Positions 1 through 64,000 of a stretch of 64,000 nucleotides of DNA are shown one piece after another. The stretch is from Flavobacteriaceae bacterium F08102 (GTDB taxonomy: Bacteria > Bacteroidota > Bacteroidia > Flavobacteriales > Flavobacteriaceae): NCBI GenBank assembly GCA_023015935.1, contig JALKAY010000004.1:248001-312000 (forward strand), read 5' to 3'. The first letter of the stretch is position 1. Every line of letters begins with the position of its first letter. The notes below the pieces were generated by a model. It saw only the letters and a list, made by a program, of their open reading frames with translations. It had not been told where the DNA came from and ran no database searches. The translations under genes and the position numbers were made by a program.

Positions 1-510
1 ATTCATGGTCAAAAATAAAATCATCAACACCATTTCAAAATACAGAATATAAAGCGCATCATTTTTAGGGAATCCCTTCATCTCTTTATTCCAAAATCGC
101 GGTATTCTCACGACCATTCTTCGAAGCCAAAAAACAATCACAGCAATGAGTACTAACAATGCGAGTACTTCAAAAAAGCCAATTAAGAATCCATAAAACC
201 CACCCATAAAAGACAACGCTCTATGCGTTCCAAAAAGACCGTCAATAACAATCTCTAAGACTTCAATATTGATAATTACAAAACCAACATACACAATAAT
301 GTGTAACACTCCTGCGATCGGTCGTCGTACCATTTTTGACTGCCCTAAAGCAATTCTCGCCATGTTTCTCCACCGTTGCCCCTTCTGATCAGAACGATCC
401 GTTTTTCTTCCAAGCTGGATATTACGAATTAGTTTTCGTACGTTAATCACAAAAAAACCAATCCCACAAAAGAGTAAAAGTGCAAATAAAATGTTGGGTA
501 AATATTGCAT
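1..510 (-). CDS. (Fe-S)-binding protein, N-terminal membrane part (partial)
   Basis: The reverse strand reads 170 codons from an ATG at 510 to the window edge with no stop, beginning MQYLPNILFALLLFC. At least three hydrophobic segments are visible (about residues 4-23, 65-88, 105-130), with a last one starting at the edge. This layout fits the N-terminal membrane domain, related to nitrate reductase gamma subunits, of the flavobacterial (Fe-S)-binding proteins of heterodisulfide-reductase type. The cysteine clusters that would prove this lie outside the window. In related genomes this gene follows an MCE gene and an N-acetylmuramoyl amidase gene, as here. The family name is therefore partly inferred from context. 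Confidence 0.6.
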   Translation of the reverse strand, partial: MQYLPNILFALLLFCGIGFFVINVRKLIRNIQLGRKTDRSDQKGQRWRNMARIALGQSKMVRRPIAGVLHIIVYVGFVIINIEVLEIVIDGLFGTHRALSFMGGFYGFLIGFFEVLALLVLIAVIVFWLRRMVVRIPRFWNKEMKGFPKNDALYILYFEMVLMILFLTMN

Positions 511-910
511 CAATAAATATATTACAGCTTCAAACTATATAAATAGAGTTAATTGAATCTTGAATTAACTCATTACAAATACTTAATAACAAGGATATTA
601 CAATCAAGACATCAATTTATTAGCTCTGAATGTAAAACTAATGAAATATCTATATCTAGATAAATAGTTTGAGAATTAGTTATTAACTATTTATGCAAGG
701 GTGTTGATTAGTTTTTAAACGCTATTACCAATTCCTTTGTACAGGCTTAAGAAGAGTGAGTGAACAGAGACATCTATTATCACCCTACACATATCTTATT
801 ACTCGCTCATTACACAAATGAGCACGAATAACCGTTACATAAACAATAGGTCAAGTCCATCTTTTTCGCACCTACTAAAACTTTATCGCACGACCTATAT
901 CGAATCCGTT
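511..910. other. Intergenic stretch between MCE gene and (Fe-S) protein gene
   Basis: This is 400 bases of AT-rich DNA without a convincing gene. A short stem-loop with 7-bp arms (GCTCATT at 805-811, AATGAGC at 817-823) lies 88 bases past the MCE stop codon, but no T-run follows it on the minus strand. The gap is long for an operon, so the (Fe-S) gene may have its own promoter; none was firmly identified. Short ORFs here look like shadows. Confidence 0.4.
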
Positions 911-1846
911 TTATTCAGCCTTCGCTTCTTCGTAGGGTTTAGGACGTTTACCGAAGAGAGAGAAATGTACAAATCGCTTCGGATTTACTTTAAGTTCATG
1001 AAGCAACTCCTCCATTTCTTTTGCAGCATTTTCTAAATTTGTGTACAGCCCTTCATCTTTAAGTAATTTTCCGACCGTACCTTCGCCGCTTTCTAATTCA
1101 GCTAGTAAGGTATCAAATTTACCAAGTGTACCTTCAAACTTTTGCACCATAGCATTTAACCCTGCATTATTTAAGGAGTCTGTAAGACTTACAAGATTAT
1201 TTGCCGCAAGTGAAGCACTACTGAGAATGGTGTCAAGTTTTCCGTTTTTTGACAACATTCCATTGAGCTTATTAGAGGCTGCATTAAAGTTCTTCATTAC
1301 CGAATTTAAATTCGTCAAAGTCTCTTGTAAGTGCTGCTTACCATCCGCATCAAATACCGTATTAAAACCACCTAACAAGGTATCTGCATTAGATAAAAAA
1401 GACTCTAATTTATCTTGTAGGGGACCTATTTGATCATCAAGTGCACCTAAAATTCCCACCTCAATAGATCCGGGCAAAGTATCTCCAGACATTGCTTTTT
1501 CGCCTGTGTGGGATACCAAAATCTTGATAGACTTCCCGTTAATTAAATCAGGGCTATAAATTTCAGCTACACTTTGTTTGGAGAATTCAATTGGATTTTC
1601 AATAGAGAGTTCAATTAATAAAACCCCTTTCTTTTCTGGATGAAATTTAATATCCTCTACCTTTCCAACATTTAAACCATCAATGGTTACAGGTGCTGAA
1701 ACAGCGAGGCCTTGCACATTTGAATATTCTACAAAAAAAGTTCTATTATTCTTAAAAAGATTGGTTCCTTTTAAAAAATTAAAGCCCCATATAAAAAACA
1801 CAATGGCGGCAATTGCAATGATTCCTGTTTTTAATTCTCTTGACAT
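911..1846 (-). CDS. MlaD/MCE family lipid-transport protein
   Basis: This 311-residue protein starts with a single N-terminal membrane anchor (about residues 8-25, IIAIAAIVFFIWGFNFLKG). The MCE domain follows at about 37-115, with the typical NVQGL-AVSAPVTIDGLNVGKV pattern. A long helical, coiled-coil-like tail (about 130-290) probably forms the periplasmic barrel or tunnel seen in MCE proteins. MCE proteins bind and shuttle phospholipids between inner and outer membranes. It lies 64 bases downstream of the amidase gene on the same strand, an order common in Flavobacteriaceae. No permease or ATPase partner is in the window. The ATG start is supported by the anchor immediately after it. Confidence 0.85.
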   Translation of the reverse strand: MSRELKTGIIAIAAIVFFIWGFNFLKGTNLFKNNRTFFVEYSNVQGLAVSAPVTIDGLNVGKVEDIKFHPEKKGVLLIELSIENPIEFSKQSVAEIYSPDLINGKSIKILVSHTGEKAMSGDTLPGSIEVGILGALDDQIGPLQDKLESFLSNADTLLGGFNTVFDADGKQHLQETLTNLNSVMKNFNAASNKLNGMLSKNGKLDTILSSASLAANNLVSLTDSLNNAGLNAMVQKFEGTLGKFDTLLAELESGEGTVGKLLKDEGLYTNLENAAKEMEELLHELKVNPKRFVHFSLFGKRPKPYEEAKAE

Positions 1847-1910
1847 CGTAAGGTTATAGTTCTGTTCAACAATATTACTAATAATTTTTCAGCAAGGCAT
1901 TAAATCCAAA

Positions 1911-3002
1911 TCACTTTCCATCCAAAGCATCCTTGACTGATATTTTCGTACCATTCTTAAACGCAACAATAAAGGAAGAAGTATATCCTTTCGCTTTTGC
2001 CTCCGATTGCAATGATTTTACTTCGTTATAATCTGATGTTTTTCCAAAGTAATACTTATAATGTGCACCAACACGCACCCTTTCTACTCCTTTAAGACCT
2101 TTAAAATTATAGGAATCCGTTTTAACTTTTTTTGTACTTGAAGAAATTTGTACCTTAAAATCAACTCCTTTTATTACTCTTTTTTCAGGAACTTTCTTTT
2201 TTTCAACGACTTCTACCGGTGGTTTTTCGATTACCGTATTGGCATCTACATGCTTTTTATAAGCCAGAATCCCCTTATAAATAGCAGTTGCCACTTCCAT
2301 TTGTCCTTTTTTAGAATTCAAGTATTCTCCTTCTTTTTTATTTGTTAAAAAACCAGCTTCCACCAAAACACTAGGCATAAAAGTCTCTCTTAACACCAAA
2401 AAATTCCCTTGCCTAACCAAACGATCTTTACGTTTTAAATCGCCTACTAAGCGCTGCTGAATAAAGCTCGCCAATATCAGACTCTCATCAAAATGCTCTT
2501 CTTGCATCATCGTCAACCCGATTACTGACTCAGGAGAATTTGGATCAAATCCGCCGTATTTTTCCTTATAATTATCTTCTAAAAAGATAGAAGAGTTCTC
2601 CTTTTGTGCAACCCTAAAATTTCCTGTATTCCCCTTCACTGCTAAAACAAATGTTCCTGCTCCGTAAGCAGCAGGACTGTCATAAGCGTCACAGTGAATA
2701 GAAACAAAAATATTTGCTTTGGCTTGATGTGCAATTCGGCCTCGCTCATGTAATTCAACAAACGTATCATCTTCACGGGTATAAATTATTTCAATTCCTG
2801 GCTCCTTAGACAACAATCGCCCAACTTCTTTCGTTATTTTTAAAACAATATCTTTTTCTTGATGACTATTTCCGAGATTTCCAGGGTCGGAACCTCCGTG
2901 GCCAGCATCTAAGACAACCTTAAATGTTCGCTGGGCGTTCAGTATTTGAGGAATAAAAAAACTGCTCAAAAGCAGTAAAAGGAAGAGTTTAAACTTATTC
3001 AT
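1911..3002 (-). CDS. N-acetylmuramoyl-L-alanine amidase (Amidase_3)
   Basis: This is a peptidoglycan amidase that would cleave the bond between muramic acid and the stem peptide. Numbering from the ATG at 3002, a signal peptide (MNKFKLFLLLLLSSFF) precedes the Amidase_3 domain, about residues 25-250. The domain shows the zinc-site landmarks: VVLDAGHGGSDPGN, the E of HQEKDIV, and the H of FVSIHCDA. A late VEAGFLTN segment carries the catalytic Glu. The C-terminal 100 residues contain a lysine-rich linker and a possible SPOR-like peptidoglycan-binding tail. An upstream in-frame start (3044) would add 14 residues before the signal peptide, so the internal ATG is preferred. It is divergent from lptD, which suggests a shared envelope-biogenesis control region. 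Confidence 0.88.
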   Translation of the reverse strand: MNKFKLFLLLLLSSFFIPQILNAQRTFKVVLDAGHGGSDPGNLGNSHQEKDIVLKITKEVGRLLSKEPGIEIIYTREDDTFVELHERGRIAHQAKANIFVSIHCDAYDSPAAYGAGTFVLAVKGNTGNFRVAQKENSSIFLEDNYKEKYGGFDPNSPESVIGLTMMQEEHFDESLILASFIQQRLVGDLKRKDRLVRQGNFLVLRETFMPSVLVEAGFLTNKKEGEYLNSKKGQMEVATAIYKGILAYKKHVDANTVIEKPPVEVVEKKKVPEKRVIKGVDFKVQISSSTKKVKTDSYNFKGLKGVERVRVGAHYKYYFGKTSDYNEVKSLQSEAKAKGYTSSFIVAFKNGTKISVKDALDGK

Positions 3003-3076
3003 TTCATTTAATGAAGACTTCATTGATAGTTTTTCTTTTAACATTAATTTCCGTAAAGTCAGTTAAAAAATATACG

Positions 3077-3084
3077 TAAGTTTG
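3077..3084 (+). promoter_or_regulatory. Putative -7 element of the lptD promoter
   Basis: The sequence TAAGTTTG matches the Bacteroidota -7 consensus TAnnTTTG and lies 55 bases upstream of the lptD start, inside the divergent lptD/amidase intergenic region. No clear -33 TTTG box is present at the expected distance. The call therefore rests on the -7 match and position only. Confidence 0.4.
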
Positions 3085-3138
3085 TAACTTCAAAAACTAA
3101 GCCATTTTTAAACGAATACAAAAATACTATTAAAAGCA

Positions 3139-5799
3139 TTGCACACAAATTTTACGCATATAGTTTTTGTTTTTTTACTTTTTTGTACAGGTTATGGTTT
3201 TAGCTATGCACAAATAAATCCTGTTCAAAAAAATCGACAAAATCAAAAGATTGGAGACACCACCAAACGCGACACCTTACCTCCTATAGATTCATTAAAA
3301 CCTAGTGACAGCTTATCCCTAGACACCATCAAACCCAAAGAAACCCTCGAGGGGAGAGTCCGGGACAAATCAGCGGATCAAATGACCTACGATTTTATTA
3401 ATCGCATCGGAACATTATACGATCAAGCGGAACTTTACTATCAAGACATAGAACTTAAAGCCGGCGAAATCATAATTGATTATCGCAATAACCTTGCTTA
3501 TGCCAAAGGAATAGTCGACAGCTTAGGAAATTATACTCAAAGACCTCAATTTAAACAAGGGGCGCAAGAAACTGAACAAGATTCGCTAATCTACAATTTT
3601 AAAAATGAAAAAGCTATCATCTACAATGCCAAAACCTTACAACAGGGAATTATAGTTGGTGGTGAGATTACGAAACGTGAAAATGATTCTGTCTTTTACA
3701 TTGATAAGGCTCATTTTACCACTTCAACAAAACCAAAACCCGATTACGAAATTGTCACACGGAATATCAAAGTGGTTCCTGGCAAAAAAATTGTAGGTGG
3801 ACTATCCCAATTAAAATTAGCGGATGTCCCCACTCCGGCAATTTTACCTTTTTTCTATGTGCCTATTACTAAAGAAAACGCCGCTTCTGGATTTCTTATT
3901 CCCACCTGGGGAGACAATAATAATCAAGGCTTCTTTTTACAAAATGGAGGATACTATTTTGCCATTTCTGACTATATAGATTTAGCTGTATTAGGAGATA
4001 TTTATTCAAATGGTAGTTGGGGGGTGCGATTTGATTCAAATTACAATAATCGCTATCGCTATAGTGGAACCTTTAGCTTGCGTTTTGAAAACCTATTGAC
4101 GAGCCAACGTGGATTTAGCGATTACAGTAAACGAAATAATTTTTATGTACGATGGAGTCACAGCCAAGCCCAACAAGCAAGTCCAAATTCACGCTTCCAA
4201 GCATCCGTAAATCTAGGGAGTAGCCAATACTTTAGAGAATCTAACAACGAATACAATATATCACAACAGGTAACGAACACGTTCTCTTCGTCTATTTCAT
4301 ATTCTAAGTCGTTTGTTGGAACACCGTTTAATATGAGTTTGTCATTAAATCATACCCAAAACACGAATACAGAGCAGATTAACATGACCTTACCATCCTT
4401 ACAATTGAGTATGGACCGGATCTACCCCTTCGCCTCTAAATCGGGCACTAAATCATCTGCCTTAGAAAAAATTGGGCTCACCTACAATTTAGATGCGAAA
4501 AATAGTATTAGTATCTCAGAAGATCAATTCTTAAAAGATGGCATGTTCGAAAATGCGCGTACTGGAGCGAAACATTCGATTTCAGCTTCAACTAACATGA
4601 AAGCTCTTAATTATATTACCATTTCGCCTTCAGCACGATATGAAGAAGTATGGTATTTAAAAACCATCGATCAACAATATGATGAATTTAATAATACCAT
4701 TGTAAGAGATACGCTGAATGGATTTGATGCTTTTCGACAATATTCTGGAGGTGTTTCTGCATCGACCACTGTATACGGAATGTTCCATATTAACAAAGGA
4801 AGACTTAAAACAATTCGCCACGTAATGCGCCCTTCCGTTTCATATAATTATCGCCCTGATTTTGGACAGTATTATGAGGAAGTACAACAAAGTGAAGACC
4901 CAAATGACCTCAAAACATTTAACCGTTTTGACGGTGGTGTATTTGGCGCTCCAAGTCGCGGTATTTCTAACAGTCTTGGATTTACACTAAACAACACCTT
5001 AGAAGCTAAGGTGACTCCTAAAGACTCTACAGCGACGGACGATAAAATTATCAAGATTTTAAACAGTTTTAATCTTAGCACAAGCTATAACATGGCCGCT
5101 GACTCCTTAAAATGGTCTCCTGTTCGCCTAACAACAGGAACCGTGTTGTTTAACAACAAGCTAAACGTAAATGGAGGAGCTACCTTAGATCCGTATGCAA
5201 TCAATGCCAATGGGACTAAAATCAACACATTTAATATTGACAATGGCGGAAGCTTATTACGTTTAACTGGTGCAAACTTATCCCTAAGCTATTCGATCTC
5301 GAGCAAAGACTTATCAAAACATAAAGACACATCTACACAGCAACAACAAGAAACGCAAGAAGACCCAACCTCTCAAAGTCTTTTTGGATCAAATCTCAGC
5401 ACTCATAATGTAGCCGACGATCAAGATCAGAGTACGAAAAAAGTAGCCAAATTATACGGAGCAAGTGTCCCTTGGAATTTAAGTTTCAGATACAATGTCA
5501 ATTACGCAAATGCACGTAGCCAAAACGAAATTTCTAACAATTCACTACAATTCTCAGGAAATGTTGAATTGACACCAAAGTGGAGCGTGAGTCTCTCTTC
5601 TGGATACGATTTTAAACAAAAAGGAGTGACCTACACCAACTTGAGTTTTGAACGGGATTTAGATAGTTGGAGAATGAGTTTTAACTGGGTTCCTTTCGGG
5701 AACAGCCAGACGTATTATTTCTATATCGGTGTAAAATCTTCTGTGCTTAGCGATATCAAATACGATCAACGAAAAGTCCCAGACAAACGATTGTTTTAA
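3139..5799 (+). CDS. lptD: LPS-assembly protein LptD (Bacteroidota type)
   Basis: This 886-residue outer-membrane protein is predicted to insert lipopolysaccharide into the outer leaflet. A signal peptide (about residues 1-25) precedes a proline/aspartate-rich linker. A periplasmic OstA/LptA-like beta-jellyroll follows at about 70-240 (DIELKAGEIIIDYRNNLAYAKGI). The rest is a long C-terminal beta-barrel of alternating strands ending in Phe, as usual for BamA-assembled barrels. The reading frame has no ATG near its 5' end: a stop at 3109-3111 precedes it and the first usable start is TTG at 3139, so a TTG start is proposed. It is divergent from the amidase gene. The family is recognised from overall architecture and length. 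Confidence 0.82.
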   Translation: MHTNFTHIVFVFLLFCTGYGFSYAQINPVQKNRQNQKIGDTTKRDTLPPIDSLKPSDSLSLDTIKPKETLEGRVRDKSADQMTYDFINRIGTLYDQAELYYQDIELKAGEIIIDYRNNLAYAKGIVDSLGNYTQRPQFKQGAQETEQDSLIYNFKNEKAIIYNAKTLQQGIIVGGEITKRENDSVFYIDKAHFTTSTKPKPDYEIVTRNIKVVPGKKIVGGLSQLKLADVPTPAILPFFYVPITKENAASGFLIPTWGDNNNQGFFLQNGGYYFAISDYIDLAVLGDIYSNGSWGVRFDSNYNNRYRYSGTFSLRFENLLTSQRGFSDYSKRNNFYVRWSHSQAQQASPNSRFQASVNLGSSQYFRESNNEYNISQQVTNTFSSSISYSKSFVGTPFNMSLSLNHTQNTNTEQINMTLPSLQLSMDRIYPFASKSGTKSSALEKIGLTYNLDAKNSISISEDQFLKDGMFENARTGAKHSISASTNMKALNYITISPSARYEEVWYLKTIDQQYDEFNNTIVRDTLNGFDAFRQYSGGVSASTTVYGMFHINKGRLKTIRHVMRPSVSYNYRPDFGQYYEEVQQSEDPNDLKTFNRFDGGVFGAPSRGISNSLGFTLNNTLEAKVTPKDSTATDDKIIKILNSFNLSTSYNMAADSLKWSPVRLTTGTVLFNNKLNVNGGATLDPYAINANGTKINTFNIDNGGSLLRLTGANLSLSYSISSKDLSKHKDTSTQQQQETQEDPTSQSLFGSNLSTHNVADDQDQSTKKVAKLYGASVPWNLSFRYNVNYANARSQNEISNNSLQFSGNVELTPKWSVSLSSGYDFKQKGVTYTNLSFERDLDSWRMSFNWVPFGNSQTYYFYIGVKSSVLSDIKYDQRKVPDKRLF

Positions 5800-6018
5800 G
5801 GCTTAAAGACTTCATATAAACCCTTTTAGTTCAACTTATCTAACATATTACTTTATAAACATATAAACTGTATTCATCTGTTAAAAAACACAGGGAATTC
5901 ATATGGCTTAGTTTATTCTAATAAGATAACATTATTTTCTGAACGATTTATAGACCTACCTAAGTGATCTCTACAGCTACCTGGTCTGTACTATGGACGG
6001 TTATTAGGCTTGGATGAA

Positions 6019-6777
6019 CTACCCTTTATAAAACCATAAAACGACAGCCAGAATAGAAACAATCACGATGAGTAGAATTCGCACAAAACCATCCCCTTTT
6101 TTAACGGCATAGCGACTCATAAGCCATGCACCAAGTGCGTTTCCAGCAGCAAGGATGAGACCATATTTCCAATTAACCAAGCCATTTTTTATAAAGATAT
6201 ATAAGACCGGAATACTGTAAATCAGTGTAACAAACAATTTGAGTGCATTGGTTTTAATCAGGCTAAATTTATTGACTCCTGTCATGGCCATAATCATTAA
6301 AAACCCAACACCAGCTTGGATTGCTCCTCCATAAAAGCCTATTCCAAAAAATACGAGCATACTCACCCAAAAAGATTTCCCTGTCTTTCGCTCTTGCCAT
6401 TGTTGAGGATCTAATTTTGGCTTAAACAACATATAAACCACGATGAGAACCATGATCCCTGCCAGAATTTTATTAAAGACATCATCAGGGATATCCACGG
6501 CAATATACGCTCCAACAATAGCACCGAGCGTTGCGGGAATTGCCAAGTGAAAACCGAATTTAAAATCTGACACTCCTTTAGAATGGAATGCTTTAATAGC
6601 AAAAACATTTTGGATAAAAATGCCAACCCTATTTGTAGCATTTGCCACATTAGAAGGTAATCCTAAAAAAATAAGCATGGGTAACGTTAGCAGAGATCCT
6701 CCGCCAGCGACAATGTTTATTACTCCCGCCAGAAAACCAACGAGCGCTAAGATGAATAAATTAAGTGTAGAATCCAA
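6019..6777 (-). CDS. TauE/SafE family sulfite/anion exporter permease
   Basis: This 252-residue, very hydrophobic protein has about eight membrane segments. The family's N-terminal repeat signature GGGSLLTLPMLIFLGLPSNVANATNRV is split here as GGGSLLTLPML and NVANATNRV, and the second repeat has GVGFLMIMAMTGVNKFSLIKTNA. TauE/SafE proteins move sulfite, sulfoacetate or related organic anions; the substrate here is unknown. The start is a TTG (reverse complement of 6775-6777), since no ATG lies upstream in frame before the first membrane segment. It is a lone gene, convergent with lptD across a 219-base gap. Confidence 0.85.
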   Translation of the reverse strand: MDSTLNLFILALVGFLAGVINIVAGGGSLLTLPMLIFLGLPSNVANATNRVGIFIQNVFAIKAFHSKGVSDFKFGFHLAIPATLGAIVGAYIAVDIPDDVFNKILAGIMVLIVVYMLFKPKLDPQQWQERKTGKSFWVSMLVFFGIGFYGGAIQAGVGFLMIMAMTGVNKFSLIKTNALKLFVTLIYSIPVLYIFIKNGLVNWKYGLILAAGNALGAWLMSRYAVKKGDGFVRILLIVIVSILAVVLWFYKG

Positions 6778-6872
6778 GGTTTTAATTTGAGCGACTAAAG
6801 TATAGAATTAATACAAAACCAAGGGATTAAAATTTTTTAAAATTTAAGTTATGAAATTATAAAAAAGCTTTC

Positions 6873-6880
6873 TATATTTG
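6873..6880 (+). promoter_or_regulatory. -7 promoter element for tRNA-Ser
   Basis: TATATTTG is an exact match to TAnnTTTG and sits 28 bases before the mature tRNA 5' end, the spacing expected for a stable-RNA promoter with a short leader. The flanking DNA is strongly AT-rich. A -33 box is not clear. Confidence 0.6.
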
Positions 6881-6907
6881 CAGCCGCTTAAGCTACTAGC
6901 GAAGCAA

Positions 6908-6992
6908 GGAGAAATGGCAGAGTGGTCGAATGCGGCAGTCTTGAAAACTGTTGAGGGTCACACCTCCGGGGGTTCGAATCCCTCTTTCTCCG
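6908..6992 (+). tRNA. tRNA-Ser (anticodon UGA)
   Basis: An 85-base cloverleaf can be drawn by eye. The acceptor stem is GGAGAAA (6908-6914) with TTTCTCC (6985-6991) and discriminator G. The anticodon stem-loop is closed by CAGT/ACTG with loop CTTGAAA, giving anticodon TGA at 6942-6944. The long variable arm (around TTGAGGGTCACACCTCC) is typical of class II serine tRNAs, and the T-loop is GGTTCGAATCC. Only CA follows the discriminator, so CCA is not fully encoded. It reads UCA and, by wobble, other UCN codons. Confidence 0.97.
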
Positions 6993-6997
6993 CAAGT

Positions 6998-7026
6998 AAA
7001 ACCCGCAACATTTGTTGCGGGTTTTT
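6998..7026 (+). terminator. Rho-independent terminator of tRNA-Ser
   Basis: This GC-rich inverted repeat, AAAACCCGCAACA (6998-7010) and TGTTGCGGGTTTT (7013-7025), is followed by a T-run. It starts six bases after the tRNA end. Stem stability and the T-tract are textbook. Confidence 0.9.
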
Positions 7027-7246
7027 GTTTTCCACACCCCATTAAGGGATCACGACCATAGGGAGTAATCCCAATAACGCTGATAACTTGCTTTAAATCG
7101 CGACGGAAAACAAAAAAACAAATCCTGCACTTTCACAGAATTTGTGGGGTTAATTTTATTAGACTTCCCTTAAAGGCTTTACATTGATGAGCCTTGAGAA
7201 AATACTTTCTTACGGAGATAATTAACCTTTTCTATAATAGAATTGG

Positions 7247-8257
7247 TTAAATATTAAGTTCTTCTAATAGTTTCGTTAATTCATCGCTTGACGGTCTAGG
7301 AGCATCTGCTGAAACAACCTTTCCTTTAGGATCTATTAAAATAAAACGTGGAATACCATCAACTTTATAGGCATCCGTAAAGGATTTATCTTCTTTGGCA
7401 AATAATTGTATACCAGATAAATTCTTTTCCTTAACCATGTTTCTCCAAGCGTCATAAGTTTTTAAACTTTCTATGGAAATACTGATGAATACAATATTTT
7501 TTTTGTGATATTTTTTTTCAATTTCTTGTAGATATGGTATTTCTTTTTTACAAGGTCGACACCAAGTGGCCCATAAATCAATATAAACATACTTTCCTTT
7601 AAAGTCACTTAAAGAGGTATACCCTCCATGATAATTCTCATAGTTAATAAATTCCGGTGAGTCACGTCCTTTTAGTTTTCGTATTGTACGATGTTTTTCA
7701 TAATAATTAGTAATATATTTTTTCAAACGCTCTAAGTCCTCTTCTTCCTTAGAAACAAAATCTGAAGCCATTTTTGATAATAATAATAGATTTTTAGACT
7801 TATAAATTGAGTTATTTAATTTCTTTTTAAAATCATTTTTATCCAAATATAACACAGAATCATTACTCATAAATTCCGGAATTATAGATTCCTTTTGTAG
7901 TAAATAGTTATTAGATGCTATTCCATCACCAGAGAACTTAAAAGTCTCTCTAAATTTATTGGCATCTGCTGAAATATGGATATTATATCCGTTTTTCAAA
8001 TACATAGCAACACGTTCTTTACCAAAAGATAGATGGTAAATTGCTGGTTTTAATTTTAGTGTATCCGAAAACACACCATCTACAGTGACACTTATTTTTT
8101 TTACTAAAGCATTATTTTTACTAAAATCATAAACGATTAAAGAATCAAGTTTTTGGTTTTTGATGGTTCCTGAAAGAATAACATAATCCTTGGGGAGTTC
8201 TTTTTTACAACACAATAATGAAATTGCAAATGGCAATACATATAGAATTTTATTCAT
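7247..8257 (-). CDS. TlpA-like thiol-disulfide lipoprotein (uptake locus 1)
   Basis: This 336-residue protein begins with a short lipoprotein signal (Cys pair at residues 16-17, AISLLCCKKE), so it is probably anchored on the periplasmic side of a membrane. Residues about 25-115 resemble the DUF4369 beta domain often fused to thioredoxins. Residues about 215-336 form a thioredoxin fold with the active-site motif WCRPC (232-236) and the cis-proline segment DGIPRFILID. Such proteins reduce or isomerise disulfides, or reduce other substrates, in the envelope. It is the last gene of the minus-strand run fecR-susC-susD-tlpA, 58 bases after susD. The physiological substrate is unknown. Confidence 0.85.
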   Translation of the reverse strand: MNKILYVLPFAISLLCCKKELPKDYVILSGTIKNQKLDSLIVYDFSKNNALVKKISVTVDGVFSDTLKLKPAIYHLSFGKERVAMYLKNGYNIHISADANKFRETFKFSGDGIASNNYLLQKESIIPEFMSNDSVLYLDKNDFKKKLNNSIYKSKNLLLLSKMASDFVSKEEEDLERLKKYITNYYEKHRTIRKLKGRDSPEFINYENYHGGYTSLSDFKGKYVYIDLWATWCRPCKKEIPYLQEIEKKYHKKNIVFISISIESLKTYDAWRNMVKEKNLSGIQLFAKEDKSFTDAYKVDGIPRFILIDPKGKVVSADAPRPSSDELTKLLEELNI

Positions 8258-8315
8258 TTGAATTTATTTTTAATTAGCAAACTGCTTTTGAATGAAAATA
8301 AAAAGTAAAAATGCA

Positions 8316-9821
8316 TTATTCATATGATGGGTTTTGCTTGACAACATTACCACTAGCGTGGATAGATTCCGTAGGGATTGGTAAAATAAATTTATCTGGA
8401 TTGGTCGCGGTTGACCTTTCATCAGACACTTCAAAACCAGTTCCAAATTCATCAGAAAAATCATATCGAATAAGATCGTACCATGACTCCCCCCCTTCAG
8501 CATATAATTCTGCTAATTTTTCAAACCTCACAGCGGTCAAAAATTGATCGAAAGATATCGTAGGTGGGTAGGTTTCAAAACCATCATTTCCTGTTGTAGT
8601 GGCGCCAGCTCTAATCCTAATAGCATTCAAAGCCTCTAACGCTTCCGTGGTGACTGAATTATTCGCTCTAGCACTTGCCTCTGCTAGGATTAAGTATACT
8701 TCCGCCATACGCATATGATAAAACATTTCATAATCACCACTACCTGTCAAGGCCGAAAAATACTTCGTCGGAAAATATCCCCCATAAAAGAAATTCTCTT
8801 TAAATAGAGAAGATCGTGACGTGTCATAATATATCGTTTGCCCATCAACTACCATAGATCCAGCAATCGCGTCTTTATATTTTTGAGTTACTGTAACGTT
8901 TGCCGTATATTGCATTCCAAGTCCCAACCTACTTTTCAAGCTTCCACTTGAGCCAAATAAAATTTCAGAACTTGTAAAAATTGCTGGAGAATCATGTTCA
9001 TCAAATATATCCGTATACATCGGTTCGAGCCTAAAATTTAGGTCGGAATTGTCAATAACATCTTTGGCCATGGCTACAGCCCCTATATAATCGCCAGTAT
9101 ATAATAAGACTCTTGCCTTTAATGCTTTTGCAAATGTTTTATTCGTGTAATTTTTCCCTCTATTATCAGGTGCATTTACCATTGCCTCATCCAAGTCAAC
9201 CAAAATGCTTTCATAAGTTTCAGCAACCGTATTTCGAGGTTGCGCCGTTGTACTTTTTACAGGTTGCAATCTTACATTAATTCCGTATTCAGAACTTAGA
9301 TCATAAAATTGACCAAAATTTCGCAATAAATAAAAATGTCCTAATGCTCTCAAAATTTTAGCCTCTGCAATAATTTCTTTTTTTCTCACAGGAATTTCAA
9401 AAACATTATCATCTAATTGTTCCACTTTTTCAATAACCCAATTCGCTCGATTAATCAAATCATAAAGCCCTGAATAAATGTTTTTGGTAACATTAGTCCC
9501 GGAAGCAATGGGGTTATTAGTATTCCAACCTGAGACTTCGGGTTCTGAAATGGAAAATGGTCCACTCATACTATACCCACTAAAGATGTCGGGGATTATA
9601 AATAACATTGGAAATGGCCCATCAAATGAGCTCTTTTCTAAAAAGGCGCCATAAACTCCTAACAAAGCTAATTCAGCCGTTTTTTCATTAGTAATAGCTG
9701 TTTCTGCCTCTAAAGCATATTTAGGTTTATAATCCTCTAGGCTTTCAGACAATTCACACGAAGTCATTTGCATCATAAGGGAACCAATCACCACGATATA
9801 TAGATATTTTATTTTTTTCAT
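8316..9821 (-). CDS. RagB/SusD family outer-membrane lipoprotein (locus 1)
   Basis: This is a substrate-capturing lid lipoprotein for the SusC channel encoded just upstream. The preferred start is the ATG at 9821, which places a lipoprotein signal (KKIKYLYIVVIGSLMMQMTSC) with its lipid-acceptor Cys about 22 residues in. An earlier ATG at 9857 would add 12 unlikely residues. The body has SusD TPR-like helices (AEAKILRALGHFYLLRNFG) and the C-terminal signature with MRMAEVYLILAEASARAN, FEKLAELYAEGGESWYDLIRY and a final PIPTESI region. Length, about 500 residues, is typical. The gap to susC is 49 bases and the strand is the same. The ligand cannot be deduced. Confidence 0.92.
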   Translation of the reverse strand: MKKIKYLYIVVIGSLMMQMTSCELSESLEDYKPKYALEAETAITNEKTAELALLGVYGAFLEKSSFDGPFPMLFIIPDIFSGYSMSGPFSISEPEVSGWNTNNPIASGTNVTKNIYSGLYDLINRANWVIEKVEQLDDNVFEIPVRKKEIIAEAKILRALGHFYLLRNFGQFYDLSSEYGINVRLQPVKSTTAQPRNTVAETYESILVDLDEAMVNAPDNRGKNYTNKTFAKALKARVLLYTGDYIGAVAMAKDVIDNSDLNFRLEPMYTDIFDEHDSPAIFTSSEILFGSSGSLKSRLGLGMQYTANVTVTQKYKDAIAGSMVVDGQTIYYDTSRSSLFKENFFYGGYFPTKYFSALTGSGDYEMFYHMRMAEVYLILAEASARANNSVTTEALEALNAIRIRAGATTTGNDGFETYPPTISFDQFLTAVRFEKLAELYAEGGESWYDLIRYDFSDEFGTGFEVSDERSTATNPDKFILPIPTESIHASGNVVKQNPSYE

Positions 9822-9870
9822 GTCTTTATTTGTATTGTTAATTGATATAAATTTCATATTATCTACAAGG

Positions 9871-12800
9871 CTAAAAGTTGATATTTAAAGAAAGTGTAAA
9901 CGATCGGACGTTAGGGTAAGATCTACCATCATCACTTAAATAGCCAGATGTTCTTCCTGCAAATGAGAAATTTTGAACATCTTCAGGGTCGAGTCCAGGA
10001 TAATTAGAAATAGTAAATAAATTATTACCACTTAAGGTTAACTTAGCACTACTGATTCCAATATTATCAAGGATTGTTTTTGGCAAACGGTATCCTATAG
10101 ATGCAGATCGCAGTTTAATATAGGATGCATCTACTATGGCACGTGATGTTGGAATATACCCATGAGTTTGAGAATTAGGAACCGCATATCGCGCATCCCT
10201 ATTTTCTGACGACCACGTATCAAGTACTAGCGAGGTAACATTTGCATAAATATTCGTAAAATAAAGGTCTACAATTTCACTATACGCCCTTTTAGCACCT
10301 TGAGAGAAATTCCAATTCATAGTGATATCCCAATTTTTAAAAGCTATATTATTATTCCAACCTCCAAAAATAGCAGGATTGATATCTCCTAAAGGCTTAA
10401 TATCTTTTGAATTAACAATTCCATCCTCATTAATATCCTTAAAGATATAATCTCCCGGCTTGCTTAATGAACTTTGATACAATCCTCCAGCCCCCAAATT
10501 AAGAGTTTCAATTTCATCGTATGTCTGAGCAATTTTTAAAACATCATATCCGGTAATAACACCTATTGGCTGCCCTTCAACTATACCTTCTTGAGAACCT
10601 ACATTACCCACATATAAATTATCAACATTGTTAGTTAAAGTGGATAAATTAAAGGATGAATTCCATGTGAAATTGCCGTGTTTAACTACTTCACCACTAA
10701 TTAAAAATTCCCAGCCTCTGTTAGAAACATCAGCAATATTATTGTTCCAACTTATGGAACCGGTTTCATAAGTAATGGGTGTAAATAAAATAATTCCAGA
10801 AGTGTTTTTCTTATAATATATGACTTCACCACGTAGTCGATTATTAAATAATCCAAATTCTAAACCCAAATCTAATTGATTGGTTTCCTCCCATTTAATA
10901 TTAGTGTTAGGAACACCTGTCACAGCAATACCATTTTGTTCATCATAAGTTGCGTAATCACCATTATAATATGCTAAATAGGTAAATGATGGGAGATTAT
11001 CTGATCCTACCTTCCCTATCGATGCTCTTAATTTTAATTGATTTACAGTTTTTATAGATTTAAAAAAATCTTCATTATGAACGTTCCATGCTAATGCTCC
11101 TGAAGGGAAAAAACCATAGCGATTATCTGATCCAAATTTAGTTGAACCATCTCTTCTGGCAGTAAAAGTAGCTAAGTATTTACCCTTATAATTATAATTA
11201 AATCGTCCAAAAATAGAATTAAGTCCTTGCTCTAAATATTCGCTTTCTGCATCATCAAAAAAAGTTGCTGAATTAATATCTATTAATACTTCGTCGTCAG
11301 GAAAACCTCTATATTTTTGACGCTCCGCGTTGTAACTACTACGGTTCCAGGAAACACCCAAAACACCATTAATATGATGATTTTGCTTGATGACACTATT
11401 TAAGCTTACGGTGTTTTCAAAGGCTGTAGACCATCCATCATTAGTTTGAACAGACAATCTAGCTCCTGGCAAACCCGAGGTTGATTGGGATAAAACATAC
11501 GTACTTTGTGAAGATAGAAATTCATCTGTTCTATCCGTATTGGTGCCAATATTCAATTGGGATTTAAACGTAAGTCCATCAAATATTTTTATTTCCCCAT
11601 ATATTGAACCTAAAAGGTTTTTTGAAATCGCTGTATTTCTGGTTTGCATACCATCTCCTAACGCGGTAAATTGTTCACTCCCTCTATTTAAAAATGTGGC
11701 ATAGGATCCATTATCTCGATATGCTGGAAGATCTGGTCTGTAACTTCCAATATTAAAATTTTGAAACCCTTTTATCTTATTTACAGAATGATTGTAATTT
11801 ATAAAAGCACCTATTTTAGCTGATTTTGTAACGCTTACATCTAAATTAGCGTGAAAGCTATACCGTTTAAATTTATTTTCAATGAGCACCCCTTCTTGAT
11901 TGGATATACTACTTGAAACCAAATAACTAATATTTTCGGCTCCTCCACTAACCTTAAAATTGTATTGATTCCATAATGCATTTTCATTGGTAACTAGTTC
12001 TTGCCAATCTGTATGTTCATTTCCAAAATAACTATCTGGATCATTTACAATTGCATTTTCGTTTGGAAAATAAACTGGCCAATACTCTGGTGGATAATCA
12101 TTCAAAATATTTTGTGCTATTCCTGTGACCCATTTTTTCCATTCAGTAGTTGATAAATAATCATATGTATCCACGGGATTCTGAATAGTTGTACTCGTAT
12201 TAAATGAAAATTTAGGTGTTTGCCCACGTTGCCCGCGTTTTGTTGTTACAATTACAACACCATTTGCTGCTCTTGACCCATAAATAGCTGCTGCCGACGC
12301 ATCCTTTAACACATCTACTCGTTCAATATCATTTGGATGTATTGCCAACAAAGGATTCTCTCTTTTCCCAGCGTTAATTAAGCCATAACTTTCTGTATTA
12401 GGTGTTGTTACCACAGGCACTCCATCGATCACATATAAAGGTTGATTGTCGCCTCTTATTTGACTTAAACCTCTAACGTATACAAATGCTCCAGCACCTG
12501 GTGCTCCTCCTTTACTTTGCACATAAACCCCCGCCATTTTACCTACTAAGGTCTGATCAACTGTTTGAGCTCTAACTTCTTGAATATCTCTGGAACTTAT
12601 AGAGCCTATAGAACCAGTTAAATCTCTTTTTTTTGATGTCCCATACCCTACCACAATTACTTCGTCTAAACCCAATAAATTCACTTTCATTTGCACATCA
12701 ATGGTTGTATTATCTCCAATGGTAATTTCTTGTTTCACATAACCGATATAACTAAATGTTAAAACAGTATTTCTATCTCCATTTAAAACAAGTTGATATG

Positions 12801-13320
12801 TACCATCAGCATCTGTAGAAACCCCAAGTTTAGAGCCTTTTACAATAACATTTACCCCTGGAAGTGGTTGTCCTAATTCATCAAGTACAGTTCCCTTTAT
12901 AGTTAATTGCTGAAATACTTCTTTTATTTCTATACTGTTTGATAATTCAGGTGGGTTTTCCCTAATAACAATGGTGTTTTTATTCGTAAATTCAAAAAAC
13001 ACTTGAGAATTAGAAAGACTTTCTTCTAGCAACTTATTCGCTTTAATTGTTCCTTTTTTCAAGTGTAGTAAAGGGAATTTTTTGAATAAGTCTTCTTGAT
13101 AGATAAATTTATAATCTGATTGTTGGCTAATCATATTAAAAATTTCATCTATGGTAACCACCTTATCAGCATCAATAACAATTTTAACATTTTGTGATAA
13201 TACATTCAACGGTGCCATACTAAAGACTGAAAAACAACACAAAAAAATTAGTAATCTCATAATGAATTTTGAAAATTGTTTTCTAAATAGAAAACAATGA
13301 GTAATAGAATTAATTTCCAT
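9871..13320 (-). CDS. SusC/RagA TonB-dependent transporter with STN signalling domain (locus 1)
   Basis: This 1149-residue TonB-linked outer-membrane channel has, in order: signal segment (about 20-43); STN/secretin domain (about 45-120), the periplasmic domain that talks to FecR; carboxypeptidase-regulatory-like domain (about 138-225, KGTVLDELGQPLPGVNV); plug with GYGTSKKRDLTGSI at its start and the LKDASAAAIYGSRAANGVVIVTTK motif (to about 345); and a 22-strand barrel ending LSLNINF. Active import through the barrel would be powered by TonB-ExbBD. This copy has the classic VVVGYGT motif, unlike the two other SusC proteins in the window. It lies between fecR and susD; a stem-loop separates it from fecR. 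Confidence 0.95.
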   Translation of the reverse strand: MEINSITHCFLFRKQFSKFIMRLLIFLCCFSVFSMAPLNVLSQNVKIVIDADKVVTIDEIFNMISQQSDYKFIYQEDLFKKFPLLHLKKGTIKANKLLEESLSNSQVFFEFTNKNTIVIRENPPELSNSIEIKEVFQQLTIKGTVLDELGQPLPGVNVIVKGSKLGVSTDADGTYQLVLNGDRNTVLTFSYIGYVKQEITIGDNTTIDVQMKVNLLGLDEVIVVGYGTSKKRDLTGSIGSISSRDIQEVRAQTVDQTLVGKMAGVYVQSKGGAPGAGAFVYVRGLSQIRGDNQPLYVIDGVPVVTTPNTESYGLINAGKRENPLLAIHPNDIERVDVLKDASAAAIYGSRAANGVVIVTTKRGQRGQTPKFSFNTSTTIQNPVDTYDYLSTTEWKKWVTGIAQNILNDYPPEYWPVYFPNENAIVNDPDSYFGNEHTDWQELVTNENALWNQYNFKVSGGAENISYLVSSSISNQEGVLIENKFKRYSFHANLDVSVTKSAKIGAFINYNHSVNKIKGFQNFNIGSYRPDLPAYRDNGSYATFLNRGSEQFTALGDGMQTRNTAISKNLLGSIYGEIKIFDGLTFKSQLNIGTNTDRTDEFLSSQSTYVLSQSTSGLPGARLSVQTNDGWSTAFENTVSLNSVIKQNHHINGVLGVSWNRSSYNAERQKYRGFPDDEVLIDINSATFFDDAESEYLEQGLNSIFGRFNYNYKGKYLATFTARRDGSTKFGSDNRYGFFPSGALAWNVHNEDFFKSIKTVNQLKLRASIGKVGSDNLPSFTYLAYYNGDYATYDEQNGIAVTGVPNTNIKWEETNQLDLGLEFGLFNNRLRGEVIYYKKNTSGIILFTPITYETGSISWNNNIADVSNRGWEFLISGEVVKHGNFTWNSSFNLSTLTNNVDNLYVGNVGSQEGIVEGQPIGVITGYDVLKIAQTYDEIETLNLGAGGLYQSSLSKPGDYIFKDINEDGIVNSKDIKPLGDINPAIFGGWNNNIAFKNWDITMNWNFSQGAKRAYSEIVDLYFTNIYANVTSLVLDTWSSENRDARYAVPNSQTHGYIPTSRAIVDASYIKLRSASIGYRLPKTILDNIGISSAKLTLSGNNLFTISNYPGLDPEDVQNFSFAGRTSGYLSDDGRSYPNVRSFTLSLNINF

Positions 13321-13372
13321 AAATTTACAGTGTATTAGTTAGTTAAACATTTAATTAATTAATCGGACTTTT

Positions 13373-13420
13373 AAGAGGGAAAATTATTTACAGTGAGACG
13401 TTTATAGTTATTTCCCTCTT
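13373..13420 (-). promoter_or_regulatory. Stem-loop between fecR and susC, locus 1
   Basis: AAGAGGGAAA (13373-13382) and TTTCCCTCTT (13411-13420) form a perfect 10-bp inverted repeat with a 28-base loop. It begins three bases after the fecR stop codon and ends 52 bases before the susC start. It could be an attenuator, an mRNA-stability element or a processing site separating low-level fecR from high-level susC expression. On the minus strand no T-run follows, so simple full termination is unlikely. Confidence 0.55.
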
Positions 13421-13422
13421 TT

Positions 13423-14583
13423 TTATTTCAATAGTATTTTTTTTTCATTTATTTCAAATTGATTTATGTAATTCGTGTTTTTTATTAAATTCAATATCTC
13501 TTCTAAATTTTGTGACTTTCCAAACTCACCGTTAAATTTCACATTCTCAAGCGATTTATTCTGTATGTCAAAATCCACATTATACCACCTAGCCAACACA
13601 GCAATAATGTCTTTCAATGTTTTGTGTTTAAAAACAAAGTCACCATGGATCCAAGCAATTTCTCCAACAACATCAACCTCTCGAACATTCAATTGACTGT
13701 TTTTAATTTGAACCTCTGATTGTTGATTTGGCTTTAATACCTGTTTCCTAGAAGGAGTATTAATTTCAACTTTCCCCTCAACTAACGTGGTGTAAATATT
13801 GGGTTCTTCCTTATATGCTTTTAGATTAAATTTCGTTCCTAAAACTGTAATTTCTTGCGCAGCATTATTCACTTTAAATTTTGCCCCATCGTGCATTATA
13901 CTAGGTGACACTTCAAAATATGCTTCTCCATAAACGAGTTCAACAATTCGTGATTTTCCATTAATAAAACTGACTGGATATTTTAATTGGGATTCTGAAT
14001 TTAACCAAACTTTGGTACCATCTGCCAATTCCACAAAAAACTGACCTCCTCTGGGGATTGTTAAATAATTAAAAGCTATTTCTGAAGTATCACGCTCACC
14101 AGCTTTGTAAATTATTTCCTCTCCATTACTCATCGCTTGTTGCGTTTTGAAAGAAACACCTTTCGTTAAAATCACTTCTTCTCCATTCTCCAAGGTCAAA
14201 ATTGCTTTGTCTGTCCCCGCTACAATCTGATTATTGACATGAATTGATTTTGTAAAATCCAATTCACTAAACACCCCTTGTTTATAGAAATACCCTAACC
14301 CAAATACAATTACTGCAGCAGCGACATATTTTAAATATGTGTATATTTTTAGTCTATGTACCCGTTTTTTGTCTTGTTTGATTTTATCTAAATATGCTTT
14401 TTTTGCCTTTTTGGTATCAAACTCATTTGTATTAATATCCATAGCGTAATTAATTCTTATATAGTTCTTAAACACTTGCGCATTCTTCTCTTTTTTTAAC
14501 CAATTCGTCAATACTTCCAATTCTTCAATATCGGCAGCATTCATAAGGTACTTTACGAGTATATTTTCAATTTTTTCATTCAT
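13423..14583 (-). CDS. FecR-type anti-sigma factor (locus 1)
   Basis: This is an inner-membrane anti-sigma regulator of about 386 residues from the ATG at 14583 (MNEKIENILVKYLMNAADI). An upstream start at 14634 would add 17 residues. A cytoplasmic helical segment is followed by one membrane helix (YVAAAVIVFGLGYFY, around residues 85-100). The periplasmic FecR domain contains YLTIPRGGQFFVELADGTKVWLNSESQLKYPVSF (here in parts), and a C-terminal DUF4974-like secretin/STN-type domain ends the protein (FKHKTLKDIIAVLARWYNVDF). It would hold or activate the ECF sigma factor encoded divergently 116 bases away and receive the signal from the SusC STN domain. Confidence 0.92.
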   Translation of the reverse strand: MNEKIENILVKYLMNAADIEELEVLTNWLKKEKNAQVFKNYIRINYAMDINTNEFDTKKAKKAYLDKIKQDKKRVHRLKIYTYLKYVAAAVIVFGLGYFYKQGVFSELDFTKSIHVNNQIVAGTDKAILTLENGEEVILTKGVSFKTQQAMSNGEEIIYKAGERDTSEIAFNYLTIPRGGQFFVELADGTKVWLNSESQLKYPVSFINGKSRIVELVYGEAYFEVSPSIMHDGAKFKVNNAAQEITVLGTKFNLKAYKEEPNIYTTLVEGKVEINTPSRKQVLKPNQQSEVQIKNSQLNVREVDVVGEIAWIHGDFVFKHKTLKDIIAVLARWYNVDFDIQNKSLENVKFNGEFGKSQNLEEILNLIKNTNYINQFEINEKKILLK

Positions 14584-14699
14584 TTGAATGGTCTCTTTAT
14601 ATATATTACGTATGCCAAATTCAACCACCCACAATATTTATTAAAAAATAATTCTTTAATTTTACGACAGCTTATGACTTAACTATCAAATTATTAGAA

Positions 14700-15305
14700 A
14701 TGGCTATCGATTTTTCAAATAACCAAACGCTTGTCGAAAATTTAAGAAATGGTCGTGAAGATGCGTTTGCATACTTAATGGATACCTATCATAAAAAACT
14801 ATGTGTTTACGCCAAAAGCCTTTGCCGCGATGTCTATCTTGCTGAAGATATAGTACAGAATGTGTTTTTAAGTGTTTGGGAAAAACGACAAAAATTAAAA
14901 GAGGTCTATACCATCCAAAGCTACCTACACCAATGTGTTTATAACGAATTTATCAATCAACATCGAAAAAAAACTTCCCTGATTACAATAGAAAAAGAAC
15001 ATTTTAAAACTTTGAATACCGTTTTAAACGAAGAAGATACTAGCGAACTACCCAAATTGATTGAGTTAGTAAAACGGGAGATTCAAGATTTGCCTCCTAA
15101 ATGCAAACAAATATTTATTATGGGAAAACAAGAGGGATTAACCTATTCTGAAATAGCAGACCATTTAAATATTTCATTTAGAACAGTTGAAAATCAAATG
15201 AGCAAAGCTTTTACCATTATTAGAAAAAAAGTTGGTGACAAAATACATACTATTCTTTGGTTGTTATTTGGCGGTAACAAACAGATTGAGTTACAAAAAT
15301 CTTAA
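14700..15305 (+). CDS. ECF sigma-70 factor (locus 1)
   Basis: This 201-residue sigma factor has region 2 at about residues 22-90 (LAEDIVQNVFLSVWEKRQKL, the core-binding and -10 recognition helices) and region 4 at about 130-180 (LPPKCKQIFIMGKQEGLTYSEIADHLNISFRTVENQM, a helix-turn-helix for -35 binding; quoted here in pieces of the family pattern). It is divergently transcribed from fecR, so the shared 116-base region likely contains both promoters. It presumably directs transcription of the fecR-susC-susD-tlpA run. Confidence 0.93.
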   Translation: MAIDFSNNQTLVENLRNGREDAFAYLMDTYHKKLCVYAKSLCRDVYLAEDIVQNVFLSVWEKRQKLKEVYTIQSYLHQCVYNEFINQHRKKTSLITIEKEHFKTLNTVLNEEDTSELPKLIELVKREIQDLPPKCKQIFIMGKQEGLTYSEIADHLNISFRTVENQMSKAFTIIRKKVGDKIHTILWLLFGGNKQIELQKS

Positions 15306-15561
15306 TACAGAACAACATTCAAATTTTGATTTAACTCTCTAGAGAAAAATTGAACTTCCCTTAAGATAATCGTTAGAATTATCAAATTTAGCTAGATAGG
15401 TACTAAAAGCGATAAGAACACCCATTCTATTCGCATAGCTAACCACTTAAGCAACAACATATCTTTTGGTTTCTTGACATTGCTTATCTTATAATGAAAT
15501 TGAACTAATAATTTGCGTAGCTAAATAACTTCATATGTATTTGTAGTCAAATAACTACATA

Positions 15562-15930
15562 ATGAAACTAAGACGAGATATATTTCAAGCAATTTCCAAT
15601 CCAACAAGACGACGGGTCATTTTAGTATTACTAATGGTAGGTCCAGAAGGAGAAAAGCATTGGGGAAAGGTGCTTTATATCTCCATTGTAGATAAAGAGT
15701 CCTTTAAAGCAAAGGATGGTTTTTGTGATGTAAATGGTACTATGAACAAAGAATTACCACAGAACTATTAGAACAATTAATTTATTTCAAAAGATAATCA
15801 AACTTTAGTAGATGTTACCTTAACATTTGATGGCCTCAACGTTTAGAAAAAATAATTGAAATGGGCTTCAAGGAAGATTTTGAGATGTCTTTATCAAATT
15901 TAGACCAGTACATAAATCCCATTTACTTTA
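15562..15930 (+). pseudogene. Decayed ArsR-like regulator joined to an AHSA1/SRPBCC remnant
   Basis: The open part (15562-15771) begins like an ArsR-family repressor (MKLRRDIFQAISNPTRRRVIL) but stops resembling one after about 25 residues. It then continues as a fragment like the middle of an AHSA1/SRPBCC domain (EKHWGKVLYISIVDKESFKAKDGF). After the stop at 15771, further pieces of the same fold appear out of frame: TLVDVTLTFDG, then KIIEMGFKEDFEMSLSNLDQY near 15850-15915. The simplest reading is a former ArsR plus SRPBCC gene pair fused by an internal deletion and then broken by frameshifts. The remaining DNA up to 16291 is also gene-like but carries many stops; a later stretch near 15990-16080 may be another remnant. 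Confidence 0.6.
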
Positions 15931-16291
15931 CGTGAACAAACCGAACAATATGTTGTGATGAAAAAAAAGAATATGTTAACGGTTAAAAGACCTATAAACA
16001 AAAAGGAGATTTTTTAATTTATTTTTTAATGATGGAAAAATAAAGACGCAAAGTTTATCTATTATTGAAGAAATAGAATGGGAATCAAAATTTTATAGAA
16101 AATCAGGTCAATTATAGCAAATTGGGTATTAAAAAAAGGGGGAGAAAAAAGGTCGTTGAATTCATTATGATAAGTAGGTAAACTTAAATTACGATGATAC
16201 TATTGAAAACGGCAAGATTAAAGAACAACTGTAAATTGATCATTTTTATAGATTAACAGTTCTATTTTATTATCTTTAAAAAAATAAAATA

Positions 16292-16885
16292 ATGAACGCT
16301 TCCTTTTTCGAAAACATATACAATCATCCCAATATTAAAAAAGAGGATTATAAAAGCATTATGGATGCCCACACAAAAGTTGAATTTTCAAAAAACGAAA
16401 CCATACTTAAAGAAGGTAAAGTTAGTAACGCCTATTATTTAATAAAAAAGGGAATGTTTCGATCATTTGTTATTGATTATAACGGCAATGAAATTACGAC
16501 CGATTTTTTTAGTCCTAATGATATTCTTATTGAAGTAGCTTCTTTATTTCTTCGTACACCTTCAAAAGAAACCATTCAGTCAATAACAGACGGTGAAGTT
16601 TATAAAATTGAGTTTAACTACTTCCAGAATTTATATAGCACCATTGAAGGCTTTACAGAATGGGGTCGCAGTTGGATGTCCCAACAATTATTTATGGCTA
16701 AACATCGTGCTGTAAATATGCATACACAAAGTGCTTCACAACGGTATTTGAACCTTGTCAAAGAAAAACCTCAAATCATTAAAGAAGTACCCTTAAAATA
16801 TATAGCTTCTTACTTAGGCATTACCGACACTTCTTTGAGCCGGATTAGAAAAGAAGTACTATCTCAAACAGAGAACTTGCCATAG
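16292..16885 (+). CDS. Crp/Fnr family transcriptional regulator
   Basis: The 197-residue protein has a cyclic-nucleotide-binding-type beta-roll at about residues 20-115 (ILKEGKVSNAYYLIKKGMFRSF, DFFSPNDILIEVASL) and a short C-terminal helix-turn-helix around 150-195 (EVPLKYIASYLGITDTSLSRIRKE). The cAMP-contact residues of true Crp are not evident, so the effector is unknown. This class is very common in Flavobacteriaceae beside small VOC, NTF2-like and reductase genes. Those follow here on the same strand with gaps of 64, 20 and 14 bases. The start is the only ATG before the conserved domain. Confidence 0.85.
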   Translation: MNASFFENIYNHPNIKKEDYKSIMDAHTKVEFSKNETILKEGKVSNAYYLIKKGMFRSFVIDYNGNEITTDFFSPNDILIEVASLFLRTPSKETIQSITDGEVYKIEFNYFQNLYSTIEGFTEWGRSWMSQQLFMAKHRAVNMHTQSASQRYLNLVKEKPQIIKEVPLKYIASYLGITDTSLSRIRKEVLSQTENLP

Positions 16886-16949
16886 GACAAGTTTTTTTAG
16901 CTTTCCTTTTTTCATTTTTGTAATCATAACAATTAAATAAATAGATAAG

Positions 16950-17333
16950 ATGAAAAAATTTAATCCTGTAGTGTGGTTCGAGATATATGTAAATGATATG
17001 GATAGAGCTGTAAAGTTTTACGAAAACGTTCTTCAAGTAACACTGGAAGATATGAGCGACCCAACAAATAAAAATGTTCAAATGAAATGCTTCCCTAGTC
17101 ATATGGAAAATTATGGTGCAGCTGGAGCTTTGGTGAAAATGGAGGGAATAACACCTTCTGTAAATGGAAGTCTCGTTTATTTTGGTTGTGAGGATTGTAA
17201 GATTTTAGAAAATCGAGCAGCTGAAAATGGAGCTGAAATTATTCAAGCGAAAATGGGGATTGGGGAGCACGGTTTTATTTCCATAATTAAAGATCCTGAA
17301 GGGAACTCCATTGGATTTCATTCGCTGAACTAG
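16950..17333 (+). CDS. VOC (glyoxalase/bleomycin-resistance fold) family protein
   Basis: This 127-residue single VOC domain opens with VVWFEIYVNDMDRAVKFYENVL and closes with the typical GFISIIKDPEGNSIGFHS segment. Members are metal-dependent enzymes or small-molecule-binding proteins; the substrate cannot be predicted. It follows the Crp-like gene closely and precedes an NTF2-like gene, so the three are probably co-transcribed. Confidence 0.85.
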   Translation: MKKFNPVVWFEIYVNDMDRAVKFYENVLQVTLEDMSDPTNKNVQMKCFPSHMENYGAAGALVKMEGITPSVNGSLVYFGCEDCKILENRAAENGAEIIQAKMGIGEHGFISIIKDPEGNSIGFHSLN

Positions 17334-17353
17334 GAAATATAAAATGACTCTAA

Positions 17354-17731
17354 ATGACCAAAATAATATCCAGTCCTAATTGTGGCAATTCGCCTAAAAT
17401 GAAATTCATAAAACAATTTAACATCGCTTTTGCCAAAGGAGATGTTACCTTTTTAATGGGAAACGTCACAGACGACATCGTTTGGAACATTATTGGTGAT
17501 AAGAAAATCGAAGGAATAGATATATTTAGGGAGGAGTTAGAAAAAATGCAAGCCGTAAAAACTACTGAATTGATACTAGACCAAATCCTGAGTCACGGTA
17601 AAGAAGGTGCTGCAAATGGGGTAATGACAATGGAAAACGGAAAGCACTATGCGTTTTCAGATTTTTATGTTTTTCAAAGTACAAAGGGTGAAATGATAAA
17701 AGCCATTACATCCTATTGTTTGGAAGTATAA
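17354..17731 (+). CDS. NTF2-like/SnoaL family protein
   Basis: This 125-residue protein has an NTF2-like cone fold, judged from FIKQFNIAFAKGDVTFLMGNVTDDIVWNIIG and the C-terminal beta strands ending AFSDFYVFQ...ITSYCLEV. The ATG at 17354 gives an N-terminus (MTKIISSPNCGNSPK) that resembles known flavobacterial relatives, so it is kept over the internal Met at 17399. Function is unknown. It lies 20 bases after the VOC gene. Confidence 0.8.
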   Translation: MTKIISSPNCGNSPKMKFIKQFNIAFAKGDVTFLMGNVTDDIVWNIIGDKKIEGIDIFREELEKMQAVKTTELILDQILSHGKEGAANGVMTMENGKHYAFSDFYVFQSTKGEMIKAITSYCLEV

Positions 17732-17745
17732 ATCGCTTGAAGAAA

Positions 17746-17997
17746 ATGAAAGTTAATGAACAGATACAAACTACCTCTAGCATCGTTGAGATTTTCAAAA
17801 CCAATGTTGACAACCAACAGTTAGCCAGCAAAATAGTTGCTGATCTCAATCAATTACACCCTGAGTATGGTATTAATTTCGACTTAGAGGACTGTGATAA
17901 TATACTTAGAATAGAAAGTAGTAATAAAATTGATGTTTTATTTATTATGAACTACAGCAACGCCTTGGATATCCACATAGAACGTATAGATTATTAA
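17746..17997 (+). CDS. Small conserved protein of unknown function
   Basis: This is an 83-residue soluble protein from the ATG at 17746 (MKVNEQIQTTSSIVEIFKTNV). The upstream in-frame TTG at 17716 overlaps the previous gene and is not preferred. The sequence shows an N-terminal helix, an LEDCDNILRIES strand-rich middle and no membrane segment. It looks like the short proteins often found next to redox or regulatory genes in Flavobacteriaceae, but no function is known to me. It is probably the last gene of the crp-voc-ntf2 run. Confidence 0.65.
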   Translation: MKVNEQIQTTSSIVEIFKTNVDNQQLASKIVADLNQLHPEYGINFDLEDCDNILRIESSNKIDVLFIMNYSNALDIHIERIDY

Positions 17998-18058
17998 TTA
18001 AAAATTATATTTGATAAAAACAATCTTTAGTTCTTATAGACATATCAATGAAATATAA

Positions 18059-18151
18059 AGAAATATAGCTTTTGAAAGTGGGTATTATGACCATTCTCAT
18101 CTCACCAATGCGGTAAAACGTCATACGGGGTATTTGCCCTCCAAACTTTAA
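18059..18151 (+). pseudogene. C-terminal remnant of an AraC-family regulator
   Basis: One frame reads IAFESGYYDHSHLTNAV and then KRHTGYLPSKL before a stop at 18149-18151. This matches the second helix-turn-helix of AraC-family activators, in which the EIA...CGYYDHSHL motif is characteristic. Upstream the frame is closed within two codons by a stop, and no N-terminal part is seen. It is therefore a short orphan fragment. Confidence 0.7.
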
Positions 18152-18190
18152 AACGTCGCTTTTTCCAAAGAAAAACGCTAGACAGCTTCC

Positions 18191-18198
18191 TATTTTTG
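18191..18198 (+). promoter_or_regulatory. Putative -7 element for the dihydrofolate reductase-like gene
   Basis: TATTTTTG fits TAnnTTTG exactly and lies 25 bases upstream of the ATG at 18223. A -33 TTTG is not obvious. Confidence 0.5.
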
Positions 18199-18222
18199 TA
18201 GAAAATTAATACTTTACACCAA

Positions 18223-18756
18223 ATGAGAAAAACAAAACTATTCATAGCGACCAGTCTCGACGGATTTATAGCTCAACCAAATGATAACCTTAGCTTCTTA
18301 AACATCGTTGAAAAAGAAGGGGAAGATTATGGTTATACAGCCTTTACCGCATCAATCGACACCATAATTATCGGCAGAAAGACCTTTGATTATGTAGACA
18401 AAGAGATTGGCACTTCGCATTACGATAATGGTGAAAGAGATGTGTATGTAATTACGCGAAGTAAACGTCCTGACAACGGTAGAATCAAATTTTATTCGGG
18501 TGATTTAGTCGCGCTGGTAGCTGAACTTAAAAATAAAGAAGGCAAAGACATCTATTGTGATGGTGGCGCTGAAGTCATCCATGCGCTTTTAAAAAGTGAT
18601 TTAATTGATGAATTTATTATTTCTATCATACCTATTTTGGTAGGTAATGGAACAAGATTATTTAAAGAAGGTAGACCAGAGCAGTTATTAACGTTTGTTA
18701 GTGCAAAAACATATGATACGGGATTAGTGCAGTTACAGTATACACGAAAAAAATGA
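18223..18756 (+). CDS. RibD C-terminal/dihydrofolate reductase-like protein
   Basis: This 177-residue protein of the RibD_C/DHFR-fold family opens with KLFIATSLDGFIAQPNDNLSFL, followed by TIIIGRKTFDYV, DIYCDGGAEVIHALL and IISIIPILVGNGTRLF. These are the NADPH-binding and fold landmarks of the YyaP/YwjB type. These proteins reduce small substrates with NADPH, but the physiological substrate is mostly unknown. The gene has its own putative promoter and is followed at once by pseudogenes. Confidence 0.88.
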   Translation: MRKTKLFIATSLDGFIAQPNDNLSFLNIVEKEGEDYGYTAFTASIDTIIIGRKTFDYVDKEIGTSHYDNGERDVYVITRSKRPDNGRIKFYSGDLVALVAELKNKEGKDIYCDGGAEVIHALLKSDLIDEFIISIIPILVGNGTRLFKEGRPEQLLTFVSAKTYDTGLVQLQYTRKK

Positions 18757-18865
18757 TATGGAACAACGAATCTGTGAACTTTGGAAGTACACAGATATCC
18801 AAAGCATTCATTTCGCATTTAGCAGCTGGTCAATCATTTGCAGAAGCAATACCTTTATTAACATT

Positions 18866-19451
18866 ATGGAAAATGTGGACGAATACATCGAAAAGATAAA
18901 GCACTGGAAAGAAGAAACCATTCTCTTACAAGAAATCTGTTTAGTATGTAGCTTCGAAGAGGATTTTAAATGAATGCACCCCTGCTATACATTTCATGGT
19001 AAAAACATTGTACTTATTCACGAATTTAAGGAGTATTGTGCCTTGTTATTTCATAAAGGAGCCTTACTGAATGATACTAACAACCATTTAATTCAACAAA
19101 CCGAAAACGTCCAGTCAGCACGTCAAATACGATTCATAAACAAACAGGAAATTCTTGACTTAAGAACAGTTATTAAAAACTATATTTTTGAAGCTATAGA
19201 AGTCGAAAAAACAGGATTGAAAATGAAAATGAAAAAAACTTCAGAATATGAAATCCCTCAATAACTTGAAGAAGCTTTTAAAAACAATCCCGAATTAGAG
19301 ACCGCATTTTATAACCTAACCCTAGGGAAACAAAGAGGGTATTTACGTTATTTTTCACAGGCAAAGCAATCTAAAACGCAGATTTCAAGAATTGAAAAAA
19401 TCAATCCCTAAAATACGAGAAGGAACGGGCTTAAATAATCGAAAAGTATAA
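18866..19451 (+). pseudogene. Broken YdeI/DUF1801-like gene with two in-frame stops and a frameshift
   Basis: A continuous homologue can be read from the ATG at 18866 (MENVDEYIEKIKHWKEE). It is cut by TGA at 18971-18973, just where the family has a Trp (EEDFK-stop-MHPCYTFHGKNIV), so TGG to TGA is likely. It is cut again by TAA at 19262-19264 (EYEIPQ-stop-LEEAFKNNPEL), probably GAA to TAA. Near 19408 one extra base shifts the frame to the tail PKIREGTGLNNRKV, ending at the TAA at 19449-19451. Members bind iron or small ligands (iron-chaperone-like). The piece just upstream (18764-18865) reads in another frame as FGSTQISKAFISHLAAGQSF, an unidentified remnant. Confidence 0.75.
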
Positions 19452-19462
19452 AAAAATTAGCT

Positions 19463-19646
19463 ATGAAAAACTATCCTAAAGACAAATTAATACAAGTCTC
19501 AACAGTTATTGAGTCACTACTAGATTAATGTGAAAAGTCCATGCTCAAACTTACGGATAGAACGTCACAGCTTACTATTACTAAAGAATAGAATCGAGGC
19601 CTCAAAGTTGCTTTAGAACGTGTAGAAAGTGAGGTTGAAAACAAAT
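19463..19646 (+). pseudogene. Small decayed gene with two in-frame stops
   Basis: From the ATG at 19463 the frame reads MKNYPKDKLIQVSTVIESLL, then D, a TAA (19526-19528), CEKSMLKLTDRTSQLTITKE, a TAG (19589-19591) and NRGLKVALERVESE. The CEK...GTSQHTL..NRIKAL pattern recalls a small conserved flavobacterial protein often found near YdeI/DUF1801-like genes. Both stops sit where Lys or Arg codons would be expected, consistent with single substitutions. Function is unknown. From 19647 to 19854 no intact gene is seen. Confidence 0.5.
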
Positions 19647-19854
19647 CGATAGACCGTATAAAACAAATAAGAACCTATCAATCCAAATGGACTTCTAAAA
19701 ATTACGACCTTTTTCCAAATCGTAACAACTGCTAGGAAACGAAAACACAAATCGACCCAAAATATAAAACAAGATCGTACTCAGCATAAAATTCTATGCA
19801 GCCAAGCCTCAAAAAATAGTATCTTCGTTACAACCTATGTGAATTAACCACACA

Positions 19855-20142
19855 ATGACCAATTCAAGCAAATCTAATTTCTGGATAAACCTGTTAAGTC
19901 AATTAGTCGACCTCTTTTTTAAAAGTAAAAATCCGCGTAAACGAACCTGGCATCAACACGTAGTCCCGTATGAAGACCATTGGGCGGTACGACGTGAAGG
20001 GAATAAGCGAATCACCTCTAAACACAATTTACAAGCTACTGCAATACGAAAAGCAACCCGATTGGCTAAAAAATACAAAGCCGATGTAATTATTCATCGC
20101 GAAGATGGGACCATTAGGGATCGGATGAGTTATCGAAGTTGA
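19855..20142 (+). CDS. DUF2188-like protein
   Basis: This 95-residue protein has a hydrophobic N-terminal stretch (NFWINLLSQLVDLFF) followed by a DUF2188-like domain: HQHVVPYEDHWAVRREGNKR, AIRKATRLAKKYKADVIIHR and the end DGTIRDRMSYRS. DUF2188 is a small beta-alpha-beta domain of unknown role. The gene is isolated: decayed DNA lies upstream and a 504-base gap downstream. TATCTTCG near 19821 is a weak -7 match. Confidence 0.8.
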   Translation: MTNSSKSNFWINLLSQLVDLFFKSKNPRKRTWHQHVVPYEDHWAVRREGNKRITSKHNLQATAIRKATRLAKKYKADVIIHREDGTIRDRMSYRS

Positions 20143-20646
20143 TTTTTATTTAAGGTGTTTAATCATTTGACTATTGAATTTGTTTATTCGCTGTTCGATG
20201 AATAGTACAATTCCTTTAAGGGTACGAAGTTGAAGACTTCATAAAACAAGAGGAATTATCGATTGTTGATTAGTGATTTTTGAAGTTGTTTCTCATGATT
20301 AAAACAACGCTAAACAGGTTTGTTTGATACTTACTAATTGCGTATTGATAGTTCCTTGTTCTTTGTTATTTGTTATTTGGATTTTGATCATTGGGATAAT
20401 TGTGATAAAATAAAACAATATTTCTTTTTGTATACCCAAAAAAAGCTAGGGTTTACTTAACCTTTGCTAAGTTAGCATACATTTTTTAACATTCATTTAT
20501 AGCAACCAATTCACATTTTTTCATCTACAAGCTATACCACCTAAAACGCTAAAGTAAAATTTTCTAAAGTTTAAAGATGTCAAATGCATCTTTAAAAGAA
20601 ACAATTAAACTAAACATAACCTTTAAATTCTGTAATTCAATCAATT
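20143..20646. other. 504-base AT-rich leader region of the glycan operon
   Basis: No ORF here looks real. The DNA is AT-rich with T/G-rich low-complexity stretches (TTTGTTATTTGTTATTTGG around 20360). It presumably contains the promoter and a long untranslated leader for the glycosyltransferase operon. I could not identify a clean TAnnTTTG element; TAAAGTTTA near 20560 is the nearest candidate. Confidence 0.35.
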
Positions 20647-21783
20647 ATGAAAATTTTAGTTATTCAGCAAAAAATGATTGGTGATGTCCTTTTAAGCACA
20701 ATGCTTTGTGAACAAATAAAAAAAAATATTCCAACAGCGAACGTTCACTATTTAATAAACACACACACGAAAGCTGTAGTTACAAATAATCCATATATCG
20801 ACAACATCATTTTTTTTACTGAAGATTTGCGAAAGAATAAATGGTTGTTTTATAAATTTTTAAAAGGAATAGCAAAAGAAAATTATGATGTTGTTATAGA
20901 TGCATATGGAAAATTGGAGAGTATGTTGATTAGTTTATTTTCTAAATCAAAAATTAAAATTTCAATGGACAAATGGTACTCAAGACCTATATATACAAAA
21001 ACATATCCTTATAGAAAAGCTGAAGAATCTGATTTAGGTCTTGCGGTTGAGAATAGATTAAAATTACTTCAACCACTTATTGGAGATATAACAGAAGTGG
21101 TAACTCCACCTGCCTTGTATTTAACAGAAAATGAAATTTTAAAAGCTAAACAGTTTTTAGAAAATAACGATGTGAATTTTTCTAATCCAATTCTAATGAT
21201 CAACATCCTTGGTAGTTGTCCGCAAAAGACCTATCCATTACCCTATATGGCTGAACTAATTGATTATATTATAAATCAGGGAGACTTTACGTTGTTATTC
21301 AATTATATGCCATCCCAAATAGCTCAGGCAAAAGAACTGTATCAACGATGCTCCTCAGCGGCAAAAGCTAAAATTAAATTTGACGCATACACACCGCATT
21401 TACGAGATTTTTTGGGTATCTTATATCATTGCAATGCACTTATTGGAAATGAAGGCGGAGCTGTCAATATAGCAAAATCACTCAAAATACCAACCTTTAG
21501 TATATTCTCCCCTTGGGTTGAAAAAGCAACATGGGATACGTATAAACAGCTTACATCCCATGAAACGGTACACTTAAAAGACTATGCCCCATTTCTTTTT
21601 CAAAATAAATCAACAAAAAAATTAAAAAAAGATGCACTAAACTTATATCGTGAATTTACCCCTTTCTTATTTAAAGAGAAAATTCAGTTATTTCTTTATA
21701 AAAATATACGTCTAAAAAAGGACACCCCAAAACACAAAGCTACTCAAAAAACAAAAAGTTCCGTGTTGTATGCTTGTGTTTAA
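20647..21783 (+). CDS. Glycosyltransferase family 9 (heptosyltransferase-like)
   Basis: This 378-residue protein begins with KILVIQQKMIGDVLLSTMLC, the N-terminal signature of ADP-heptose:LPS heptosyltransferases. It has the nucleotide-sugar domain motif in IGNEGGAVNIAKSLKIPTFSIF (about residues 265-285; the canonical motif is GxDSG, here GNEGG). GT9 enzymes add heptose or related sugars to the lipid A-core. It is the first gene of a plus-strand set with another glycosyltransferase, an MsbA-like exporter and a third glycosyltransferase. A basic C-terminal tail (about 330-378) follows the catalytic domain. Confidence 0.85.
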   Translation: MKILVIQQKMIGDVLLSTMLCEQIKKNIPTANVHYLINTHTKAVVTNNPYIDNIIFFTEDLRKNKWLFYKFLKGIAKENYDVVIDAYGKLESMLISLFSKSKIKISMDKWYSRPIYTKTYPYRKAEESDLGLAVENRLKLLQPLIGDITEVVTPPALYLTENEILKAKQFLENNDVNFSNPILMINILGSCPQKTYPLPYMAELIDYIINQGDFTLLFNYMPSQIAQAKELYQRCSSAAKAKIKFDAYTPHLRDFLGILYHCNALIGNEGGAVNIAKSLKIPTFSIFSPWVEKATWDTYKQLTSHETVHLKDYAPFLFQNKSTKKLKKDALNLYREFTPFLFKEKIQLFLYKNIRLKKDTPKHKATQKTKSSVLYACV

Positions 21784-21953
21784 TTCAAATAAATTGTTTG
21801 TCATTTTTTTCTAATTCAAACACGTAAAAATGCAACCATTGTTTTGATTTTCCATCTATAGATTATCCTAACCAACCACACCCTATTTTAGAAAACATCT
21901 GAATAAAACATATTCTAAATACTTAATTTATTAAAAGTCTAATAATTGTATTT

Positions 21954-23054
21954 ATGAAAGAATCCCGTACGTCAAAAAATATTTTTCTTGAAACACACAA
22001 TATCAATAACTTACATAGCGGTTTTGGGCAATTCAATTTTAATTTGGCAAAAGCCTTAAGTAAAGAAACCGAATTTCTTAACGAGCATGAAATAATACTT
22101 AATTGTAATAATAACCAGGTAAAACAAGAGCTAAATGGAGCCGTATCCTTTAATAAATATAGACCAATAACAAGGTACCCTCTTTTTAGGGTGAGAAAAA
22201 AATTTGACTTATGGCATTCTGTCAATCAAAACACCAAGATTGAACCCGCTTCAAAAAAGATGCCTTATTTACTAACTATTCATGATGTTAATTTTTTAGA
22301 AGAAACATCTGGAAAGCAGTTAGACTTTAGGATTAATCAATTCAAAAGCAAAATAAAAAGAAGTTCTGCTTTGGTGTATATTTCTGAATTTGCCAAGCAA
22401 AACACACATGCGCATTTTGACATTCCTAACATTCCTGAATATGTGATCTATAATGGAAATAATTTCAACAATATTCTAGCGAAAGATAGTGTGATAACGC
22501 ATACAAAACACCTCCCAAAGAAACCATTTATTTTTTCAATTGGACAAGTCGTTGAAAAAAAGAATTTTCACACATTGATAGAGATGTTACGATTTTTAAA
22601 AGACATCATCTTGGTTATAGCGGGTGGATTAAAGACGGCTTATGCTCAGTTTCTTAAAGAAAAAATACACTGTTATAAGTTAGAGAACAGGGTTGTTTTA
22701 CTAGGTAATATCGCTGAATCAGACAAGATCTATTACTATAAAAATTGTTTAGCTTTTGCTTTTCCTTCTTTACGCGAAGGGTTTGGCCTTCCCGTCCTAG
22801 AAGCGATGACTTTTGGCAAACCTGTATTTCTTTCAAATAGAACATCTTTACCTGAAATAGGCGGATCACATTCGTTTTATTGGGACAATTTCGACGCAGA
22901 AGAGATGGCCACTGTTTTTGAAAAAGGAATGTCCACTTTTGAAGATAATAAAGCGGCGTTTAAATCGGCCTATATTCAGCGATCTCAACAATTTACTTGG
23001 GAAAAAGCAGCCAAAGCGTATATCAAAGTGTATAAACACATTCTAGAAAATTAA
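21954..23054 (+). CDS. Glycosyltransferase, GT4/GT1 type
   Basis: This 366-residue GT-B enzyme has the conserved retaining GT4 donor site REGFGLPVLEAMTFGKPVFLS, with an E-x7-E pattern (around residues 280-300). Other landmarks are LLTIHDVNFLEE in the acceptor half and FIFSIGQVVEKKNFHTLIEM in the interdomain region. It probably acts in LPS core or O-polysaccharide assembly. The ATG at 21954 lies 170 bases after the previous gene, and the next gene begins 31 bases after its end. Confidence 0.88.
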   Translation: MKESRTSKNIFLETHNINNLHSGFGQFNFNLAKALSKETEFLNEHEIILNCNNNQVKQELNGAVSFNKYRPITRYPLFRVRKKFDLWHSVNQNTKIEPASKKMPYLLTIHDVNFLEETSGKQLDFRINQFKSKIKRSSALVYISEFAKQNTHAHFDIPNIPEYVIYNGNNFNNILAKDSVITHTKHLPKKPFIFSIGQVVEKKNFHTLIEMLRFLKDIILVIAGGLKTAYAQFLKEKIHCYKLENRVVLLGNIAESDKIYYYKNCLAFAFPSLREGFGLPVLEAMTFGKPVFLSNRTSLPEIGGSHSFYWDNFDAEEMATVFEKGMSTFEDNKAAFKSAYIQRSQQFTWEKAAKAYIKVYKHILEN

Positions 23055-23085
23055 GTCCTTCTATAAATTAATCCGTATTTATTAA

Positions 23086-24927
23086 ATGAAAAATTTTAAA
23101 CGATTTCTCAAATACCTTATTCCTTACAAAAAGCAACAAATATTGAGTATTCTGTTTAACATTCTGTATGCTCTTTTCTCTTCATTATCTATGCTTTCTC
23201 TTTTACCTATGATAAAAGTATTGTTTGATGAAGGTGAAAAATTAACCGTAAAACCGGTATTCAGTAGTATTAAAGATTTTGACCTAGACTATATTGAGAA
23301 CTATCTCAATTATTTTATTACTACGATGAATGCCACGAAAGGCCCATTATTAACCTTAATCACCATTGTAGGCTTTGTCTTAAGTACCTTTTTACTTAAA
23401 AACTTATTTAATTACCTCTCCATTTTATATATGACTTACCTAAACAATGGTGTTTTAAAAGATCTAAGACAAGACGTTTACAATAAAATTATAAGCTTAC
23501 ATGTAGCATTCTTTTCCAATGAGAGAAAAGGTGATCTTATTGCTAGAATGACTTCAGACATTAACACCATCAAGGTATCGTTTATGAGTATTTTGATGAT
23601 GATAAGAGAACCCTTAACCATACTTTTTACCCTCGCTGCAATGATTGCCATAAGTTGGAAATTAACCGTTTTTGTCTTCTTTTTTATTCCAATTTCAGGT
23701 TTTTTAATTTCAAAACTTACCAAAGGTATCAAAAGTCAATCAGGTGATGTTTTTTCATTGGAAGGTCATTTACTATCAAACATTGAGGAAACCTTAGGGG
23801 GAATAAAAATTATAAAAAACTTTACCGCAGAAAGCTATTTTTCAAAAAAATTCAATGAATTTACCACAGATATAAATGACCTTAATAATTCCATTGGGAA
23901 GGTCGTAAGTCTTTCTGCCCCAACGAGTGAGTTTTTGGGAATTTTTGCCATTTCTATCTTACTCATATACGGTGGTTCTTTGGTTTTAATTGAGCAATCA
24001 CTGAGTGGAGGTGCCTTTATCGCTTATATGGGATTGGCTTATCAAATTCTAACACCGGCAAAAGCGATTACAAAAGCCCATCATGCCTTACAAGGAGGTA
24101 ATGCAGCCTATGAAAGGGTCGCTTTTATTTTAGATGCTGAAAATCCGTTAAAAGATAAACCAAACGCCCATGTCATTACCGATTTTAAACACGAAATTAA
24201 ATTCAATAATGTATCTTTTAAATACAAAGATGATTATGTTCTTAAAAATTTTAACCTTACCATTCCAAAAGGAAAAGTAGTGGCACTGGTAGGAGAATCC
24301 GGAAGTGGAAAATCTACCGTGGCCAATCTAATTACACGATTTTATGATGTTACTGAAGGTAGTATCACTTTTGATGGTATTGATATTAAAGATGTAACTA
24401 CAAAATCGTTAAGAGAGCAAATGGGTATCGTAGCACAAGATTCGATCTTATTTAATGATACAATTGCTAATAATATCTCCTTAGGCATCAAACATGCAAA
24501 GGAGCATAAAATTATTGAAGCAGCTAAGATTGCAAATGCACATAATTTTATTTCTGAATTCCCTAACAAATATGCCAACAATGTAGGTGATGGTGGCAGT
24601 CTACTTTCTGGTGGACAGCGTCAGCGCATTGCCATAGCCAGAGCAGTAATGAAAAATCCTCCAATAATGATTTTGGATGAAGCTACTTCTGCCTTAGATA
24701 CAGAATCAGAAAAAATGGTGCAAGACGCACTTGAGAACATGATGGAGAACCGAACCTCATTAGTTATTGCTCATCGACTTTCAACCATCCAAAACGCAGA
24801 CCTTATTGTGGTCATGAAAAATGGTAGAATTGTAGAACAAGGTTCTCATGAAGAACTTTTGAAAATGAATGGAACATATACCAATTTAGTTTCACTACAA
24901 TCTCTAGAAGTATATCAACTAGCATAA
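23086..24927 (+). CDS. MsbA-like ABC exporter (permease-ATPase fusion)
   Basis: This 613-residue half-transporter has six membrane helices in the first ~330 residues and an ATPase domain from about 360. The ATPase domain contains Walker A GESGSGKST (about 403-411), Q-loop VAQDSILFNDT, signature LSGGQRQRIAIARA (about 506) and Walker B IMILDEATSALD. The closest functional type is the lipid A/lipid-linked oligosaccharide flippase group (MsbA and relatives), acting as a homodimer in the inner membrane. Its place between glycosyltransferase genes suggests export of the glycolipid they build. It ends 9 bases before the next gene, indicating co-transcription. Confidence 0.9.
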   Translation: MKNFKRFLKYLIPYKKQQILSILFNILYALFSSLSMLSLLPMIKVLFDEGEKLTVKPVFSSIKDFDLDYIENYLNYFITTMNATKGPLLTLITIVGFVLSTFLLKNLFNYLSILYMTYLNNGVLKDLRQDVYNKIISLHVAFFSNERKGDLIARMTSDINTIKVSFMSILMMIREPLTILFTLAAMIAISWKLTVFVFFFIPISGFLISKLTKGIKSQSGDVFSLEGHLLSNIEETLGGIKIIKNFTAESYFSKKFNEFTTDINDLNNSIGKVVSLSAPTSEFLGIFAISILLIYGGSLVLIEQSLSGGAFIAYMGLAYQILTPAKAITKAHHALQGGNAAYERVAFILDAENPLKDKPNAHVITDFKHEIKFNNVSFKYKDDYVLKNFNLTIPKGKVVALVGESGSGKSTVANLITRFYDVTEGSITFDGIDIKDVTTKSLREQMGIVAQDSILFNDTIANNISLGIKHAKEHKIIEAAKIANAHNFISEFPNKYANNVGDGGSLLSGGQRQRIAIARAVMKNPPIMILDEATSALDTESEKMVQDALENMMENRTSLVIAHRLSTIQNADLIVVMKNGRIVEQGSHEELLKMNGTYTNLVSLQSLEVYQLA

Positions 24928-24936
24928 TTTAAATAG

Positions 24937-26217
24937 ATGAAAACGAAGATACAAGGAATTAATATTATTGGATATACCGAAGGTATGTTCGGCTTAGGAG
25001 AGGCTGTTAGATTAAATATAAATGCAGCTAAAAAATGTGACATTCCACTTAATTTAATAAATTATGAGAAAATAAAATCGAATCCTGATTATCCATATTC
25101 ATTCAACTATGATGTTAATTTAATTCAATTATCTTTAAAAGACCTCGAAACATTTATCGCTATTATTGACCCGAATTTATTTAAAAATAAATACTCGATC
25201 CTTTTTTTAGTTTGGGAATCTGAATACATCGCTCCTGCATTAGCAGAAAATTTAACGCTTTTTAATGAAATTTGGACCCCTTCTGCCTATTGCAAAAAAA
25301 TATTTAAAAAAATTTACAACAACCCAATTACCATCGTTCCTCATCCTGTTGAAGTACATCTCACACCGCTTTCTAATGAACAGAAACTCGATGTTTTTGA
25401 CAAAAACAAATTTAGTTTCCTTTTCTTATTTAGTTATCACAGCTCCATGGAAAGAAAAAATCCACTTTTCTTAATTGAAGCGTTTAAAACTGCTTTTAGA
25501 AATACTGACTCAGTAGAATTAATCATTAAAACAGTCGGTGGTAAAAAATACAAAAAACAAAGACAACGTTTAGAACAATATGGTTGTGAAAACATTAAAA
25601 TTTATGATGTAGAACTCGATAAAAATAGCGTTAATCACTTAATTAACACCTGTGACTCGTATGTATCTATGCATCATTCAGAAGGGTTTGGATTAACCCT
25701 AGCGGAAGCAATGTATTTAGGTAAACCTACAGTGGCAACCAACTATTCAGGCAATACAGAGTTCATGAATAAGAACAATAGTTTCCTCATAGATTCTAAA
25801 CTTAGTTATATTGAAAACCCTGACAGGAACTTTTGCCCTAAAACATTATGGGCTAACCCCTTGTTTTCTGATGCGGTTAAAAAATTAAAAAGTGTATATG
25901 AAAACCGCGATTTACGCACTGAGAAAGCTTTAAATGCTGAACGTTATATTAAAGAAAAATTATCTTTTTATGCCATTGGAACAATTGTTAAAAACCGATT
26001 AAATTACATCTATGCCAATTTTGAAAACCTGGTTGAAACTCAAAATCAACATGTTTACCTATTAAACCAATTACAGTCAGCAAGAATTAAGAATGCACAA
26101 CTGCAACGAGAGATTCGAAGAATGCACAAAAACGTGATGATTCGTTTTATTCTAATTTTAAAAAATTCCGTCAGAAAATTAAAAGGTAAACATAAAAAAC
26201 AATTCATACACGTATAA
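24937..26217 (+). CDS. Glycosyltransferase GT4 type with basic coiled-coil tail
   Basis: This 426-residue protein starts at an ATG 9 bases after the ABC exporter. The N-terminal half has GYTEGMFGLGEAVRLNINAA, a pattern of family-1 glycosyltransferases that recognise long polysaccharide acceptors. The donor site HHSEGFGLTLAEAMYLGKPTVATNYSGNTEF (split here) lies around residues 250-280. After about residue 365 a basic amphipathic/coiled-coil segment (LLNQLQSARIKNAQLQREIR) and a Lys/Arg-rich end may tether it to the membrane. It is the last gene of the operon; repeats and an IS follow. Confidence 0.86.
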   Translation: MKTKIQGINIIGYTEGMFGLGEAVRLNINAAKKCDIPLNLINYEKIKSNPDYPYSFNYDVNLIQLSLKDLETFIAIIDPNLFKNKYSILFLVWESEYIAPALAENLTLFNEIWTPSAYCKKIFKKIYNNPITIVPHPVEVHLTPLSNEQKLDVFDKNKFSFLFLFSYHSSMERKNPLFLIEAFKTAFRNTDSVELIIKTVGGKKYKKQRQRLEQYGCENIKIYDVELDKNSVNHLINTCDSYVSMHHSEGFGLTLAEAMYLGKPTVATNYSGNTEFMNKNNSFLIDSKLSYIENPDRNFCPKTLWANPLFSDAVKKLKSVYENRDLRTEKALNAERYIKEKLSFYAIGTIVKNRLNYIYANFENLVETQNQHVYLLNQLQSARIKNAQLQREIRRMHKNVMIRFILILKNSVRKLKGKHKKQFIHV

Positions 26218-26386
26218 AACAGTATTCAGTCTACAGTCAATACTTACTATTATAACTCATATTATTTGAACGTGAACGTAGCGATTCGTGAACTACGAGC
26301 GCAGCTCATTTTATTCGTGGTAGCATACGTACCGCTGAGAAAATGTTCGTGTTAAAGAAAACCAACGCACCAGCTGGCCCCTCTCT

Positions 26387-26411
26387 AAAATTAGTCTGCA
26401 AGACTAATTTT
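26387..26411. repeat. Perfect 25-base stem-loop (11-bp arms)
   Basis: AAAATTAGTCT (26387-26397) and AGACTAATTTT (26401-26411) pair perfectly around GCA. It lies 170 bases past the end of the glycosyltransferase operon and could end transcription or be a REP-like element. Two similar short-loop palindromes lie past the IS at 28025 and 28067. Confidence 0.6.
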
Positions 26412-26561
26412 GGTCGTTCGGTCCTGTGTCAAAAAGAAATTTCCGTAGGGAAAAATAGTGTACCTCGTGGGTTTCTTCACAAAGTTACTCCAATAAATCG
26501 TGTTCGTTGTGGTAAAAACACGCCCCTACGCAAAAGTCTCTCAAACTCACATCAGCGTTTC

Positions 26562-26659
26562 CAGTCTACAGTCTTCAGTCTTCAGTCTTCAGTCTTCAGT
26601 CTTCAGTCTACAGTCTACAGTCTACAGTCTTCAGTCTTCAGTCTACAGTCTTCAGTCTA
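26562..26659. repeat. Tandem array of 14 heptamers CAGTCT(A/T)
   Basis: Fourteen exact-length 7-base units run head to tail, differing only in the last base (A or T), with a 15th partial unit (CAG) abutting the IS left end. Short ORFs that span it merely translate the repeat as LQSSVFS-type peptides and are not genes. Such arrays expand and contract by slipped-strand replication. The function is unknown; another pair of heptamer arrays flanks the four-helix-bundle gene at 60.7-61.1 kb. Confidence 0.9.
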
Positions 26660-26662
26660 CAG

Positions 26663-27967
26663 TGTTATGTCCTGAAATAGGTTGACCACTTAAAAGTGAA
26701 AAACTTATGAAAGCAAACGTACGAAGTATTCGTAAGAAGCGTAAATACAGTGATGATTTTAAAAGAAATATTGTATCTGATTTTGAGGGTGGTAAATTCA
26801 GTATAGTTCAATTAGAACGGCTACATGGAATTAGTAACGTATTAATTTACAAATGGATTTATAAATTTTCTACCTTTAACGAAAAAGGATATAGAGTTGT
26901 GGAAGTAAAAGACAGCAGTTCAAAGAAAATGAAAGAGTTAGAAGCCCGTATAAAAGAATTAGAAAGTACGATAGGTCGTAAACAGATAAAGATTGATTAT
27001 CTAGAGAAGATGATGGATATTGACAAAGAAGAACTAGATATTGATATTAAAAAAAACTTCGGCACCCCACAATCGACTGGTTCAGTAAAAAAACAAAAAG
27101 TGAGTTTTTCAATGAACGATCTCTACAAAGAAGCTGGCTTAAGTAAACAGGCAGTTGTGCAATATGCTGCACGACAACAGGCTTTTGACAACAAAGTGGA
27201 GCAGATGATTCTTGAAGCAGATAAGCGGCGAGAAGATCATCCTGGTTGTGGGGTGGAAAAGATGTATTATACACTAAATCCTGACTTTATCGGTCGGGAT
27301 AGGTTTATAGAATTGATGATGGAGGTTGGATATAGATTGAAGCGAAAACGGAATTATAGGAGAACAACAATAGCGTCAAAATTATATTATCCAAACCTTA
27401 TTAAAGGCATGGAAGTAAATCGTCCTAATATGATTTGGCAGTCAGATGCAACTTACATTCCAATAGGTAATAAACATTATTATGCGGTTTTTATAATAGA
27501 TGTTTATACAAAAAAGATTGTCGGTTATAAGGTTTCAGATAACATGAGAGCTAGGGCTAATATGGATGCTCTGAAGATGGCTTTGAAAGATAACGATGCT
27601 CCTTTAATTCATCATTCCGATCGTGGATACCAGTATACTTATAAAGAGTATATAAGTCTTTTAAAGAAAAACGGAAGTCGAATAAGTATGCACAGGACAA
27701 TGCTTATGCAGAGCGCATTAATAGAACAATAAAGGAAGCGTATCTGGACTACTGGAAACCTAACAGTTTTAGTCAATTAAAAAGAATGACGACTAAAGCA
27801 GTCAAGAATTATAATAGTAAAAGATTGCATACTAATAATGACAGAATGAGCCCTGAAAAGTTCATAAATCAATTTTCTTTCTTGAGGCCTCAAGAAAAAA
27901 AATTGATGACTATATTTAACAATGAATTATTAACCTAAAAACGGTCAACACTAATCAGGGATGTTCA
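26663..27967 (+). mobile_element. IS3-family-like insertion sequence
   Basis: The element is about 1.3 kb and carries one transposase ORF. Its left end reads TGTTATGTCCTGAAATAGG then TTGACC. The right end, reverse-complemented, reads TGAACATCCCTGATTAGTG then TTGACC. The CCTGA and GTTGACC blocks match, giving imperfect terminal inverted repeats of about 25 bases with TG...CA ends. A target-site duplication is not certain: CAG occurs at 26660-26662 and at 27966-27968, but the second overlaps the TG...CA boundary. The left end sits exactly at the end of the heptamer array. Confidence 0.75.
26707..27938 (+). pseudogene. IS3-type transposase, frameshifted in the catalytic core
   Basis: The open frame to 27732 has an N-terminal helix-turn-helix (RKYSDDFKRNIVSDFEGGKF), a coiled coil and the rve integrase core: IWQSDATYIPIGNKHYYAVF with the first Asp, and HHSDRGYQYT with the second Asp. 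At about 27690 the frame should continue as AQDNAYAERINRTIKEAYLD, which carries the DDE Glu. It is read in another frame that runs on to the TAA at 27936-27938. A single-base loss around 27685-27690 explains this. IS3 programmed frameshifting occurs between orfA and orfB, not here, so the copy is probably inactive. Confidence 0.85.
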
Positions 27968-28024
27968 GTTGTTTTTGTTCCGGAATAGCTAAATGCTTAG
28001 GATTTGACACCACACATCATGCTA

Positions 28025-28112
28025 TGTGAAGTTTGTAACTTCACAGCTAGAAGTACATTCATGGATGCGTAGTTGCAAACTACGCAGAGCACGTTGGGAA
28101 TACGCAGAGCAC
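28025..28112. repeat. Two short-loop palindromes and a direct repeat past the IS
   Basis: Palindrome one is TGTGAAGTT (28025-28033) with AACTTCACA (28037-28045). Palindrome two is GCGTAGTT (28067-28074) with AACTACGC (28078-28085). Both have 3-base loops and the shared core AGTT-nnn-AACT. A 12-base direct repeat TACGCAGAGCAC follows at 28081-28092 and 28101-28112. These look like REP-like dispersed stem-loops. The remaining DNA from 27968 to 28363 holds no gene that I can support. Confidence 0.6.
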
Positions 28113-28363
28113 TTAGAAAATCAATTATAATAATTTTATTCTACGTTTTGTTTTTTGACTTTTGGAATTTATTTGTTATTTGACTTTTAATTTTTTTAGG
28201 TTTCCGTTGTGGGCATTTTCCACATGAAGCTGCAACACCTAACTGGTAAAAATATAAACGCGAACGATTAAAACAACTTCATTTTATTCAATAGTTCGCG
28301 TAAATATGTATCTCAATCGTTGTAGCTCATAACGGTGAATTAACAATTTATGATCTCAATTGC

Positions 28364-29299
28364 CTAAAAAGAATATCTCACCCCAACATTTATTCCTGTA
28401 CCACTTGAATTTACATATTGAGTTGGTATCATTCTAGCTTCACCTTGATTGGGTGAGGTAGTTGTACTTTGCGAATAATCATCACTAAAAATAAATTTCT
28501 TCTCATACGTACTTAAATCCGTAAGTTGTTGTCCAGGCACCAGTTGTGATTGACCTCCTGTTTCAGCCGTTGTTTGATAACTTATAATTTCGGCTGACTT
28601 ACTTTTAATACTGATATTCTTTAATTCAAACTCCCCAAAAACAACCATATTTTTTGAGATAGGATAAGTCATCCCCAAGGCACCAAAATACCCCACACTA
28701 AATTTAGAGGTTACTTCACTCTTTGCATTTACCACAAGATCCGTCCCTGAACCGCCTCCATTAATTTGTCGCGCTTTCGTTTCAATATTGAGTTTACCAG
28801 ATACAGGAACTATGGCTCCGATGCGTGCATATGGATTCCACTTTTTAAAGGAAGGGGTTAGGTAAATGCCTGGAGCGATATCTACCCCTCCCAAATACGC
28901 ATTCTCTTCAGATTTCATTTGAGGACTGTTCAATCTCCCAATGAGTGTTCGGTCACCATCAAAGTAATTAATTCCTAACTCTCCACCAACATAAGGATTA
29001 AACATATATCCCCCAGTAATATTAAATTTAAACCCACTTCCTAAAGTTCCATTAAGAGACTTAACCGTAGCCGAAGAACCATCCGAACTTACCGTTACAT
29101 CTGTTGATTGTTCTATGCCTGTCAATCCATTTGGGTCAGCATTATTGAATTCTGTTTTCCCCGTTTGAAATACATACCCTCCGCCTGCTCTAACATAAAA
29201 TTGATGGGGCTGAATCTGCTCATGAGATTCTTGTGATTGTACCATATTGCTTACTACTAAAACAGTAGCCAATACTAATCTTTTAACATTTTTTTTCAT
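28364..29299 (-). CDS. Outer-membrane beta-barrel protein
   Basis: This 311-residue protein has a signal peptide (MKKNVKRLVLATVLVVSNMVQSQ). It then shows barrel strands such as QFYVRAGGGYVFQTGK, FKFNITGGYMFNPYVGGELG and FSVGYFGALGMTYPISKNMVVFGEFELK, ending in the C-terminal pattern GINVGVRYSF with a final Phe. It fits the generic OmpW/OmpA-like eight-stranded barrel class of Bacteroidota; the ligand or role is unknown. It is a monocistronic minus-strand gene with about 470 bases of upstream non-coding DNA containing a candidate -7 element. Confidence 0.82.
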   Translation of the reverse strand: MKKNVKRLVLATVLVVSNMVQSQESHEQIQPHQFYVRAGGGYVFQTGKTEFNNADPNGLTGIEQSTDVTVSSDGSSATVKSLNGTLGSGFKFNITGGYMFNPYVGGELGINYFDGDRTLIGRLNSPQMKSEENAYLGGVDIAPGIYLTPSFKKWNPYARIGAIVPVSGKLNIETKARQINGGGSGTDLVVNAKSEVTSKFSVGYFGALGMTYPISKNMVVFGEFELKNISIKSKSAEIISYQTTAETGGQSQLVPGQQLTDLSTYEKKFIFSDDYSQSTTTSPNQGEARMIPTQYVNSSGTGINVGVRYSF

Positions 29300-29409
29300 C
29301 CTATTTAATTTTTTACACGGTTATTTAATTTTTTTTTCCGTCTAAAACGAAGTTTCGCAGCAATCTATAGACATGGTAATTTCTCATCGTCTCAGCTCCT
29401 TTTATAACA

Positions 29410-29417
29410 CAAAGGTA
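29410..29417 (-). promoter_or_regulatory. Putative -7 element for the beta-barrel gene
   Basis: On the minus strand this reads TACCTTTG, an exact TAnnTTTG match, 111 bases upstream of the ATG at 29299. No clear -33 box is seen. The rest of the gap, 29300-29771, has no gene. Confidence 0.4.
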
Positions 29418-29771
29418 AACCTACATCGGGGGACCGAATACTACTAAAGTAGCATCTCGCTACAGTATTAAAATCACCATACACATAACCCTTTTTAACA
29501 TATTTATAATAAGAATGTTAAGTTAATTAAAACCTCGAAGTAAATAGGGGTATTTTTTCTATTTAAAATCAATCAGAAAATAGAGGGCTCAAAACAAGCC
29601 TTCTTCAAAATTATGTAAAGAAAATAGGTTTCGAAATGATTTGAGCTAAACAGCTTACTTAACGTTAAACATTAGTTCTTTCAAGAATATTAACTAACTT
29701 ACAAACAAGTTATTACACATAACTAGAAATAGTAAATTGGGAAAGAGCCATAAAAATACAGAAAAATAGTT

Positions 29772-30362
29772 TCAAATTTCCGCATTATTCACTCCAAAAA
29801 GCAAGAATAAAATTCCGTGCATTTTTTCTCCAATCGATTTTCTTAAAAGTGCAAAAGCGCGAGTAATATGAGCTTCGACCGACTTTATAGAGGTGTCCAT
29901 ATGGGTTGCAATCTCCATATTGGTCAATCCTTCCTCCTTACTCAATAAAAAAATCTGCTTACATTTCGGTGGGAGTTTTTGAATCTCAACTTTCATTAAA
30001 GCAATTAATCGCTCTAAGGATTCTTCGTCTTCTTCTACGAGGGTGGATAGTGCATCAATGTATTTTTTTTCTAAGGCAAATACGGGTTTTTTCTTTCGAT
30101 AAGTATCAATAAATTCATTATAGACCGATTTGTATAAAAATCCATTGATTGAAAACGAATCCTTTAATTTATCGCGTTTTTTCCAGATTCGAATAAACAC
30201 ATTTTGAACGATATCCTCTGCAATGTCATCATCTTGTGTTAAACCTGCTGCGTAAATACAGAGCTTATGGTGGTAATTTTCAACGAGATAAGTATACGCT
30301 TTCGCATCTCCTTTTTTTAAGGCAGCAATAAAAACATCTTGATTAACATAGGGAGAAATCAC
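29772..30362 (-). CDS. ECF sigma-70 factor (locus 2)
   Basis: The 196-residue sigma factor has region 2 (DDIAEDIVQNVFIRIWKKRDKL, about residues 40-65) and region 4 (LPPKCKQIFLLSKEEGLTNMEIATHMDTS in pieces, about 133-180). It resembles the locus-1 sigma factor closely, including the shared IHTILWLLFGGN / MHGILFLLFGVN type of C-terminus, so the two are paralogues. It is divergent from fecR with a 114-base gap, the same geometry as locus 1. Confidence 0.93.
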   Translation of the reverse strand: MISPYVNQDVFIAALKKGDAKAYTYLVENYHHKLCIYAAGLTQDDDIAEDIVQNVFIRIWKKRDKLKDSFSINGFLYKSVYNEFIDTYRKKKPVFALEKKYIDALSTLVEEDEESLERLIALMKVEIQKLPPKCKQIFLLSKEEGLTNMEIATHMDTSIKSVEAHITRAFALLRKSIGEKMHGILFLLFGVNNAEI

Positions 30363-30476
30363 CTGATTTTTTTTTAGAAATGTAACTAAATAATCTGCAA
30401 ATTAAAAAATTAAACTTATAAAAAGTTAGGGTTGCATAAAATTCTTGCGTAATAAACATACTAACGTTGAAGAAAA

Positions 30477-31634
30477 ATGTCAATAAAAGTCCTCGATACA
30501 TTAATTATTAAGTACCTCAACAATACCATCTCTAACGATGAATTAGACGAGTTACACCTACTGCTAGAATCTAAGGAAAATGATAAAATTTTCACGAGTT
30601 ACCTTAAAACCAACTATGCTATAAGTTACAATATGAAAAAATTCAACACTGATAAATCCAAAAAACAGCTATTGGAAATGATTGCCAACGAACGAAAAGT
30701 GGTCAAAATACGCACGTTTCAATCCGCTGCAAAGTATGCCGCTGTTTTGCTCATTCTTTTAGCTAGTATTTATTTTTATCGACAAACTACGAGTTCTCCA
30801 CAAGAACTACTCAACATAAAAGAATCACAAATCACCCTTACCTTAAGTGATGGCAACGTTAAATTAATTAATCCCAAAGAGGAACAGGAGATTGTCGACA
30901 TCACAGGAAACGTCATTGGTATCCAACAAGGCAAAACCCTTAACTACGCACAAACCACCCCAACTAAAACCTTAACCTACAATGAGTTGACCGTTCCATA
31001 CGGTAAACGATTTAACCTTGCTCTTTCCGATGGTTCTCGTGTTTCCTTAAATTCAGGAACTACGATAAAATACCCTGTCCAGTTTATCAAAGGGAAAGAC
31101 CGTAAAGTATTTGTTACCGGAGAAGCATATTTTGACATTGAAAAAGACAGTCTTCACCCGTTTATCGTCAATGCACAGGACTTAAACATTCGTGTTTTAG
31201 GTACCCATTTCAATCTATCCTCTTTTCCTGAAGATAAACAAACTCAAGTAGTCTTGGTGGAAGGATCCGTAGGCATGTATTTAAAAGATGAAAAATTCAA
31301 TAGTCAAACAGCTGTTGTACTATCCCCTGGCCACATGGGGATTTTTAGTAAAGGAAATAAAAGCATCGATACAAGACAAGTAAACACTAGCATCTATACG
31401 TCATGGATCGATGGCAATATTGTTTTCAGGAAAGAAACATTCACTAGTATTATCACTAAATTAGAACGTTTATACAATGTACCCATCATTAATAATAATG
31501 AGGAAATTGCCCATGAGACATTCAATGCCAACGTAAATATTGAGGAAGAATCGCTAGAGCAAGTCCTCGATTATTTCAAAAAGGTATATGAAATTCACTA
31601 TCAAATCGTCAATAACAAAATTGTAATTAAATAA
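30477..31634 (+). CDS. FecR-type anti-sigma factor (locus 2)
   Basis: The 385-residue protein has an N-terminal cytoplasmic helix bundle (LDTLIIKYLNNTISNDELDE). A membrane helix (AAKYAAVLLILLASIYFY, about residues 84-101) follows, then a periplasmic FecR domain around 150-290 (LTVPYGKRFNLALSDGSRVSLNSGT). The protein ends with a DUF4974-like domain, about 310-385. It would regulate the divergent sigma factor in response to the SusC STN domain. A stem-loop lies between it and susC. Confidence 0.92.
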   Translation: MSIKVLDTLIIKYLNNTISNDELDELHLLLESKENDKIFTSYLKTNYAISYNMKKFNTDKSKKQLLEMIANERKVVKIRTFQSAAKYAAVLLILLASIYFYRQTTSSPQELLNIKESQITLTLSDGNVKLINPKEEQEIVDITGNVIGIQQGKTLNYAQTTPTKTLTYNELTVPYGKRFNLALSDGSRVSLNSGTTIKYPVQFIKGKDRKVFVTGEAYFDIEKDSLHPFIVNAQDLNIRVLGTHFNLSSFPEDKQTQVVLVEGSVGMYLKDEKFNSQTAVVLSPGHMGIFSKGNKSIDTRQVNTSIYTSWIDGNIVFRKETFTSIITKLERLYNVPIINNNEEIAHETFNANVNIEEESLEQVLDYFKKVYEIHYQIVNNKIVIK

Positions 31635-31755
31635 AACTGCCTATGAAGAACCTCTAATTATATCAATTATCTATACGACTAGCATTGTACTTGGTCGCTC
31701 GACGAAAGTCCTTACCCCCCTTTAATGGAATGAGCTACTTAGTAAAATAAAAAAA

Positions 31756-31783
31756 ATCGGAAAATGCTGTAACATTTCCCGAT
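31756..31783 (+). promoter_or_regulatory. Stem-loop between fecR and susC, locus 2
   Basis: ATCGGAAAATG (31756-31766) and CATTTCCCGAT (31773-31783) pair in 10 of 11 positions around a 6-base loop, 122 bases after fecR and 51 bases before the susC start. The place and size match the stem-loops of loci 1 and 3. It may attenuate read-through or stabilise the susC transcript. Confidence 0.5.
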
Positions 31784-31833
31784 GGGTCAAAGTGATCAAT
31801 AAAATTATTAACCACTAACAAACACTTAAAAAT

Positions 31834-34800
31834 ATGAAAAATCTTTTTACTTGTAAAGAAAAGGTTGTACCAATTCTTAAAAAGAACTTAAAAATGAAAT
31901 TATCCGTGCTTTTTTCCTTTGTGATTATTTGTACGTTACAGGCAAATACGACCAATGCACAACATAAAATCACTTTAAATGTCAAGAATACATCTATCGC
32001 CAGTATTATTGATGAAATTGAGACTACGACCGACTTTAAATTCATTTTCAGGACTTCTGTCATCAACTTAAAGCGAAAATTCTCTCTCAATGTCAAAGAG
32101 GAAAATGTTGAAACTGTTTTAAAAATACTGTTTAACAAAACGAATACGAGTTTTGAGGTCCTTAACAGTAAAATATTCCTTTCTAAATCTACTCATAAGC
32201 TAGGAGAGTCAAGGCAACAGATTTCCGTAAAAGGGATTGTTAGAGATCAAGGTGGTGTACCGATACCAGGCGTTACCATTCGTCTTAAAGGAACAGCCAA
32301 GGCAACCTCAACAGATCTTAGTGGTGAATTTCACATTCAGCTACCAAGTGGTAATAATGTGTTGGTTTTTTCATCGATAGGATATCAAAGTAAAGAAGTC
32401 ATTGTGGGAGATCAAATTTCCTTGACTATAACCCTTGAAGAGTCAATTAATGAATTAGAAGAAGTTGTATTAAGCGGTGGTTACTATTCAACAACTGAAC
32501 GCTTAAAAACTGGAAATATCAGTAAAGTTACCGCTAAAGAAATCAGCAGAACACCCGTCGCAAATCCCATGGGTGCCCTTCAAGGTCGAATTCCAGGTAT
32601 GGTGATTACCCAGTCAAGTGGAAACCCAGGAGCCGCATTTGAGGTAGAAATTAGGGGCCGTACACAAATTGATCAAATCAATGGTGCATCAGACGAACCA
32701 TTATACATTATTGACAATGTACCCTTAGCCAGCGGTAATGAATATATTAATCAACTAAATTCTGCCATCAGCGCTTCTTCATTAAGTGGGTTGAGTCCAC
32801 TATACAGCTTAAACCTTGCTGATATTGAAAGCATCGAAATTCTAAAAGATGCTGATGCAACAGCAATTTATGGTAGTAGAGGAGCTAGTGGAGTTGTTTT
32901 AATTACTACGAAAAAAGGAAAAACAGGTAAATCTACGTTTAATATAAGTGCTTCTAGTGGAATCAGTGTTGCTCCGTTGCCAGACATGCTCAGCACCAAG
33001 GAATATGTAGCTATGCGAATGGAAGCCTTAGCCAATGATGGGCTTGACCTAGAAACACTCGCAAATAGTTCACGATTATCAGACAGAAATAAGGTCTATG
33101 ATTTAGCACAATACGATACATCACGCGATGAAAATTTGACCAAACAATTAATAGGTGGTACGGCTCATACAACGGATTTTCAGGCATCAATTTCTGGAGG
33201 TACTGAACTTACACAATATATACTTAGTGGTGGCTATCACGAAGAATCCATGGTAGTCCCTGGTGATTTCCCTAACAGTAGAGCCTCAGGAAGATTTCAT
33301 ATAAATACCCGTTCGAAGGATAAAAAATTTAACGGAGCATTTTCTGCAAGTTATGCTTCAACCTTAAATACCAGTTCGTCTACAGACCTTTCTTTTGCTT
33401 TATCTTTAGCGCCCAATTATCAATTATATGATAAAAATGGTGATTTAGCATGGAATGAAGGTGGGTATAAATCAAATAACCCACTATCTTATTTATTAAA
33501 AAAGTATGAGGCCCAAACAAACTCACTTAATGCGAATGCCGTTCTCTCCTATCAAATCCTTCCAGGATTAACCCTAAAAAGCAGTGTAGGATATAACCTG
33601 ATTACTTCTGACGAAAATCGAATCACCCCATCTACAGCCATAAATCCACTCGATCGAACAGGCGCAGATGGAACGTATTTATTTGGACACAATACCTTTA
33701 AAAGTTGGATTGTTGAACCTCAATTAGAATACAATAAAAAATTCAAAACCTCCACCCTTAGTATATTAGCTGGCGGATCCTTTCAAAGTCAAGAAAGTAA
33801 AGGATATCAACTCTTCGTAAAAGGCTATGAAGATGATGATCAAATTGGTTCGTTAGCCGTAGTTACCCCTGATATGCTTTTTTCACCAACGAGTAATTTT
33901 TCAGAATACAAATACGCTGCTGTTTTTGGGCGGATTAACTATAATTTCTTAGACAAATACATCCTAAATTTATCGGGACGACGAGATGGTTCTAGTAGAT
34001 TTGGTCCCAATTATCGTTTCTCAAATTTTGGGGCCATTGGTGGGGCTTGGATTTTTAGTAAGGAAGCCTTTATGGAAGATTTATCATTCATTACTTTTGC
34101 AAAACTGAGAGGAAGTTACGGAGTAACTGGAAATGATAAAATTGGAAATTATAAATACCAAGATGTATACACCGCTGGTTTCTCAACGAGTAGTTACAAT
34201 GGTGACCCCGCTTTAACACCCGCTTCATTATTTAACCCAAATTTACATTGGGAACGAAATATAAAAACTGAATTCGCTTTAGATCTTTACCTCATAAAAG
34301 ATCGTTTCCAAATTTCAACCGCATGGTATAGTAATATTTCCTCTGATCCTTTAGTGAGCTATCCTTTACCTACCACAACAGGTTATAGCAGCGTTGTCAA
34401 CAACCTCGAAGGAGTAAAAGTTCAAAATAAAGGGCTTGAGTTACAACTTAGCTCCAGAAACTTCAACAATGAAAACCTGAGATGGTCTACAAGCTTTAAC
34501 CTTACCATTCCAAGTAATAAACTAGTTGAATTTCCAAATTTTGAAGAATCTTCTTATACCTCAAATTACGCTATTGGAAAATCATTAAATACAGTCATTG
34601 TTGGACATGTACTTGGGGTTGACTCAGAAACTGGATTGTACAAACTAAAAGATTATAATGACAATGGCATGTTTGACAGTGCAATAGATGGCGATTTTAG
34701 ACCACAACTTGATACAGATCCCGACTTTTATGGAGGGTTACAAAATTCAATTTCCTATAAAGGTGTAACACTCGATGTACTTTTTCAATATAAAAAACAA

Positions 34801-35226
34801 ATGGGTAGAAATTGGATAGGTTCCTATACCTCCTTCACTTCCCCTGTAGGTGCTGTGGGAGTAAATTATCCAGATGTAGTTTTAAATCGTTGGCAAAATC
34901 CAGGTGATCAAACAGACATTCAACGTTTCACTACATCAGGATCTTTTCTTGATTTGTACAATTTAAATGGTGGACATGTACCTGCTTATTTTTCGGATCT
35001 TCAATATACCGATGTATCCTTTGTACGTTTAAAAAACGTATCCCTATCCTATAATCTCCCCAAAGATTTCTTAGGTAAAATCGGGTTACAATCGATGCGT
35101 ATTTATACACAAGGACACAATCTGTTAACCTTCACTCCATATAAAATTGGAGATCCAGAGACGGCAACCTTAAACAGATTACCTCCTTTACGTACCTTCA
35201 TTTTTGGTGCACAAATAAGCTTTTAA
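31834..35226 (+). CDS. SusC/RagA TonB-dependent transporter with STN domain, GYY type (locus 2)
   Basis: The 1130-residue protein has a signal segment (LKMKLSVLFSFVIICTLQANTT, ending about residue 43) and an STN domain, about 45-120. A carboxypeptidase-regulatory-like domain follows at about 133-215 (GIVRDQGGVPIPGVTIRLKG). The plug has ALQGRIPGMVITQSSGNPG and LKDADATAIYGSRGASGVV, and the barrel ends FGAQISF. In place of the usual VVVGYGT it has VVLSGGYYSTTERLKTGNIS, a variant shared with locus 3. An internal Met at residue 21 is an alternative start nearer to the signal core. susD follows after 18 bases. Confidence 0.94.
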   Translation: MKNLFTCKEKVVPILKKNLKMKLSVLFSFVIICTLQANTTNAQHKITLNVKNTSIASIIDEIETTTDFKFIFRTSVINLKRKFSLNVKEENVETVLKILFNKTNTSFEVLNSKIFLSKSTHKLGESRQQISVKGIVRDQGGVPIPGVTIRLKGTAKATSTDLSGEFHIQLPSGNNVLVFSSIGYQSKEVIVGDQISLTITLEESINELEEVVLSGGYYSTTERLKTGNISKVTAKEISRTPVANPMGALQGRIPGMVITQSSGNPGAAFEVEIRGRTQIDQINGASDEPLYIIDNVPLASGNEYINQLNSAISASSLSGLSPLYSLNLADIESIEILKDADATAIYGSRGASGVVLITTKKGKTGKSTFNISASSGISVAPLPDMLSTKEYVAMRMEALANDGLDLETLANSSRLSDRNKVYDLAQYDTSRDENLTKQLIGGTAHTTDFQASISGGTELTQYILSGGYHEESMVVPGDFPNSRASGRFHINTRSKDKKFNGAFSASYASTLNTSSSTDLSFALSLAPNYQLYDKNGDLAWNEGGYKSNNPLSYLLKKYEAQTNSLNANAVLSYQILPGLTLKSSVGYNLITSDENRITPSTAINPLDRTGADGTYLFGHNTFKSWIVEPQLEYNKKFKTSTLSILAGGSFQSQESKGYQLFVKGYEDDDQIGSLAVVTPDMLFSPTSNFSEYKYAAVFGRINYNFLDKYILNLSGRRDGSSRFGPNYRFSNFGAIGGAWIFSKEAFMEDLSFITFAKLRGSYGVTGNDKIGNYKYQDVYTAGFSTSSYNGDPALTPASLFNPNLHWERNIKTEFALDLYLIKDRFQISTAWYSNISSDPLVSYPLPTTTGYSSVVNNLEGVKVQNKGLELQLSSRNFNNENLRWSTSFNLTIPSNKLVEFPNFEESSYTSNYAIGKSLNTVIVGHVLGVDSETGLYKLKDYNDNGMFDSAIDGDFRPQLDTDPDFYGGLQNSISYKGVTLDVLFQYKKQMGRNWIGSYTSFTSPVGAVGVNYPDVVLNRWQNPGDQTDIQRFTTSGSFLDLYNLNGGHVPAYFSDLQYTDVSFVRLKNVSLSYNLPKDFLGKIGLQSMRIYTQGHNLLTFTPYKIGDPETATLNRLPPLRTFIFGAQISF

Positions 35227-35244
35227 TATCTAAAAATTATCATT

Positions 35245-36624
35245 ATGAAATTAAAAAAATATAAAATATCGTCCCGAACAATTCAATATATACTCTTCAT
35301 CTCATTGTGTTTAACCAGCTTAACAAGTTGTGAAGACTATGTCGATTTAGAATTACCACCACACCTTGTCAATACGGATGAAGTATTTTCAGGGGAAGGT
35401 TCAGCCGAATCTGCTGTACGAGGAATTTATGCATACGCAACAGGAAGTACGGCTATTACCTCCATGTTCAAACTTGTAGGTCTTGCCTCTGACGAGTTAG
35501 AAAAGACGAGTTATTCAACAGAAGAAACAATGTTTGCAACGAATCAAATTGCCCCTACCAGCAGTAGTATTCGAAATATTTGGAAAGGCTATTACAATAT
35601 CATTTACCAATGCAACAATGTAATTATAAACCTTGAAGCATCGACTGTATTATCAGATGATTTTAAAAATCAGCTCATTGGCGAAGCAAAATTCATTCGG
35701 GCCTTTAGCTATTTTTACCTTACCAACCTTTGGGGTGATGTACCTCTTAATTTACAAACATCCTATGAAGTGAGCCGACTCTTACCACGCGTTTCTCAAA
35801 GTGTCATATACGATCAAATAGTCGATGACTTACAAGATGCACAAACAAAATTGAGTACGACCCTATATACAAATCCTGGCGAACGAATTCGGGCAAATTA
35901 TTGGGCAGCAACTGCCTTATTAGCAAGGGTACATTTATACAATGAAAATTGGGCTGAAGCAGAAGAAGAAGCAAGTACGGTAATAAATTCAACGCTCTTT
36001 GAATTAGAAACTTTAGAGCGTACTTTTTACGATAATTCGAAAGAAAACATAATACAATTGGCAAATCCAGGGTCAAATCGATATACCTATGTTCAATTAG
36101 TCGGTTTCTCGATTTCAAGACCTACGTATCGTTTAACAAGTTACCTTAGTGACAGTATTGCATTGGATGATCATCGTAGAGCACAATGGTTAACACCTAA
36201 CCTTGATGGAGTACATAAATACAAATCGTATTCTAATTTTTCAGGTCCAGATCAGCCTGAAGCGAATAGTATGCTTCGTCTCGGAGAACTCTATTTAATT
36301 AGGGCAGAAGCTCGTGCACATCAAAACAAGCTTCTAGGTAGCAATAGTGCAGAAGAAGATCTAAACACAATTCGCCAAAGAGCTGGATTAGGTGCTACAC
36401 CCGCAACCACTCAAGAAGAATTCCTAGAAGCTATTTTTACGGAGCGTACACGCGAATTATTTGGCGAATGGGGACATCGTTGGTTTGACGTTATAAGAAC
36501 AGGACAAGCTGATACCATTTTTGGTACTCATAAAGCCTCCTGGGAGTCTGAAGCAGCCCTATTCCCTATTCCATATGACGACCTTCAGAAAAATCCAAAT
36601 TTAACACAAAATACAGGATACTAA
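35245..36624 (+). CDS. RagB/SusD family lipoprotein (locus 2)
   Basis: This 459-residue lipoprotein has a signal ending LCLTSLTSC, with the lipid-acceptor Cys near residue 29, followed by EDYVDLELPPH. SusD helices (IGEAKFIRAFSYFYLTNLWGDVPL) and the C-terminal family block (MLRLGELYLIRAEARAHQ, RTRELFGEWGHRWFDVIRTG, FPIPYDDLQKNPNLTQNTGY) are all present. It forms the lid of the SusC channel encoded 18 bases upstream. Of the other two SusD proteins it resembles the locus-3 protein more in length and in its start motif SCED. Confidence 0.93.
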   Translation: MKLKKYKISSRTIQYILFISLCLTSLTSCEDYVDLELPPHLVNTDEVFSGEGSAESAVRGIYAYATGSTAITSMFKLVGLASDELEKTSYSTEETMFATNQIAPTSSSIRNIWKGYYNIIYQCNNVIINLEASTVLSDDFKNQLIGEAKFIRAFSYFYLTNLWGDVPLNLQTSYEVSRLLPRVSQSVIYDQIVDDLQDAQTKLSTTLYTNPGERIRANYWAATALLARVHLYNENWAEAEEEASTVINSTLFELETLERTFYDNSKENIIQLANPGSNRYTYVQLVGFSISRPTYRLTSYLSDSIALDDHRRAQWLTPNLDGVHKYKSYSNFSGPDQPEANSMLRLGELYLIRAEARAHQNKLLGSNSAEEDLNTIRQRAGLGATPATTQEEFLEAIFTERTRELFGEWGHRWFDVIRTGQADTIFGTHKASWESEAALFPIPYDDLQKNPNLTQNTGY

Positions 36625-36748
36625 TCGCCTCAAAACATCTTGACTTTATGTAGGGGAGTAGGTAAAATCACTACTCCCTTGATAGAGTTATTATACCTAA
36701 ATGGAAAGTACAAGATGAATAAAATTGCTAAAACATAAATTTAAAAAA

Positions 36749-37906
36749 ATGAAAATACCAAAAAGTTTCGGTTTACTTTGTATCCTCATCCTTTGCATGA
36801 GTTGCAGTCAAGCAAAAAATGACAACAGCTATACCCTTACTATTAAGATGAAAAACCTACAAAACCCAGCTGCCAAGGTGTATATGACAAGTTCATTTAT
36901 GAAGGTAAACACAGAAACTATCCTCGATTCAGCCAGTTTCACCTCGAAAGGTTTCACTTTTACGGGTACTACAGAAGCTCCCAAATTAGTGTATTTAGTC
37001 TTTGATAACGATGGTGTAGGAATAAAACAAACGTCAAAATTAAGTGGCATTTTAATGATGTACCTTGAACCTGGTACTATTCATATAGCCATTGAAAATG
37101 AAATTGCAAAGGCAGTCATTACAGGCTCACCATTAAACACTGCATATAAGGAATACATAGAAGCTACGAAAGTTCCTAAATCGTTTAATACTGAGTTTAC
37201 TGAACTTCGGCGTGCTATAAAAGCTGAGCATGATGTTGAAAAACAAAAAGTCCTCAAAGATAAACTGGTCCTTAGTTCACAAAATCGCGCTAAATACCGA
37301 GATTCTTTATACATCGCTTATATTCAAAATCACCGTGATTCCTATTTCAGCCTGGAAGCACTCGCGAGTTTAAACCAAGTGAATGTCGATCAAAAAGTAT
37401 TAGGTCCATTATTTGAAAGCCTCTCTGTTAAACTACGCGCCAGTGAAAAAGGGGTCGAACTTTTTGAGAAAATGTCCAAAAAAAATGCCACTATTGGTGA
37501 TATAGCTCCCGATTTTTCTCAAGAAGATGAAGCGGGTAACTCGATAAAACTTTCAGATTATCGCGGTTCTTATGTGTTAATCGACTTTTGGGCGTCTTGG
37601 TGCGCACCATGTCGTGCTGAAAACCCAAATTTGGTAAAAGCGTATACTAAATACCATTCAAAAGGATTTGAAATTCTTGCTGTATCATTAGACACCAATC
37701 GAGACGCATGGCTTAAAGCAATTCAAGAAGAAGACTTAGCATGGAAACACGTTTCAGACCTCAAAGGGTTTGACAATGAAGTAGCTAAACGCTACGAGGT
37801 TACTTCCATTCCTAAAAATATCCTTGTGGACCCTAATGGTATAATTATCGGCATAAATTATAGAGGTTATACCTTGGAAGAAAAACTCGATGAAATATTT
37901 GAATAA
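36749..37906 (+). CDS. TlpA/AhpC-like thiol-disulfide lipoprotein with DUF4369 (locus 2)
   Basis: This protein has 385 residues from the ATG at 36749; a TTG at 36725 would place 8 extra residues before the signal. The lipoprotein signal CILILCMSC is followed by a DUF4369-like beta domain (about 27-125), a helical linker (about 130-245) and a thioredoxin/redoxin domain with IGDIAPDFSQEDEAG and active site WCAPC (284-288). A cis-Pro segment EVTSIPKNILVDP follows. It presumably handles thiols or disulfides in the envelope for the substrate imported by SusCD. It is the last gene before a terminator. Confidence 0.88.
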   Translation: MKIPKSFGLLCILILCMSCSQAKNDNSYTLTIKMKNLQNPAAKVYMTSSFMKVNTETILDSASFTSKGFTFTGTTEAPKLVYLVFDNDGVGIKQTSKLSGILMMYLEPGTIHIAIENEIAKAVITGSPLNTAYKEYIEATKVPKSFNTEFTELRRAIKAEHDVEKQKVLKDKLVLSSQNRAKYRDSLYIAYIQNHRDSYFSLEALASLNQVNVDQKVLGPLFESLSVKLRASEKGVELFEKMSKKNATIGDIAPDFSQEDEAGNSIKLSDYRGSYVLIDFWASWCAPCRAENPNLVKAYTKYHSKGFEILAVSLDTNRDAWLKAIQEEDLAWKHVSDLKGFDNEVAKRYEVTSIPKNILVDPNGIIIGINYRGYTLEEKLDEIFE

Positions 37907-37938
37907 AACCAACTAAACCTATTTTCTTATTTGACCTC

Positions 37939-37975
37939 AAAAAGCGTTTCTCAATACAAAGAGAACGCTTTTTTT
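37939..37975 (+). terminator. Rho-independent terminator of uptake locus 2
   Basis: The stem AAAAAGCGTT-T-CTC (37939-37952) pairs with GAGAACGCTTTTT (from 37961) over an 8-base loop and runs into seven or more Ts. It lies 33 bases after the tlpA-like stop. Confidence 0.85.
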
Positions 37976-38044
37976 ATTTTCGCTTCTTCTTTTAGCCTAT
38001 CTTCAAATCGATATAGTATTTGTATTATCACAAAACGTTCACCT

Positions 38045-38164
38045 ATGAAGTCAAAAAATTCACTTTTCAGTTTACCCATTGTAATTCAAAGCTACCAACT
38101 CGGTATCCACCTTGCGTTCAACCAAATCACCCCTGAAATCAATAGCTTAGATGAAGTTTTTTAA
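38045..38164 (+). CDS. Possible 39-residue small protein
   Basis: The ATG at 38045 opens MKSKNSLFSLPIVIQSYQLG and ends ITPEINSLDEVF. It has no recognised domain or membrane segment. The surrounding gap (37976-38259) otherwise holds no gene, so this may be chance. Confidence 0.2.
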   Translation: MKSKNSLFSLPIVIQSYQLGIHLAFNQITPEINSLDEVF

Positions 38165-38259
38165 TGCTTCGACCCATATACGCTTTGACTAGATAAAAGT
38201 AGCTACCTTTACGCCATTATTATGATTCAACATCTAAATTCTGTAAAAATAAGCATACC

Positions 38260-39318
38260 ATGACCACCTATCTATCACAACTTTTTCTGAGAAATACCCT
38301 TACCCAATGGCTCATTGCTGTTGCATTTGTTCTTGGAGGAGTCATCATTGCTAAAACTGCTTATTTTATCTTTAAAAAGATCTCCAAAGGATTGGTGCGA
38401 AGTACCAAAACTAAATTGGATGATCTATTGATCGAAACCTTAGAAAAACCCGCTATTTTTGCTATTGCAGTAATTGGTTTCTACTTAGGAATGCAACAGC
38501 TATCGATGACATCAGACATTAGACTGCTCATCGAAAACACCAACAAAGTCCTTATCGTAATTTGTATCACGTGGTTTGTTGTGAGACTGGTAAATGCCAT
38601 GGTGCAAGAATATATGGAGCCTGTTATTGAAAATTCTGAATCTAAATCCAAACGCCAATTATTACCCATCATTACAAAAGTTATTACCATTACGATTTGG
38701 ATGATTGGTATTATCATTGCGTTTAATGCCATTGGATATAATCTTGCGGGACTTATTGCAGGCTTGGGAATTGGCGGATTGGCATTTGCCTTGGCAGCAA
38801 AAGATTATCTCCAAAATATTTTTGGTGGGATTTCTATTTTTACCGATAAACCTTTCGCCATAGATGATCGAATAAAAATTGATGGATTTGATGGTAAAGT
38901 AGAAGAAATCGGTATTCGAAGTTCTCGTATTCGTACCCTTTCAGGGTCTTTAGTAACCATTCCTAACTCAATGTTCATTAATAATAGCGTTGAAAATGTT
39001 GCTCTTGAACCTACTCGAAAAATCACACTTCGTTTAGGACTCACCTATTCTACCAGCCCTGATCAATTGCATAGAGCGATGGAAATTTTAAAAGAAATCA
39101 TCGCCGACCATCAAGAAATTGTAACAGATACACCCGTGGTGTTCTTAGAGAATTTTGCAGATTTCTCCTTGGTAATTCTATTCATCTATTACATCCGAAA
39201 AGAGGCCGATATTCCGGGGACCCAAAATACCATTAACCTTGAAATCCTTCATCGATTTGATAAAGAAGGACTCGAATTTGCATTTCCAACACAGACGATT
39301 TATAATGTAAATAAATAA
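38260..39318 (+). CDS. MscS-family mechanosensitive ion channel
   Basis: The 352-residue protein has four likely membrane helices (about residues 15-37, 50-70, 85-110, 130-152) before the pore-lining TM3. TM3 carries the small-residue motif GLGIGGLAFALAAKDYLQNIFGG. The beta domain follows (FAIDDRIKIDGFDGKVEEIGIRSSRIRTLSG in parts), then a cytoplasmic alpha/beta domain. It would release solutes when membrane tension rises. The gene stands alone between a terminator-bearing operon and a 435-base gap. Confidence 0.92.
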   Translation: MTTYLSQLFLRNTLTQWLIAVAFVLGGVIIAKTAYFIFKKISKGLVRSTKTKLDDLLIETLEKPAIFAIAVIGFYLGMQQLSMTSDIRLLIENTNKVLIVICITWFVVRLVNAMVQEYMEPVIENSESKSKRQLLPIITKVITITIWMIGIIIAFNAIGYNLAGLIAGLGIGGLAFALAAKDYLQNIFGGISIFTDKPFAIDDRIKIDGFDGKVEEIGIRSSRIRTLSGSLVTIPNSMFINNSVENVALEPTRKITLRLGLTYSTSPDQLHRAMEILKEIIADHQEIVTDTPVVFLENFADFSLVILFIYYIRKEADIPGTQNTINLEILHRFDKEGLEFAFPTQTIYNVNK

Positions 39319-39753
39319 CTTATTGACTAGGAGTGTATGAAGAATACGATGGAATTCCCTAAGCTTTGTGAAGTCTACAACGGTACAGCACAACTATTTT
39401 TTTTGACTTTCATTCTTTTTGCATTGCACAAATAAGCCCCCATAAAAGACACCTAAGGTGATGCTCCAAAAACTTCGTGTACGTTAGGTAAAACCACGCC
39501 TTCCCCTAACCATGCTCTGCTATAATTTATGAGATCCTTCGTTTCGCTTCGCAACCCGCTAGACGACAACTCCTAAGAGCGCTTTGAGCAGCATTAATTA
39601 TTGGTATTTTACTACAGTTATTTGAACTAATTATTATAAAAATCAAAACCGCTACCATCCACAAAACCAAATACCTACCCCTTATATTAAGAACTAAATA
39701 CCTAGTTTTTTTAAGGTAAATTTATTATATTTGAGTGCTAAACACTACTAAAT
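39319..39753. other. Intergenic region with promoter for the downstream gene
   Basis: No supported gene is present. TATATTTG at 39726-39733 matches the TAnnTTTG -7 element exactly and is 20 bases before the ATG at 39754, so it is a strong promoter candidate; a T-rich stretch (around 39705) stands where a -33 box would be. The middle portion (39470-39600) is more GC-rich than its surroundings and may be a degraded remnant. Confidence 0.5.
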
Positions 39754-40986
39754 ATGTACCTTAAAAATGCTTTACACCTGTTTCTCCTTCCCTTTAGTGC
39801 ATTAACCTCTACCCATGCCCAAGAGTATCATCGCAATCTCAAAGAAATAGCATTTACTACGCCGTATAAGTTTTCTGAAGAAATTGAAACCAAAGTAGTG
39901 AACAATACTGTACCTTGGAAATATCAAATTTCCACCGCCGACTATGCCAATAAGGGAGATTATAAAAACGCCTTAAAACATTGGGACTTTGCCTATCCTA
40001 GTAAACGGAAACCGGATTATTCACAGGCTCAAATCAATAGAATTCATCAAAAATACCGATTATATCCTGCTGTTGATTTCATTGTTGAAAAAGCTAAATC
40101 TGCTCGCGTAGTCATCATCGATGAAACACATCACAACTCCTTTCATCGACTTTTCACGACCACTTTACTTCAAAAATTATACGACGAAGGCTATACGCAA
40201 CTCGGGTTAGAAGCTATGATGAATGGAAGAAATAAGGATTCTTTACTGATGGATCGAAAATATCCCGTATTAAACACGGGCTTTTACACACAAGATCCAC
40301 AATTCGGAAATATGATTCGCAAAGCCATTTCGATTGGCTATAACGTATTTCCTTATGAACAAACCATGAACCTCTTTGAAAAAGATAGAGAGATTGCACA
40401 AGCCAAAAACATTCAACAAGTCATGGAACAAAATCCAAATGAGAAATTCCTCATTCACTGTGGATGCACCCATGTCCTTAATAGCCCATATCCCAGGTGG
40501 GGTAAAACCATGGCGGGAAGATTGTATGAATTCACAGGTATTGAGCCACTGACCATTACACAAACGGCATTTCAAGAACGTTATAACCCGAAGCACAACT
40601 CCCCGTTTATCCGTGCCTTAAATCCCCAAGAATCTTCTGTTCTTCTAGATGCTAAAAACCACCCTTTTCAGCATGAATTTGGCAAAGCCTATGCAGATAT
40701 CGCCGTTTTACATCCAATAACTACATATATTAATGACCGACCACATTGGTTATTTGAAAATGGACAAAAAACAACATCCATTCTGCTTGATGGCTTTAAT
40801 ATTTCATTTCCTGTTATGGTATTGGCTTATAAAAAAGGGGAAGATATCCACACAGCCATTCCCGTAGATCTTACCGAAGTGAATAACCCTACAGAAATTT
40901 GTCACCTCGGATTAGCCCCTGGACACTATAAAATTGTTCTCACCAATGGAACAGAAACACTCCTGTTTGAAGAAAGAATAATCTAA
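39754..40986 (+). CDS. Exported protein with probable ChaN/EreA-like fold
   Basis: This 410-residue protein has a signal peptide (LHLFLLPFSALTSTHAQ). From about residue 115 it shows motifs seen in the ChaN/erythromycin-esterase/TIKI superfamily: VVIIDETHHNSFHR (an E-x-HH site), YTQLGLEAMM (a second Glu), YNVFPYEQ, and FLIHCGCTHVLNS (a late His). These suggest a metal- or haem-binding or hydrolase-like centre. The C-terminal ~120 residues look beta-rich. I know of no assigned function for this subgroup. It is monocistronic, with its own exact -7 element. Confidence 0.5.
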   Translation: MYLKNALHLFLLPFSALTSTHAQEYHRNLKEIAFTTPYKFSEEIETKVVNNTVPWKYQISTADYANKGDYKNALKHWDFAYPSKRKPDYSQAQINRIHQKYRLYPAVDFIVEKAKSARVVIIDETHHNSFHRLFTTTLLQKLYDEGYTQLGLEAMMNGRNKDSLLMDRKYPVLNTGFYTQDPQFGNMIRKAISIGYNVFPYEQTMNLFEKDREIAQAKNIQQVMEQNPNEKFLIHCGCTHVLNSPYPRWGKTMAGRLYEFTGIEPLTITQTAFQERYNPKHNSPFIRALNPQESSVLLDAKNHPFQHEFGKAYADIAVLHPITTYINDRPHWLFENGQKTTSILLDGFNISFPVMVLAYKKGEDIHTAIPVDLTEVNNPTEICHLGLAPGHYKIVLTNGTETLLFEERII

Positions 40987-41062
40987 ATGCAATCAGCAGC
41001 TTCGGGTGAATATACCCCAATATAGATTTTCGTATACCCCTTTGCAAACAATCATACCGCAA

Positions 41063-43486
41063 CTATCCTTCCTGCATCGTCATCAAATATTCCATAAAGT
41101 AATTATCCTTAGCTTGCACATAAGCATGATTGACGTCTATTGTAGCTCCGACTTTCTTTTTCTCAAAGGCGGCTGTTAGTCCAAAATCGATCTGCTGAAA
41201 ATTCGTCTCCCAGGCACGTTTAATCGTCTGATACAGCAATTGCCGATATACATTAAACGTTTTACTCACCTGATAATCCATTCCTACCATGACAGGAACA
41301 AAAGTATGTGCTAAATTCTTATAACAACACATCATCCCAATGGAGCTGGAACTCGGACGACCACTGTATTCGTTTAAATATAAGAGTAAAAATTCCCAAT
41401 GTTCATCCTCATTCATACTCTTAAACAATTTCTTAGGATATGCAAACGTATTGAGTCCGAGATTTTGCTGCTTCACGTTCAAATACAATGTATACATTTG
41501 ATCAAGTGTTTCAGGACTACATTTCGATTGCCACTGCACCTTAAAACAGGTCTCAAATTTCTTAATATCATTTCTAAAATGCCTTCGCGATCTACTGGAT
41601 AAACTGGCTAGGTATTCTTCTTCCGAGGAATACGTCATCGTGTGGATATACGCTACATCCGGCATTTTAATTTTAACAAAGCCATGCGCATTAAATACGT
41701 TCGATAAAAATTCATTTTCGCCAGAAAAATCTCTTAATACAATCATTTCAGCAGGATTTTGATCGTCAATTAATCGGAGCTGCCGAAGCATTACTTCAAT
41801 AGCTATTTGACTGTAATGACTTTCATAATCTACATAGACATGCGAACCTTCGGTAAGCAGCGATCCCATACTCAACACATCATTGGTTAAGTAATAGGGA
41901 TTTTGCTGGCGCAATACTTCCAGTTTATTAGAAACCGAAGCAGGTACTAACATATCCTCCTTCCACAAGGCTCTGGTAAAAAAGGTAGCGAGTACAGGTC
42001 TCTTCTGTGGATCCAATACGATGAGGTAATGGAAATCCCAATTATCCGATTTTTCCGCATTGTTTACAAATACCGATTCTAAGAATTGTAATCCATCCCA
42101 ATCAAAAACACTTTTTTTTCCCATACATCGATTCCAGGTGACCTTATCTATTTTGGTGATATGGGTTTCATATAGTACTTGTAAAGGGCTCGAATTAAGC
42201 AAAACCTCAGCAGTCGATGTAGGGCGCATTTTAAAGAACTTACGCACGGTTCCTTGAGAAGAATTAGTTTCAGCCAGTGCTTTAGGAAAATGATAATCCA
42301 TCGCTTCTACTAAAGTGGCTATTTCTTTCAAATCATTATTCCTAGAAATGGTAATTCTCACTCCAGTATTAGTTACAGGGACGGCTGGAAATAGGCCTAG
42401 ATTAACAAAAAATCCTTCGTTGAATAAACGTTTAACAAAATTGTACCCTGTATTTGGCAAACCCGTACCGATATAAAACACGGGGCTTGTATTTTGATGA
42501 ACGACCGGTAAATTTGTATTTGACAGTAGGGAATTAAAGAATTGAGTTCGTTGTTGTAGGTCTTTTTGAAGCGTATAGATCTCTGACGAAAGATGAATAT
42601 CTGCTGAGGCTATCGCTGCGGCAACAGCTGACGGTTCTAGTTGTGCAGAAAACGTTAGGGGTCCCCCAAAGTTTTTAATTTTTGTTCTAAGTCGCTCATT
42701 TTTACAGACAAGCACTCCCCCACTTGCACCAAACGATTTACTCAGTGTAGTAAACAATAAACAATTTTCAGGTAACTCCTTAAATACGCTCATCACATAG
42801 CCCCTGCCATTTTCACCAATCCAACTCATTCCGTGAACATCGTCTATATACAAGTGAAGTTTGGGATATTTTTCAGCTAAACTTTGCAACTTTAACAAGG
42901 GAGCATAATCTCCAAACATAGAATACACGCCATCGGCCATATACCAAATACGTTCCGCAGTATCATATCGTTGCTGAATGCCGCTCTCCAGCATCTCCAT
43001 ATTATTATGCCGTATCAATTGTACCGGAATTCCGCGTAGCTTAAGCATTTGTGCCGCATTTTGCACACTCCAGTGTACCTGATGATCTAAAATTACAGCA
43101 TCCTTATCGTTGACAGCCGAGGGAATTACCGCCATATGTCCAAGGGTACTGTTTTTCGTAATGATTGCGGGAATTCCACCGTAAAGAGCTTGTATCTTGG
43201 CTTCTAGTGTGGCATATAGCGGATGCGAAATATACGTTTTAGACAGTGGAAACTGGGTACCATAATTTCTTATTGCTTCAATAGCCGCATTTTTAAGCCG
43301 TTGATCCTGGTCAAGTGCTAAATAACTTGTAGTTCCAAAATGAAACAGGGAGTGTCCATTTACGGTTATTTGTCCTTTTTTGAACTGTTTATCCTCTGCA
43401 TAGAGATGTACAATTTGTTGTTTTTTTGCGTTATTGATTACTTCATTAACGGTATCTAAAAAGTTGTTGTGTTCAATCTTAGCCAT
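41063..43486 (-). CDS. Fusion: alpha-oxoamine synthase plus GNAT/FemAB-like acyltransferase
   Basis: This is an 807-residue two-domain protein. Residues 1-400 are a PLP-dependent alpha-oxoamine synthase of the BioF/Kbl/serine-palmitoyltransferase family, with DGVYSMFGDYAPL (Asp185), the YIDDVHGMSWIGENGRG site (Asp215/216, His218) and the PLP lysine 250 in TLSKSFGASGG. Residues about 420-807 resemble a BioF2/FemAB-type GNAT fold (SRRHFRNDIKKFE and QIDFGLTAAFEKKKVGA). The first domain would condense an acyl-thioester with an amino acid; the second might N-acylate the product, giving a lipid or small aminoketone. Substrates are unknown. It is monocistronic and convergent with the ChaN/EreA-like gene. 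Confidence 0.8.
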   Translation of the reverse strand: MAKIEHNNFLDTVNEVINNAKKQQIVHLYAEDKQFKKGQITVNGHSLFHFGTTSYLALDQDQRLKNAAIEAIRNYGTQFPLSKTYISHPLYATLEAKIQALYGGIPAIITKNSTLGHMAVIPSAVNDKDAVILDHQVHWSVQNAAQMLKLRGIPVQLIRHNNMEMLESGIQQRYDTAERIWYMADGVYSMFGDYAPLLKLQSLAEKYPKLHLYIDDVHGMSWIGENGRGYVMSVFKELPENCLLFTTLSKSFGASGGVLVCKNERLRTKIKNFGGPLTFSAQLEPSAVAAAIASADIHLSSEIYTLQKDLQQRTQFFNSLLSNTNLPVVHQNTSPVFYIGTGLPNTGYNFVKRLFNEGFFVNLGLFPAVPVTNTGVRITISRNNDLKEIATLVEAMDYHFPKALAETNSSQGTVRKFFKMRPTSTAEVLLNSSPLQVLYETHITKIDKVTWNRCMGKKSVFDWDGLQFLESVFVNNAEKSDNWDFHYLIVLDPQKRPVLATFFTRALWKEDMLVPASVSNKLEVLRQQNPYYLTNDVLSMGSLLTEGSHVYVDYESHYSQIAIEVMLRQLRLIDDQNPAEMIVLRDFSGENEFLSNVFNAHGFVKIKMPDVAYIHTMTYSSEEEYLASLSSRSRRHFRNDIKKFETCFKVQWQSKCSPETLDQMYTLYLNVKQQNLGLNTFAYPKKLFKSMNEDEHWEFLLLYLNEYSGRPSSSSIGMMCCYKNLAHTFVPVMVGMDYQVSKTFNVYRQLLYQTIKRAWETNFQQIDFGLTAAFEKKKVGATIDVNHAYVQAKDNYFMEYLMTMQEG

Positions 43487-43726
43487 TTGATTTCAATTTA
43501 AATGAGGGCTTAACAAGCTATCTATTTTTCCTGAGAATTGAGAAAAAACAACCTACTCCAAGGATATTTAATCCCTTATAATTAACACATAATCCTTTTG
43601 AGACAAAAAACGGGCAAAACCAGTACCAATAAAGGGATGCAACACATCGAATACATTTCCACAAATAGATAAGTAATTTATTTTTAATACCTTAGGTCTT
43701 CATTTTAATTGTCGCTACCACTTATT

Positions 43727-44101
43727 ATGAAAGATATATACGACACCGTTTATGCCAAATTTTGGATTCATCAAGGAATTCTTCACTGTATATACAAAGA
43801 AATTGAGTTTCTTGATTTAGCCATGGCTCAGTCTATTGTTCGTGAACGAATCCAAGTTCAGCAAGATATTTCTTATCCTATTTTTTGTGATTTACGCGGT
43901 GTGAAAAATTCCGAAAAATCGGCACGAGCATATTTGGCTAAAAACGGATCTGTTTTAGCAAAAGCCGTGGCCATTTTTGATGACCGGTGCGTTGCCGAAG
44001 TAATGTTACAATTCTATTTCACGAAGAGCAAACCCTTGGTGCCCTCAAAATTATTCAATGACTATCAGCAAGCGATAGCATTCTTACAGCACTATAAGTA
44101 A
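43727..44101 (+). CDS. DUF7793-like (STAS-like) protein
   Basis: This soluble protein of 124 residues starts at the ATG at 43727 (MKDIYDTVYAKFWIHQGILH). An upstream TTG at 43709 is not preferred. It shows the pattern of small Bacteroidota proteins with a SpoIIAA/STAS-like alternating beta-alpha fold: DLAMAQSIVRERIQVQQDIS, YPIFCDLRGVKNSEKSARAYL and a final SKLFNDYQQAIAFLQ. The function is not established. It precedes a PAS-AraC regulator by 33 bases on the same strand and may be part of its signalling. Confidence 0.65.
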   Translation: MKDIYDTVYAKFWIHQGILHCIYKEIEFLDLAMAQSIVRERIQVQQDISYPIFCDLRGVKNSEKSARAYLAKNGSVLAKAVAIFDDRCVAEVMLQFYFTKSKPLVPSKLFNDYQQAIAFLQHYK

Positions 44102-44134
44102 ATGCCATGAATTATAGCTTCTAAACCATATGCG

Positions 44135-45091
44135 ATGCTAAGCGAACTTGACAAAACAAGAATCAACAATATTTGTAGGCTACTTTTAGCCATGGTTGAA
44201 GGGAAATTTTCATTTCAAATAGAACGAAACAATATCGACGATGAGATTGAGTCATTGGTGATTTTGGTCAATCTCATGGCCGAAGAAATGAACCAAACCT
44301 TACGGTATTACAGTCAGTTAAATTCACCAGAAAGTATCCTACAATTTGTACAAATGGTTTTTATTCTCGATCACAATTTTCAAATCATCCATGTAAATAA
44401 CGATGTCATTAAAAATTTAAATACAGATAGAAAAAATATTATAGATCAGTCGTTTATACAAATTTTAAGTCCCGCATCAAAATCCAATTGGAAACAAATC
44501 GCGAATAACCTCCTCTTGAATAAACACTATGAAGTCAACCAAAAACTACAATTTCAAATTGACAATAACCTAATCAAAGAAGCTATCTGTAATATCACTT
44601 CGGTATGCCATAAAGGAGCTGACCAAGAATTTATTTTAGTAACGAGTTTTCAATCAAAAACACAAAGTCAATTTATCGAAGATGGACTTAACTTAGACCA
44701 CCGCACAACGGAACATTTCCCAAAACAAAAGAAGCCCCCCAATATTTTAAAAAATGCACATGACATACGTATCATTACGAGTATACACGATTATATTTTA
44801 CAACATCTAGAAGCTCCCTTACCTTCCTTAAAAATATTAGCCCATAATTTTGGGACGAATGAATACAAATTAAAATATGGATTTAAGCAACTGTATCACA
44901 TTACGGTCTTTAAGTTTTTAATAGATGAACGACTTAAAAAGGCAAGCTTACTTATTGAAAATACGAGCTTACCAATGAAGCGTATTGCGGTACTTACTGG
45001 ATTTAAAAGTATCGCACACTTTTCTAAAGTTTTTAAAAAGAAATACGGATGTAGTCCAAAAACATTCCGTAGGCTTACAACGTCTTCCTAG
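44135..45091 (+). CDS. PAS-domain AraC-family transcriptional regulator
   Basis: This 318-residue cytosolic regulator has an N-terminal helical region. A PAS-like sensor follows at about 65-175 (MVFILDHNFQIIHVNNDVI, IDQSFIQILSPASKSNW). The C-terminal AraC double helix-turn-helix, about 212-315, reads PSLKILAHNFGTNEYKLKYG, SLPMKRIAVLTGFKSIAHFS and KVFKKKYGCSPKTFRR. It probably senses a small ligand or internal state; targets are unknown. It lies 33 bases after the DUF7793-like gene, upstream of the MauE cluster. Confidence 0.87.
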   Translation: MLSELDKTRINNICRLLLAMVEGKFSFQIERNNIDDEIESLVILVNLMAEEMNQTLRYYSQLNSPESILQFVQMVFILDHNFQIIHVNNDVIKNLNTDRKNIIDQSFIQILSPASKSNWKQIANNLLLNKHYEVNQKLQFQIDNNLIKEAICNITSVCHKGADQEFILVTSFQSKTQSQFIEDGLNLDHRTTEHFPKQKKPPNILKNAHDIRIITSIHDYILQHLEAPLPSLKILAHNFGTNEYKLKYGFKQLYHITVFKFLIDERLKKASLLIENTSLPMKRIAVLTGFKSIAHFSKVFKKKYGCSPKTFRRLTTSS

Positions 45092-45193
45092 CCTATTATT
45101 TTATCCAATTACTACATAATCCCTTAGAGACAAGCATCTGTTCTTTAAAAATAAATAATAGTGCTGAATTTTATCCTGTTAAATTTTTTGAGG

Positions 45194-45625
45194 ATGTTAT
45201 TCACTTATAATTCAAAATTCATCGCTATCCTGGCTAAATCCATGTTAATATTACTGTTTGTATATGCAGCAACCAATAAATTAATAGAATTTGATGAATT
45301 TAATACTCAATTAAGCAAGTCGCCAATCATTGCCGCTTTTGCGGATTGGTTGGTCTATGTCATTCCTATCACCGAATTAATGATTGGATTTTTATTTTTG
45401 ATAAACTGGTTTACTACATTGGCCTTTTACGCTAGCTTCTCTTTGCTTATCATGTTCACAACCTATATCGTATTGATTATGAAATTTAGCGAATTCATTC
45501 CCTGTTCATGTGGTGGAGTATTAGACCAATTAGGATGGGGTCAGCACCTGATATTCAATCTAGTATTTATAATCATCACAGGAATTGGACTATACCAAGT
45601 CGATTCTATTAAACCCTTAAAATAG
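45194..45625 (+). CDS. MauE/DoxX-like redox-associated membrane protein
   Basis: From the ATG at 45194 the protein has 143 residues and four membrane helices; a GTG at 45161 would add 11 residues. It shows the family hallmarks: AAtNKLIEFDEF after the first helix, the paired P-T-E-L segment VIPITELMIGFLF, and the CSCGG motif in IPCSCGGVLDQLGWGQHL. MauE proteins support disulfide formation in methylamine dehydrogenase, and relatives accompany TlpA-like and small-peptide genes in Bacteroidota. The stop codon is 9 bases before the next ATG. Confidence 0.82.
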   Translation: MLFTYNSKFIAILAKSMLILLFVYAATNKLIEFDEFNTQLSKSPIIAAFADWLVYVIPITELMIGFLFLINWFTTLAFYASFSLLIMFTTYIVLIMKFSEFIPCSCGGVLDQLGWGQHLIFNLVFIIITGIGLYQVDSIKPLK

Positions 45626-45633
45626 TGCCGATC

Positions 45634-46686
45634 ATGAAAATTACATTTTTTTTACGGCTAGTAATCATTAGTCTGTTGAGCAGCGGATTTGTTATAGGGC
45701 TATATCTTGTCTCTAATCACAGTATCCATCAAAACAATCCATTTATACGATCTTATCCACATCATCCAATCACTAGAAACTTTGAATTAAATATTCAATA
45801 TAATTCATATTATATAGCGGGTTATGTGAACGACAAATTATACTTGGGAAACACTACCGCACCATTACATTTAATAGAGGTCAATTTAAAAACAAAAGAT
45901 ACTACACACATTACCATAAAAATAGATCAAACTGACCTTCCATTTCGATCCGTCCGTGTGAAGTTATCCTCTCCTCATTTTTTCGTGATGGACGGATATG
46001 TACCTGCTATATTTAGAGGGACCATAGGGAATTGGGAAGCAAGGCTATGGATGAAGGAAAAATTTCACTTTTCAAATGCCATTCCAATTGATACAAATAA
46101 AGTTTTTATCAGTAGCAATGCTACCAGACAAACGGTTCTAGGATATATTGAAAAAAATAAGAATTTCAATATACATCTAGATTCTCATTTATTAGAACCT
46201 CAAATCGATAGTGTTTTTAGTGTAGACGGGACTATGATCATCTCACAAGACCAGAAGTATCTAGGCTATGTTTATTACTACAGAAATCAATACACGATTA
46301 TGGATTCGCAACTAGACATTCTTACAAAGAATAGCACCATTGACACCCTACAAACAGCTAACATTGAACTATCAACGTTTAGCAACGGCGGAATAACAAC
46401 CTTAAAAAATCGGCCAACTGTTGTGAATTTATCTGCCGCATTATTTAAGAATCTAATTTTAATTAATACTACCCGGTTGGGTAAAAATGACGAAGCTAAA
46501 ATGTTAGATCAAGCTTCTATCGTAGACGTGTACAATTGGCAAAACCAAACGTATGAATTTAGTTTCTACCTCTATAACAAAGGGAAGAAACACGCGAGAG
46601 AATTTGCAGTGTATGACAACTATCTAGTAGCATTGGTTGACAATGAACTCGATGTGTACAATATAGAAACAAATCGATTTAGATGA
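45634..46686 (+). CDS. Membrane-anchored, beta-rich protein of unknown function
   Basis: This 350-residue protein starts at the ATG at 45634; a GTG at 45625 overlaps the previous stop. One N-terminal membrane helix (FFLRLVIISLLSSGFVIGLYL) anchors a large extracytoplasmic part. That part has repeated short beta strands (YIAGYVNDKLYLGNT, FFVMDGYVPAIFRG, VFISSNATRQTVLGYI, YLGYVYYYRNQYTIMDS, YLVALVDNELDVYNI), suggesting a beta-propeller. I do not recognise the family by name. It lies between MauE and a Cys-rich small exported protein, so a role in that protein's maturation or sensing is possible. Confidence 0.7.
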   Translation: MKITFFLRLVIISLLSSGFVIGLYLVSNHSIHQNNPFIRSYPHHPITRNFELNIQYNSYYIAGYVNDKLYLGNTTAPLHLIEVNLKTKDTTHITIKIDQTDLPFRSVRVKLSSPHFFVMDGYVPAIFRGTIGNWEARLWMKEKFHFSNAIPIDTNKVFISSNATRQTVLGYIEKNKNFNIHLDSHLLEPQIDSVFSVDGTMIISQDQKYLGYVYYYRNQYTIMDSQLDILTKNSTIDTLQTANIELSTFSNGGITTLKNRPTVVNLSAALFKNLILINTTRLGKNDEAKMLDQASIVDVYNWQNQTYEFSFYLYNKGKKHAREFAVYDNYLVALVDNELDVYNIETNRFR

Positions 46687-46823
46687 CATTTTACGTGTCA
46701 TCTACTTCGTAAAATACAAACTAACATATAGTGATACAAATTATACTGGCCAGTATAGCAGGGATAAGATCGAAAACCTGTACAAAAGAGTAGGTCATTG
46801 ATATAAATTTAAATAAGTAAATT

Positions 46824-47090
46824 ATGAAAACTACAAAGTTAAAATTCTCGTTATTACCACTTTTGGCAGTACTTTTTGCCATTACAAGTGCATTTTCTAC
46901 ATCCGCTAATACGAATGTATCAGATCCCGCAGCCATTCAAGATGGTTATATTATGAAGAGTGATGTTTGCGAACCCTCTATTCCCTGTTCACTTTCCGGT
47001 GCATTCCTTTGTGAGGTTAACAATCAACAGGTTTATGGAAAACTTTTCCCATTAGCTCCTGATTGTCCTATTAAACTACGTAGAGATTAA
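46824..47090 (+). CDS. Small exported four-cysteine protein (DUF6520-like)
   Basis: This 88-residue precursor has an N-terminal signal-like segment (KLKFSLLPLLAVLFAITSAF) ending near SANTNV. The mature part has four Cys (CEPSIPC, FLC, PDCPIK) and a basic end. It resembles the DUF6520 group of short Bacteroidota proteins found with MauE. Function is unknown: a disulfide-bonded peptide, a substrate for the neighbouring redox protein, or a modified-peptide precursor are all possible. A strong stem-loop terminator follows after 17 bases. Confidence 0.75.
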   Translation: MKTTKLKFSLLPLLAVLFAITSAFSTSANTNVSDPAAIQDGYIMKSDVCEPSIPCSLSGAFLCEVNNQQVYGKLFPLAPDCPIKLRRD

Positions 47091-47107
47091 TCGGATTAGT
47101 TGATTAA

Positions 47108-47139
47108 AGTAAAAGGAGCTCCTTAGAGCTCCTTTTACT
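47108..47139. terminator. Bidirectional terminator between the Cys-peptide gene and the metalloprotease gene
   Basis: A perfect 14-bp inverted repeat, AGTAAAAGGAGCTC (47108-47121) and GAGCTCCTTTTACT (47126-47139), surrounds the loop CTTA. It lies between two convergent genes whose stops are at 47090 and 47152. A/T-rich arm ends serve as the T-tract for both directions. Confidence 0.85.
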
Positions 47140-47151
47140 ATTTCACCTTAT

Positions 47152-49449
47152 TTAATCGATAGCCAAGCCTCTATTTATCCTAGCGAGACATAGATTTACA
47201 TGTGCTTCAACGAGGACATTTTTTATCATACTCTTCTTTTTCTCGAGCTTTTTTTTCAGTGACTTCAAACTTGCCAAGAACACCACTTTAGCATAGTCAC
47301 TGTACAGATAAAGCTCCGAAATAGCAACTTTTCCATTACTATGCTGTTGATGTATCGCCTTTACTAAAAGGTGAATATAATATTTTTGAAGTTCCATTCT
47401 ACGACTATTTATATTTTCATTTTTAGTATCAAGTTCTAGAAACAATGCGTCTTGAAGCTTTGAGAAAAAGCGAGTCATAAAGTTACTGGTGCTATCCAAT
47501 GTATTCTGAAAAGCAATTCTTTTCATTCTCGTTGGTCTCAATAAAAGTAAAAGCAACCTTTTCTGGTTTTCCAATAGCCTATCATTATAGGTTGAATATT
47601 GAATTCGATTAATGAAGGAAGGGTTTGATAGCCATTCGGGGACCTGAAAAGCATTATCGATTAAAAACTCCAACCCTTTATCTTGCAATGATTTAGAAAT
47701 AGGGATATAGTCAACCGTCATGTGATTTTCTGTAACCACGGAAGTATCATACCCTCCGATTAAACTTACGGGTTGCTTCATTTGATAAAGCCAAAGATCA
47801 ATGATGCCCTGATACAATCTCTTTAACATCTCATTATCTTGTTCCTCCTTTGTTATTTCAGGTAATAACGACAAGGTTCTTTTCATGTTTTTCAATCCTA
47901 AACGAATACTCTCGATGGGGTTATTATTGTCCATAACTTCATCGGTAGCTCCGGGTCCTTTCACCTCATACTCCCCAATTTGATAACGAAACCAAGGTAT
48001 AGAATCTTGCCATTGAATCCATTTTTCTAATTGTTTTTTTTCTTCTATAATGGATAAATCTCCTGTAAATTCTTGATAACCCCATTTAATTTGATAAAAA
48101 TCTGTTGGACCAACATGTTGAATGAGTAACTTGGGTGGAATACTATCTTCTGGTTGAACCACAAAATTATGTCTCGTATAGTTCATTACACTTGGCGTAT
48201 GACCCATGCGTTGCAACCAGTCTTTATCACGCACCTTTTCAAACGGATAAGTATATTCTCCGTAATTCGCATCCTTAATTCCGAAGGCATGTCCAGCTTC
48301 ATGTGCAATTATGGTTTGAATTAAGAGCCCCATTAATTCATCAGGTAAAGGAAGATGCTGTACACGTTTATCCAAGGGAGCACATCGAATAATGTACTCA
48401 TCCGTTAACTTTTGGTAGGACTCCTTAAAAATAATATCCGCTTTTAATATTTCTCCACTTCTAAAGTCCACAATACTCTTTACCGTTGAACCATACCCTC
48501 CTTCATACCCTCGGACACCTTCTTTTGTATCCCATACTATCATGGATGTATTAACATTGCTTTGACTCCCACCTAGTGCTTCGGATCCATCTTTAACTAC
48601 AATGGCATTCATAAATCCCGCAGCCTCAAAGGCAGGAAGCCATTCCATAATTCCAGCCTTGATATAAGGTTTCCATTTCTCGGGTGTTTTTGGGTCCAAA
48701 AAAAAGGTTATAGGTTCTAACGGTTCACTCAACAAAGCTCGTTTATCCTTTTTTTCTAATCGCCATCTTCGGATAGCCGCTTTTTCATTTTTCAAGGAAT
48801 AATTAAGACTACTCACCTGATCTTCTGTGTTAAAGCCCATTCGATAATCAAACAGCCTTGGTTTCATGGGAGGAGGAAGCACATAAAAGCTATAAAATAT
48901 TTCGGTTTTCATCCTCCCTGAAATCTTTGGTGATACTCTTTTAACAGATACAACCACCTCATTTTTTAGCATTTGAACTTCTTCAACCAACACCTTGGAT
49001 ATTTCATCTACATTTTTATATCCAGTATACCAATTTATCTCATCATAAATAAATAAACTTGTAATATCAATGAAATGGATATTTTCATCTCCTTTTCCTT
49101 CTAAAATTGGGAAATCAGCAATAATATGATTTTTCGTATACGGTCCAGCATCTTCCGTAATGATCACCCCTGTTTGCGATTTAATACTTGGCAGCTCTAA
49201 ACGCAAGAAGTTGTTCTGTTTGGTCCAAACAACCTGTTTATACCCAAGATCATGTCTCACAAATAACATTTCTTTATGTAATAATTGATTTGGAATACCC
49301 AAGATTACTTTCTTATTTTCTATATGTGCTTTAATGGTATAGTTAACCTGCCCATGGACTGGGCAGGCAACTAACAAAATAATCAAAGAAAACACAAGTT
49401 TACATTTGACCAACATAGGAAACTCCATTGTACGTTTATTCAGCTCCAT
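47152..49449 (-). CDS. Zinc-dependent metalloprotease, exported, with Asp as third ligand (locus 3)
   Basis: This protein has 765 residues from the preferred ATG at 49449, which is 10 bases after susD. An upstream ATG at 49485 overlaps susD. A signal peptide (LVFSLIILLVACPVHGQ) precedes a beta-rich N-terminal region and a metzincin-like catalytic domain. The zinc motif is HEAGHAFGIKD (383-393), with His, His and Asp ligands rather than the usual third His, and a Met-turn SVMNYTRHNF follows. Related DUF5117/DUF4953-type proteases have HEVGHTLGLRHN. It may trim peptides or proteins for the adjacent SusCD, or act on the Cys-rich peptide encoded convergently. Confidence 0.82.
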   Translation of the reverse strand: MELNKRTMEFPMLVKCKLVFSLIILLVACPVHGQVNYTIKAHIENKKVILGIPNQLLHKEMLFVRHDLGYKQVVWTKQNNFLRLELPSIKSQTGVIITEDAGPYTKNHIIADFPILEGKGDENIHFIDITSLFIYDEINWYTGYKNVDEISKVLVEEVQMLKNEVVVSVKRVSPKISGRMKTEIFYSFYVLPPPMKPRLFDYRMGFNTEDQVSSLNYSLKNEKAAIRRWRLEKKDKRALLSEPLEPITFFLDPKTPEKWKPYIKAGIMEWLPAFEAAGFMNAIVVKDGSEALGGSQSNVNTSMIVWDTKEGVRGYEGGYGSTVKSIVDFRSGEILKADIIFKESYQKLTDEYIIRCAPLDKRVQHLPLPDELMGLLIQTIIAHEAGHAFGIKDANYGEYTYPFEKVRDKDWLQRMGHTPSVMNYTRHNFVVQPEDSIPPKLLIQHVGPTDFYQIKWGYQEFTGDLSIIEEKKQLEKWIQWQDSIPWFRYQIGEYEVKGPGATDEVMDNNNPIESIRLGLKNMKRTLSLLPEITKEEQDNEMLKRLYQGIIDLWLYQMKQPVSLIGGYDTSVVTENHMTVDYIPISKSLQDKGLEFLIDNAFQVPEWLSNPSFINRIQYSTYNDRLLENQKRLLLLLLRPTRMKRIAFQNTLDSTSNFMTRFFSKLQDALFLELDTKNENINSRRMELQKYYIHLLVKAIHQQHSNGKVAISELYLYSDYAKVVFLASLKSLKKKLEKKKSMIKNVLVEAHVNLCLARINRGLAID

Positions 49450-49459
49450 CAGATTAAAA

Positions 49460-50878
49460 TTAATAGCCTTCATTTTGAGGCTCAAGATTAGGGTTTAAGA
49501 TAATTTCACTCTGGGGAATAGGCATGTAAAGATCGGAATGATTCCAATTTGGTTTTACCAAGGATAGTTCTTCATCTGCCTTCCCCATACGTTTTAGATC
49601 AAAAAAGCGATTGCCATGTTCACTAAACAATTCAATTCTTCGTTCGTGAAGCAACACATTTAAGAAATCCGTATCATCTGTTATTGAAGGTAAATTTGCC
49701 CTTGTTCTAATCAAATTTAATTGCACTAGTGCTAAGTCCTTATTTCCTAAGCGATAATTAGCTTCACAAGCGATTAAATACATTTCCGCCAACCGCAATA
49801 CAATAGAATATTCTTGTGATGTAGGCGTGAGATAATTTAATTTATATTTATACGGATGGTACCATGTGTTTTGTCCGTCAGAGACCGCACCCACCCAATT
49901 TGAAAAACGCGCATCATTGGCCTCAAAACTGTTGATCAGTGATTGGGACATAGCAATAGTGGGGGGTGGACCATCTTTAAAAATATAATCCATTGCTTCA
50001 ATCGTATTCCCTCCTTCAAAGCTAGGTGAGAATTGCCATAGAGTCTCAGGACTATCTTTAAGAAACACCTTTTTAATATCAGGATTCAAACTATAGAATC
50101 CTGAATTAATAACTGCAGAGACTTCATTTAAGGCCATTTCCCAGTCCGCTCTATACAAATACACCTTTGCCAAAACGGCCTTAACCACCCATTTATTTGG
50201 TCTAACCTTTGCCTGAGTCAGATATTCCGTTGATAAAAGAGATTCTGCCTTTCTTAAGTCCGCAATAATCTTATCGTACACAGTGGGTTCATTTAACTTT
50301 GAAACCTTCATATTAACCACATAATCTGTTTTATCAACATAGGGTATTTCACCAAAAAGATTGGTCAAATGAAAGTGGATAAATGCCCTTAAAAAATAGG
50401 CCTCTCCTAAATATTGATTTTTATCATCATCCGTTAAAAATGAAGTATTTTGTACACCTTCAATGATGTTATTGGTAGCATAAATAAGATTATATGCCCG
50501 GTTCCAGATTATCGAAATTGTATTATCGTTCGCTACCAAATTATTTTCATAGAAAGGTTTCACAGATTCTAAATTATTACCATATTTGGTTAATTCATCC
50601 GCATATAAGCCAAAAAGATAGGACAATCCTTGTGTACCCCCTGCGGTTAAACTAACATCACGAAGTCTACTGTAAACATGAAGGATTGTTGCTTTCACAG
50701 AGGTAACGTCTGTAAAAATTACTTCACTAGTAAGTTGATCTATAGGTGGGTCTATATTTACAAAATCTTCACAGGATGAAAATGCGATTACTATCATCAT
50801 GTACAAACCAAGAAAAATTGGTTTTCTCCTATCAACTTTATTGAATAAAAGCTGTTTTTTATTAATTATGTTTTTCAT
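49460..50878 (-). CDS. RagB/SusD family lipoprotein (locus 3)
   Basis: The 472-residue protein starts at the ATG at 50878, 10 bases after the susC stop. An ATG at 50902 would overlap susC. A lipoprotein signal (FLGLYMMIVIAFSSC) puts the Cys near residue 36 and is followed by EDFVNIDPP. The SusD landmarks are YLGEAYFLRAFIHFHLTNLFGEIPY, VLRLAEMYLIACEANYRLG and LHERRIELFSEHGNRFFDLKRMG. It pairs with the SusC encoded upstream. Start motif and layout resemble the locus-2 protein. Confidence 0.92.
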   Translation of the reverse strand: MKNIINKKQLLFNKVDRRKPIFLGLYMMIVIAFSSCEDFVNIDPPIDQLTSEVIFTDVTSVKATILHVYSRLRDVSLTAGGTQGLSYLFGLYADELTKYGNNLESVKPFYENNLVANDNTISIIWNRAYNLIYATNNIIEGVQNTSFLTDDDKNQYLGEAYFLRAFIHFHLTNLFGEIPYVDKTDYVVNMKVSKLNEPTVYDKIIADLRKAESLLSTEYLTQAKVRPNKWVVKAVLAKVYLYRADWEMALNEVSAVINSGFYSLNPDIKKVFLKDSPETLWQFSPSFEGGNTIEAMDYIFKDGPPPTIAMSQSLINSFEANDARFSNWVGAVSDGQNTWYHPYKYKLNYLTPTSQEYSIVLRLAEMYLIACEANYRLGNKDLALVQLNLIRTRANLPSITDDTDFLNVLLHERRIELFSEHGNRFFDLKRMGKADEELSLVKPNWNHSDLYMPIPQSEIILNPNLEPQNEGY

Positions 50879-50888
50879 ACGAGTGGTT

Positions 50889-53800
50889 TTAAAATGAAAC
50901 ATTGGTTCCTAACGTGAAGAATTGCAGTGGCGGTAATGAGGAATTTGACCTTGTTTCAGGATCCGGTCCATCAAACTTTGTAAAGGTGAGTAAATTTTGA
51001 CCTCTTAGGAATAATTGACAATTAAAGCCTGAACTCTTTGGTAATGGAAGTTGATAAGAAAGTGAAAGTGTTTTAAGCCGAATAAAGGATGCGTCAGAAA
51101 TAATACCTGTACTTTGTCTATGTAAGCTCTCTCTGTAATAAACTTCATTTGAGGCACCACTAGTTAAACGTTGTAATGAAGCAACGTCACCAGGTTTTTG
51201 CCATCGATCAAGTATTCCCTTAGGTTGATTATTTAAACTTCCAATAGAAGCAGCACTTGCTAAGTATTTTTTACCCAACTGTTTAGTAAACTGAAAGAGA
51301 ATATCGAGTTTAACATTTTTATATGAAAGTTGGTTTGAAAGCCCCCCATAATAGGTTGGATTTAAATTCATAAACTTATTAGCGTCATTCAGGTAAGAGA
51401 TTGTTCCGTCTTGGTCTACATCGGTAAATTCATATAATCCCGATTGTGGATTTACTCCTTTGGACTCATATAATTTCAAAATATTAATGGACTCCCCTAT
51501 CTTCAAGGTATTTTTATAGGAAGATCCTTCTAAATCAGGAAATGCCAAGAGTCTATTTTTGGGGAAGGTAAGGTTAAATGAAGTTGCCCATTTAAATTTT
51601 TCGTTGTCTATATTGACCGAATTTACTTCGAATTCCCATCCTGTATTTTCAACAGTGGCATTTAAATTTCCATTGAGCGCACTAAATCCAGTCGTACCTG
51701 GTAATGGGATACCTACGAGTTGATTCGAGGATCTATTCCGGTAAAAGCTACCACTTAATAAAATTCGATCATTAAGTAGGCCTAATTCTAAGGCTAATTC
51801 CAGCTTTTCATTCTTTTCCCAACTAAAATCAGGATTAAATAGTCGTGTAGGATATAAACCAATATCCCCTTGATAAGGACTGGAATCAAAAGAATACGTA
51901 TCTAAATACTGATAATCCCCAATTTGATCACTTCCAGAGGTTCCAAAACTCCCTCTAATTTTCCCAAAACTTAGCATAGGAAAAGCCCCTAGAAGGAAAG
52001 ATTCTTTTGAAAAAATCCATGCGGCTCCAACCCCTCCAAAGTTTGAGAATTTTTTTCGTGAACCAAATCGACTGGATCCATCTCTACGCGCAGTGAGGTT
52101 CAATAAATATTTACCTTGATGATTTATGTTGACTCGTCCGTAAAAAGCATGATACCGATATTGCAAATCAGTTTCATTAACTCCGATCAAATTTTTAGCA
52201 GCAGTGATACTCTCTATTAAACTATTATTGGTAAACCCATACGCGTACATGAATAAATTACTGCTTTTTTGCTCTTGGAACGTAAGTCCAACAAGCGATT
52301 GAAATTCTGTATTTCCTATGGTAAAGTTCCCGTGCAATTGCGGTTCTACAATCCACGACTTCCGTTCGCTTCTATTATGCACCGCTAATGATGTAGCACT
52401 TGTACGTCCGTACGCAGGATTATATTTGGATGAGGGTGTGGTTTGAATTTCTTTAAGATGACTTTGGGTATACCCAATATTACTAAGGAGTTTAATACGG
52501 TCTGTAATTTTATAATCGACCGTGGTATTTGCGATTAGGTTCATTCCGTCACCCGTATAAAGCGCTAAAAGATCACTTAAAGGATTGGTCCAAGTTGAAT
52601 TCTCCCAATTAAGAGACCCATCTTCATTATATAATTTAGGGGCATTTGGTGCCAATGCTAATGCGTATCGAATCATATTAGCCGATGGTAAATAATTTTC
52701 ATCCGTGGTGAAGTTTGCTGAAAATTGTAACTTAAGTTTATCGTTAGCTGTATGATGTTGAAAGCTCGTTAATATTGAAATTTTATCATTCTTATAATCT
52801 CCAGGAAAGACGGTGGTTTGTCTATTAAAATTTCCACTAATTAAGAAATTCGTTTGTTCGTTACCTCCAGACAACGAACCTTGTAAGGAGGTTAAATTTG
52901 CGGTCTTTCCGATCAATACATCTTGCCAATCTGTAAAACGCTCTTGATCCCAAGTCCCATTAATGTCATAAGCATCACTTGGAAGGTCAACTATACCGTC
53001 ATTGGCATAGGCTTCCTTTCTCATCGCGTAATAATCAACTGGATCTAAAAAATCTATTTTGTTAGCCACAGACCCAATACCTGACGACATATTTAGCTGA
53101 AAGGAGGTACGTCCCTGTGTTCCCTTTTTTGTCGTAATCAATACCACCCCATTTGCTCCTCTTGATCCATAAATGGATGTCGCATCAGCATCCTTTAAAA
53201 TCTCTATATGATCAATATCTGCTGCGTTTAAATTATTTAAAGGACTAATACCTTCATCAGGTATGACTGATCCTGAGGTTTGAAAAGATCCCATACTCAC
53301 CGTTGAAAAGGGAACCCCATCTATGATATACAAAGGCTCATTGGCAGTATAACGAATATTATTATTTCCACGAATGCGCAATACAAATCCCGCTCCCGGT
53401 ACGCCTGCTGTTTGTACAATATCAACACCCGCTACCCTTCCTTGAAGGGAGGAAATAGGATTAGTTAAAGGGTCCTTTTCAATCACCTCTCGCGAAACTT
53501 TCGAAATGCTCCCCGTCCGCTCTCTATCTTTTACCTTATAATATCCCGCATTCAAGGTCACTTCGGCTAATTCGGTCGTGGCTTCTTCAAGTGTTATATT
53601 CAAAGTGGTTTGATTGGCTAGAACAACTTCCTTCGTGTTGAATCCAATACTGGTAAACTGTAAGATAGACTCGGGACCTGCTACATAAATGGTATAGTTT
53701 CCCTCTAAATCAGTAGAAACACCGTTTTGTGTGTTTAATTCACGAACCGTAACACCTAATAACGGTTGTCCGTCAACATCTTTAACCACTCCATGTACTT

Positions 53801-54206
53801 TTATAGAATCTCGTTGTACGTGCTGTACTTGTTGCGGAAGGATTCGCGTGATCACGACATAATTATTATCAGTTTTAATAATCTTATACTCCTTATTGGG
53901 TAGGCTTTTCCGCAGGAGTTTATCCGCTTTGATCGTCCCTTTTTTGAGCTGTACTTTGGGACTGTCCTTAAAAATATCTGCTTGATAAATAAAATTGTAC
54001 TTCGTCTGTTTCTGAATGAGATCAAAGACTTCATACACCGTAATCTCTTGGTCTTTTTCAATCCGAAGATCAACGTTCTGCGAAAAAATATGATCCGATG
54101 GAAATCCGAAAATGGTCGAACAACACAAGAGTAGAAACGCTCTCATCACACAAGGCACGACCCCTTTTCTTTGCTTGAAAAGCGCATTAGTTAATTTAAT
54201 TTTCAT
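50889..54206 (-). CDS. SusC/RagA TonB-dependent transporter with STN domain, GYY type (locus 3)
   Basis: This 1105-residue protein has a signal segment (MRAFLLLCCSTIFGF), an STN domain (about 45-118) and a carboxypeptidase-regulatory-like domain (about 135-215, VDGQPLLGVTVRELNTQNG). The plug has LQGRVAGVDIVQTAGVPGAG and LKDADATSIYGSRGANGVV, and the barrel ends LGTNVSF. The plug leader is VTLNAGYYKVKDRERTGSIS, the GYY variant also seen at locus 2. TonB-dependent import and signal transfer to FecR are expected. It is followed by susD and a metalloprotease gene. Confidence 0.94.
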   Translation of the reverse strand: MKIKLTNALFKQRKGVVPCVMRAFLLLCCSTIFGFPSDHIFSQNVDLRIEKDQEITVYEVFDLIQKQTKYNFIYQADIFKDSPKVQLKKGTIKADKLLRKSLPNKEYKIIKTDNNYVVITRILPQQVQHVQRDSIKVHGVVKDVDGQPLLGVTVRELNTQNGVSTDLEGNYTIYVAGPESILQFTSIGFNTKEVVLANQTTLNITLEEATTELAEVTLNAGYYKVKDRERTGSISKVSREVIEKDPLTNPISSLQGRVAGVDIVQTAGVPGAGFVLRIRGNNNIRYTANEPLYIIDGVPFSTVSMGSFQTSGSVIPDEGISPLNNLNAADIDHIEILKDADATSIYGSRGANGVVLITTKKGTQGRTSFQLNMSSGIGSVANKIDFLDPVDYYAMRKEAYANDGIVDLPSDAYDINGTWDQERFTDWQDVLIGKTANLTSLQGSLSGGNEQTNFLISGNFNRQTTVFPGDYKNDKISILTSFQHHTANDKLKLQFSANFTTDENYLPSANMIRYALALAPNAPKLYNEDGSLNWENSTWTNPLSDLLALYTGDGMNLIANTTVDYKITDRIKLLSNIGYTQSHLKEIQTTPSSKYNPAYGRTSATSLAVHNRSERKSWIVEPQLHGNFTIGNTEFQSLVGLTFQEQKSSNLFMYAYGFTNNSLIESITAAKNLIGVNETDLQYRYHAFYGRVNINHQGKYLLNLTARRDGSSRFGSRKKFSNFGGVGAAWIFSKESFLLGAFPMLSFGKIRGSFGTSGSDQIGDYQYLDTYSFDSSPYQGDIGLYPTRLFNPDFSWEKNEKLELALELGLLNDRILLSGSFYRNRSSNQLVGIPLPGTTGFSALNGNLNATVENTGWEFEVNSVNIDNEKFKWATSFNLTFPKNRLLAFPDLEGSSYKNTLKIGESINILKLYESKGVNPQSGLYEFTDVDQDGTISYLNDANKFMNLNPTYYGGLSNQLSYKNVKLDILFQFTKQLGKKYLASAASIGSLNNQPKGILDRWQKPGDVASLQRLTSGASNEVYYRESLHRQSTGIISDASFIRLKTLSLSYQLPLPKSSGFNCQLFLRGQNLLTFTKFDGPDPETRSNSSLPPLQFFTLGTNVSF

Positions 54207-54249
54207 AAATTCGTGTATTAGTTGGTTTTTTAAACCGATTAGTGAATTA

Positions 54250-54290
54250 GGGGATTTAGCAAGGTACCTCCACGTAGCTGCTTTATTCCC
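54250..54290 (-). promoter_or_regulatory. Stem-loop between fecR and susC, locus 3
   Basis: GGGGATTTAGCA (54250-54261) and TGCTTTATTCCC (54279-54290) pair at 9 of 12 positions over a 17-base loop, between the fecR stop and the susC start. It is weaker than its counterparts at loci 1 and 2 but sits in the same place. Confidence 0.4.
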
Positions 54291-54299
54291 TTTCTTTTT

Positions 54300-55454
54300 T
54301 TAGTGGATAATTACTGTTTTTTGGTTTATTTCATAGGCATTGATAAAATTTGTATTTTTAATTCCGTTTAGTATAACTTCTAAGTTTTGCGTCTTGCTCA
54401 ATACACCGTTAAACTCCACTTCCGCTAAGGCAGCTGTTTTAAATTCTACCTCAACATCGTACCAACGAGCAAGAACCTTCATAATTTCGTTAAGCGATTT
54501 ATCTTTAAAGACAAAGATTCCACGAATCCATGAAGTTACTTCGTTCGTATGTATTGTTCCTAGGGCTAACTGTTTCGTATCACGGGTAAGGACGGACTGC
54601 TCTCCGGGATGCAAGGTAGTAACCTCACTCCCTACGGCTACGTTCACCTTACCTTCTACCAACGTGGTATAGGTATATTCCTCCTCTTGATAGGCTTTTA
54701 TATTAAAGGTGGTCCCCAATACTTCAATAACCTGCTCCTGACACTCCACCCTAAATTTTGATCCAGCGTGTTTTGTGCTCGGAGACACCTCAAAATAAGC
54801 TTCTCCATAAAGTAACGTCACCTTGCGATCTTCCCCTTTTCTAAAAGCAACGGGGTATTTTAACTTCGACTCAGAATTCAGTAGAATTACGGTTGAATCA
54901 GATAAAACCAATCGATACTCCCCTCCCCTTGGCACTGTAAGGACATTATACTCCATCGCCCTTGCCAAAGATTCCTCCGGATGATACACCAATTGAACCC
55001 CATTGCTTTGCATATTATCAGTTTGAAACTGAGTTCCCTTTTCCAATACAACCTCCTTGCCATTCATCAAGGTTAAGGTTGCTTTGGTTTTCCCTGCTTC
55101 AATATGTACTTGTGTGTTATGCATTCCTTTCGCATGATTTTTTTTCATAAACCACACATAACTCATAGAGACTACAAGGGCCAATGATGCCGCAATAGCA
55201 ATAACCAGAGGACGTACTTTATGACTACGCGGTTCTAAATATGGTACTAAGCGCTCCCATTCTTCAGAAGCATCAATTTCACGTAAGTAATGTAACTGCT
55301 CTTGAATATGATCTTCTGAAAGATTTTCATATACACGTTTCTTCGTTGCTGAATTAAACAAGGTAGACTCATCTAAGTCATCCAACGGTTTTCCTTTTAC
55401 GATCGCTTTCGCCAATTTTTCGGCTAAGGCATAAATTTTGTCAAAAATCGTCAT
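54300..55454 (-). CDS. FecR-type anti-sigma factor (locus 3)
   Basis: The 384-residue protein has an N-terminal helical region for sigma binding and a membrane helix (PLVIAIAASLALVVSMSYVW, about residues 81-100). The periplasmic FecR domain is at about 160-280 (LTVPRGGEYRLVLSDSTVILLNSESKLKYP in parts), followed by a DUF4974-like end (LARWYDVEVEFKTAALAEVEF). It closely resembles the locus-1 protein. Unlike loci 1 and 2 it is co-directional with its sigma gene, 80 bases downstream. Confidence 0.92.
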   Translation of the reverse strand: MTIFDKIYALAEKLAKAIVKGKPLDDLDESTLFNSATKKRVYENLSEDHIQEQLHYLREIDASEEWERLVPYLEPRSHKVRPLVIAIAASLALVVSMSYVWFMKKNHAKGMHNTQVHIEAGKTKATLTLMNGKEVVLEKGTQFQTDNMQSNGVQLVYHPEESLARAMEYNVLTVPRGGEYRLVLSDSTVILLNSESKLKYPVAFRKGEDRKVTLLYGEAYFEVSPSTKHAGSKFRVECQEQVIEVLGTTFNIKAYQEEEYTYTTLVEGKVNVAVGSEVTTLHPGEQSVLTRDTKQLALGTIHTNEVTSWIRGIFVFKDKSLNEIMKVLARWYDVEVEFKTAALAEVEFNGVLSKTQNLEVILNGIKNTNFINAYEINQKTVIIH

Positions 55455-55534
55455 AAGCTGTGTGTTTATATTCCTAATACGACACGTACGGAAAAGCGTC
55501 TAAGAATGTGGTAAAAAAAAAAGAATGCACTGGA

Positions 55535-56062
55535 TTAAAATTTAACATTGCCCAAGGTTTTCCGTAACTTCTCATAAGCAATTTGCCGCTGCGTACGCAC
55601 GGTACTTGGGGCAATACACAACTCCTCTGCAATATCCTTGGTACTGTATTCACATAAGCTCAAGCGAATAATCGCTTCGCATTTCGTTGGTAAACTTCGA
55701 ATGGCTTTGTCGAGCAGTGTATAGGTCTCAACCGTTACTATTTCTGCCAAAAAATAATCAGCATGATCTAACTGTTCTATTTTACGCGGGTCATATGAAA
55801 CGGTATTTTTTACACGCGCCGATTTGAGTTGATCTAAACATTTATTCTTTACCGCCGTATATAAATACCCCTTTAAAACCGCCGGAACTTGCACCTTCAC
55901 CTTTAAAGTCCAAAATCGAATAAACACCTCTTGAACAATATCCTTCGAGGCATCAAAATCTTTCAGATACCTATTTGCAAATAGGCATAAGGGGGGATAT
56001 AAGGTGTTGAATAACTCCTTATATAAGGCTAGACTGATATGTTGTGGTTTGTCTTGAATCAT
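55535..56062 (-). CDS. ECF sigma-70 factor (locus 3)
   Basis: This sigma factor has 175 residues from the ATG at 56062 (MIQDKPQHISLALYKELFNT). The longer frame from 56179 adds 39 residues with no family similarity. Region 2 has DASKDIVQEVFIRFWTLKVKV and region 4 has LPTKCEAIIRLSLCEYSTKD, ending with IAPSTVRTQRQIAYEKLRK. It is more divergent from the other two sigma factors than they are from each other. It is the first gene of a minus-strand operon with fecR, susC, susD and the metalloprotease gene. Confidence 0.9.
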   Translation of the reverse strand: MIQDKPQHISLALYKELFNTLYPPLCLFANRYLKDFDASKDIVQEVFIRFWTLKVKVQVPAVLKGYLYTAVKNKCLDQLKSARVKNTVSYDPRKIEQLDHADYFLAEIVTVETYTLLDKAIRSLPTKCEAIIRLSLCEYSTKDIAEELCIAPSTVRTQRQIAYEKLRKTLGNVKF

Positions 56063-57023
56063 TTCCCTTGCGCTGTGGGACGTACCGTTGTTATCTGTTA
56101 TGCAATCATACTTCTTGACTGTTGAAAATCTATATCCATCCCTAATATTCTCTGAGTTCAGCAGGAAAAAGCAGTTCACGCTATATACAGTGGTGCGAAG
56201 CCATCAGCCCTCTCACCACACCTACTGTATCGCGCTAACTAACTTTTCAACTTTACGAAAACTCAGTACTACAGCTACCTTAGAAGCCCTGTGTACACAG
56301 TGAATCTCCCTCGGTCGCTAAGGTGAAATTCAAGGTGCGTCTGACTATTTTCAAGGGATGTTTTGAAAAAAAAGACGGTTCGCATTTGAATTATTTCCCT
56401 TGTATTGGTAGTACGATCAAAGTGGAAAAGCGTCTAAAAGAAGGGTGAAAAAAATTAAAAAAAGAGGAGATTCCTTGTACCTCAGCACACCGTCGTCCTC
56501 ATTTTACTATAAACAACGCACCTCCTTAGTGCCAATAATACGCTCAAAAACAAATCACAACCCAACCACCTAACACTAAACACAGTACACCTCTACACCT
56601 ACACTAAACTGCCAATAGTTGCAGTCCGTCTTTACAAGGTAGGAATTAATTGGGGGGATGGATGGCGGGGAAGGGTGTGGATTGAATTTAATCAATATCA
56701 CCGTGTGTTTGGCAATAAAATTTTAGCATTGCAGACAACCAATTATTCAACAAAAAACCACCATTAAAATGATTAAATTTCCAACAGTGATTCAGCATTG
56801 TATTACACGTACAGAACGCACTAAATTAAAACAAATTCCGCGCGTAGAAAGTTAAATCATCCAAGTTAATTTAACTTTCTTAAAGCCTTTTTACTTGGTA
56901 ATATTTTATATTACCACGAAAAAGATTTATATTTTTAACCCCTTTAATACCCACCGATTTAAAAATAGAAAATTAATTAAATTACGTTTCATTTTCTGAA
57001 ACTAAATACCATACAATTAAAAA
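56063..57023. other. Long non-coding region between uptake locus 3 and the restriction operon
   Basis: About 960 bases hold no supported gene. The left part must contain the promoter of the locus-3 sigma gene. GGAAAAGCGTCTAA occurs at about 56423 and again at about 55491 between the sigma and fecR genes, so it may be a shared control site. The middle (56500-56690) is C- then G-rich without structure I recognise. Two perfect inverted repeats lie near the right end, upstream of hsdM. Confidence 0.4.
56846..56915. promoter_or_regulatory. Two perfect inverted repeats upstream of hsdM
   Basis: Repeat one is AGAAAGTTAAAT (56846-56857) with ATTTAACTTTCT (56869-56880). Repeat two is GGTAATAT (56897-56904) with ATATTACC (56908-56915), a compact 19-base palindrome. 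They lie 109-178 bases before the hsdM start and could be operator sites or a transcription barrier. TACGTTTC at 56983-56990 is a one-mismatch -7 element. Confidence 0.5.
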
Positions 57024-58571
57024 ATGACAAGCAACAACCAAAGAGCAGCATTACAAAGTCAAATTTGGAAAATAGCCAATGATGTACGCGGTTCCGTAGA
57101 CGGATGGGATTTCAAACATTTTGTATTAGGCACCCTCTTTTATCGTTTTATTAGTGAGAATTTTACCAATTATATTGAAGCTGGAGACGATAGTATCAAA
57201 TATGCCGAACTTCCAGATTCGGTTATCACTCCAGAAATTAGAGAAGACGCCATTAAAACCAAAGGCTATTTTATCTATCCAAGCCAGCTGTTTGTAAATG
57301 TGGCTAAAAATGCCAATACCAATCCTAATTTAAATACCGATTTAGCCGCCATTTTCTCAGCCATTGAAAGTTCTGCCAATGGTTATCCGTCAGAACAAGA
57401 TATTAAAGGTTTGTTTGCCGATTTTGATACCACCAGTAACCGATTGGGAAATACCGTAGAAAATAAAAACAGCCGTTTGGCTGCCGTTTTAAAAGGTGTA
57501 GAAGGCTTAAAATTTGGCAATTTTGAAGACAATCAAATCGATTTGTTTGGCGATGCCTATGAGTTTTTAATCTCTAATTATGCCGCCAATGCAGGTAAAT
57601 CTGGTGGCGAGTTTTTTACACCGCAAAGTGTCTCTAAATTAATTGCCCAATTGGCCATGCACAAGCAAGAAAAAGTAAATAAAATTTATGATCCGGCGGT
57701 GGGGTCGGGTTCATTGCTTTTACAAGCCAAAAAACATTTTGACAACCATATTATAGAAGAAGGCTTCTTTGGGCAAGAAATTAACCATACCACCTATAAC
57801 TTGGCGCGTATGAATATGTTTTTGCACAACGTCAATTACGATAAGTTTCATATTGAGTTGGGCGATACACTTATAGATCCTAAATTAAGTAACGAAAAAC
57901 CTTTTGATGCCATTGTTTCCAATCCGCCATATTCCGTAAAATGGATTGGCAATGACGACCCTACGTTGATTAACGACGACCGTTTTGCACCTGCTGGGGT
58001 GTTGGCTCCTAAATCAAAAGCCGATTTTGCTTTTGTCTTACATGCCTTAAGTTACTTATCTAGTAGAGGTAGAGCTGCTTTGGTGTGTTTTCCGGGTATT
58101 TTTTACCGTGGCGGTGCCGAACAAAAAATTAGAAAGTATTTGGTAGATAATAACTTTGTAGAAACCGTTATTTCCTTGGCTCCTAATTTGTTTTTTGGAA
58201 CATCTATTGCCGTTAATATATTGGTATTGTCTAAACACAAAACCGATACCAAAACCCAGTTTATTGATGTAAGTGGTGAAGACTTCTTTAAAAAAGAAAC
58301 TAATAACAATGTGCTTTTAGACTCCCATATAGCGCAGATTATGCAATACTTTGATACCAAGGAAGAAGTTGCTCATGTTGCTACAACTATAGACAATAGT
58401 AAAATTGCCGAAAACGATTATAACCTCTCGGTAAGTAGCTATGTAGAAGCCAAGGATACCCGAGAAAAGATAGACATTGTAAAACTAAATGCCGAGCTAG
58501 CTACCACCGTAAAAAAGATAGACCAGCTACGTGCCGATATTGATGCTATAATAGCAGAAATTAAAAACTAA
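57024..58571 (+). CDS. hsdM: Type I restriction-modification methyltransferase subunit
   Basis: This 515-residue N6-adenine methyltransferase subunit has an HsdM N-terminal helical domain ([20 protein letters not shown]). It is followed by the SAM-binding motif DPAVGSGS (223-230) and the catalytic NPPY (300-303). A C-terminal helical tail ([20 protein letters not shown]) probably contacts HsdS. It methylates the host copy of the target sequence and is needed for the restriction complex. It is the first gene of the operon; the next gene starts 3 bases after its stop codon. Confidence 0.95.
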
Positions 58572-58574
58572 AAG

Positions 58575-59585
58575 ATGACTAAAGATACTAGCGAAATCAT
58601 CATCTATAAAAGTGAAGATGGATTACCAGAACTTTCGGTTCATTTAGAAAATGAAGATGTTTGGCTTACTCAAAAACAATTGGTTGAGCTATACCAAGCT
58701 GCAAAATCTACTGTGAGTGAACATATTAAAAATATTTACAATGATGAAGAACTAACACCCGAAGCAACTGTTCGGAAAATCCGAACAGTTCAAAAAGAGG
58801 GCAACCGAGAAGTAAGTCGCGAATTGGATTATTACAATTTAGATATGATTATTGCCTTGGGGTATCGCATCAATTCTAAAATAGCTACACGTTTTCGCCA
58901 ATGGGCAACTAGCCGCCTTAAAGAATACATTGTAAAAGGCTTTACCATGGATGATGAACGCCTAAAAAATGTAGGCGGAGGAAATTACTGGAAAGAGTTA
59001 TTAGACCGTATTCGAGATATTCGTTCTAGTGAAAAAGTGATGTACCGTCAGGTATTGGATTTATACGCTACCGCTACAGATTATGACCCTAAAAGTGAAG
59101 AAAGCATTACTTTTTTTAAAATCGTTCAAAATAAATTGCACTATGCAGCACACGGAAATACAGCAAGCGAAGTTGTTTTTTTAAGGGTAGATAGTGATAA
59201 ACCTTTCGCAGGGTTAACCAATTTTAAAGGAGACCAACCTACCCAAGCCGAAGCGATGATAGCCAAAAACTTTTTAGAAGAAAAAGAACTTAAAGTACTC
59301 AACAACCTTGTAGCTGCCTATTTTGATTTAGCAGAACTAAATGCCATAGAAGAACGCGAAATGCGTATGGCAGATTTTGTAACAGAACTAGACAATATTT
59401 TAGCCTCTACAGGACGTAAAGTGTTAGAAAGTGCAGGTAATGTTTCTCATGCTAAAGCCAAAAAAAAGGCCACACAAGAATACAAAAAGTACAAAGCCAA
59501 AACCCTAAGCACCGTAGAAAAAGACTATTTAAAAACCCTAGCTGAACTAGAAAAAACAGCCAAAAAACAAAGCCGTAAGAAATGA
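58575..59585 (+). CDS. RhuM-family protein inside the hsd operon
   Basis: The 336-residue protein has an N-terminal KilA-N/HTH-like region (VWLTQKQLVELYQAAKSTVS, EHIKNIYNDEELTPEATVRK) and a family block YYNLDMIIALGYRINSKIAT. It ends in a basic helical tail after a coiled-coil-like segment (about 270-336, AKKKATQEYKKYKAK). RhuM-type proteins are often seen between hsdM and hsdS, but their role is not settled; a DNA-binding regulator or an accessory defence part is plausible. The stop codon overlaps the hsdS ATG by 4 bases, pointing to translational coupling. Confidence 0.85.
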   Translation: MTKDTSEIIIYKSEDGLPELSVHLENEDVWLTQKQLVELYQAAKSTVSEHIKNIYNDEELTPEATVRKIRTVQKEGNREVSRELDYYNLDMIIALGYRINSKIATRFRQWATSRLKEYIVKGFTMDDERLKNVGGGNYWKELLDRIRDIRSSEKVMYRQVLDLYATATDYDPKSEESITFFKIVQNKLHYAAHGNTASEVVFLRVDSDKPFAGLTNFKGDQPTQAEAMIAKNFLEEKELKVLNNLVAAYFDLAELNAIEEREMRMADFVTELDNILASTGRKVLESAGNVSHAKAKKKATQEYKKYKAKTLSTVEKDYLKTLAELEKTAKKQSRKK

Positions 59586-60685
59586 ACTATTTAGAAAAAT
59601 TGTTACAAGGTGTTGAAGTGGAATGGAAAACGTTGGGGGACTTTGCAGCTTATGAACAACCAACAAAATATCGTGTAAAGTCTAAAGAATATCATGATGA
59701 TTATGAAATACCTGTTTTAACAGCAGGTAAAACTTTTATACTAGGTTATACAGATGAAACAAATGGTATTTATAAAGCATCAGAAAATCCTGTAATCATT
59801 TTTGATGATTTTACAACTGCTAATAAATGGGTGGACTTTGATTTTAAAGTGAAGTCGTCGGCAATGAAAATGATTACATCTAAAGATGAATCTAAAGTGT
59901 TGTTAAGATATATTTATCACTGGATAAATACATTACCTAGTGATTTAGTAGATGGTGATCATAAGCGACAATGGATCAGTAATTATGCAAATAAACAAAT
60001 CCCCATCCCACCACTATCGGTTCAAAAAGAAATCGTTCGTATTTTAGATACCTTTACAGAGCTTACCACAGAGCTTACCACAGAGCTTACTGCACGTAAA
60101 AAGCAATATAGCTTTTATAGAGACAAGTTGTTAACGCCTTTAATGGTTAATGGTAAATGGTTAATGAATAATAAAGAAGTGGAATGGAAAACTTTGGGGG
60201 AGGTGTTGAAAATAAAAAATGGTAAAGATTATAAAAAATTCAAAGAAGGTAATATTCCTGTTTATGGTTCTGGTGGTGTAATGAAATACATAGATACAGC
60301 AGTATATAATAAACCATCTGTTTTAATACCAAGGAAAGGTTCTCTAGGAAATTTATTTTATGTAGATTTTCCTTTCTGGACTGTTGATACAATTTTTTGG
60401 ACAGAAATATACACTAATATTATTAACCCCAAATTTGTTTACTACTATCTACAAACACAAAACCTTGCTAAATTAAATAAGGCTGGTGGTGTACCAAGTT
60501 TAACACAAACTATTTTGAATAAACTAAGTATTCCTGTTCCACCACTAGAAGAGCAAGAACGTATCGTTTCCATCTTAGATAAATTTGATACGCTAACTAC
60601 ATCCATCAGCGAAGGGTTACCAAAAGAAATAGCATTGCGTAAAAAACAATATGAGTATTACCGCAACAAGCTGCTTAGTTTTTAG
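59582..60685 (+). CDS. hsdS: Type I restriction-modification specificity subunit
   Basis: The 367-residue S subunit has two target-recognition halves. TRD1 (about residues 1-145) starts GVEVEWKTLGDFAAYEQPTK and ends in the IPIPPLSVQKEIVRILDTFT conserved helix. TRD2 (about 185-330) starts EVEWKTLGEVLKIKNGKDYK and ends IPVPPLEEQERIVSILDKFD. Each TRD reads half of a bipartite DNA target. A 12-base tandem repeat in the linker helix encodes TELT three times (about 159-170), a region that sets spacer length in known type I enzymes. Its stop codon lies inside the first heptamer of the following array. Confidence 0.94.
   Translation: MNYLEKLLQGVEVEWKTLGDFAAYEQPTKYRVKSKEYHDDYEIPVLTAGKTFILGYTDETNGIYKASENPVIIFDDFTTANKWVDFDFKVKSSAMKMITSKDESKVLLRYIYHWINTLPSDLVDGDHKRQWISNYANKQIPIPPLSVQKEIVRILDTFTELTTELTTELTARKKQYSFYRDKLLTPLMVNGKWLMNNKEVEWKTLGEVLKIKNGKDYKKFKEGNIPVYGSGGVMKYIDTAVYNKPSVLIPRKGSLGNLFYVDFPFWTVDTIFWTEIYTNIINPKFVYYYLQTQNLAKLNKAGGVPSLTQTILNKLSIPVPPLEEQERIVSILDKFDTLTTSISEGLPKEIALRKKQYEYYRNKLLSF
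60056..60091 (+). repeat. Triplicated 12-base repeat in the hsdS linker
   Basis: ACAGAGCTTACC occurs at 60056-60067 and 60068-60079, and ACAGAGCTTACT at 60080-60091. The unit keeps the reading frame (four codons, Thr-Glu-Leu-Thr), so copy-number change would lengthen or shorten the central helix without breaking the protein. Confidence 0.95.
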
Positions 60686-60709
60686 GGGTTAGGGGTTAGT
60701 TTTTAGTGA
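60682..60709 (+). repeat. Heptamer array, left flank of the four-helix-bundle gene
   Basis: Four 7-base units, TTAGGGG, TTAGGGG, TTAGTTT, TTAGTGA, begin inside the hsdS stop codon region and end 14 bases before the ATG at 60724. They are G-rich on the plus strand, opposite in sense to the right-hand array. Confidence 0.8.
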
Positions 60710-60723
60710 AAAGAAAGAAAAAA

Positions 60724-61086
60724 ATGATAAAAGATTTTAAAGATTTAATTGTTTGGCAAAGGGCAATGGAGCTTGTCACCGAAGTATATAGGCTGGTAAA
60801 AAAACTCCCTAAAGAAGAACGTTTTGCGTTAAGTGACCAAATTAGACGGTCGGCTATTTCTATTCCAAGTAATATAGCTGAAGGACAAGGAAGAAATTCA
60901 ACAAAAGAATTTATACAGTTTCTATCCATTGCAAAAGGTTCAAAAGCAGAATTAGAAACTCAACTTTTACTTTGTGTAAAAGTCACGTATCTAACTAATT
61001 TAGAGATAGAAAAGGCCACAAACCTAATTCAGGAAGTAGGAAAAATGCTTAACGCGCTCCAAAAATCACTAACCACTAACCACTAA
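60724..61086 (+). CDS. Four-helix-bundle protein (S23/IVP family)
   Basis: This 120-residue protein starts at the ATG at 60724 ([20 protein letters not shown]); a GTG at 60706 would add six residues. The family hallmarks are [32 protein letters not shown] and the final helix. The family includes the protein encoded by 23S rRNA intervening sequences and the Avd protein of diversity-generating retroelements; most stand-alone members have no known role. It interrupts the usual hsdS-hsdR order. Its last codons and stop lie inside the right-hand heptamer array. Confidence 0.92.
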
Positions 61087-61112
61087 AACCTAATCACTCA
61101 AACCTAACCACT
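61067..61112 (+). repeat. Heptamer array, right flank of the four-helix-bundle gene
   Basis: Successive 7-base units read CACTAAC, CACTAAC, CACTAAA, ACCTAAT, CACTCAA, ACCTAAC, then CACT immediately before the hsdR ATG at 61113. Reverse-complemented, the main unit is TTAGTGG-like, so it is an inverted relative of the left array (TTAGGGG). Confidence 0.85.
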
Positions 61113-64000
61113 ATGAATTACAAAACCATAGCAGAATCTAATAACTTTATTGTTTTAGAAAACTATAAAAAATTTTCGGAAGTTAATGAGGTACCTGCCG
61201 GTTTCCAAACCGAAGCAGGTTTAGAAAGAGAATTCATCCAAGATTTACAAAATCAAGGGTATGAGTATCTGCCGCAGCTTACCAACCAACAAGCCATGTT
61301 GGCCAATGTAAGAATACAACTTCAAGCACTTAATGACATGCAATTTACCGATGCGGAATGGGAACGGTTTGTAATAACATATTTAGATAAACCGGGTGAT
61401 AACCTTTTAGATAAAACAAGAAAAATACACGATGACTATATCTACGATTTTGTGTTTGACGATGGTCACATCCAAAACATCTATTTGGTAGATAAAATTA
61501 ACATTACACGGAATAAAGTACAGGTCATTTCGCAATTTGAACAAAAAGGAATCCATGCCAACCGTTATGATGTTACTATTCTAGTCAACGGACTACCTAT
61601 GGTGCAGGTAGAACTAAAAAAACGTGGGGTAGCCATTCGCGAAGCTTTTAATCAAGTACACCGGTATACCAAAGAGAGTTTTAATACCGAAAATTCTCTT
61701 TTTAAATACTTACAGCTTTTTGTCATTTCTAACGGTACAGACAGCCGCTATTTTGCCAATACCGTAAAACGAGATAAAAACAGTTTCGACTTTACCATGA
61801 ATTGGGCAAAAGTAGACAATACCGCTATTAACGACCTTAAAGATTTTACGGCTACCTTTTTTCAGAAAAATACCCTGCTTAATGTATTACTAACCTATTC
61901 CGTTTTTGATGTAAGTAATACGCTTCTCGTAATGCGTCCGTATCAAATTGCGGCAACCGAGCGTATTTTATGGAAAATTAAAAGTTCGTATCAGGCAAAA
62001 AGCTGGTCTTCTACCGAAAGTGGCGGTTATATTTGGCACACCACAGGCTCTGGTAAAACATTAACAAGTTTTAAAGCGGCACGTTTAGCCACACAATTAG
62101 ATTTTATAGACAAAGTATTTTTTGTGGTAGATAGAAAAGATTTAGACTATCAAACCATGAAAGAATACCAACGCTTTTCTCCAGATAGTGTCAATGGTTC
62201 TAATAGTACTGCTGGCTTAAAACGTAATATTGATAAAGACGACAATAAAATTATTGTTACCACCATTCAGAAACTGAACAATCTAATTAAAAGCGAAAAA
62301 GACTTAGCAATTTATAAAAAACAAGTCGTATTTATTTTTGATGAAGCTCACCGTTCGCAATTTGGCGAAGCACAAAAGAATCTAAAAAAGAAATTTAAAA
62401 AATACTATCAGTTTGGTTTTACAGGCACTCCAATTTTTCCAGAAAATGCCTTAGGTGCAGAAACTACAGCAAGCGTTTTTGGAAGAGAGTTACATTCTTA
62501 TGTGATTACTGATGCTATTAGAGACGATAAAGTACTAAAGTTTAAAGTCGATTATAATGATGTTCGTCCAAAATTTAAAGTCTTAGAAACTGAAATTGAC
62601 GAAAAAAAACTCAGTGCCGCAGAAAATAAAAAAGCCCTGCTGCATCCCGAACGGATTAACGAAATATCAGAATATATTTTAAAAAATTACCGACAAAAAA
62701 CCCATCGAACACAAGGAACCAACAGCGGGTTTAATGCCATGTTTGCGGTAAGCAGTGTAGATGCGGCAAAGTGTTATTACCAAGAGCTAAATGGTTTACA
62801 AAAAAACGCTGAAAAACCCTTAAAAATAGCTACAATATTTTCGTTTGCAGCCAACGAAGAACAACATGCCATTGGAGAAATTGCAGACGAAACTTTTGAG
62901 CCAACCGCAATGGATGTGAGTGCCAAAGAGTTTTTAACCGCTGCTATTAATGACTATAATGCCATGTTTAAAATGAATTATAGTATTGATAGCAAAGGAT
63001 TTCAAGATTATTACCGCGACCTTGCCAAACGAGTTAAAAATAGGGAAGTAGATTTGCTTATTGTGGTGGGTATGTTCTTAACTGGTTTTGATGCGCCATG
63101 TCTTAACACCTTGTTTGTAGATAAAAATTTGCGTTATCACGGTTTAATACAAGCGTTTTCACGTACCAATCGTATTTATGATGCCACAAAAACCTTTGGT
63201 AATATTGTTACCTTTAGAGATTTAGAACAAGCTACTATTGATGCCATTACGCTTTTTGGAGACAGCAACACCAGAAACGTAGTATTAGAGAAAAGTTATA
63301 AAGAATACTTAGAAGGGTTTACCGATATTGCTACAGGAAAAGCCCGTAGGGGATATGTGGAAGTGATAAAAGAACTCAAAGAAAAATTCCCCAATCCAGA
63401 TGAAATTGTAACCGAAAAGGATAAAAAAGAGTTTTCAAAACTGTTTGGTGAATACTTACGCGTAGAGAATATTCTTCAAAATTATGACGAGTTTACCAAG
63501 CTAAAAGCCTTTCAATCGGTTGATATAAATGATGCTGAAGCTATAGAAGCCTTTAAAGAAGAACACTTTGTAAGCGATGAAGATATGGCGATAATGAAAG
63601 CAATAGAATTGCCAACAGAACGTGCCGTTCAAGATTATCGCTCTACCTATAACGACATTCGCGATTGGTTGCGTCGGGAAAAACAAGGCAAAGAAGTCGA
63701 AGAATCTGATATTGATTGGGATGATGTGGTGTTTGAAGTAGACTTGTTAAAATCGCAAGAAATAAACTTAGACTATATTCTGGAATTAATCTTTGATAAG
63801 CATAAAAAAACGGCAAACAAAGAAGATTTAGTAGACGAAATAAGACGCGTAATACGAGCCAGTGTTGGTAATAGAGCAAAAGAAAGTTTAGTCATAGATT
63901 TTATTAATGCTACCGATTTAGATGAAATAAACGACAAAGCCACCATTATTGATGCCTTTTTTAAATACGCACAAATCAAACAACAAAAAGAGGCAATGCA
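61113..64000 (+). CDS. hsdR: Type I restriction endonuclease subunit (partial, runs off the end)
   Basis: The ATG at 61113 opens a frame of 962 codons to the window edge with no stop ([20 protein letters not shown]). The nuclease PD-(D/E)xK-type site is Asp153 with Glu167-Leu-Lys169 ([10 protein letters not shown]). The motor domains have Walker A HTTGSGKT (309-316), the DEAHRSQFG box (410-413) and [20 protein letters not shown] in the second RecA lobe. HsdR translocates DNA and cuts unmethylated DNA at a distance. Only a short C-terminal piece should be missing, given the usual length near 1000 residues. Its ATG follows directly on the heptamer array, so its translation may be influenced by array length. 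Confidence 0.95.

Follow-up and report, generated by a model that had tools for sequence, protein, structure and literature searches.

In the window (the whole stretch of DNA analysed, 64 kb in length), a gene for a four-helix-bundle protein lay between hsdS and hsdR and was flanked on either side by arrays of a heptamer, inverted relative to each other. With a probability of roughly 0.75, judged from sequence comparisons, these elements would represent one mobile unit, of the same kind as 23S rRNA intervening sequences (IVS) but inserted between protein genes, whose protein may recognise its own word. The locus comprised the following features:

57024..58571, + strand: hsdM, first gene of the operon
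58575..59585, + strand: RhuM-family gene, between hsdM and hsdS
59582..60685, + strand: hsdS, specificity subunit, host gene upstream of the unit
60675..60709, + strand: left arm, five TTAGNNN heptamers, with the hsdS stop codon inside
60724..61086, + strand: four-helix-bundle gene, 23S rRNA intervening-sequence protein family (PF05635 / TIGR02436)
61067..61112, - strand: right arm, 6.5 heptamers, inverted with respect to the left arm
61113..63998, + strand: hsdR, restriction subunit, host gene downstream of the unit, continuing beyond the window

The whole unit was 438 bp long (60675–61112). Its left arm read, in order, TTAGTTT, TTAGGGG, TTAGGGG, TTAGTTT and TTAGTGA. An earlier note on this DNA had described four such heptamers from 60682, beginning inside the hsdS stop codon; the heptamers and their overlap with the stop were borne out, but there were five from 60675, the first being hsdS coding sequence and the second containing the TAG stop (60683–60685). 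The right arm, which read CACTAAC, CACTAAC, CACTAAA, ACCTAAT, CACTCAA, ACCTAAC and CACT, was as the note had it: six and a half inverted heptamers, including the stop codon of the four-helix gene (61084–61086) and abutting the hsdR start codon at 61113. Across the window, arrays matching at 18/28 or better numbered ten at lag 7 and 0–6 at lags 4–6 and 8–12, making lag 7 the sole clear excess. There were no Rfam matches between 56000 and 64000, and the unit was placed between hsdS and hsdR, outside any 23S rRNA gene.

The assignment of the gene to the S23/IVP type held up on profile comparison: the protein, of 120 amino acids from its ATG and with a calculated pI of 9.3, matched PF05635 with 146.3 bits (cut-off 33.8, E = 4e-43) and TIGR02436 with 140.6 bits (cut-off 24, E = 2e-41). 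It shares a related family with the Avd proteins of diversity-generating retroelements, matching the bAvd profile (PF22296) with 46.3 bits against a cut-off of 40; unlike these, it scored 49.8 bits with the Avd equivalog (NF033474), below the cut-off of 80, and no reverse transcriptase domain was found in the five operon proteins scanned. The profile scan recognised no transposase or nuclease domain in the four-helix protein. The protein was under purifying selection, with dN/dS of 0.04–0.18 in nine of ten pairs, the tenth being synonymously saturated. Two relatives have solved structures, 2gsc (XCC0516) and 2rld, with five chains each; by the title of the paper on it, XCC0516 reportedly consists of five four-helix bundles.

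When 60 genomes were searched (the window's own and 59 relatives), the family was present in 40. Among the matches listed, 94 loci were read, 34 to begin with and 60 more taken mostly in order of E-value; these carried 98 profile hits, of which three at locus edges were dropped (L041, L006, L069). The resulting set of 95 gene hits from 37 genomes includes one broken gene counted twice, as two pieces (L086). The inverted match between the two flanks of a gene averaged 18.7, against 11.1 for flanks taken from different loci, and was beaten by no foreign partner in 35 of the 95 and by three or fewer in 65. For the window itself, none of the right flanks of the other 94 gene hits matched the left flank better than its own. 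Direct-repeat comparison of the flanks gave 12.6 for own and 11.3 for foreign pairs. Own arms scored at least 15 in 74.7% of the 95, while period 7 at 18/28 or better occurred in 47 upstream and 45 downstream flanks, the figure for control stretches being 6 of 190; at lags 5, 6, 8 and 9 the same flanks gave just 0–9 of 95. The word varied from locus to locus, and the left and right arms of one locus matched as inverted repeats. The window's own genome had five PF05635 matches, one of them (L005) under the cut-off; by eye, arrays of CAGTCTN flanked L002 and arrays of TTAACNA flanked L003, no arrays were present at L004, and none were seen at the partial match L005, though its flanks scored 17.0. 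At L015, the arms appeared by eye to have unlike words (AGTAC-type at left, AGA-type at right), a departure from arm matching.

The same comparison was applied to 603 genes in 800 kb of two genomes, three of them being IVP genes. Two-sided arrays (18/28) were found at 2 of the 603, one of which was the window's own gene; without the IVP genes the figure was 1 of 600, against 40 of the 95 PF05635 gene hits. The sole remaining control was probably a spurious reading frame over a CAGTCTT array (26343–26675) and had no inverted match. Inverted flank scores of 17.5 or more were reached by 1.3% of the 603 controls, IVP genes kept in, and by 52.6% of the 95. These controls bear on the view that slippage makes period-7 arrays in spacers, independently of a gene that merely happens to lie there. 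Heptamer arrays without the gene are indeed common, and simple heptamer repeats have been described from a number of bacterial groups (PMC4679880, PMC4692102). Yet ordinary genes lacked two-sided arrays, arms matched better within a locus than between loci, and related proteins at different sites had similar words. Independent microsatellites are therefore extremely improbable, and were rejected on the control genes.

Similar arms were observed beyond the window's order. A scan of genome contigs gave at least 594 stretches, of which the best 80 were kept, representing many phyla according to record titles; three edge loci (L222, L251, L295) were dropped to leave 77 with full flanks. In this wide set the own inverted match averaged 23.5, against 10.3 for foreign pairs, and was unbeaten in 52 of 77; measured against foreign pairs, it was above the 99th percentile in 49 loci and above the 95th in 61, with the other 16 falling under the latter. 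Period 7 was found in 56 upstream and 49 downstream flanks, and lags 5, 6, 8 and 9 in 0–7. The survey of four-helix genes for flanking heptamers, suggested in the earlier note, thus found such arrays to be frequent in both sets. Exceptions were L255, a Faecalibacter unit whose arrays were in direct rather than inverted orientation, L227, which had a one-sided array, and L266, which had no inverted match. By eye, 8-bp words took the place of 7-bp words in L259, L290, L291 and L213 (Patescibacteria and Gemmatirosa). There was no rRNA near the 20 wide loci, out of 80, that were checked.

Plasmids had the family in 42 of 72,556 records, while none of 50,697 phage records contained an IVP gene with the window protein as query (E 1e-4). 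Ten plasmid records were read (eight from cyanobacteria, one each from Gemmatirosa and Azospirillum), and the own flank pair was the best of ten at 8 of the 10 loci, the exceptions being L211 and L212. Plasmid words included AAAGCTA, GGAGTAG, GGGAACA and GGGTGTA; L213, from Gemmatirosa, and L214 gave no lag-7 signal, and L213 showed a period of 8 by eye. Of the plasmid units, two had cas6 and cas4 as their neighbours, one was flanked by cas10 and a cmr3-family gene, and one by the ribonucleotide reductase genes. Three units (L206, L211, L214) lay within CRISPR-cas operons, which suggests that IVP genes listed in cas loci, of which PMC3936711 notes 18, may be passengers.

A joint set of 175 units was assembled from 87 wide units (10 from plasmids) and 88 from the window's order that covered almost the whole profile. 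When the left arm was modelled, the model found an array in the right arm of its own locus with a score of 21.2, against 4.6 in other loci; 72 of 175 own right arms exceeded the 99th percentile, as did 50 of 175 in the reverse direction. With unit lengths of 5, 6, 8 and 9 the corresponding numbers were 12, 19, 36 and 16 of 175. The count of words on the held-out arm peaked at five for right arms (28/72) and at four for left arms (12/50), with a second group of left arms at 7–8 (14/50); a joint fit of both arms was biased by its four-unit seed. A correspondence between five words per arm and a five-subunit protein was considered and found to be weak, the left arms peaking at four.

The hsd junction was compared across 12 other genomes with HsdR relatives 82–85% identical to the window's, from a family search of 397 genomes, a comparison that the earlier note had proposed. 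The junction was bare in two (L126 and L133, with gaps of about 8 and -11), and occupied by a different PF05635-family gene in another two (L127 and L128), where inverted arms were clear in L128 (lag 7, 21/28) and weak in L127 (15/28). The other eight had about 1.1–1.2 kb from the last hsdS match to hsdR, with no PF05635 match. The two arrangements that were to speak against a unit, that is, a gene present in all relatives without heptamer flanks, or arrays at the hsd junction without the gene, were not seen in these 12.

Other sites gave comparable contrasts. Of 30 sufA-sufB loci, 17 had gaps of 6–21 bp, five had the gene within gaps of 454–789 bp (that of L143 including a run of N), and eight had gaps of 50–399 bp in which no gene was detected. 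One of the last, the 399-bp spacer of the window's own genome (L150), looks like a decayed PF05635 copy that has kept the right array alone. For three plasmid sites, there were 30, 44 and 2 matching records; 12, 12 and 2 were listed and 10 regions compared. The TraM site of cyanobacterial plasmids was filled in L208 and L299 and empty in L296 and L297 (flanks 94% identical), while L298 had a GGGAAC-type arm pair with the gene absent, and L305 diverged beyond TraM. The integrase site was filled in L210 and L304; in L300, L301 and L302, about 90% identical, stop and start were 3 bp apart. At the reductase site, L207 carried a unit and L303, 85% identical, had none. By eye, insertion at these sites replaced roughly 10–50 bp of spacer and left the neighbouring genes readable, and no target-site duplication was visible at the three sites; the junctions are not exact to the base, because the empty-site relatives are only 85–94% identical. 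Occupied and empty versions of one site, as are generally asked of a mobile unit, were therefore found at the hsd junction and at the plasmid sites, and the unit is very likely mobile.

These comparisons also bear on a quite different role for the gene, as an accessory to restriction or defence, or as a regulatory cassette for tuning the gene downstream, the arrays being phase-variable spacers. Its place between hsdS and hsdR, and the presence of the family in cas loci, would suit such a role; the recurrence of this family, with the same layout, at metabolic and plasmid loci would not, and 10 of the 12 relatives lacked, as far as detected, this gene type or any gene at the junction. This explanation is very unlikely, and a role tied to restriction in particular was rejected, as units of the same build occurred in unrelated operons. 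The two alternatives of the earlier note were separated in the same way. Its small insertable unit agrees with the empty junctions, with the joint occurrence of gene and arms at unrelated sites, and with the ordinary-gene control, whereas its expression-tuning cassette found no support, the same build recurring in fatty-acid, sdh, suf, cas, plasmid-transfer and ribonucleotide-reductase loci.

Protein and word tended to change together. Several units shared a site, among them two fatty-acid operon sites, sdhA-sdhB and sufA-sufB, the operons being named from the flanking proteins. With sites whose neighbours joined no cluster counted as different, pairs from different sites and different genomes had an average arm similarity of -0.03 below a protein identity of 0.3, 0.18 at 0.6–0.7 (55 pairs), 0.30 at 0.7–0.8 (17 pairs) and 0.61 above 0.8 (4 pairs, all involving L065). 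Pairs from the same site with proteins less than 0.3 identical had -0.07 (7 pairs). The correlation of protein and word was r = 0.24 in the window's order (0 of 1000 shuffles as high) and r = 0.126 in the 175-unit set (0 of 2000); it is modest, and could stem from co-inheritance alone. Individual cases follow the same pattern. L065, located at the sdh site, had a protein 82–87% identical to those of the fatty-acid-site units L031, L032, L068 and L069 and shared their AGA-type words, while L047 and L078, also at the sdh site, differed in both protein and word. Eight related units (L002, L033, L051, L053, L057, L059, L063, L079), spread over about five sites, all had CAGT-type words; L029, whose protein belongs to their group, failed the two-arm fit. 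Among the best 80 of at least 594 stretches, the closest to the window protein was L216, from an uncultured Ruminococcus assembly, which was 68% identical and had the same TTAGTGG word. L218 (65%) had a partly similar word, while L217, L219 and L221 (60–62%) had words that scored as dissimilar.

It may be asked whether the arms are matched as DNA or as RNA. If as RNA, the arms would pair in the operon transcript, RNase III would cut the stem and the middle would be freed as in 23S rRNA; selection on the RNA helix would maintain the matching of the arms, and the element would spread via RNA. This is compatible with a mobile unit, and several observations point towards it. In 92 of the 95 cases from the window's order, the gene ran in the same direction as both its neighbours; across two 400-kb stretches this held for 66% and 52% of genes. 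The predicted fold of the window unit had its arms paired (z = -2.06), and 3 of 100 shuffles were as good. Over the set, the duplex came to -49.8 kcal/mol for own arms and -36.8 for foreign ones. In Coxiella (PMC4990558), RNase III cut the 28-bp stem of the 23S IVS in vitro, and GACAGAT heptamers in tandem, varying in copy number by strain, lay upstream of the gene. Against it, mismatches between arms showed no preference for G.U over A.C, numbering 118 and 121 in one set and 142 and 155 in the other (an earlier count for the first was 118 and 128), and the advantage of sense over antisense duplexes was equal for own and foreign arm pairs. Some units, moreover, were antisense to their neighbours (L207, L212); among wide and plasmid units, 58 of 77 that could be called were sense to both neighbours, 10 further units being uncallable. 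In arms read inwards, G outnumbered C in 67 of 75 units and in 58 of 67, among those whose arms could be usefully aligned. Selection for RNA structure as the main source of arm matching was rejected on the absent G.U excess, and the RNA explanation as a whole is unlikely. The lack of a G.U preference makes arm matching look like a DNA-level property, and it is probably DNA rather than RNA that is matched. Since the arms go with the gene from one site to another and look matched as DNA, they belong to the unit, and gene and arms are in all probability one element.

The mobile unit might then work as follows. Placed between co-directional genes, as in the window's order, it would presumably be read from the host promoter. 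The basic protein, as a relative of the five-bundle XCC0516, would bind, at both ends, to a short core that is conserved in its own heptamer, and so hold these ends together while host enzymes moved or copied the unit. Slippage and template switching at the DNA level would homogenise the inverted arrays and thereby keep the arms alike, the core being held fixed by the protein. That the protein recognises its own heptamer core we consider slightly better than an even bet. Pairing of the arms in RNA, and cutting by RNase III as in 23S rRNA intervening sequences, would also be possible.

Among known systems, the Coxiella 23S rRNA IVS (PMC4990558) shares with the window unit the protein family inside, inverted ends able to form a stem, and tandem heptamers. 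Unlike it, the window unit sits between protein genes rather than in an rRNA gene, and the word of the present units changes from unit to unit. The heptamer repeats of cyanobacteria, Beggiatoaceae and Xanthomonas (PMC4679880, PMC4692102) share tandem 7-bp words in spacers; here, in contrast, a gene and two arms make one unit, and the words are many and different. PMC4679880 describes TAACTGA repeats and raises the speculation that the mobile element might be a protein that binds the repeats. PMC4692102 treats heptamers of Xanthomonas and Nostoc, reports 70 and 75 convergent inverted pairs in two Xanthomonas genomes, with most arrays having four units, and generally finds no link between heptamers and mobile elements. 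Neither 'S23' nor 'four helix' occurs in the texts of these two papers. Elsewhere, IVP genes are placed in rRNA insertions of CPR bacteria (PMC11270868), PF05635 and Avd are both treated in PMC10053308, and the gene is mentioned in PMC5787105, PMC10910872, PMC5524665 and PMC8700078. Among open-licence full texts, where absence is no proof, none was found to join a PF05635 gene with heptamer arms outside rRNA. Miniature inverted-repeat elements (MITEs) and insertion sequences are similar in their inverted ends, empty sites and, at one site (L298), a gene-less version; the present units differ from them in having ends that are word arrays varying by unit, with neither a transposase domain nor a visible target-site duplication.

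Gene-less arrays were frequent in general. In two 400-kb stretches, arrays at 19/28 numbered 18 and 15, of which 4 and 0 were within 250 bp of a detected gene; the latter figure is too low, because the gene finder missed some known PF05635 genes. One of them, in G023, reads as an inverted pair with no gene. Of two array types tested across genomes, the first was present in 21 of 40 genomes with the gene and 2 of 20 without, and the second in 29 of 40 and 2 of 20. Among genomes of at least 2.4 Mb the CAGT pattern occurred in 21 of 39 and 1 of 6 (p = 0.19) and the other type in 28 of 39 and 1 of 6 (p = 0.017); the association of arrays with the gene is partly an effect of genome size. Two arrays of CAGTCTT and CAGTCTA, in direct orientation and without a PF05635 gene, were seen in the window at 26217–26251 and 26549–26675, just upstream of an integrase-core transposase gene; their word is that of the genome's L002 unit.

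Rather tentatively, the units could belong to a class of mobile elements found across the bacteria. In place of a fixed sequence, the ends of such elements would consist of a short arrayed word that drifts freely from one element to another, with protein and word staying matched as a natural recognition code. The 23S rRNA intervening sequences would then be the branch inserted in rRNA, and gene-less arrays would be non-autonomous derivatives. Such a class would join IVP genes of no assigned function, 23S rRNA intervening sequences and heptamer repeats that lack a known carrier; if each protein binds its own word, it would also supply many natural protein-word pairs from which a recognition code could be read.

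Further repeats were noted in the window. Within hsdS, a 12-bp repeat encoding TTEL occurred three times at 60056–60090, which we take to resemble the central repeats of type IC specificity subunits, where a change in repeat copy number changes specificity. An array of TTAATGG heptamers was found at 60131–60184, in the hsdS reading frame between its two halves; the hsdS parts of four relatives had no lag-7 stretch above 17/28, the value of 21 for L128 being due to the arm of its unit. Two more period-7 stretches occurred at 20253–20396, in the spacer upstream of a glycosyltransferase gene.
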